The notes under the pieces were generated by a model, which was not told where the DNA came from, did not search any database, and saw only the letters and a list, made by a program, of their open reading frames with translations. Both the position numbers and the translations under genes were made by a program. From contig VGYL01000004.1 of assembly GCA_016872975.1 (NCBI GenBank), forward strand, positions 1 through 34,479: a stretch of DNA of 34,479 nucleotides, in the 5' to 3' direction. How positions within the stretch are numbered: the stretch's first letter is position 1; each line of letters begins with the position of its first letter. This document shows, in pieces, positions 1 through 34,479 of the stretch. The DNA is from Planctomycetota bacterium. Lineage in GTDB: Bacteria; Planctomycetota; Phycisphaerae; Sedimentisphaerales; Anaerobacaceae.

Positions 1-126
1 TCAAGCGGAGTCTGGGCTCCCAATCGCGATTCATCGCGATTGGGAACCCTCTTCGGAGCTTGGCGATGGCGGATTTCCCGTGCGCCGGACCATCGCCAAG
101 GCCTACCGGCCTTGACGATGCCACCC
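1..126. repeat. Second copy of the nested palindrome, left arm cut by the window edge, with an extra hairpin
   Basis: TCTTCGGAGCTTGGCGATGG...CCATCGCCAAGGCCT...CCGGCCTTGACGATGCCACCC matches 8534-8613; inserted hairpin CCCAATCGCGAT(19-30)/ATCGCGATTGGG(33-44). Confidence 0.8.
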
Positions 127-141
127 TTTTCACGCGCCCTC

Positions 142-1521
142 TTACGCGGAATCCTGTTCTGCCGGCGGGGTCTCCGAGAGTGGCGGGGGTTCTTCCCGCG
201 AGCCGGTGGGGGCTTGCAGAAGGTCTTTGAGAGTGCGCTGCGCCAGGAGATCGTGCTCGGCTTGTGCGAGGCGATACAGACTGTCCTGCGTGTTCGCGGG
301 CGGCTGGGCGAAGGAGACCGCCGCGACCGCGTCGGCGATATCCGAGAGGCGGATGTGCGCGGGGTCCCGCAGGAGGGTAAAACCTTCCCGCGGGTCCGTG
401 GTCTTCGCCAACAGACCGCGGTCGACGAACTCCTCCACGAGTTGTTGCCCGAATTCACCGGGGATGTCGAGCCGGCTGCACAGGTCTTCCAGGGCGACCG
501 GGGCCTGGTCGTTCTCGAACGCCGCGGCGATCTCGCGCGCGACGGCCAGGACCGTCAGGTCGTTGGCGATGAACCGGCCTGCGGGCTTCTGGGCCTCGGC
601 GGCTTCCGGAGCCTGGAGGCTCTCGAGATGCTGCGTCGTATACGTCAGTTGCAGCCCGAACAGGACGATGACCCAGGTGATGTAGATCCAGAAGATCCCC
701 AGGGGGATCAATCCCAGCAGGCCATACATCGTGTTGTACGGAATGAAGCGGGTCACGTAGATGCCGAAACCCCAGCGGGCGACGCCCCAGATCAGGGCCG
801 CCACGGTCGCCCCCCAGAGGGCGGCCCGGGCCTGCACCTTGGCGTTGGGCATCACCAGATACACCAGGAACAGCGCCAGCAGCGACAAGACGAACGAGGT
901 CAGCGGCCGCAGCGCTCGCAGCACGCCGGTCCCCAGATTCTCCCAGATCACATATTGCGTCGTGGCGTAGAGCGCCGCCGCGAGCAGCAGCGGCACCAGC
1001 GTCAGCAGGGCCCAGTAGTTGATCATCCGATGCAGGAATCCCCGGCCGCGCGGGACGTGCCAGATACTGTTGAAGGCGCTCTCGATGATCGACAGCAGGT
1101 TCAACGCCACCCAGATCACCACGACGGCGCTGACCAGTCCGAGCGAGCCGCGGTCCAGGCCCGTGAAGAACCGCTCGATGACCTGGTCCAGGTAATCGGT
1201 CAGGGCGATGGTCTGCTCGGGATCGGCCGGATCGGGGTACTCGATCCGCGTCAGACGCAGCTCTTCATAGAGAATCTCCTTCAATTGCTCGCCGGTGGCG
1301 CGATAACCGGGGATCGAGTAGAACAGCAACACGATCACGATGGCCAGCGGGACCAGGCCGAAGACCGTGTAGTAGGACAGTGCCGCCGCCAGTTGCGGGG
1401 CATTGTTCTTCTTCAACAGGCGCAGGCAGTGGGACCAGAGCCGGTACTGGAACACGAGAAGCCGACCGAGACGGCTCAACTCCGCGGTGGGGGTGCTCAG
1501 GAGGTTCTTGAGGGTCCTCAT
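142..1521 (-). CDS. YihY/virulence factor BrkB family membrane protein
   Basis: 459 aa ORF; 'LKKNNAPQLAAALSYYTVFGLVPLAIVIVLLF' N-terminal signature and several hydrophobic segments. Confidence 0.9.
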   Translation of the reverse strand: MRTLKNLLSTPTAELSRLGRLLVFQYRLWSHCLRLLKKNNAPQLAAALSYYTVFGLVPLAIVIVLLFYSIPGYRATGEQLKEILYEELRLTRIEYPDPADPEQTIALTDYLDQVIERFFTGLDRGSLGLVSAVVVIWVALNLLSIIESAFNSIWHVPRGRGFLHRMINYWALLTLVPLLLAAALYATTQYVIWENLGTGVLRALRPLTSFVLSLLALFLVYLVMPNAKVQARAALWGATVAALIWGVARWGFGIYVTRFIPYNTMYGLLGLIPLGIFWIYITWVIVLFGLQLTYTTQHLESLQAPEAAEAQKPAGRFIANDLTVLAVAREIAAAFENDQAPVALEDLCSRLDIPGEFGQQLVEEFVDRGLLAKTTDPREGFTLLRDPAHIRLSDIADAVAAVSFAQPPANTQDSLYRLAQAEHDLLAQRTLKDLLQAPTGSREEPPPLSETPPAEQDSA

Positions 1522-1524
1522 CGG

Positions 1525-4500
1525 TCAACGTCTCTTGAACAGCCCCTCCAGTCCCTTGAGGATCTGTTCCTCAAGCCTCTGCTTGAGCTGGGTCTCCACC
1601 AGTTTTTGCAGGTTCAGTTGCGGCTGGGTGATCGTGCCCGTCAGCGGGACGGTGATCCGCTCGCCGGGCTGCGCCTCGCCGACCCGTACGAGCCGGCCTT
1701 GCAGCGTATAAGGCAGGACGACCGTCAGATTCAGCGCCCCGTCCAACCCGATGGACCCGCGGAAGTTGACGGGATTGTCGCCGATCTCGATCTGCATGTC
1801 GTCGTAGCGGAGCACCCCGTTCTGCAGCGTGAGCACCGTGGGGCGGACCGTCAGGATCTGTCCGCTGATCGACCGGCCGACCACGGCGAGAATCTGGTTG
1901 AGGATGCTGGAGGTGCCCAACTGGAGCTGATCGATCCAGATCGTGCCGGTCAGCTCGGCGCGTTGGCGGATATTTTCGCCCAGCGGAATCGCCATCTTCT
2001 GGACCTCGAGATTGGCGATCCCGCTGACGCGGACCGCATCGGCGAAAATGGGATTGACGTACTTCAGCAGGGTCTGCGCCGTCTGCTCATTGATCTGGAC
2101 CGCCTGCACGAGTTGCAGGGTTTCCGGTACGGTCAGCAGGGCGGGCGTCCGGTCGAGGTCGGCGCGGCCGGTGAAATGGAGCTTGCCGTTGTTGACGGTC
2201 GCGGCGATCGGCCCGATGGTCATCCGGCCGTCCTCCACGCGAATGTCGAATTCCGTCGGGCCGAAGTCAAGACCCAGATAGGCGGCCCGGTCGAAGCCGA
2301 GCGACGCCTGGCCGTTGAGATTCGCGAGCAGACCGTTCGGCTCGTTCGCGGGATATGTGCTCGTGAAATTGAGCGCGACCTGCCGCTGGCCCGTGATGCT
2401 CAACGAGCCTGGCACCAGGCCGGAGACCAGCGGCGCGACCGCAGCCCAGTCCATTTCGCCTTGGAGTGCGCCTTGTGCCTTGACCGCACTGGCTTGGCTT
2501 GTCTGCGTGAACCGGCCCTTGAACGTGATCTGCGGGCTCTTCACCTGCCAGATCGCGTCGTGGAGGATCTTCTGTTTGGGGTCGACAGCCACATCGAAGA
2601 AGGCCGTCACCTCTGGCTGCTGGAAGGGCTCTCCGCGCGAAACCAGCCGGAAATCCCGGATGCGCGTGGCATCCGAGGAGAAGCGGTACAGGTTCCTCTC
2701 CTTGGCCACCGTCACCTGGGACTGTGCGATGCCGCCTATCGTGAGCCCTTCGGGAAGAGCATCGAAGAACTCGGCGTAGGGCTGCAGCCGGCTGAGATCC
2801 ACGTTGCGGGCAACGACCACCGCGTTCAGTGCCGCGGGCGAATCCGCGCCCAGCGGGATCGTGGCATCCTCCACGGTGAGGGTGCCGAAACCGGCTTTAA
2901 CTGCGAGGCTGTCCACGGCCAGAACCTGCCGGATTTCGACCATGCTCAGGGCATAGTCGACATTCGCCTGCGGCTCCGAGACGCTGTTGCCGTCGGCCGA
3001 GGTCAGGACGAGCTGCCGGGCGGAGAGCGTGCCGGCGATATCCGTGGCCTGCTCCCCAATGGAGACCTGCCCCTGCGTCGTCACTTGGCCGGCAAGCTCA
3101 TACGCTCCGATGTTGATGAAGGGCCCCAACTGCGCTTGCAGCGCGGCCAGATCGGCCCGGCCCTGGTAGCGGATCTGCTGGAAGTTACCGCTGGCGTTGA
3201 TCGTGGCGAATGGGGCGGTGACGGTCAGGTTTTCGAGCTGCGCACCCTCCGGGTCGCTGGTGAGGCGCATGGTCGCCTGGACCGGCTCGCTGAGACTCAC
3301 CGGCTCGTTGTTCACGACCCCGGCCAGGCCCGCCACCTGGGCCTTGGCCACGAGCGTGGCGCGGCCGGCCTCGGTGACCGTATTGATGGTCCCCGTCGCG
3401 CGGCCGCCGGTGATTTCCATACCCGGGCGGACGCCGAGGGTGTTCGGCATCTGCGACAGGAGCGCCGCCAGATCGAGGTCGAAATCGCCGCGGGCGTCAT
3501 AAGCGGCGCCGCTTTCCAGCAGTTGTGACAACGACGCCGGTGTCCGCGGGAGGCGGCCGGTCGCCGAGAGGTTGGCCCAGTCCGTGCGCACCTCCAGTTG
3601 ATCGACATCGATCACATTGCCTGTTTGCGTCAGGCTGGCCCGGACCTCCAGTTGCGCGGTCTGCAGCTCGTCTCCCTGGAGGGCTTCCCCGCCGATCTCG
3701 ATTCCCTGACCGGAGATCGTGGCGTTGAGGTTGCGGATCCGGCCGTTGTCGATGGCGCTGGTAATGCTTCCCGAGACTGCTCCCTGCGCCTGCACCTGAA
3801 TTCCCACCAGGTCGAGGAAGGGGGCGACTGAAGCCAGATTCAGGTCGTTGACCTCGACGGTCACGTCGCCCGTCGTGCCCCGGAGGCTCCATCCGGTTTC
3901 CCGCCTGGGGGTGGCCTCGGCGACGATTCCCACCCGGCCCGGCGGTTGCGCCGCCGCCAGGACGACCATCGCCGCGTCGAAGCGGGAGGTCCGGCCGGGC
4001 GGACGGATACTCAGGTTGGAGTTCAGGTCCGCGATCTGCACCGTGTTGCCGGTCGTGTCCGTCAACTGGACGCTGCCGTCGCGGACGATCACGTCGCGCA
4101 AGCGCTCCAGGTTGTTCATGTCCACCGGCGGTTCCTCGCGGGGCGGCCGCTCGCGCAGATCGATGGCGACACGCGGCTGATCGAGCACGGCTCGATCGAG
4201 AGCCAGCGTGCCGGTGAGCAGACCGGCGTAGTGCGGCGTCGCGGTGATGCGGTCGATATCGACCTCGGTCCAGCCGTTCTCCCCGCGAAAACGGAAGCCG
4301 GCCACCTGAATCCCCCGGAACCAGCCGACCGACAGGTCCTGAATGCTCGCTTCGCCTCCCGTGCCGGCGCTGATCCGGGCCTGGACCCAACGGGTGAAAC
4401 TTCGCGAAGACAGGACGACCGGCGCCAGCAACACGATCACGAGCAGGAGAATCAGGATGCCCACGAGCACCCAAGGCCATTTCCGCGCTTTCCTCGGTCG

Positions 4501-4560
4501 TTTCGCCGGCGTCGCTTCCGCGTGGGCCTGTTTCTGTGCTTCCATCTCGTTACCCCCCAA
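1525..4560 (-). CDS. AsmA-like / TamB-type large periplasmic protein with N-terminal TM helix
   Basis: 1011 aa; Lys/Arg-rich N-terminus then one TM segment, repeated AsmA-like beta-rich segments ('DLNLASVAPFLDL', 'FDVAVDPKQKILHDAIWQVKSPQITFKGRFT'). Confidence 0.75.
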   Translation of the reverse strand: MGGNEMEAQKQAHAEATPAKRPRKARKWPWVLVGILILLLVIVLLAPVVLSSRSFTRWVQARISAGTGGEASIQDLSVGWFRGIQVAGFRFRGENGWTEVDIDRITATPHYAGLLTGTLALDRAVLDQPRVAIDLRERPPREEPPVDMNNLERLRDVIVRDGSVQLTDTTGNTVQIADLNSNLSIRPPGRTSRFDAAMVVLAAAQPPGRVGIVAEATPRRETGWSLRGTTGDVTVEVNDLNLASVAPFLDLVGIQVQAQGAVSGSITSAIDNGRIRNLNATISGQGIEIGGEALQGDELQTAQLEVRASLTQTGNVIDVDQLEVRTDWANLSATGRLPRTPASLSQLLESGAAYDARGDFDLDLAALLSQMPNTLGVRPGMEITGGRATGTINTVTEAGRATLVAKAQVAGLAGVVNNEPVSLSEPVQATMRLTSDPEGAQLENLTVTAPFATINASGNFQQIRYQGRADLAALQAQLGPFINIGAYELAGQVTTQGQVSIGEQATDIAGTLSARQLVLTSADGNSVSEPQANVDYALSMVEIRQVLAVDSLAVKAGFGTLTVEDATIPLGADSPAALNAVVVARNVDLSRLQPYAEFFDALPEGLTIGGIAQSQVTVAKERNLYRFSSDATRIRDFRLVSRGEPFQQPEVTAFFDVAVDPKQKILHDAIWQVKSPQITFKGRFTQTSQASAVKAQGALQGEMDWAAVAPLVSGLVPGSLSITGQRQVALNFTSTYPANEPNGLLANLNGQASLGFDRAAYLGLDFGPTEFDIRVEDGRMTIGPIAATVNNGKLHFTGRADLDRTPALLTVPETLQLVQAVQINEQTAQTLLKYVNPIFADAVRVSGIANLEVQKMAIPLGENIRQRAELTGTIWIDQLQLGTSSILNQILAVVGRSISGQILTVRPTVLTLQNGVLRYDDMQIEIGDNPVNFRGSIGLDGALNLTVVLPYTLQGRLVRVGEAQPGERITVPLTGTITQPQLNLQKLVETQLKQRLEEQILKGLEGLFKRR

Positions 4561-4565
4561 TAGGC

Positions 4566-4600
4566 GATTTCCCGTTTACGATTCACGACTGGAGACTCAG
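4566..4600. repeat. 7-bp periodic array (5 degenerate units)
   Basis: GATTTCC|CGTTTAC|GATTCAC|GACTGGA|GACTCAG read directly from the sequence. Confidence 0.5.
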
Positions 4601-4803
4601 CCGCAGATTCCGACGCGCATCAGAGCGACGGCAGGTATGACCCGCCCTGCAGGGTCGGAGTTCCCCAACAGAGGTACGCCCCGGCGGCTTGGGGGTTCAA
4701 CCGGGCGAAATAGGACTCTGGGCACCGAAGATCGATGATTCCGCGACTCCCGGACCCGCCGGGCCGGGTGAAGCCGGATCGTCAAGAGAAAACAACCGGT
4801 CGC

Positions 4804-5364
4804 TCAGTCCTTGATGATCTCGTCGGACTTGTGTGCCACGGCGTGATCGATCTTGTCGGTGAATTCCTTGGTGATGTCGTCGATCTGCTTCTTGGCCGTA
4901 TCCCGGTCGTCCTCGGTGATCTCCCCGTCCTTTTCCTGCTTGTCGAGGGTCTTGTTGGCGTCGCGCCGGATGTTGCGGATGCTCACCTTGGCCTGCTCGC
5001 CGGCCTGCCTGGCCTGCTGCACGAGCTGCTTTCGTCTTTCCCCGCTCAAGGGCGGGATATTCAGCCGGATGAATTTGCCTTCGATGAGGGGGGCGATGCT
5101 CAGATCGCTGCTCTTGATCGCCTTCTCGATGTCCTTCACGGAGGCGGGGTCGAAAGGCTTGATGACCAGCAGGTCGGCCTCCGGGGCCGAAACGGTGGCC
5201 AGGGATTTCAACGGCGTCGGGCTGCCGTAATAGTCCACCCGCAGATGGTCCACCAAAGCCGGCGTGGCCCGGCCGCCGCGGAACCCCTTCAGATCGTCCT
5301 GAAGCACGTCCACCGCCTTCTGCATTTTCGCTCTGCTCTCTGAGACGACCGCCTGTGTTGCCAT
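4804..5364 (-). CDS. frr: Ribosome recycling factor
   Basis: MATQAVVSESRAKMQKAVDVLQDDLKGFRGGRATPALVDHLRVDYYGSPTPL...; ORF-track start at 5457 trimmed to the ATG at 5364. Confidence 0.97.
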   Translation of the reverse strand: MATQAVVSESRAKMQKAVDVLQDDLKGFRGGRATPALVDHLRVDYYGSPTPLKSLATVSAPEADLLVIKPFDPASVKDIEKAIKSSDLSIAPLIEGKFIRLNIPPLSGERRKQLVQQARQAGEQAKVSIRNIRRDANKTLDKQEKDGEITEDDRDTAKKQIDDITKEFTDKIDHAVAHKSDEIIKD

Positions 5365-5375
5365 CGTCAACCCCT

Positions 5376-5494
5376 CGAAATTTATGATTGATGATTTATG
5401 ATTTACGATTTGGCTTCGCTCCGCGCGACATCCTGTTCGTAGATCATGAATCGTCAATCACAAATCATAAATGATAAACCATCAATCATCAATC
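5376..5494. repeat. Inverted pair of 7-bp periodic arrays (TATGATT-type and ATAAATC-type)
   Basis: 5376-5410: CGAAATT|TATGATT|GATGATT|TATGATT|TACGATT; 5439-5494: GTAGATC|ATGAATC|GTCAATC|ACAAATC|ATAAATG|ATAAACC|ATCAATC|ATCAATC. Confidence 0.85.
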
Positions 5495-6201
5495 AACGTG
5501 CCCACTGACTCGCCGCAAATGGCCTTGGTGATGTTACCCTTCTTGAAGATGTTCAGGACGACGATCGGAATCTTGTTGTCGCGGCACAGGCTGATGGCGG
5601 CATGGTCCATGACCCGCAGCCCCTGCCGCAGGACGTCATCGTAAGAGAGACGGGAGAGGAGCGTCGCCTGCGGGTTCTTTTTGGGATCGTCGCTGTAGAC
5701 CCCCTCAACCTTGGTGGCCTTCACCAGCAGGTTCGCGTCCAACTCCGCCGCCCGCAGGGCCGCGCAGGTGTCCGTCGTGAAGAAGGGGTTTCCCGTGCCG
5801 CCGGCCAGGATCACCACGCGCCCCTGCTCGAAATGACGCAGGGCCCGCCGTCGGATAAAGGGCTCGCACAGGGCCGACACTTCGATGGCGCTCATGACCC
5901 GTGTCTCGCGCCCGAGTTTCTCGAGCGTCTCCTGCAGGGCACAGGCGTTGATGATCGTCGCCAGCATGCCCATGTAGTCGGCCGTGTTGCGCGGAATGTG
6001 GCTTTTCTGGGAAAACGTCTCCCCGCGAATGAAGTTGCCGGCGCCGACGACAATCCCGATCTGCGGTCCCAGCTTGCAGATATCGTTGATCCGCTCCGCG
6101 AGGGATTCCAGCGCGGCGCCGTTGATCCCGAATTCGCCGGGCAGGCAGAAACTCTCCCCGGAAAGCTTGAGCAGCACGCGATTATACCTGCTGGCGGCCA
6201 A
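5482..6201 (-). CDS. pyrH: UMP kinase (TTG start)
   Basis: 239 aa; 'RVLLKLSGESF', 'GIVVGAGNFIRG', 'RNTADYMGMLATIINA', 'AGGTGNPFFTTDTCAALRA' signatures; starts 3 bp after the tsf stop. Confidence 0.95.
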   Translation of the reverse strand: MAASRYNRVLLKLSGESFCLPGEFGINGAALESLAERINDICKLGPQIGIVVGAGNFIRGETFSQKSHIPRNTADYMGMLATIINACALQETLEKLGRETRVMSAIEVSALCEPFIRRRALRHFEQGRVVILAGGTGNPFFTTDTCAALRAAELDANLLVKATKVEGVYSDDPKKNPQATLLSRLSYDDVLRQGLRVMDHAAISLCRDNKIPIVVLNIFKKGNITKAICGESVGTLIDD

Positions 6202-6204
6202 GGA

Positions 6205-7071
6205 TCATCCCACCTCAAATCGGACAAACTGCCGAACGCTGGCCTGGCCGCCGGCCTGCTTGGCCGCCTCGGCGAGGACCTGCTGCACCGTCTTGCTGTC
6301 GTCCTTCACGAACGGCTGCTCCAGCAGGCAGTAGTCGCTGTAGAACTTCTTCATCTTGCCTTCGACGATGCGGTTGACGACCTCGGGCGGCTTGTTCTGC
6401 ACTTGGGCGGCGTAGATCTCGCGCTCCCGCGCGATCACCTCGGGATCGAGGCTGGCCACGTCCAAAGCGAGCGGCTTGCTGGCGGTGATGTGCATGGCGA
6501 TGTCCGAGGCGGCCTGCTTGAGGGAGGGCGCCTGCGCGACCTTGGCGTCGCTGGTCCCGATCAGGACCATGCTGCCGACCTTGTGGTTGAAGTGGACGTA
6601 GGTGCCGATCAGCCCGGTTCCCTCGATCCGGAACTTGACGTAATCGCCCACCTGCATCTTCTCGCCCGTGCGGCTCACGACTTCCGTGAGCACCTCCTGG
6701 AAGGTTTTGCCGGCGAGGATGGTTTGCAGAACGCTGTCGGCTCCCTGATCGCCCGCGGCCGAGCCGATGTAATCCCGAATATCGCGCGCCAAGTGCAGGA
6801 AGTCGTCGCTCTTGGCGACGAAATCCGTCTCGCAGCACAGGGTGGCCAGGGCCGCCTCGTTGCCGCCGGCGTTCTGCCAGGAGACGACGGCCCCTTCGGA
6901 GGTCTCCCGCTCGGCGCGTTTGGCCAGCGTGGCCAGGCCCTTCTTGCGGAGAATCTCCATCGCCTTATCCATATCGCCATGGGCCTCTGCCAAGGCTTTC
7001 TTGCAATCCATCATGCCCTGTCCGGACATCTTCCGCAGTTTTACCACGGTTGCTGCTGCGATTTCCGCCAT
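6205..7071 (-). CDS. tsf: Translation elongation factor Ts
   Basis: MAEIAAATVVKLRKMSGQGMMDCKKALAEAHGDMDKAMEILRKKG; start trimmed from 7086 to MAEI. Confidence 0.97.
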   Translation of the reverse strand: MAEIAAATVVKLRKMSGQGMMDCKKALAEAHGDMDKAMEILRKKGLATLAKRAERETSEGAVVSWQNAGGNEAALATLCCETDFVAKSDDFLHLARDIRDYIGSAAGDQGADSVLQTILAGKTFQEVLTEVVSRTGEKMQVGDYVKFRIEGTGLIGTYVHFNHKVGSMVLIGTSDAKVAQAPSLKQAASDIAMHITASKPLALDVASLDPEVIAREREIYAAQVQNKPPEVVNRIVEGKMKKFYSDYCLLEQPFVKDDSKTVQQVLAEAAKQAGGQASVRQFVRFEVG

Positions 7072-7249
7072 CGTATCAACTCCCATCCTGCCTTTCGCAG
7101 GTTGTCAGCGGCCCCGGACCCGTCCGCGCCGCCCGTCGGCTCGGATTCCTCTGGAGGTCCGTTGTCGTGTTGTATGGATTCCTCAGAGCTCCACGCTCTG
7201 TCGGGTCTTCACGTTTGTTTTCGCGGGGATGCGGAGGCTTCTGCTATCA

Positions 7250-8131
7250 CTACGAAACGCCGGCCGGGGGCTGTTCGGGCTCCGGCGGGGCCGCGTTTTC
7301 CTGAGCACCGGGCAACTCCTCGTCCTCGGCGGCCTCCTCGCTGACCGTCGCCACGGCGGCCGCTTCGGTGCCGTCGGCGCGGGCCATCGCCGGTCGCCGG
7401 GAGCGGAGGCGGCGCGGCCGCGGGGCAACTTCCTGCTGCCGGACGGAAACCATCGTCTTGCCGATGGCCACCGCGTCGGCCAACTCGTTGAGGATGATCT
7501 CCACCGCCCGGATGGAATCGTCATTGGCCGGAATCGCGACGTCCACCGTATCCGGATCGGAATCCGTATCCAGGATGCCGACCGTCGGAATGCCCAGCTT
7601 CTGGGCCTCGCGCAGCGCCAGGTATTCCTTGCGGGCATCCACCACCACGACGACGCCCGGCAGCCGGGTCATCTTGCGCACGCCGTCCAGGTTGGTGCGG
7701 ATCTTGCGCATCTCACGCTTGAAGCGGGACGCCTGCTTCTTGCTCTCGGCATCCATCGTCCCATCCTGCTCCATGGCCTCCAGTTGTTCCAGCCGCTGGA
7801 GCCGGGAGCGGATCGTCCGGAAGTTCGTCAGCATGCCGCCCAGCCAGCGTTCCGAGACGAAATGCATCCCGCACCGGTTGGCGGCGGCCTCCACGGCCTT
7901 CTGCGCCTGCCGCTTGGTCCCGACGAACACCACGTCGCTGCCGGACGAGACGATCTCGGCCAACAGCTTCTTGGCGATCAGGATGCCCTTGAGGGTTTCC
8001 TTGACGTCGATCACATGGATATTGCCCCGCTTGGCAAAGATAAAAGGAGCCATCTTCGGATTCCACCGGCTCACGCCGTGTCCGAAATGTACCCCCGCGT
8101 TGATGAGTTCCCGCGCCAACTGTTTAGCCAC
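7250..8131 (-). CDS. rpsB: 30S ribosomal protein S2 (GTG start, acidic/Pro-rich C-terminal tail)
   Basis: VAKQLARELINAGVHFGHGVSRWNPKMAPFIFAKRGNIHVIDVKET; GGAGG about 6 nt before a GTG at 8131 on the minus strand. Confidence 0.96.
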   Translation of the reverse strand: MAKQLARELINAGVHFGHGVSRWNPKMAPFIFAKRGNIHVIDVKETLKGILIAKKLLAEIVSSGSDVVFVGTKRQAQKAVEAAANRCGMHFVSERWLGGMLTNFRTIRSRLQRLEQLEAMEQDGTMDAESKKQASRFKREMRKIRTNLDGVRKMTRLPGVVVVVDARKEYLALREAQKLGIPTVGILDTDSDPDTVDVAIPANDDSIRAVEIILNELADAVAIGKTMVSVRQQEVAPRPRRLRSRRPAMARADGTEAAAVATVSEEAAEDEELPGAQENAAPPEPEQPPAGVS

Positions 8132-8193
8132 AAATACCTCCAGAATACCTCTGATCCATTCTACGTGCAGAAACAAACCGCGAAATTACAACA

Positions 8194-8222
8194 AGTTAGC
8201 GAGATTCGCACGACCTGTCAAT
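8194..8222 (-). promoter_or_regulatory. Putative sigma-70-like promoter of the rpsB-tsf cluster
   Basis: Minus strand TTGACA - 17 nt - TAACTT upstream of the rpsB GTG; the -10 is a poor consensus match. Confidence 0.45.
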
Positions 8223-8472
8223 ATTCTGACCCCAATAATTTACGGACAAATCTCTGGCATGTCCACCCAGAAAAGTGGGCCGCCGGCCCGGTTTTTCGGG
8301 TGGAAAGCGAATCTGCGGGCCGCCGTGTCGCGCGCGAGCCTCGAGCGACCTCGCGCGGGTTGCCGCCGGCGCTCGCGGACCGCCCGATAATCCGCGCCGG
8401 ATCGAGAGGTATCACACTCGTCCTAAGTGCTTGTAGAACCGGGAGTAATGCTGATTCCAGAGGCTTTCACGG

Positions 8473-8645
8473 GGCCTGGTTCAAGAAACAGTCTTTTCGG
8501 GTAACGGAGAACGGGTGGCAGCGGCAAGCGCAGTCTTCGGAGCTTGCCGATGGTCTTGCTTGTCCGCCATCGGCAAGGCCTGCGCAGAGCCTCCGGCCTT
8601 GCCGCTGCCACCCACCCAGACTGTTACCCGGGTCTGAACCGGGCC
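8473..8645. repeat. Nested composite palindrome (about 173 bp)
   Basis: Arm pairs: GGCCTGGTTCA(8473-8483)/TGAACCGGGCC(8635-8645), one mismatch; CGGGTAAC(8498-8505)/GTTACCCG(8623-8630); GGGTGGCAGCGGCAAG(8513-8528)/CTTGCCGCTGCCACCC(8598-8613), perfect 16 bp; CTTGCCGATGG(8543-8553)/CCATCGGCAAG(8567-8577). Confidence 0.9.
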
Positions 8646-8843
8646 TTTCACGAGCCTGCGGGCATCGCCAGGGCGGCGGCCGGACGGGAAGCGAAACGTC
8701 TGGCCCGCCCGTTTCGGCGCGAGCGCCAAGATCGGCAGCAGACTCGCAGGACTAGCGAAACGTACCACGAGCAGGAGGTCGAGACTCCATTCGGATGAGT
8801 GTCCGGGCCCGCGCGGGGACCCGCGGGCGGCGCGAAGATGCGC

Positions 8844-9284
8844 TCAATACCAGACGATGATCAGGATGTTCGGCTCGGTTTTCTTTTCCGTGATTTCGCC
8901 CTGGATCACGTTCGTGTGTTTGATCACGATCTGAGGATTCTCCCGGAGCCATTTTGCGATCTGTTCATCGAGGAAATGGATGGCGCCGGGATGGAGCTTG
9001 GTGAAAAAGGTCTTGCAGGCGGTGATTCGATCCCCCGCGGCGGCGGCCGGCCTGGGGGGCGCCGGCTTGGGGGGCACCGGTCGGGGGGGAACGGCGGCCT
9101 TGGGAGCGGCGGCTGCCGTCGGAGCCCCCGTGGCTCCGCCCAGATTCAACGGGGCCCGGGACACGTTGGGAGGGGTGCCCGCCCCGGTGTCCGTCATTGG
9201 GGCCGGCTCACCGGTCCTGCCCTCTGAAGAAGCCGGGCCATTGCGGTCATCGCTGCGTGGGGGATTGCTGCTCACATTGTCCAT
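8844..9284 (-). CDS. Hypothetical protein, Pro/Ala-rich N-terminus with a compact C-terminal domain
   Basis: 146 aa; C-terminus 'ITACKTFFTKLHPGAIHFLDEQIAKWLRENPQIVIKHTNVIQGEITEKKTEPNILIIVWY' looks folded and coding-like. Confidence 0.65.
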   Translation of the reverse strand: MDNVSSNPPRSDDRNGPASSEGRTGEPAPMTDTGAGTPPNVSRAPLNLGGATGAPTAAAAPKAAVPPRPVPPKPAPPRPAAAAGDRITACKTFFTKLHPGAIHFLDEQIAKWLRENPQIVIKHTNVIQGEITEKKTEPNILIIVWY

Positions 9285-9409
9285 GTGCGACCCTCCAGAT
9301 AAGTCGATCTACAGGTTGCGTGCTCCACGGATCGGCCCCGGGACCGCGCCCGGGCGCTCGGCGCCCTGTCAACGGCCCGGATGTTTGCCTTTGGGGGCGT
9401 GCCGACGCT

Positions 9410-11122
9410 CTATTTCTGTCCGAGCATTTGCTCGTCTGCGGCACCTCCTCGGGGCGGTGGGGTCCGCTCGGGCGGCTTCGACCCCTCCGCCTTGTTGCCG
9501 TTTTGCTTGGCTATCGATTCTCTGGGATTTCCCGCCTCGCTCGGTTCCGGCGGTTTGGGAGACCGATCCCGGGGACGCGGAAGCTCCGTCCTGTCCTGCC
9601 GGACTTCGGAGGTGGTATTGGGGGTCTCCGTCGGCTCCAGGGCTCCTGTCTTGTTCGGTCCGAGCCCGGTTTCCCCATTCTCCCCGCGCCGGTCGCTCGG
9701 AGGGGCCGGCGGACGGGGCCCGGTCGTTTCTGCTTCCGGTTCCTGTGGCGCCGAGCGGAAGAACGGGAGCCGGCGCTCTTCCTCCTCCCGGCGGGCTTTG
9801 GTGCCCAGCGGGTCCAGGACTCGCTCGTGCAGTCCCTGAGTCATCGGGGAGGAATGCCGGTCCTTCAGGAGATCGATCATCTCCTGGTTGGGCTTGCCCC
9901 GCGTCGAGATGCTCGGGGTCAGGATGAAGATGACCTCGGTGGCCCGCTCCTCGAAATCCCGGCCGGAGAACAACAGGTTCAGCACGGGGATATCTTTCAG
10001 AATGGGTACCCCACGGACCACGTCGCGCTTCTCGCTCTTGCGGATGCCGCCGATGATCAGGCTTTCGCCGAGCCGGATGCGGTTCTGCTTGTTCGTGATG
10101 ACCCGTTCGGTCACGATGGGCGTCTGCTTGATGCCTTCCGGCGTCAGGTAGGCGGCGATCTGCGCCGTGGTCTGCAGGCCGATGTAGCCGTCGGCGAAGA
10201 CGTGCGGCGTGATTTCGAGCGAGTCGACCACGTCGTAGTACTCGGTCTTGGTCTCGAACAGGGCGTCCGCCGTCGAGCCGTACCGCAGGACAATCTGCTG
10301 CAAGGGCACGTGCTGTTTCGATTGAATCTTGGCGGTCTGGCCGTTGACGACCTCCAGCGACGGATTCATCAGGATCTTCAGGTAGCCCCGGGAGACGAGA
10401 AGGTCGACCAGGGCATTGAAGTTATCCCGCTTGATGCCCACTTTCAGACCGAACCGGGCGCGGGCCGGATCGCGCAGCGCCGCGCCGGGAAAGGCCGGCA
10501 GCAAACTGACGTTGCCTCGGGAATCCACCTGCTCTTTGCCCCCCAGGGCGACCCCTTCGCCGAACAGATTCTCGATCATCAGCGTGGTTTCGCGGTCCAT
10601 CGTCAGGTCCGCGTACAATTCCGAGACCATGCAGTCGATTCGGACCTGGATGGGAGGGATATCGGCCTCCTGGATGATCTCCAGGACGGCGTCGGCGTCC
10701 GCCTCGGTCGGACATCGGACCAGGAGCTGATTCGTGGCGGGGTTCGCCGAGACGGTGTAGCCGGGCAGGATCTTGGATTGCCCCTTCTCGTCAAAGAGCT
10801 TCACGGCAAACTGGTCGTGAATGATCTGCCGCATTTCCACGGCCGTGTGGTACTGGCAGAAGTAGATGAGTTTCCATTCCTCCACGCCGGCGACGACCTG
10901 TCTGAGTTTCTTGGGAGGCGATTTGTAAACCTCCGGCCGCGGGACGTTGGGGTCCGGGATCGTTTCGATCCGGCTCAGGTCGCGCAGGATGCTCTGCGCT
11001 TCGATCGCCGTGACGCGCTCGTCCGGCCAGTCATGGCAGCCCGGCAGGCCGGCCGACGCCAGCATCAGCAGAGCCACAAGAAGTCTCTTCCGGCGGCCGA
11101 TCTTGTGGCTGTTGTTCCCCAT
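9410..11122 (-). CDS. Secretin-domain (type II/III secretion, GspD/PilQ-like) lipoprotein
   Basis: Lipobox 'LLMLASAGLPGC'; 'GLKVGIKRDNFNALVDLLVSRGYLKILMNPSLEVVNGQTAKIQSKQHVP', 'RIRLGESLIIGGIRKSEKRDVVRGVPILKDIPVLNLLFSGRDFEERATEVIFILTPSI'; Pro-rich C-tail. Confidence 0.88.
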   Translation of the reverse strand: MGNNSHKIGRRKRLLVALLMLASAGLPGCHDWPDERVTAIEAQSILRDLSRIETIPDPNVPRPEVYKSPPKKLRQVVAGVEEWKLIYFCQYHTAVEMRQIIHDQFAVKLFDEKGQSKILPGYTVSANPATNQLLVRCPTEADADAVLEIIQEADIPPIQVRIDCMVSELYADLTMDRETTLMIENLFGEGVALGGKEQVDSRGNVSLLPAFPGAALRDPARARFGLKVGIKRDNFNALVDLLVSRGYLKILMNPSLEVVNGQTAKIQSKQHVPLQQIVLRYGSTADALFETKTEYYDVVDSLEITPHVFADGYIGLQTTAQIAAYLTPEGIKQTPIVTERVITNKQNRIRLGESLIIGGIRKSEKRDVVRGVPILKDIPVLNLLFSGRDFEERATEVIFILTPSISTRGKPNQEMIDLLKDRHSSPMTQGLHERVLDPLGTKARREEEERRLPFFRSAPQEPEAETTGPRPPAPPSDRRGENGETGLGPNKTGALEPTETPNTTSEVRQDRTELPRPRDRSPKPPEPSEAGNPRESIAKQNGNKAEGSKPPERTPPPRGGAADEQMLGQK

Positions 11123-11369
11123 AGATCCTTACCTGTTGACGGCACCCGTACTTGGCGGCGCTCCATCCGTGTTTCTTCTATCCCATGAGCCTCCTTTCCG
11201 TGCAGGTAGACGGCAGCACGGGAGATTCTATTGCATCTTTCCTTATCGGCAAGGCGATTTTGCTGGGATTAGCGAAAATGCCCGCTATTATCCGGCCTGG
11301 AGTCCAAATCCGTCCGGAAATGACAAAAGGAGCAGAACAAATATCATTTTCCTGCTAAGATAGGGGTAT

Positions 11370-12749
11370 ATGCCAGGGAACAAGCGAAAACCGGTAACCG
11401 TGGGCTTCGTGGCGCTGGGCTGCCCGAAGAACGTCGTCGACAGCGAGAAAATGCTGGCCCATCTGGCCGAGGCGGGCTTCCTGATCGCGGCCGAGCCCGA
11501 ACGGGCCGACGTGGTCGTGATCAACACGTGCGGATTCATCGAGCCCGCGACCCGCGAGTCGCTGGAGGCGGTCGGGCAGGCCCTCGCGAATAAACGGATG
11601 GGAAATGTACGAAAAGTGCTCGTGGCCGGCTGCCTGGCGCAGCGCCTGGGCGGGGCGCTGCTGGAGCAGGCCGCCGGCGTGGACGCGGTGGTCGGCCTGG
11701 AGCAGCGCGACGCCATCGTGCAGATCCTGCGGGAAACGCTCGTCTCGGAGACGCCGCGCGTCTACCTGGGGCCGACGCCCTGCACGGTGGTGGATGACCG
11801 CGTCCGGCTGCGGATCGGACCGGTTCACAGCGCGTACCTGCGCATCAGCGAAGGATGCAGCCATCGGTGTTCGTTCTGTACGATCCCGGCGATTCGCGGC
11901 CCGTTTCGGAGCAAGCCGCCCTCTCTGGTCCTCGACGAAGCGCGGGAACTGGTCGGGTCCGGAGCCGTGGAGCTGAATCTCATCGGACAGGATACGACCC
12001 TGTACGGCCGGGATCGAAAACAGAAGGACGGTCTCGCTTCCCTGCTCGGGGAGATGGAGTCCATTTCCGGCTTGGCGTGGATTCGGTTGCTCTATGCGTA
12101 CCCGACGGGCATCACCGACCGTCTCATCGAGACGATGGCGCAGAGCGCGAAGGTCGTTCACTATCTCGACGTTCCCTTGCAGCACGCCAGCGACCGGATT
12201 CTCCAGGCGATGCGCCGGCCGGACACGAAGGATGCGTTGTGGCGGCTCCTCGACCGGCTCCGTGCGGCGCTGCCCGATATCGTCCTGAGGACCACGCTGA
12301 TCGTGGGATTTCCGGGGGAGACGCCGGAGGAGTTCCAGGAACTGTTGGAGTTTGTCCGGCGGGCGTGCTTCGACGCACTGGGCGCTTTCCCCTATTTCCC
12401 GGAGGCGGGCACGCCGGCCGCGACATTCCCGGACCAGGTCCCCGAGGAGGTCAAGCAGGCGCGGTTGGAGGAATTGATGCTGACGCAACAGGAAATCGCC
12501 TTCGCCAAAAATGCCGAACGCATCGGCAGCCGGCTGACCTGTCTGGTGGAGGAGGCGGGGCGGCCGAGCCGCCGTCGCGGATCGCGGCGCTCCTCCGCCG
12601 TCGGTCGCGGACGGTTCTACGGACAGGCCCCGGACATCGATGGCCTCTGCCGGATCCGCAGGGGCACAGCGCCGCCGGGCGAGTTCATCGAGACGCGTGT
12701 CCTCGGGACCGATGCATACGATTTGGTGGTCGAGCAAATTTGCTGTTGA
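11370..12749 (+). CDS. rimO: Ribosomal protein S12 methylthiotransferase RimO
   Basis: 'GFVALGCPKNVVDSEKMLAHLAEAGF', radical-SAM 'ISEGCSHRCSFCTIPAIRGPFRSKP', C-terminal TRAM-like segment. Confidence 0.95.
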   Translation: MPGNKRKPVTVGFVALGCPKNVVDSEKMLAHLAEAGFLIAAEPERADVVVINTCGFIEPATRESLEAVGQALANKRMGNVRKVLVAGCLAQRLGGALLEQAAGVDAVVGLEQRDAIVQILRETLVSETPRVYLGPTPCTVVDDRVRLRIGPVHSAYLRISEGCSHRCSFCTIPAIRGPFRSKPPSLVLDEARELVGSGAVELNLIGQDTTLYGRDRKQKDGLASLLGEMESISGLAWIRLLYAYPTGITDRLIETMAQSAKVVHYLDVPLQHASDRILQAMRRPDTKDALWRLLDRLRAALPDIVLRTTLIVGFPGETPEEFQELLEFVRRACFDALGAFPYFPEAGTPAATFPDQVPEEVKQARLEELMLTQQEIAFAKNAERIGSRLTCLVEEAGRPSRRRGSRRSSAVGRGRFYGQAPDIDGLCRIRRGTAPPGEFIETRVLGTDAYDLVVEQICC

Positions 12750-12781
12750 AGCGCGGTGGCGGCCTCAGTAAACTCTCCGCT

Positions 12782-13390
12782 ATGTGGAAATCCGTTCCCA
12801 ATGTTCTAACCTTCATGCGCCTGGGGCTGACCGTTGTCTTTCTGGGGATGGTTCTTTACTGGCCCCGCGTCACGGCGGGGCCTGTGTTCCTGGACGTGGC
12901 TTTCGTTCTGTTCGTGGTCGCCGGTTTGACGGACGTGGTGGACGGCCACGTCGCCCGCCGGTGGAACGCCACGAGCAAGTTCGGCCGCATCATCGACCCG
13001 CTGGTCGACAAAGTCCTCGTGTGCGGCGCGTTTGTCTGCTTCGCACTGATCGGGGTCCCGAAGCTCTTCGACTGGGACCCGGTCACGCTGAGTGTGGTCC
13101 ATTGGGCGGTCGCCGGCGTTCTCATCGTGCGCGAGGCCTATGTCACGATCCTGCGTCAGGTGGCGGAGTCGCGCGGCATCAACTTCGCCGCGGTCCGGAT
13201 CGGAAAAATCAAAATGTTCGTGCAGGTCTTCGCGATCGGGACCGTGCTGATCAAAGTGGCGCACGTCCCCGCCGCTTGGGGACACTGGTTCACGCTGGCG
13301 GTCTTTGCGCTGATGGTGGGGGTCACCATTGCCTCGGGATGGCAGGCGACGCAGCGCATCCGGACGCCACTGCAGGTGATCGAGGGGTAG
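12782..13390 (+). CDS. pgsA: CDP-alcohol phosphatidyltransferase (phosphatidylglycerophosphate synthase-like)
   Basis: MWKSVPNVLTFMRLGLTVVF...; 'DVVDGHVARRWNATSKFGRIIDPLVDKVL' matches the CDP-alcohol phosphatidyltransferase motif. Confidence 0.9.
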   Translation: MWKSVPNVLTFMRLGLTVVFLGMVLYWPRVTAGPVFLDVAFVLFVVAGLTDVVDGHVARRWNATSKFGRIIDPLVDKVLVCGAFVCFALIGVPKLFDWDPVTLSVVHWAVAGVLIVREAYVTILRQVAESRGINFAAVRIGKIKMFVQVFAIGTVLIKVAHVPAAWGHWFTLAVFALMVGVTIASGWQATQRIRTPLQVIEG

Positions 13391-13392
13391 AA

Positions 13393-15609
13393 ATGGGATG
13401 CTGGTCGCGTCACGGGATTGTGTGTGCGGATTTTATCGGGCTTTGCCTGGCGGCCTTCTGGGCGGCGACCGCGGGTGCGGGTCAGAGCGGACCGCGGGAG
13501 TTTCTGCCGCCTCTGCCGGCGGGACAAGGTTGGACGCTGGTCTGGAGCGATGAATTCGAGGGGGACACGATCGATGGGTCCAAGTGGGAGTTGCTCGGCG
13601 ACTGGAAGCGGCGCGATGGCTTCTGGGTCAAGGAGGACGCCTACCTCGACGGCCAGGGCCATCTGATCCTGCGGACGAAGAAAGACGGTGACCGGTACAC
13701 CAGCGGGGCCGTGCGGACCCGGGGCAGATTCGAGCACCGGTACGGCTACTGGGTCTGCCGGTGTCAATTCCCGACGCAGCCGGGACATTGGCCGGCGTTC
13801 TGGCTGATGGGCGACGGCGTGGGCAAAGTCGGCGACGGAGGCCGCGATGGGACCGAAATCGACATCATGGAAAAGCCCTGGCTGACCGACCGCACCACCC
13901 AGAACCTGCACTGGGACGGCTACGGCAAGGACCATCAGAGCGCCGGCCACACCTTCACGGTCCCGGGCCTGAGCCAGGGTTTCCACACCTTCGGCCTGTA
14001 CTGGACGCCCGAGGAGTACGTGTTTTACGTCAACGGTCAGGAAACCTGGCGGACCCGGGCCGGCGGCGTGTCGCAGGTCCCGCAGTTTGCCAAGCTTACG
14101 GAAGAGATTGGCAAGTGGGGCGGGGACATCGCCCAGGCGAATCTGCCCGACTACTTCAAGGTGGACTACGTCCGGGTGTACGACGTGGTGGACGGGGCCA
14201 AGCCTGCGCAAGACGATCCGAAGAAGTCGCTGATCTGGCGGGCGGCCCACGTACGGCCCTCGCCGCAACAGCTTGCCTGGCAGGAGCTGGAGTTCATCGG
14301 GTTCATCCACTACACGGTCAACGCCTTCACGGACCGGGAGTGGGGCGATGGGACCGAGAGCCCCTCGATCTTCCATCCGACCGAGCTCGATACCCGCCAG
14401 TGGGTCCGGGTCTGCAAGGACGCCGGGATGAAGATGATCATCCTCACCGCCAAGCACCATGACGGCTTCTGCCTGTGGCCCAGCAAGTACACCGAGCACT
14501 CGGTGAAGAACAGTCCCTACAAGAACGGCCAAGGGGACATCGTCGGCGAACTGGCCCAGGCCTGCCGCGAGGCCGGGCTGAAGCTGGGGCTTTACGTATC
14601 GCCCTGGGACCGGCACGAACCGACCTACGGCGACACCGCGGGCTACAACCGCTTCTACAAGAACCAGCTCCGCGAGATCCTCACCAACTACGGCGAGGTC
14701 ACTGAAGTCTGGTTCGACGGCGCCAAAGGACCCAATGCCAGGGACATGGAATACGACTGGAACGGCTATTACGCCCTCGTCCGCGAGCTGCAGCCCAGCG
14801 CGGTGATCTTCAACGGCCCCGATGTCCGCTGGGTGGGCAACGAACGCGGCTACGCCCGCGCGAGCGAGTGGAGCGTGGTGAACCGCAACGACAGGCCCTT
14901 CGATTTCATCAAGGCCACGGCCCAGGACCTGGGCAGCCTCGAAGCCCTCGGCCAGGGCGACCGGCTCATCTGGTATCCGGCCGAGACCGATGTCTCCATC
15001 CGCCCGGGCTGGTTCTATCATGCCAAGGAGGATGACAAGGTGAAATCGGTTGAGCACCTGCTCGACATCTACTTCAGCTCCGTCGGCTACAACAGCGTGC
15101 TCCTGCTCAACTTGCCGCCCGACCGGCGCGGGCTGATCCATGAGAAGGACGTCCAGCGGCTGCGCGAGTTCCGCCAAGCTCTCGACGCCATCTTCAAGGA
15201 AAACCTGGCCGCGGGGGCGAAGGCGAAGGCATCAAGCGTGCGCGGCAACACCCCCGCCTTTGCCGCCGACAAGATCACCGACGGCAACCGGGACACCTAC
15301 TGGACGACCGACGACTGGACGACCTCGGCTATGGTCGAATTCGATCTGGGCGCAGACCGCACCTTCAACGTGGCGGAATTGGCCGAGTACATCAGGATCG
15401 GCCAGCGGATCAGTGCCTTCATGCTGGACGCGTGGGACGGCAGCGGCTGGAAGGAGTTCGCCCGCGGCACGACGGTCGGTTACAAGCGGCTGCTTCGCTT
15501 CGGCAATGTCACGACCTCGAAGGTCCGACTCCGCATCCTGGATTCCCGCGTCTGCCCCACGCTCTCGCGCTTTGGCCTGTATCGCGCCCCAGCCGTCGCA
15601 GATTCGTAG
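13393..15609 (+). CDS. Secreted fusion: GH16 domain + GH29 alpha-L-fucosidase-like domain + F5/8 type C (CBM32-like) domain
   Basis: Signal peptide; GH16 'WTLVWSDEFEGD' and catalytic 'EIDIME'; GH29 'TAKHHDGFCLWPSKYTEHSVKNSPYKNGQGDIVGELAQACREAGLKLGLYVSPWDRHEPTYG' and 'VWFDGAKG'; C-terminal 'AKASSVRGNTPAFAADKITDGNRDTYWTTDD'. Confidence 0.92.
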   Translation: MGCWSRHGIVCADFIGLCLAAFWAATAGAGQSGPREFLPPLPAGQGWTLVWSDEFEGDTIDGSKWELLGDWKRRDGFWVKEDAYLDGQGHLILRTKKDGDRYTSGAVRTRGRFEHRYGYWVCRCQFPTQPGHWPAFWLMGDGVGKVGDGGRDGTEIDIMEKPWLTDRTTQNLHWDGYGKDHQSAGHTFTVPGLSQGFHTFGLYWTPEEYVFYVNGQETWRTRAGGVSQVPQFAKLTEEIGKWGGDIAQANLPDYFKVDYVRVYDVVDGAKPAQDDPKKSLIWRAAHVRPSPQQLAWQELEFIGFIHYTVNAFTDREWGDGTESPSIFHPTELDTRQWVRVCKDAGMKMIILTAKHHDGFCLWPSKYTEHSVKNSPYKNGQGDIVGELAQACREAGLKLGLYVSPWDRHEPTYGDTAGYNRFYKNQLREILTNYGEVTEVWFDGAKGPNARDMEYDWNGYYALVRELQPSAVIFNGPDVRWVGNERGYARASEWSVVNRNDRPFDFIKATAQDLGSLEALGQGDRLIWYPAETDVSIRPGWFYHAKEDDKVKSVEHLLDIYFSSVGYNSVLLLNLPPDRRGLIHEKDVQRLREFRQALDAIFKENLAAGAKAKASSVRGNTPAFAADKITDGNRDTYWTTDDWTTSAMVEFDLGADRTFNVAELAEYIRIGQRISAFMLDAWDGSGWKEFARGTTVGYKRLLRFGNVTTSKVRLRILDSRVCPTLSRFGLYRAPAVADS

Positions 15610-15737
15610 TGTGCCCGCCAGGGCGTAGGATCACGAGGGCGCGCCCGGGCAGGAAGGCGTGGGCTTGGTCACGAGAGGAAGGGGCTGCGCGTGGTTCTTG
15701 GCAGCCCCAGGAATTCGGACCGGTTGCCCGGTTTCGT

Positions 15738-16388
15738 CTATGGTTTCGTCGTTTGGGGCGCCGGGGCTGGTACGCAGGAAGGGAACTGAGGCAGACGTTT
15801 GAACGCCAATTGCGGCAACGCGGCACAGACCACCGGCTTGGCCCCTTCATCCGGCAGTCTGTCTCCATCCAGATCCTGGGCCGGCGTGTAAGCCGCATAC
15901 GTGAACTCACGCATGAGCATGGTGCTACCGTCCGCGAGCTCCGCGATGCCGGCAAGGACTACCATGTACACGGTTTCGCCGATATCCAGAACCGTGGGCC
16001 CACCCCCCTTGATCCCGTGACACACCACGCTGAAGCGGAAGGTATTCGCCCCTATTCGCACCAGGTGCCCGAGCAAGTCGGACACCCTCTCCGTGCCCGG
16101 CGTGAGCCTATACGCGGTCGGGGAGCACTCCGGGTGCTTGCCCACACAGGTGTACACCAGGCCCTCGGAACCTTGAGCACTCACGACCAGCGAGAGGATA
16201 GCCGGCCGGCCAGCGGGCGTCGGTGTCATGGGCGTCCAGATGCCCTCCAAGGACAGATCGGACCGGGGCATATTGCCTGGAGCGACGCCACCTTCGTTGG
16301 CCGTGACGGTCGCCCGGGGTACGGCGGCCAGTAACCCAAACAGAAATGCCACGAGCGCTACACCAATTCCCCATCTTCGTGAGTTCAT
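15738..16388 (-). CDS. Secreted hypothetical protein
   Basis: 216 aa from MNSRRWGIGVALVAFLFGLLAAVPRATVTA (signal peptide); no family recognised. Confidence 0.6.
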   Translation of the reverse strand: MNSRRWGIGVALVAFLFGLLAAVPRATVTANEGGVAPGNMPRSDLSLEGIWTPMTPTPAGRPAILSLVVSAQGSEGLVYTCVGKHPECSPTAYRLTPGTERVSDLLGHLVRIGANTFRFSVVCHGIKGGGPTVLDIGETVYMVVLAGIAELADGSTMLMREFTYAAYTPAQDLDGDRLPDEGAKPVVCAALPQLAFKRLPQFPSCVPAPAPQTTKP

Positions 16389-16499
16389 TGCAGTACCTCC
16401 GTTGATGATGGTTGATCTGATCCAGCGGAAGGCCCTCCGGTCGCGACACGTTGCAACAGAAGACCCAATCACACCGCCGACAACTAGGTTCTATGGTAG

Positions 16500-17777
16500 C
16501 TACTTGGAGAGCAGTTTCACCGCCCGGTTGTAGATCCGTACATCGTCAATCAGGCCGGACCAGAAGGTGCCGGGGGCGAGCGTGCTGCCCGCTCCGATGT
16601 TTAGGCCGCCTGCAGAGGGCGCCAAGCTGCTCTGGGTGTCTCTGATCACTTCCACATCATCGACGCAGAGAATACGATTCGAGCCGTCCCACACAAAAGC
16701 CACGCGGTGCCAGGCACCCTCCGACGGACTGCGAACAAAGGGCGTGCGGACGCAGGCGCCGACATCGCCGAACTGCAGTGCGCCGCCGATCTTTCCGGCG
16801 GCTGGCTGCCAGACAGGGCTGCCAACCAGCGTGCCGTCGTTGCCTCCGGCACTGTCAAAGGCAACGAGCCCTTCGGCCTCATCCAGCGCCCAGCAGGCGA
16901 GCAGGCCCATTTCCTGGCCCCAGTAACGCATCAGGACCTCCAGGTCTTTTCTATCCACGATGCCGTCGCCAAACGGTGGCGGGGCAATGTCCACCGACGG
17001 ATCATTCCGGCCCCAGGATGCGATCATCCGCAGGAGATCCTGGGTATCCACCTTGCCATCACCCGTGAAGTCGGGTGTGCCGCGCATCCCGAGAATCGTC
17101 GACCCCACGATCTCGGCCAGGTATCCGGCTCCTTCCGTGGTGAGGTGAACACCATCTGCCTGTAGGAGGTTCCGTGCTTCCTTCAAGGGGATGTACGTAT
17201 CGATAATCTGTACATCCCGAAATGCCGGCAGTTGCGCAATCAGCGGATTGATCTCGCTTCTGACTACGTTGTCGTTCAGGCCGTAGGGGTTTGGAAGGAA
17301 GGGCGGCGGAAACTGGACGTAGATTCGGGGTCGGCTGGGTAGCCGGGCAAATGCATCGATCAGCACCAGGAAGTCCACCAGGAAATCGGCCTTGTGCACC
17401 CAATTGGCAGCGACGCTGTCATTACCCCCGAGTTGGATGACTACGATATCAGGATGACACGCCAGAGCCTCGCTGCACGCACCCTGCCTGATGTAGGGCA
17501 GTGTACCTTTCTGGAGCACGCAGGTGCCGTTGACGCCGAAATTGCGCACCTCCCAGGTGGGATCGAAAGCTCGCAGAATTCTGGCCATCTGCGCGGGGTA
17601 GCACTCGGCCGAGCGGTTGGCAAGACCGTAGCCATAGGTATTGCTAGCCCCGAGGCACGCTACGAGTTTCGCCTGGACCCTGTCGCCCATCGACACGGTC
17701 GCCATCATCATCATCATCATCATCACCACCACCACAACAACCAACGATCTGAGGTGCAAACAACGTTTTGTCTTCAC
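16500..17777 (-). CDS. SGNH/GDSL-type hydrolase with dockerin-like and (shortened) LamG-like C-terminal regions
   Basis: 'KLVACLGASNTYGYGLANRSAECYPAQMARIL', 'IVVIQLGGNDS', 'DGVHLTTEG'; 'DFTGDGKVDTQDLLRMIASWG...GDGIVDRKDLEVLMRYWG'; 'FWSGLIDDVRIYNRAV'. Confidence 0.88.
   Translation of the reverse strand: MKTKRCLHLRSLVVVVVVMMMMMMMATVSMGDRVQAKLVACLGASNTYGYGLANRSAECYPAQMARILRAFDPTWEVRNFGVNGTCVLQKGTLPYIRQGACSEALACHPDIVVIQLGGNDSVAANWVHKADFLVDFLVLIDAFARLPSRPRIYVQFPPPFLPNPYGLNDNVVRSEINPLIAQLPAFRDVQIIDTYIPLKEARNLLQADGVHLTTEGAGYLAEIVGSTILGMRGTPDFTGDGKVDTQDLLRMIASWGRNDPSVDIAPPPFGDGIVDRKDLEVLMRYWGQEMGLLACWALDEAEGLVAFDSAGGNDGTLVGSPVWQPAAGKIGGALQFGDVGACVRTPFVRSPSEGAWHRVAFVWDGSNRILCVDDVEVIRDTQSSLAPSAGGLNIGAGSTLAPGTFWSGLIDDVRIYNRAVKLLSK
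17703..17741. repeat. Trinucleotide microsatellite (CAT)7(CAC)4(AAC)2 inside the signal-peptide coding region
   Basis: Read directly; on the minus strand encodes VVVVVVMMMMMMM. Confidence 0.95.
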
Positions 17778-18020
17778 ATCATGCCTCTGTCTATCTATTG
17801 GGCCACGCTGTCTTCGTCGTTCATAGCACCAACCGGTGCTCTCATCAATTCATCCGTAGGAAATCAGCTCATTTTTCACGGTAGCCAGGTATTCTCTTGC
17901 AGGGGTGCAAAATCTGCATACTCCAGAAGGACGCCCCGATGCTGGCCCAATACCACTCGGCAATGCTATAATGACGGCTTGCATGACAGGAGGTGAACGA
18001 ATTGACGGAGACACAGGATC

Positions 18021-18794
18021 ATGAAGCGCCGCGACCAGACCGATATGGGAGGAACACAGGAGTCATTCCTCACGACACACTGGTCCTTGCTGGAGGGCGT
18101 AAGCAAGTACCGGGACAAGGACCAGGCGATGATCGGGCTGCTGCTGGAGCGGTATTGGAAGCCGGTCTACTGCTATCTCCGACGGAAAGGTTACCCCAAC
18201 GAGGAGGCCAAGGACCTGACGCAGGAGTTCTTCCACGAGGTGGTGCTCAATCGTCGCCTCCTGGAACGTGCTGATCCTGCCAAAGGCCGATTTCGCTCGT
18301 TTCTGCTCCACGCCCTCGACCAGTTTCTGATTGACCAGCGGCGCAAGGAGGCCGCCGCCAAGCGCATACCCCGGGACAAACTTGTCCCCTTTGACATCCA
18401 TGACCCGCCGGAGTTGCCGCAGACCATCTATGATCGCGGTCCTGAGGAGTGTTTCGCCTACACGTGGAAATCTGAGCTGTTGGATCGGACCCTGTCCGAG
18501 GTGCAGGCGGAGTGTGAGGCCCAGGGGCTCCAAACGCACTGGTGTCTGTTCCGGGACAAGGTACTCCTACCCATCCGTGAAGACCGGCAGTCGCAGCCGA
18601 TGAAGGACATCTGCACTCGGCATGGCATCGCAGACGAATCGACCGCCTTCAACATGCTGCTGACCGTCAAGCGGCATTTCAAGGCGGCCCTGAGGAGGAA
18701 CCTGCGTAGCACAGTGTTGCGTGAGGAGGATATTGACGACGAGTGGCAGGAAATCCTGAGCCTTCTCAACGAGAGAGCGCAAAAAGCGACATAA
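18021..18794 (+). CDS. ECF-type RNA polymerase sigma factor
   Basis: 'ESFLTTHWSLLEGV', 'LLLERYWKPVYCYLRRKGYPNEEAKDLTQEFFHEVV', C-terminal sigma-4-like segment; followed by an STK gene as is common in planctomycetes. Confidence 0.8.
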   Translation: MKRRDQTDMGGTQESFLTTHWSLLEGVSKYRDKDQAMIGLLLERYWKPVYCYLRRKGYPNEEAKDLTQEFFHEVVLNRRLLERADPAKGRFRSFLLHALDQFLIDQRRKEAAAKRIPRDKLVPFDIHDPPELPQTIYDRGPEECFAYTWKSELLDRTLSEVQAECEAQGLQTHWCLFRDKVLLPIREDRQSQPMKDICTRHGIADESTAFNMLLTVKRHFKAALRRNLRSTVLREEDIDDEWQEILSLLNERAQKAT

Positions 18795-18872
18795 TCTTAC
18801 GGATGATTTAGCGCAGGTGCATTGGACTTCAGCCGGGCGGCCGTGCCGACGTGAGAGAACAGTGGGGTCGAA

Positions 18873-20264
18873 ATGGATGACAAGTCGTCAGCCTTCGGGA
18901 TGAATCCCGACCAGATCAACAAATTGCTTTCCTGGCCTCTGGGTAATGATGCAGAGGGCGCGCCGACGATGTCTCTGGAGCCTTTTGCCGAAGGGCCGGG
19001 AGGGCAGATCGGCCGGTACAAATTGCTCCGCGTCCTGGGTGAAGGGGGCATGGGCATCGTCTATCTGGCCGAGCAGATGCAGCCGGTGCGGCGCGAGGTG
19101 GCTCTGAAGATCATCAAGCCCGGCATGGACTCCAAGCGGGTGCTGGCGCGCTTTGAGACCGAGGAACAGGCCCTGGCAATCATGGAGCACCCGCACGTCG
19201 CACGTGTCTACGATGCCGGATTGGCCTCCAGCGGGCGACCTTATTTCGTGATGGAATATGTCAAGGGAATCCCGATCACCGAACATTGTGATCGGTACAA
19301 CCTGAGTATAGAGGATCGACTCCACCTGTTCCTGCACGTCTGCGGGGCGATCCAGCATGCGCATCAAAAGGGGATCATCCATCGAGATCTCAAACCTTCG
19401 AATATCCTCGTCGTCGTTCAGGATGACGAGATGGTTCCCAAAGTGATCGACTTCGGTGTCGCTCGCGCCGTCAGTCGACCCTTGACCGAGCGGACACTCT
19501 ATACCGAGCAGGGCCAACTCGTCGGCACCCCCGAGTACATGAGCCCAGAGCAGGCCGACCTGAACAACCAAGATATCGACACCCGCACGGACATCTACTC
19601 TCTCGGCATTGTGCTCTATGAATTGCTGGCAGGCATGTTGCCATTCGATCCCCAAACACTCCGCGAAGGTGGGGTCGAGCACATCCGCAAAGTGATATGC
19701 CAGGAGGCCCCGAAGACCCCCAGCATGCGACTCGGCAGAACATCAACCGAGGAATCTGCAGAGTGCGCCCGTCGACGTCACACCGACCTGCGTACCCTAC
19801 AACGCCAACTCTGCGGTGACCTGGACTGGATCGCGCTCAAGGCCCTGGAGAAGGACCGCACCCGTCGCTATGCCACGGTGGAGGCGATGGCTGTCGATAT
19901 TCACAACTACCTGACCCACCAGCCCGTCACGGCAGCTCCGCCAGCCCTTCTCTATCGTGCCGGGAAGTTTGTCCGACGGCACCGACAGGCGTTGGCCGTA
20001 CTGACCATGATGGTCTTGGTGCTCGGGGGCGTCTCTTTGGCGATCCTGATGTTTGTCCGCGCTGCGTTCCCTGGCGGATGCGCAGATGCTCATCGGAAAC
20101 AGGAAATACGACGAAGCCGTAGCGAGGATCGAACCGCTACTCCGCAGCACATATGTAGGTCGCCAGGCGCGGTTGGCTCACGCGCAAATCCGCCTGGAAC
20201 AGAAGGACTTCGCCGCGGCCATTACCGAGTTGGAGGCTCTCGTGGGAAAGCCGTCTGGGCGTGA
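18873..20264 (+). CDS. Ser/Thr protein kinase (frame ends shortly after the TM segment; likely frameshifted)
   Basis: 'LGEGGMGIVYLAEQ', 'VALKIIKPGMD', 'IIHRDLKPSNILV', 'KVIDFGVARA', 'GTPEYMSPEQ', 'RTDIYSLGIVLYELL'; TM 'ALAVLTMMVLVLGGVSLAILMFV'. Confidence 0.85.
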   Translation: MDDKSSAFGMNPDQINKLLSWPLGNDAEGAPTMSLEPFAEGPGGQIGRYKLLRVLGEGGMGIVYLAEQMQPVRREVALKIIKPGMDSKRVLARFETEEQALAIMEHPHVARVYDAGLASSGRPYFVMEYVKGIPITEHCDRYNLSIEDRLHLFLHVCGAIQHAHQKGIIHRDLKPSNILVVVQDDEMVPKVIDFGVARAVSRPLTERTLYTEQGQLVGTPEYMSPEQADLNNQDIDTRTDIYSLGIVLYELLAGMLPFDPQTLREGGVEHIRKVICQEAPKTPSMRLGRTSTEESAECARRRHTDLRTLQRQLCGDLDWIALKALEKDRTRRYATVEAMAVDIHNYLTHQPVTAAPPALLYRAGKFVRRHRQALAVLTMMVLVLGGVSLAILMFVRAAFPGGCADAHRKQEIRRSRSEDRTATPQHICRSPGAVGSRANPPGTEGLRRGHYRVGGSRGKAVWA

Positions 20265-20868
20265 CGAGATCACCGGGCAAGCTCACGCCATGCTGGCCAA
20301 TATCTACTACGAAGGGGACCCTTGTGCCCCCGGCCAGCCTGGTGACTATCACCAGCTTTGGAAGGATCATCGGGAGCAGGCCGAGCAACTTATCGGCAAC
20401 ACCGCCGCGTACCATTTCCTGCGGGCACGAGCCACGCCCGACGTCCAGGAAGCACTCGCCTTGCTGGGTGGGGCCTTGGAGCTGGACCGGCAACACTATA
20501 GCTCTTTGCGCGAGCGGGCCTACACTTGCCAAGGCCAACATGATCACTACGAGATGGCCGTGGATGCAGCCTGCATGATCACGATTCAGCCCCGTAATCC
20601 ACAGGGCTATGACCTCAAGGGGGTCGCTCTGCGTGAGATGGGGCGGCCCCAGGAGGCCCTCCCCAATCACACCGCAGCCATCGAGTTGAGTCCGGATGAC
20701 CCGGACCTGTACGACGAGCGGCACGAGACCTACATGCGAATGCAGCAGCATGAATTAGCCCTGCAGGACGCTTGGAAGTGCGCCCAATTGCGGCCCAACG
20801 AGCCTTCCTACTTTTGCAAACCATTTCTGGTCTATACGGCCATGGGACAATACGAGCAGGCGGCTTAG
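20053..20868 (+). pseudogene. TPR-type continuation of the kinase in another frame, ending at an in-frame TAG
   Basis: 'SALRSLADAQMLIGNRKYDEAVARIEPLLRSTYVGRQARLAHAQIRLEQKDFAAAITELEALVG', 'AIELSPDDPDLYDERHETYMRMQQHELALQDAWKCAQLRPNEP'; no convincing independent start (TTG). Confidence 0.6.
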
Positions 20869-20955
20869 CACTTTGCCCGTTTCCTGGCAAGTCCGGCCGC
20901 GGCGCGGGCTTATGATCCCGACAACCTGACGAATAATACCGCCCTCTATTTCCAC

Positions 20956-22275
20956 TTGTTCTCCTGCCGACAGGTCTTTGAATCGCTCCGGGCCGGTCGA
21001 TCCTGGCATGGCTCCCATCCACCGCCTGCTATCGCCCCATATGCCGTAGCCAACGAGGCGGACCGTAGTTTCCGACAGTGGAGCGGCGCGGCCAGAAGCA
21101 TCATCTCCACAGGATTTGACCCCGCTTGGTCTCCGGATGGGGCCAAGCTCGCCTTTAGTCAGGGACTGCACACCGGTAGCGTCGTAGCCGTGTTCGATCT
21201 GGCCACCCGACGTACCCAATTGCTCGTCTCACCGGGCAGGGCTCCCGCATGGTCGCCAGACGGCCGCTACGTAGCTTTCGTCAAGGATCGATGGCTTCTG
21301 CCCCCGAAACGGCTCGGCCATCTCAATTGCCTAGACTGGATCATGGACGGAGAGACTCCCCGGCACGCTGAGGAAGTATGGGTGATGGACATGATCAATC
21401 GGGAAGTGCGTCGGATCGGCGGCGGCAGCAATCCGCACTGGGGTGGGCGGTCGCGACGCCTGTACTTCTATGACGCCGCCGACACCACTCTCTACTCCAT
21501 CTCTGTGGAGGATCGCACCAGCCGGCCGTTGACAATCCTGTCCGATTGCGGTAGCCCACGACCACGGGTCTCGCCGGACGAGCGATACGCGGTCGACTGC
21601 AAAGTGCGAGAACTACAGATTAGCGATCTGGCCAGCAAGGGGGTCATTGCGACTTGGATGGCACCACCCGTATGCCGGGATACGCTGCTCGCCCAGTGGT
21701 CACCCGATGGCAACGAGATAAGCATTGGTAGCTTCATCGCTAGCGAAATGGGTTTGTGGATCTATGACTTAAGAACGCGGACGGCAGCGAAGGTATTGTC
21801 CGGGCAGGTGGCCACGGCCTGCTGGTCTCCGGACCGACGGCAACTCGCCGCCTGTTTGGGCCCGCCCTTCGTTCAGATCTGGCTGGCGGACATGACGCCG
21901 GACCGTCCCACCGCAGAGGCCTTCGGTTCCGCGCAGACCCTGCAGGAGCATTCGCGCTGGCTGATCGAGAAACTCAATCGCGAGATTGAAGCCGATCCTT
22001 CTCTCATCTATGCCTACGATCAGCGGGCGGATTGTGCCCTCTGGATCGGCGACGAGAAAGCAAGCCAGTACCTCCAGGAATTTGACCGAGTCCTGACCAC
22101 CTACAATGCGGAAGCCTGTGCCAGGCGCGCGAAGCGAATTCTGGACTGGCCCCCTGCCCAGCGCGACCGGCTCCTGCTCATGGCTCAACTCCTGGCTCGA
22201 AAAGCTGTCGATAAGGAGCCAGACAATCCCGAATACCGCAGGCTATTGGCCACGGCGGGTTCGTCGCGTCCCTGA
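20956..22275 (+). pseudogene. TolB/WD40-like C-terminal part, same frame as the TPR ORF after the TAG
   Basis: 'FDPAWSPDGAKLAFSQG', 'APAWSPDGRYVAFVKD', 'ACWSPDRRQLAACLG'; 20869-20955 translates openly in the same frame (HFARFLASPAAARAYDPDNLTNNTALYFHLFSCRQ). Confidence 0.6.
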
Positions 22276-23772
22276 GGGTCTGCCGCTTCCGGTCGCATCG
22301 CCGGGCTCGCTCAAGTACTGTTGATTCCGGGGGCGCCAAAACTGGAACTGGTCCTTCAAAGCGACTCGAAAGTCATAGACCGCGTTGAAATCGTCGATGG
22401 TGTCGGTGGGCTGGGCGCTCATCCATTCGTAGTCGATCAGGGTATAAACGATCTCGCCGAAATCCCGGGTCGTCCGGAGGCCCCAGGAGTTGAGAACGAG
22501 CAGGGCGAGGCGACCGTATTTCTCGCTCGCCATTCGGCGCAGGCCCTCGCAGAGCGTCTGGCCGCTGACATGGCGCGGCTCCTTGGCGATATTCTGCACC
22601 GTAAAGCCGAGACCATCATAGACGAACCGGAACGCCGCCGGACTGTACCGGCCGGTCTCCCTGGCGATCTCCTCGATGTTCTTCTTCATATCGTCAGTTC
22701 TACGAGATCTTCTGGCCCGGCCCAGATGCCGGTTGTGGGTCTCGATCAGGCTCTTGAGGTAGTACTCCAGGCGGTCCGGCCCGATTTGCAGGTACTCGTC
22801 CACGGGCGTGATCTGGAGTTGGGCGTTGTGCAGCTTGGCCAGCCAGCGTGCCGCCATCTGGAGATAGCGGATGGCTTGGGCCGGCTGGGCCTGGACCATC
22901 GCGTCGAACAGAGACTGTCCGCCGACGTACTCCTCGATCAGCGACAGGCTGTACGGGTCTTCGTCGATCGGCTTGGCCACGCGGTATTCGCCCTCGTTGA
23001 ACCCGTGCCGATAGAGCTCCTGGACGATGTGGTAGCTCCGCTCGCCCTGACTCCACGCCGCCACGTCATCGAAGGTCTTGACGATGACCTTGCGGCTGGT
23101 CGGCGCCTCGTCCGGACCGAGCGTCACCTCGGTCACGTGCGTGGACGAGGTGCCGCTGAGGATGGGGATCTCCTTGAAATAGGGCCGGCAGCGGCCCGCC
23201 TGGATCTCCGCCACCATCTCCTCGATCGAGCCGAACGGGTGATCGAAGAGCGTCGGGTAGGCGCCGACGTAGCTCTGGCCGTGCGTGTCCGTGCCGGCGG
23301 TGGCCGTGAAGCGGTAGGTGTGCCAGTCCTTCAACGCCCGGGCCGCCTCCAGGACCGTATAGTCCGAGTTCAAGATTTCCACCCCGTCGAGCAGAGGGTC
23401 CACCAGCCGTTCGGGTGCGGGGATCCGCTTATCCCGGTACGGGTGCGACCAGATCACCGCGGCGTCGGGATGCTGCTCCCGCACGTGCAGCAGCGAGATC
23501 TTCATCGCCGGGATCGTCGCCCCGGCCCCGTAGACCAGCACGTGCCCGAAGTCGTACGTATCGACCTCCTGTCCGGGCAGGATCTGAAATTCCGGGGGCA
23601 AGCCGGCCCGCCGGCGGAGATCGGCCAGCTCGTCCTCGCTCCACTGGTAGTGATGGTCCGTCAGCACGATGGTCTGAACGCCCGCCTCGTAGGCCCGGTG
23701 GACCAGGTCCACCGCCGCCACGTGGCTGCACGCCGAATGCTCCGAAGTATGGCAAGGCGTTGCGACAATCAT
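22243..23772 (-). CDS. PHP-domain protein fused to an aminoglycoside-phosphotransferase-like region
   Basis: PHP-like 'TIVLTDHHYQWS', 'VIWSHPYRD', 'TAGTDTHGQSYVGAYPTLFD'; C-terminal 'SLIEEYVGGQSLFDAMVQ...RWLAKLHNAQ...YTLIDYEWMSA'; start trimmed to MIVATPCHTSEHS. Confidence 0.75.
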   Translation of the reverse strand: MIVATPCHTSEHSACSHVAAVDLVHRAYEAGVQTIVLTDHHYQWSEDELADLRRRAGLPPEFQILPGQEVDTYDFGHVLVYGAGATIPAMKISLLHVREQHPDAAVIWSHPYRDKRIPAPERLVDPLLDGVEILNSDYTVLEAARALKDWHTYRFTATAGTDTHGQSYVGAYPTLFDHPFGSIEEMVAEIQAGRCRPYFKEIPILSGTSSTHVTEVTLGPDEAPTSRKVIVKTFDDVAAWSQGERSYHIVQELYRHGFNEGEYRVAKPIDEDPYSLSLIEEYVGGQSLFDAMVQAQPAQAIRYLQMAARWLAKLHNAQLQITPVDEYLQIGPDRLEYYLKSLIETHNRHLGRARRSRRTDDMKKNIEEIARETGRYSPAAFRFVYDGLGFTVQNIAKEPRHVSGQTLCEGLRRMASEKYGRLALLVLNSWGLRTTRDFGEIVYTLIDYEWMSAQPTDTIDDFNAVYDFRVALKDQFQFWRPRNQQYLSEPGDATGSGRPSGTRRTRRGQ

Positions 23773-23780
23773 AAGAACGC

Positions 23781-23869
23781 GTAGATCGATAATGGATGAT
23801 GGATGATCGATTATTGAAGAAGAAGTCTGCGCTTCTCTCGCGATCATCCATCACCCATCATCGATGATC
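23781..23869. repeat. Inverted pair of 7-bp periodic arrays
   Basis: GTAGATC|GATAATG|GATGATG|GATGATC|GATTATT|GAAGAAG ... GATCATC|CATCACC|CATCATC|GATGATC. Confidence 0.8.
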
Positions 23870-23913
23870 TCCGCCCTTGGCAGGGGCGGGGCCGGGCCGT
23901 ACAATGGGGAGTT

Positions 23914-24405
23914 ATGACCCGGAAGGACTATCCCAAGACCAATGCCATTCGCTGCCTGCTCGACCATGGGATCGCGTTTGAGGTTTTTCCGTACGCCTAC
24001 GAGGAGCGGGGCGGCACCCGCGTCTCCTCGCGCGAACTGGGGGTGGATGAGCATAGCGTGGTCAAAACCCTGGTGATGGAGACGGACGCCCATGAGCCTC
24101 TGATCGTGCTCATGCACGGCGACTGCGAGGTCTCGACCAAGCAACTGGCGCGGCTGCTGAATGTCAAATCCGTCCAGCCCTGCGACCCCAAGGTGGCCCA
24201 GCGCCACAGCGGCTATCATGTCGGCGGCACCAGTCCCTTCGGCACGAAACGTCCGCTACCGGTCTATTGCGAGGCGAGCATTCTGGAGCTGGAGCAGATC
24301 TACATCAACGCCGGCGCCCGCGGCCTGCTGGTGCGGCTCGACCCGAAGGAAATGGCCAAAGCCCTCAATGTGACCCCGGTCCAGGTGGCAATCTCCAGCC
24401 GGTAA
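23914..24405 (+). CDS. ybaK: YbaK/EbsC-family aminoacyl-tRNA deacylase (Cys-tRNA(Pro) deacylase-like)
   Basis: 'KTNAIRCLLDHGIAFEVFPYAYE', 'VVKTLVMETD', 'PCDPKVAQRHSGYHVGGTSPFGTKRPLPVYCEASI'. Confidence 0.93.
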   Translation: MTRKDYPKTNAIRCLLDHGIAFEVFPYAYEERGGTRVSSRELGVDEHSVVKTLVMETDAHEPLIVLMHGDCEVSTKQLARLLNVKSVQPCDPKVAQRHSGYHVGGTSPFGTKRPLPVYCEASILELEQIYINAGARGLLVRLDPKEMAKALNVTPVQVAISSR

Positions 24406-24413
24406 GGGCGGAC

Positions 24414-24498
24414 ATATTCCAAATTCCAAGCACTAAATTCCAAAATCCGTCCGATCTGTCTGATCCGACCGATCCTGGGATTTCGTGCTTCGAATTTT
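24414..24498. repeat. 7-bp periodic array pair in inverted orientation between convergent genes
   Basis: ATATTCC|AAATTCC|AAGCACT|AAATTCC|AAAATCC ... GGATTTC|GTGCTTC|GAATTTT; the second array reverse-complements to AAAATTC|GAAGCAC|GAAATCC. Confidence 0.8.
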
Positions 24499-24503
24499 CA
24501 CCT

Positions 24504-25637
24504 CTACGCCCGCGTGAACGCAGGCAGCTTGACGATCGCTCCGCCCTTGAGCGCGGACTCGTGCGCGCAGAGCCCCACACAGGTCCAGTTGGCCGACTGT
24601 CGCGCGTTCGGGAACGGCTCGCGTCCCTCGATCAGGGCCATGACGAACTCATGGGCCAGGTGCGGGTGCGAGCCGCCGTGGCCGGCGCCCTGGGTGAAGC
24701 TCAGGTGGGTTTTCTTGGCCACATCGTAGACGCCCTTGGTCGTGAACGGTCGCAGGCCTTTCGGCAGGCGTTTGGCGAAGTCCGGGACCTTGATCCGCTT
24801 GGGGATCTTCGGCTCCGGGAGCTTGGCGGTGTGCAGAATAGGGTCCTCGTGCTCGATGAGCGACCACTCGAAGGACTTCTTCGAGCCGTAGACGTCGATG
24901 CTCTCGCGGTATTGCCGGGCGACGTCGAACAGCGAGCGATAAATCCGCGCCGTCAGGTCGGAGTCCTGGAACTTGATGTGCGCGGTCTCGACGGCGAAGG
25001 GCGAGCCGTAGTGCTTGATGAGGTCCTTGCGGATCGTGCCGGAGCCGAAACAGGACACGTACTCGGCGGTGGCGTTCGTCAGGGCGAGCATGGGGCCGAC
25101 GCAGTGCGTCGCGTACCACATCGGCGGCAGGCCCGGCCAGTAGTTGGGCCAGCCGTCCATGTCCTGCTGGTGACTGGCCTGCAGGAACTGGATCTTGCCG
25201 AGCTCGCCCTTCTCGTACAACTCCTTGAGGTAGAGGAACTCGCGGGCGTACACGACGGTCTCCATCATCATGTAGCGCAGCCCGGTCCGTTTGACGAGGT
25301 CCACGATCTTCTTGCAGTCGGCGATGCTGGTGGCCATGGGGACGGTGCAGGCGACGTGCTTGCCGGCCTTCAGGGCCGCGAGGGACATCCACGCGTGGTC
25401 GGGGATCGGCGAGTTGATATGCACCGCGTCCACGCCCGGGTCCTTGAGCAGATCGTTGTAGTCCGTGTACCGTTTCTCGACGCCGAACGCGTCGCCCACG
25501 GCGTCCAGTTTCGCCCGCGTGCGCTGGCAGATCGCGTACATGTTCGCATGGGGATGACGCTGGTAGAGGGGGATGAACTCCGCCCCGAATCCCAGCCCGA
25601 CGATGGCGACGTTGATCTTGTCCTTCTGGGTCTTCAT
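24504..25637 (-). CDS. Gfo/Idh/MocA-family oxidoreductase
   Basis: MKTQKDKINVAIVGLGFGAEFIPLYQRHPHANMYAICQR...; Rossmann N-terminus; GGAGG upstream of the ATG. Confidence 0.92.
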   Translation of the reverse strand: MKTQKDKINVAIVGLGFGAEFIPLYQRHPHANMYAICQRTRAKLDAVGDAFGVEKRYTDYNDLLKDPGVDAVHINSPIPDHAWMSLAALKAGKHVACTVPMATSIADCKKIVDLVKRTGLRYMMMETVVYAREFLYLKELYEKGELGKIQFLQASHQQDMDGWPNYWPGLPPMWYATHCVGPMLALTNATAEYVSCFGSGTIRKDLIKHYGSPFAVETAHIKFQDSDLTARIYRSLFDVARQYRESIDVYGSKKSFEWSLIEHEDPILHTAKLPEPKIPKRIKVPDFAKRLPKGLRPFTTKGVYDVAKKTHLSFTQGAGHGGSHPHLAHEFVMALIEGREPFPNARQSANWTCVGLCAHESALKGGAIVKLPAFTRA

Positions 25638-25740
25638 CGTGCAACCTCCAGAGACTCCGAATCGGTTTAGGGTCGATGCCGGATTGTACGCCGCCGGCCG
25701 CCTCTTGACAAGCCAAAACCTGCGGTCGTCCCAGGCATTG

Positions 25741-25796
25741 AGGTTTTGTACTTTGGATTTGTTTCGAATCTCGGATTTCGTGCTTCGTGCTTCCCC
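25741..25796. repeat. Single 7-bp periodic array (8 units)
   Basis: AGGTTTT|GTACTTT|GGATTTG|TTTCGAA|TCTCGGA|TTTCGTG|CTTCGTG|CTTCCCC. Confidence 0.75.
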
Positions 25797-25868
25797 CCGA
25801 GGGGGTGGTATAGTATCGGCATCCGGCCCTGCATCGTTGCTCGGCCCGGTTCGAGAAACCGTGACGAT

Positions 25869-26231
25869 ATGACGAAGGAACCAGCCGTGCGGGACTTGAT
25901 GGAAGAGATCAAGGCGTTCAACCGCGAGCGGGACTGGGAGCAGTACCACTCGCCCAAGAACCTGTCGATGGCCCTGTCCGTGGAGGTGGCGGAGCTGCTG
26001 GAGGTCTTCCAGTGGCTGACGGAGGACCAGAGCCGCCGCCTGCCGGACGCGAAGAAGCAGGCGGTCGAGGAGGAGATCGGGGACGTGACGATCCTGCTGC
26101 TGGCCCTGGCCCAGGAGTTGGGCATCGACATCCTGGCCGCCGCCCGCAAGAAATTGGAGCGCAACCGGGCCAAATACCCGGTCGAAAAATCCCGCGGCCG
26201 GGCCGAGAAGTACAACGAGCTGGACCCGTAA
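25869..26231 (+). CDS. MazG-like nucleotide pyrophosphohydrolase
   Basis: 'AFNRERDWEQYHSPKNLSMALSVEVAELLEVFQWLTEDQ', 'VEEEIGDVTILLLALAQELGIDI'. Confidence 0.93.
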   Translation: MTKEPAVRDLMEEIKAFNRERDWEQYHSPKNLSMALSVEVAELLEVFQWLTEDQSRRLPDAKKQAVEEEIGDVTILLLALAQELGIDILAAARKKLERNRAKYPVEKSRGRAEKYNELDP

Positions 26232-26409
26232 TTCACCGTGGCTGAACGCGATCTCCTGAACTCGCGATCATCGCCTCACAAGTCGTTCACTGCGGGCATT
26301 TGTGCGTGACGAGGAAAGCTCGGGGGAGGAAGTTGCTGTCCGGGAGCAATCCGTGTAGACTCATGGTGTAGATGCTTGACAATACGATAGGGTTTAAGGA
26401 CACATTGCC

Positions 26410-27669
26410 ATGATACGTCTGATTGAGGTCCTCAACTACCGTTGCTTGCAGTACATCAAGCAGCCGTTGGAGCGATTTCATGTTCTGGTGGGCCCCAATG
26501 CGAGCGGGAAGACCACGTTCCTGGATGTCATTGCATTCTTGAGTCGGATGGTATCGGATGGGCTGGAGGCGGCGATTGACGAACGCACAAGGAATTTCGT
26601 TGACTTGGTGTGGGCACGCACGGGCACGAGTTTTGAACTGGCCATTGAAGCGGACATCCTGGGTACCAGACTTCCCAGTCTAAACGGGAAATTCGATGTG
26701 ATTCGCTACGAGATATCGATCGGCTTGCATCCGGAGACAAAAGAAGTCGGAATATTGCAGGAACGGGCGATACTCAAGAGAGCGAGTACTCACGAGGAGA
26801 AGGAGCGTCTCCTCTTTCCCATGGAGCCTGAACCACCGGATTCCCTCATGAGCGGCAGCTCCCGCAAAGAGGAGCAAACCGTTTTGAGCAAGAACATCCA
26901 GGGCAATGACAACTACTATGCGGAGGTACGGGAGGAATCCGGGGGCAAGGGGTGGATACCATCGTTTCGCCTCGGATCCAAGAGATCCGCACTCGCCAAC
27001 CTTCCCGAGGATGAGAGCCGATTTCCGGCTTCCACCTGGTTCAAGCGGTACCTGACATACGGAGTCCAGACTTTTGTCTTGAACAGCTTGATGATTCGGA
27101 GGGCCAGTCCTCCCGGCCAGTCGACCAGCTTCAAACCCGACGGCTCCAATCTCCCCTGGGTGATTGAGCGGTTGAAAAGCAAAGCCCCGGACAAATTCCG
27201 GGCGTGGATCAGCCATGTCCAAACTGCCTTGCCGGACGTGATCGATGTCAACACAGTTGAACGTGAAGATGACAGACATAGATATCTGAGGGTCCGGTAT
27301 CGCAACGGTCTCGAAGTACCTTCCTGGATGGTCTCGGATGGAACGCTGAGATTGTTGGCGCTGACGCTGCCGGCCTATCTGCCGGAGTTCGCGGGCGTGT
27401 ATCTTGTCGAAGAGCCTGAGAACGGCGTGCATCCTGCCGCGATGGAGGCAGTCTTTCAGTCACTCTCGTCGGTCTACAGCGCCCAGATGCTGCTCACCAC
27501 CCATTCGACTGTCATCCTGAGCCAGGCGGAGCCTGAGCAAGTGCTGTGCTTCTCCAAGAGCCCATCGGGGGCCACGGACATTGTCGTCGGCTCACAGCAT
27601 CCTGCCCTGAAGGATTGGAGAGGCCAACCCAATCTGGATGTGATCTTCGCCAGCGGAGTCCTGGGATGA
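26410..27669 (+). CDS. AAA-family ATPase (AAA_15/AAA_21, OLD/RecF-like)
   Basis: Walker A 'VGPNASGKTT', Walker B 'VYLVEEPENGVHP', H-loop 'LLTTHSTVIL'. Confidence 0.9.
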   Translation: MIRLIEVLNYRCLQYIKQPLERFHVLVGPNASGKTTFLDVIAFLSRMVSDGLEAAIDERTRNFVDLVWARTGTSFELAIEADILGTRLPSLNGKFDVIRYEISIGLHPETKEVGILQERAILKRASTHEEKERLLFPMEPEPPDSLMSGSSRKEEQTVLSKNIQGNDNYYAEVREESGGKGWIPSFRLGSKRSALANLPEDESRFPASTWFKRYLTYGVQTFVLNSLMIRRASPPGQSTSFKPDGSNLPWVIERLKSKAPDKFRAWISHVQTALPDVIDVNTVEREDDRHRYLRVRYRNGLEVPSWMVSDGTLRLLALTLPAYLPEFAGVYLVEEPENGVHPAAMEAVFQSLSSVYSAQMLLTTHSTVILSQAEPEQVLCFSKSPSGATDIVVGSQHPALKDWRGQPNLDVIFASGVLG

Positions 27670-28310
27670 CCTTGCGCTGCTGCCGTGACCTGATTGTCTT
27701 GGTTGCCGACAAGAACATGAAGGCGGCCGTCCACGGGTTATTGTCCCGTTGCCGATCGCGGGAGATCCGATCCGTGGATGCCGAAGTTGTCACACACCCA
27801 CAGAAGGACAGCGGCTGCTATAACAACGGCGCGGAATACCTATCCGTTTTCAGGGGCCAGTATACACATGCCTTGCTGATGTTGGACCGGGAGGGATGCG
27901 GTCGGGACCAGTCAGAAGCCGTGGCAATCGAACGTGACCTCGAATCACGGTTCTTGTCTGCGGGATGGGGTGGTGGGGCAAGAGCAATCGTATTCGATCC
28001 GGAACTGGAGATCTGGGTCTGGAGTGGCTCTCCTCGCGTGGGCGAGTGTCTGGGGTGGAATAATCCGGACACATCTTTGAAGGAGTGGCTCCTTACCCGA
28101 GGATATCTATCCCCGGGTCATCTCAAGCCTATTCGTCCGAAAGAGGCGGTGGAGGCTGTTCTCTATGAGTGCCGGATTCCCCGCTCCTCCGCGATCTACC
28201 AGCGACTGGCAGAAACGGTGTCACTGAGAGGGTGTACGGATCGCGCCTTTGTCAAATTCCGAAGTACTCTGCACGACTGGTTCGGTTACACGCAGGAGCG
28301 ATCTACATAA
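27666..28310 (+). CDS. Uncharacterised partner with TOPRIM-like acidic motifs (putative nuclease effector)
   Basis: ATGA overlap with the ATPase stop; conserved-looking 'LIVLVADKNM', 'ALLMLDREGCGRD', 'IVFDPELEIWVWS'. Confidence 0.75.
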   Translation: MTLRCCRDLIVLVADKNMKAAVHGLLSRCRSREIRSVDAEVVTHPQKDSGCYNNGAEYLSVFRGQYTHALLMLDREGCGRDQSEAVAIERDLESRFLSAGWGGGARAIVFDPELEIWVWSGSPRVGECLGWNNPDTSLKEWLLTRGYLSPGHLKPIRPKEAVEAVLYECRIPRSSAIYQRLAETVSLRGCTDRAFVKFRSTLHDWFGYTQERST

Positions 28311-28567
28311 GGGATTATCCGGGCTCGCATTCACTCGTTTCGGCGCATAGGAGTGGTATCGAAGAGCCACACCTGCATATTTCGCTACCGCCTTTGCCGC
28401 GGCGACGTTGTGCGGAGCACATCCTGCTAGGTCACGCGTCCGTCATGCTGGGGTGGGGTCGTGACAATCCGGCCCTGCGGGGCGAACACCTGGACAGATG
28501 GCAGACGGCGACATATAGTCCCTCGTGTTGCTCAAACAGCCACATCATTGGATAGCAGAGATAGAGC

Positions 28568-29425
28568 ATGTTTCGACTGCTGTATGTGACGGACCTGCAC
28601 GGCTGGACCCGTGGCTATGAGTTGATCGCCGAGATCGCACAGGCGGCGCAAATCACCACGATTATCAATGGGGGCGATATGTTGCCCCATGGGCGGGAGC
28701 TGGTCGCCACTCAGCGACGGTTCATCGAGAGATACCTGGGCTCTTACCTGGAAAGGCTGGGTGCGGCCGGGATTTCGTATTATGGCATGTTGGGCAATGA
28801 CGACTGCCAGGCCGTGTTGCCCGATTGGCAGGAGCTGGTGCGGGTCTCGCCCCGGCTCCATGATCTGACCGAGGGGTGGCTGCCCCTCGCCGGTGGGTTG
28901 GCGATCTGCGGCTGCAACTACATTCCCGATCCGCCGTTTCGGTTGAAGGATTGGTGCGTCCTCGACACGAGAGACTTCGTCCGCCCGCCCCAGCATCCCG
29001 ATCCGTTGATCTCGCGCGGGGACAGGTTGGAATCGGTCGGTGACATCGAGGCGTTCTTCCGAGGCCGCCCGACCTTGGAAGAGCTCCTGGACGCCCGCGC
29101 CGCACGGGCGGCGGGGTGGGAGCGGGCCGTCGTGGTCTGTCATAGTCCGCCGCGGGGGACCGGCTTGGGAAATATCAGCGCCGATACCGATGTGGGCTCC
29201 GCCGCCGTCCGCGCCTGGATCGAGAAGTACCAGCCCCTGTTGACTCTGCACGGGCATATCCATGAGAGCCCTCGGATCACGGGCCGCGATACGGTGCCGC
29301 TCGGCAGAACCACCGTCCATCAGCCGGGCCAAGAGCGGTTCTTGGGACGATTGGTCTACTCGATCGTGGCGATCGAGGAGGGCGCCGTCCGGGTAGAGCG
29401 AAGAGCGACTCCGTGTCCGGACTGA
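28568..29425 (+). CDS. Calcineurin-like metallophosphoesterase
   Basis: 'YVTDLHGW', 'INGGDMLPHG', 'GNDD', 'VCHSPPRG', 'LHGHIHES'. Confidence 0.9.
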   Translation: MFRLLYVTDLHGWTRGYELIAEIAQAAQITTIINGGDMLPHGRELVATQRRFIERYLGSYLERLGAAGISYYGMLGNDDCQAVLPDWQELVRVSPRLHDLTEGWLPLAGGLAICGCNYIPDPPFRLKDWCVLDTRDFVRPPQHPDPLISRGDRLESVGDIEAFFRGRPTLEELLDARAARAAGWERAVVVCHSPPRGTGLGNISADTDVGSAAVRAWIEKYQPLLTLHGHIHESPRITGRDTVPLGRTTVHQPGQERFLGRLVYSIVAIEEGAVRVERRATPCPD

Positions 29426-29559
29426 TTCACGGAGGAATTCGAGGGCCGGACTCGCACCTCCCGCAATCTCACGTCGTCAGGAAGGGTGACGTGCGGAGCA
29501 GATCTGCCGGCTCGGGCCGTGGCGGTGCCTGCTGAATTCGTCGCGGCGGTTTTTCTTCC

Positions 29560-29590
29560 TTGACAGGGACCCTCTATGATCGGGTATAAT
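29560..29590 (+). promoter_or_regulatory. Putative promoter of the pseudopilin gene (TTGACA...TATAAT, 19-nt spacer)
   Basis: Exact -35 and -10 consensus hexamers at 29560-29565 and 29585-29590; spacer longer than the 17-nt optimum. Confidence 0.5.
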
Positions 29591-29708
29591 AGTCACGATC
29601 TGGATCTAACATCATACCAGCAGGGTATTTGTCCTGGCCGACCGGCTGGCCACTTCGCTCAGGCAGCGGCGGGATGCCGAGGGCGATCGGGTCGGGCACG
29701 AAAGGACG

Positions 29709-30470
29709 ATGATAATGCGTCAACGACGGGGATTCACGCTGATCGAGCTTCTGGTCGTCATTGCCATTATCGCCCTGCTCATGTCGATCCTCCTGCCTTC
29801 GCTGCAGCGGGTCCGGCGGCAGGCCAAGGCGGTGATCTGCCAGGCCCACCTGAAGGAGTGGGGCCCCATCTGGTCGATGTATTGCGGCGACAACAACGGC
29901 TATTTCCCCAAACGGATCTCCGTCTGGCACGACGTGGTGCAGCCGTACTATTCCAACACGGAAATCTGTTTCTGCTCGATGGCGACCCAATTGTACAGCC
30001 AGGGCGGCCGGTGGGGCTACGGCGCCTGGGAGCTGGGGACCGCGGCCGGCAGCTTCGGGCTCAACCAGTGGGTCCTGGACCCGCCGAAGACGAGCACGGA
30101 AGGCCGGCGCGTGCCGGAGAACATGTGGCGCAGTCCCAACGTCCCGAACGCCAACAGCATCCCGCTGTTTCTCGATTGTGCCACGATCGGCGTGACGCCA
30201 TGGCCCGAGGATCGGCCGCCGGAGTATGACGGCCAGTTCTGGCCCTACACGGGCAACAATTACGACGAGATGCGGCGGATCTGCCTGAATCGGCATGATG
30301 GCCACGTCAACAGCCTGTTCCTGGACTACAGCGTCCGCAAGGTCGGTCTCAAGGAGCTGTGGACGCTGAAGTGGCATCGCAACTACAAGACCGGCGGGTT
30401 ATGGACCAAGGCCGGCGGCGCCGAGCCCGACGACTGGCCGCGGTGGATGAGAGGGTTCAAAGACTACTGA
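29709..30470 (+). CDS. Type II secretion-like pseudopilin (prepilin-type N-terminal cleavage/methylation domain)
   Basis: '[40 protein letters not shown]'; start may instead be the ATG at 29715. Confidence 0.93.
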
Positions 30471-30558
30471 GTTGGGAGGCACGACGCATGAAGTGAAGTC
30501 TGGTGTGCAGCGCTCGTGGTGCAACGAAATCCCGGCATCTGGAGGAAGGAGAACGATC

Positions 30559-33480
30559 ATGTGTAGAAAAATGGCTTCTGTGATTTCTTTGGTCTTGGTT
30601 CTGGCTGTGGTTTTGCCGTCGGTGGCGACGGCCCAGCCCGCGCCGGCGGGTTGGTGGCGCCTCGACGGCAACGCCGAGGACAGCTCCCGCAACAACAATC
30701 ATGGCACGGCCATGGGCAATCCGGAATGGGTGGCCGGGAAGTTTGCCGGGGCGTTGAAGCTCGACGGGGTCGACGACTATGTGGATTGCGGCAACGCGCC
30801 GAGCTTGAATATCACCGGCGATTTGACCGTCACCGCCTGGGTCTATCCGACTGCCGGCGGCCACAACACGGCTCGTATCCTGGACAAATCCAGCGGCGTG
30901 AACCTGGCCGACCCGGGCTACAAGTTCTATCTCCGCGTGGCGGACAACTACATCATGAGCCTCAGTGTCGGCGGGACCAGCCAGAATACCACCGCCCGCC
31001 TGGTCCTGAACTCGTGGAATTACTTCGCCTTCGTGGCCGACGGGACCCAGTGGAAGGTCCTCATCAACGACACCTGGCAGCAATGGAACAACACCCGCCG
31101 TCCGAATTCCGTCCCCAACCGTCTGTATCTCGGCAGCGGCTCGGCGGCGCCGCGCCCCTTCGCCGGCATGCTCGACGACGTGCGCGTGTACAACGCAGCC
31201 CTGACGGAGGCCCAGGTCGAACAGGTCAAGAAGGGGCCCCTGCCCGTCGGCGCGCCCTCTGACCCGGTTCCGGGCCACGGGGCCGCTGATGTGCCGCGGG
31301 ACGTGACCCTGAGCTGGACGGTGGGCAAAGGGTCTACGGCCCACGACGTGTATTTCGGGACGTCCTTCGCGGATGTCAACAACGCCAGCCGGACCGCGCC
31401 GACCGGCGTGCTGGTCAGCCGCGGCCAAAGCGGCAACACGTACGACACCACCCTGATGTTCGGCACGACCTACTACTGGCGCGTCGACGGCGTGGGCACC
31501 GGGGCCACCATCTTCAAGGGGCAGGTCTGGTCGTTCACGGCCGAGCCGTATGCGTATCCCCTCCAGAGCGTGACGGCCACCGCCTCCAGCGCCCAGGTGG
31601 GTATGGGACCGGAGAATACCGTCAATGGCTCCGGGCTCGATGCCAACGGCCGGCATGCGGCCGAGCCCGAAGGGATGTGGGTCAGCCTCAATGCGCCGTC
31701 TCACTGGATCCAGTATGAGTTCGACCGGGCCTACAAACTGCACGAGTTGTGGGTCTGGAACGCCAACCAGGTCGTCGAGCCTTACGTCGGCTTCGGCGCG
31801 AAAGATGTCACCATCGAGTACTCGCTCGACGGCATCACCTGGACGGCCCTGGCGCCAGTGCCGCAGTTCGCGCGCGGCCCCGGCAGCCCGGGCTATGCTC
31901 CCAACACGACCGTCTCCTTCGGCGGTGTCCTCGCCCGGTACGTGAAATTGACCATCACGAGCACCTGGGGCGGGATTCCGCAGTGCAGCCTGAGCGAGGT
32001 GCAATTCCTCTCGGCCCCGGCCCAGGCTCGCGCGCCGGCGCCGGCCGATGGCGCCGCCGGCGTGCGTCTCGATGCCGTGCTGAGCTGGCGTCCCGGGCGC
32101 GAGGCGGCCGCGCACACGGTGTACTTCGGCAAGGACAAGGACGCGGTGGCCAACGGCACCGCTCCGGCGGCCACGGTCGCGGCGCACCGCTTCACCCCGG
32201 TGGCCCTGGAATTCGGCGCGACCTACTACTGGCGCGCGGATGAGGTCAACGAGGCCCGCACGCCCGGTATCCATGCGGGCGCCGTCTGGAGCTTCCGGAC
32301 GCAGGAGTACACGGTCGTCGAGGATTTCGAGAGTTACACCGACGACGAGGGCAGCCGCATCTACGAAGCCTGGCTGGACGGCTACGGTACCACGACCAAT
32401 GGCTCGCAGGTCGGCTATATCGAGGCCCCCTTTGCCGAGCAGCGGGTGGTCCATGGGGGCAAGCAGTCGATGCCGCTGCTCTACGACAATACCGGCAGCT
32501 TCACGGCCTCCGAGGCCAAGTTGGCGTTCAGTCCGGCGCAGGACTGGACCGTCGGGGGCGTCAAGACGCTGTCGCTGTGGCTCTACGGCGACCCCCAGAC
32601 TACGGGCGCCCAGTTGTACGTGAAGGTCAACGGCGCCAAGGCCCTCTACGATGGGGATCGCGCCGACCTGGCCGTGGCGGGCTGGCGGCCCTGGCATATC
32701 CCCCTGGCCTCGTTCAATACCAACCTGCAGAAGGTCACGACCCTGGTGATTGGCGTGGAAGGCCAAGGAGCCACCGGCAAGTTCTTCTTCGACGATATCC
32801 GCCTGTATCCGCGCGAACGCCTGCTGGTGACGCCGACGGAGCCCGATCCCACCGGACTCGTCGCCTACTACAAGTTCGAGAAAGACGGCACCGACAGCTC
32901 CGGCCAGGGCCATCATGGCACCGTGATCGGCAAGCCGGCGTGGGTGGCCGGCAAGGTCGGCAACGCGGTGCAGTGGGACGGCCGGCAGGACTACCTCGAC
33001 TGCGGCGACCCGCCGAGCCTGAATCTCTCCGGACCGACAACGATCGTGGGCTGGCTGCACCCGACCGGTCCCGGCGGCGGCGGCTTCGGACGCTTCCTCG
33101 ACAAATCCTCCGGCACGGGCGCGACCGATCCCGGCTACAAGTTCTACCACCGCTCCACGGAAAACTACATCATGACCCTCAGTGTCGGCGGCGGCGACCG
33201 AAGGTCCAGCACCGGCCTGGTCCTGAACGCCTGGAATTTCCTGGGCTTCATGGCCACGGGCACGCAGTGGAAGCTGTACCTCAATGGCGTCTGGCACGAA
33301 TGGGAGGACACGCACCTGCCCACGGTCGTCGAGAATCCCCTGTACATCGGCAACGGCTCCGCCGCCGAGCGGCACTTCGAAGGCCTGATGGACGAAGTCC
33401 GCATCTACAACCGGGTGCTGACCCTCGCGGAAATGGCCTGGCTGGCCGGCCGGACCACGCCGTTCGACGCGCCGTTCTGA
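30559..33480 (+). CDS. Large secreted multi-domain protein: LamG - repeat module - F5/8C-like - repeat module - CBM-like - LamG
   Basis: Signal peptide 'MASVISLVLVLAVVLPSVATAQ'; two LamG copies ('DKSSGVNLADPGYKFYLRVADNYIMSLSVGG' and 'DKSSGTGATDPGYKFYHRSTENYIMTLSVGG'); SD GGAGGAAGGAG before the ATG at 30559. Confidence 0.9.
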   Translation: MCRKMASVISLVLVLAVVLPSVATAQPAPAGWWRLDGNAEDSSRNNNHGTAMGNPEWVAGKFAGALKLDGVDDYVDCGNAPSLNITGDLTVTAWVYPTAGGHNTARILDKSSGVNLADPGYKFYLRVADNYIMSLSVGGTSQNTTARLVLNSWNYFAFVADGTQWKVLINDTWQQWNNTRRPNSVPNRLYLGSGSAAPRPFAGMLDDVRVYNAALTEAQVEQVKKGPLPVGAPSDPVPGHGAADVPRDVTLSWTVGKGSTAHDVYFGTSFADVNNASRTAPTGVLVSRGQSGNTYDTTLMFGTTYYWRVDGVGTGATIFKGQVWSFTAEPYAYPLQSVTATASSAQVGMGPENTVNGSGLDANGRHAAEPEGMWVSLNAPSHWIQYEFDRAYKLHELWVWNANQVVEPYVGFGAKDVTIEYSLDGITWTALAPVPQFARGPGSPGYAPNTTVSFGGVLARYVKLTITSTWGGIPQCSLSEVQFLSAPAQARAPAPADGAAGVRLDAVLSWRPGREAAAHTVYFGKDKDAVANGTAPAATVAAHRFTPVALEFGATYYWRADEVNEARTPGIHAGAVWSFRTQEYTVVEDFESYTDDEGSRIYEAWLDGYGTTTNGSQVGYIEAPFAEQRVVHGGKQSMPLLYDNTGSFTASEAKLAFSPAQDWTVGGVKTLSLWLYGDPQTTGAQLYVKVNGAKALYDGDRADLAVAGWRPWHIPLASFNTNLQKVTTLVIGVEGQGATGKFFFDDIRLYPRERLLVTPTEPDPTGLVAYYKFEKDGTDSSGQGHHGTVIGKPAWVAGKVGNAVQWDGRQDYLDCGDPPSLNLSGPTTIVGWLHPTGPGGGGFGRFLDKSSGTGATDPGYKFYHRSTENYIMTLSVGGGDRRSSTGLVLNAWNFLGFMATGTQWKLYLNGVWHEWEDTHLPTVVENPLYIGNGSAAERHFEGLMDEVRIYNRVLTLAEMAWLAGRTTPFDAPF

Positions 33481-33666
33481 TCCGGACCAAAGACACCGGT
33501 CCATTCGATCCGTAAGAAACCTCGGGGCCCCCGGCCGCAACCTCTCGCGTCCGGGAGCCCCGTCGCTACCGTGGCATGGGCATCCTGCCCATGAGTCAGG
33601 CATACGGGATGACAAATCAGGCCGCGAGTGCCGCATTTCGCAAGTCCTGAGACGATAAAGAGGAGG

Positions 33667-33783
33667 TTGCTTCGTCGTCGGGCTCCTCGCAATGACATGA
33701 TTGCTTCGTCGCTGAAGCTCCTCGCAATGACATACTTGGGCGCCCTCTGTCATTGCGAGCGAGGCTCACCGAGCGCGGCAATC
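33667..33783. repeat. Two direct copies and one inverted copy of a 'TTGCTTCGTCGC..CTCCTCGCAATGACA' repeat
   Basis: 33667-33700 and 33701-33735 direct; 33748-33783 inverted (TGTCATTGCGAGCGAGGCTCACCGAGCGCGGCAATC). Confidence 0.85.
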
Positions 33784-33823
33784 AACCACCACAGTCGCGG
33801 TACTTGTGACATGCGGTACTGTA

Positions 33824-33915
33824 GGCCTGGTTCAGAACCTGGCAATCGTCTCGGCGGGTGGCCAGGGGCTCCCAACGCATACGTTCGCGTTGGGGCCCCC
33901 AGTGTCCAGGGCGTT
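33824..33915. repeat. Element with the GGCCTGGTTCA end and a strong hairpin, related to the nested palindrome family
   Basis: GGCCTGGTTCA at 33824-33834; GGGGCTCCCAACGC(33865-33878)/GCGTTGGGGCCCC(33887-33899). Confidence 0.65.
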
Positions 33916-33990
33916 CGTAGTGACTGGGCGACCTTGATTGTATAGGAATTTGTTCTTGTGGATAACTCCGGCGCGGTCGGGCGCACGGCC

Positions 33991-34130
33991 GATCCAGCCC
34001 GAAGGGCGAAAGATAATAGCCCAGCCATTCATGGCTGGGTAACCCGGGCAAGTGCCGAAACAAGTCCCGGCAGGGACGACAGAAGCCCGCCGGCCGGACA
34101 CCGGCTTTCTTTCGCCCCTACGGGGCTTGG
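33991..34130. repeat. Multi-hairpin dispersed-repeat-like element
   Basis: CCCAGCCAT(34020-34028)/ATGGCTGGG(34031-34039); GTCCC(34064-34068)/GGGAC(34073-34077); GCCCC(34114-34118)/GGGGC(34122-34126). Confidence 0.6.
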
Positions 34131-34435
34131 CGCCTTCTTGGGCCTTGGTACCCACCGTTTCAACAGCCATTTTCTGGGCCCTGTTTATTCTTCTCTTGGC
34201 GAGACCCTATCCATGGCTATACGTCTGGGGACGGAATATAGGTCTAATAAAATAGGGCGGATATATGGCCGGAACGATGCGGCATTCGGGCTTGTTATTG
34301 GGATAACTATTCCCGACACAGAGAGGAATACGGGCGATTATGCCGCCATATGTAATTAGACTTCACCGCGTTGACGTGCTATCCTCCAAGCGTCGGTAGG
34401 GATGGAAATGGCCACGATCTGTAGGAGACACGCTG

Positions 34436-34479
34436 ATGCAGTGGGACGACCAGAAGCAAACACTCGTGGGGCCGGGAGG
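34436..34479 (+). CDS. Possible 5' end of a truncated gene (MQWDDQKQTLVGPG...)
   Basis: ATG with TAGGAG upstream, open to the window end; too short to identify. Confidence 0.35.
   Translation, partial: MQWDDQKQTLVGPG

Follow-up and report, generated by a model that had tools for sequence, protein, structure and literature searches.

The palindrome upstream of rpsB

The window, that is, the whole stretch of 34,479 nucleotides analysed here, carries a 173-bp palindromic element between two minus-strand genes: rpsB (7250-8176) on one side and, on the other, a 146-aa ORF (8844-9284) that has no Pfam match and is followed by a secretin gene. An earlier note, made from the sequence alone, had described a nested palindrome at 8473-8645. 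The arms it listed are present, including a perfect 16-bp pair (8513-8528/8598-8613), and its coordinates coincide exactly with the ends of the element, which are flanked by TTTCACGG and TTTCACGA. The termini form 11-bp imperfect terminal inverted repeats (TIRs) with one mismatch, and the element has the attributes of a MITE, namely TIRs, a length within the range of about 100-400 bp, the lack of a transposase gene and a target-site duplication (TSD) of fixed length. Its parts, and those of related elements in the window, are listed in Table 1.

Table 1. Features of the composite element and of related repeats in the window.
Position	Strand	Feature	Basis
1-126	+	Remainder of the REPIN of a type-B MITE, truncated at the contig start	Near-identical sequence at about 40 places in the own genome
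14-49		36-bp hairpin element inside the type-B REPIN, TCT duplication (11-13, 50-52)	Uninterrupted copies read GGAGTCTTCGGAG
130-141	-	Right TIR of the type-B MITE, TCACGCGCCCTC, then TTA	Comparison of REPIN flanks
8465-8472		Left TSD, TTTCACGG	7/8 bases identical to 8646-8653
8473-8645	+	Whole type-A MITE with REPIN, 173 bp	At least 41 own-genome matches, TIRs, 8-bp TSD
8473-8483	+	Left TIR, GGCCTGGTTCA	Pattern GGCCTGGTTCARRA
8499-8505	+	Left subterminal GGGTAAC, common to related IS ends	Sequence
8513-8613	+	REPIN of two inverted GTGG-headed REPs	71 REPINs compared; same REP family flanks RAYT genes
8513-8553	+	Left REP: GG-GTGG head, hairpin CAGCGGCAAGC / GCTTGCCGATG	Sequence; similar single REPs occur alone
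8554-8566		REPIN linker	Sequence
8567-8613	-	Right REP, inverted: hairpin CATCGGCAAGGCC / GGCCTTGCCGCTG, CCACCC head	Inverted-repeat pair
8623-8629	-	Right subterminal GTTACCC (GGGTAAC inverted)	Sequence
8635-8645	-	Right TIR, TGAACCGGGCC, one mismatch to the family	Family pattern
8646-8653		Right TSD, TTTCACGA	Flank comparison
33824-33920	+	Truncated type-A end, another palindrome within	Sequence comparison

The fold of the element is very stable (-102.7 kcal/mol; z -5.5 on the plus strand and -4.7 on the minus strand, relative to shuffled sequences). Together with its covarying arms and its position upstream of rpsB, this would speak for a structured RNA, either an rpsB leader or a processed intergenic RNA, whose fold is under selection. 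However, no Rfam family matches 8473-8645 above the gathering score, and the candidate explanations of an rpsB leader RNA or an intrinsic terminator were rejected on this ground and because no terminator-like site lies within the element. The dozens of copies in unrelated contexts, bounded by target duplications, and a covariation that symmetry alone predicts also argue against a structured RNA, a suggestion of the earlier note that found no backing in these searches and is hardly credible. That note had also considered a protein-binding cruciform. A non-mobile site of this kind, or a nucleoid site, would fit the large perfect palindromic arms, and some enterobacterial REPs bind gyrase or IHF. 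Nothing was found in its support, however, and target duplications and between-species differences in copy number are typical of mobile DNA, which makes this reading most improbable.

The outer transposon: copies, ends and presumed transposase

The earlier note knew of two copies and would have regarded its interpretation as refuted had these been the only ones, which is not the case. The 173-bp query matches at least 41 places in the own genome, an 8.09-Mb MAG of 1451 contigs, with 78-100% identity (40 of the 405 first-look candidates having been scored), and many contigs end in type-A or REPIN repeats. Full copies of this element, called type A, share sequence precisely from GGCCTGG.. to ..CAGGCC, beyond which their flanks differ, and the 8 bp next to the two ends form a repeat. 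Among 51 TIR-bounded candidates, some of which are chance pairs inside genes, 30 have 8-bp flank repeats identical at seven or more positions (15 exact and 15 seven-of-eight), a level that randomly paired flanks reach in 1.4% of cases; none of the 51 has an exact repeat of 7 bp or of 9 bp. The TIR pattern GGCCTGGTTCARRA has 66 exact matches in the own genome, as against none for a reversed-pattern control. Taken together, the duplications and the contrast between pattern and control identify the outer layer as a MITE. The type-A MITE also holds other cargo in the form of GTAG REPINs. At another locus, L054, four palindromes are nested, a MITE enclosing a REPIN, a GGGCTC hairpin within it and, within the latter, a GGGGTCCCC hairpin. 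The truncated type-A end near the far end of the window lies about 100 bp from an Acido-Lenti-1 RNA (RF01687; 33996-34039, minus strand, 40.8 bits).

The second copy that the earlier note had placed at 50-126 does share the inner REPIN; its outer ends, in contrast, belong to another transposon family of the AGAGGGTGTGTGA type, named type B, of which full-length copies begin GAGGGTGTGTGAG. The 36-bp hairpin at 14-49 has counterparts in REPIN arms at L086 and L054 (GGGCTCCCAATCGCGAT.., GGGGTCCCCAACGC..). Such insertions are bounded by 3-bp repeats (TCT, CTC), one of them sits inside another, and they are possibly a separate family of tiny mobile palindromes.

The type-A end pattern was searched across the family with control patterns, and was present in two further genus members and in several other genera, while the controls gave zero. 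Type-A elements inspected in other genera are mostly 150-180 bp long, and the portions inspected contain no trace of a GTGG REPIN; the same holds for the 151-bp outer element at L302 (G007; TSD GAGGAATT). In two other genera (L398 in G021 and L393 in G052), 5' remnants of a single transposase follow about 117 bp downstream of a type-A end. Loci of this transposase family (L398:1703-2347, minus strand; L393; L401:2453-3961) have the ends GGCNTGGTTCA..GGGTAACA. Besides planctomycete MAGs, the family extends to distant homologues on plasmids: full-length ones (about 500 aa) are annotated as "hypothetical proteins" in Acaryochloris, and Burkholderia has a shorter one, with ends such as GGCTAGGTTCAAAACCAGGTAACAG and GGCGTGGTTCAGTTGAGGGTTACAC; by eye, the Acaryochloris copies with similar ends have no clear TSD. 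The presumed type-A transposase gives no Pfam match above cut-off, and its weak similarity to the NCBIfam ISL3 model (15.5 bits against a cut-off of 180) falls far short of the score required; although without a Pfam or NCBIfam model, the family may already be named in ISfinder. Judging by shared ends and remnants, the type-A transposase probably came from the IS family with ends GGCNTGGTTCA..GGGTAACA.

A search of the own genome, which is fragmented into 1451 contigs, found no autonomous type-A IS. An IS on C773 that borders one end of an A-like copy was rejected as such an element, since it begins 18 bases within the A end and is a different IS that inserted at this point. The PF01609 transposases of the genus were likewise discarded as a source, none of 30 inspected loci having type-A ends around the gene and one having type-C ends. 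At L194:1-140 and more than 20 contig ends, a multi-copy IS (start GGGTCGTACCTCGTGATG, ORF MGNARSLSQE..) is inserted beside an A end and breaks the assembly.

The inner REPIN and its putative transposase

REPs are defined by a GT[AG]G head and a hairpin, and occur singly or as the inverted doublets called REPINs (PMC6006769, PMC3116915). In the element, GTGG lies at the foot of one hairpin (8515-8518) and its inverted counterpart at the foot of the other (8608-8611). A 1.43-Mb sample of the genome (parts of C1-C79, C200 and the window; mostly the longest contigs) contains 206 heads of the form GTGGCA[GT]CGNCAAG with at most one mismatch, from which 84 REPIN pairs of a head and an inverted head could be built. 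The unpaired heads include single hairpins (GGGTGG-CATCGCCAAGGCC-loop-GGCCTTGACGATGG), so that REPs of this family occur both singly and as doublets.

The earlier note correctly described the base that differs between 8473-8645 and 50-126, a change that alters both sides of the stem together. The note read this joint change as a sign of selection on the folded form, and the arms do covary across the 71 REPINs compared: the variable base in the four arms reads G/C/G/C in 33, T/G/C/A in 20 and C/A/T/G in 15, with 3 mixed, and the long REPIN fold stays paired there in nearly all of them. In single-REP hairpins, however, the variable base forms a Watson-Crick pair in the G/C/G/C class only, the other two of the three REP subtypes having a T-G or C-A mismatch. 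Because the arm patterns are those of three REP subtypes, they represent few independent double changes, and because a REPIN is by construction a REP and its inverted copy, two-sided changes can come from duplication or arm conversion. In REPINs it is common for a change on one side to be compensated on the other (Bertels and Rainey 2011, PMC3116915). As judged from sequence comparison, the coupled change is a reflection of both halves being the same REP subtype, a known REPIN hallmark, and it does not entail selection for an RNA fold. Covarying arms in short palindromes, taken alone, are no evidence for RNA.

The earlier note had advised looking for a RAYT gene, and one lies on C344 of the own genome, flanked by REPs of the same family. 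A protein of a congener (P0001, G003:C242; CALMMH010000242.1, uncultured Phycisphaerales bacterium) matches the NCBIfam model REP_Tyr_transpos with 95.9 bits (cut-off 80). The C344 product is its intact orthologue (67% identity), with the HUH motif PNHVH and the tyrosine motif YIHHNP (YIH.NP), and a second relative lies on C633 (47% identity). Both were found by protein search only, and the cognate RAYT is not among the 14 own-genome PF01797 matches. Within 500 bp of C344 there are five REP heads (chance 0.0005), and two or three at each of C633, C220, G008:C42, G003:C677 and G003:C242 (chance of at least two about 0.05 apiece), of which those at C220, where a type-B MITE lies next to a more distant Y1 gene, count little; ten other own-genome Y1 loci have none within that distance. 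All three REPs neighbouring G003:C677 carry the stem variant CAGCCTCAAG/CTTGGGGATG, and RAYT orthologues in other Phycisphaerae MAGs and one Zixiibacteriota MAG adjoin GTGG hairpins whose stems are very different yet paired. A cognate RAYT flanked by the same REPs is thus present at C344 and C633 and at the orthologues in G003 and G008, and the C344 product is the likely, putative transposase of the GTGG REP family. Further RAYT-like Y1 genes at L181 (G000:C106) and L180 (G000:C566) have GTAG REPs of their own (GTAGGGTGGGGC and GTAGCATGGGCG, respectively), which indicates that several REP systems coexist in the genome.

One REPIN family in six MITE families

Half of the REPINs in the 1.43-Mb sample (42 of 84) lie between matching TIRs, which fall into six families (A 7, B 14, C 11, D 3, E 4, F 3); a further 26 have a TIR on one side, 15 no known TIR, and one sits at the edge of a contig. 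Among random 75-bp windows, 0.9% contain the A motif and at most 0.2% each of the other motifs, a comparison that measures non-randomness and is no blind prediction, the motifs having been taken from these same REPIN flanks. As assessed by eye, several type-C copies have exact 10-bp duplications (e.g., TCAATTCGGC, AGGCGCGAGT and CAGGTTTCAC) and type B has mostly a 3-bp TNA duplication, so that the REPIN carriers show at least three duplication lengths: 8 bp (A), 10 bp (C) and about 3 bp (B). A congener carries an ISAs1-like DDE_Tnp_1 IS with CAGGGCAAACGCAAAG ends (L328, G006:C37, 1389-2625), which is likely the autonomous partner of the type-C MITEs. The ISAs1 family and type C are alike in the terminal CAGGGCAAACGCAAAG on a DDE_Tnp_1 element and in 10-bp duplications, a likeness that concerns the type-C carrier and not the type-A element at 8473-8645.

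These carriers bear on a further reading, in which the whole 173-bp unit is a large REPIN or BIME moved by the RAYT, with decorative outer arms and no DDE transposase. The genome does have a RAYT and REPs of the GTGG family, and REP dimers within longer palindromes are known from A. variabilis and H. neapolitanus (PMC3733652). However, the outer ends are bordered by exact 8-bp target duplications, which contradict mobilisation by the RAYT alone, as do outer elements that lack the REPIN or hold other cargo, and the occurrence of the same REPIN in five other TIR families, two of them with 10-bp and about 3-bp duplications. This reading is very unlikely. The element at 8473-8645 is very probably a non-autonomous DNA transposon, the type-A MITE, with a REPIN as internal cargo; the earlier guess of a mobile REP- or MITE-like element thus proved apt on both counts, the one being nested in the other.

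The outer TIRs and the 8-bp duplications imply that a cut-and-join transposase, which would be of the DDE type, inserted the 173-bp units as a whole. The REPIN would have entered or joined IS ends once or more, and the composites would afterwards have been spread by the IS transposase acting on the TIRs, while the REPIN alone would be mobilised by the RAYT as single-stranded hairpins. The long fold would be a by-product of two-level inverted symmetry, and inverted duplication or arm conversion, together with hairpin recognition by the RAYT, may keep the REP subtypes equal in both halves.

Both kinds of component, REPIN and MITE, are already known. With REPIN/RAYT systems (TnpA-REP; PMC3116915, PMC6006769), this one shares inverted REP hairpins, the GT[AG]G head, compensatory changes and a REP-flanked RAYT, but its GTGG head with stem CANCGNCAAG is clade-specific as far as searched, and half of its REPINs are enclosed by MITEs with target duplications. 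The nearest precedent is GTAG-15 of A. variabilis and CGTC-1 of H. neapolitanus, in which a REP doublet lies amid an unrelated inverted repeat; the part of that report consulted describes one palindrome per genome, with REP-free palindromes not found and no target duplication mentioned (PMC3733652), whereas here there are six TIR families, measured duplications and REP-free relatives. The IS-derived bacterial MITEs, for example MITEAba12 (PMC6382973), are likewise short and non-coding, with TIRs, a duplication of fixed length and relatives with transposase remnants. In contrast to them, the interior here is another mobile element, and the presumed transposase family lacks a Pfam or NCBIfam model.

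What is unusual is that one REPIN family is systematically paired with several families of MITE, for which modest precedent exists. To our knowledge, the spread of REPINs is usually credited to the RAYT only. A broader proposal, which we regard as possible but rather doubtful, is that REPINs serve as a general MITE core in this genus: at least six unrelated IS families, among them that of the type-A transposase without a Pfam or NCBIfam model, would each have gained a GTGG REPIN midway between their ends, the hairpin would be spread both by the RAYT (as single strand) and by DDE transposases (as double strand), and the palindromic nature of the core may favour the birth or mobility of MITEs. 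With half of the sampled REPINs inside several unrelated kinds of MITE, this genome is a natural test of the carriage of hairpin repeats by other transposases, and equally a test case for the origin of MITEs from IS ends.
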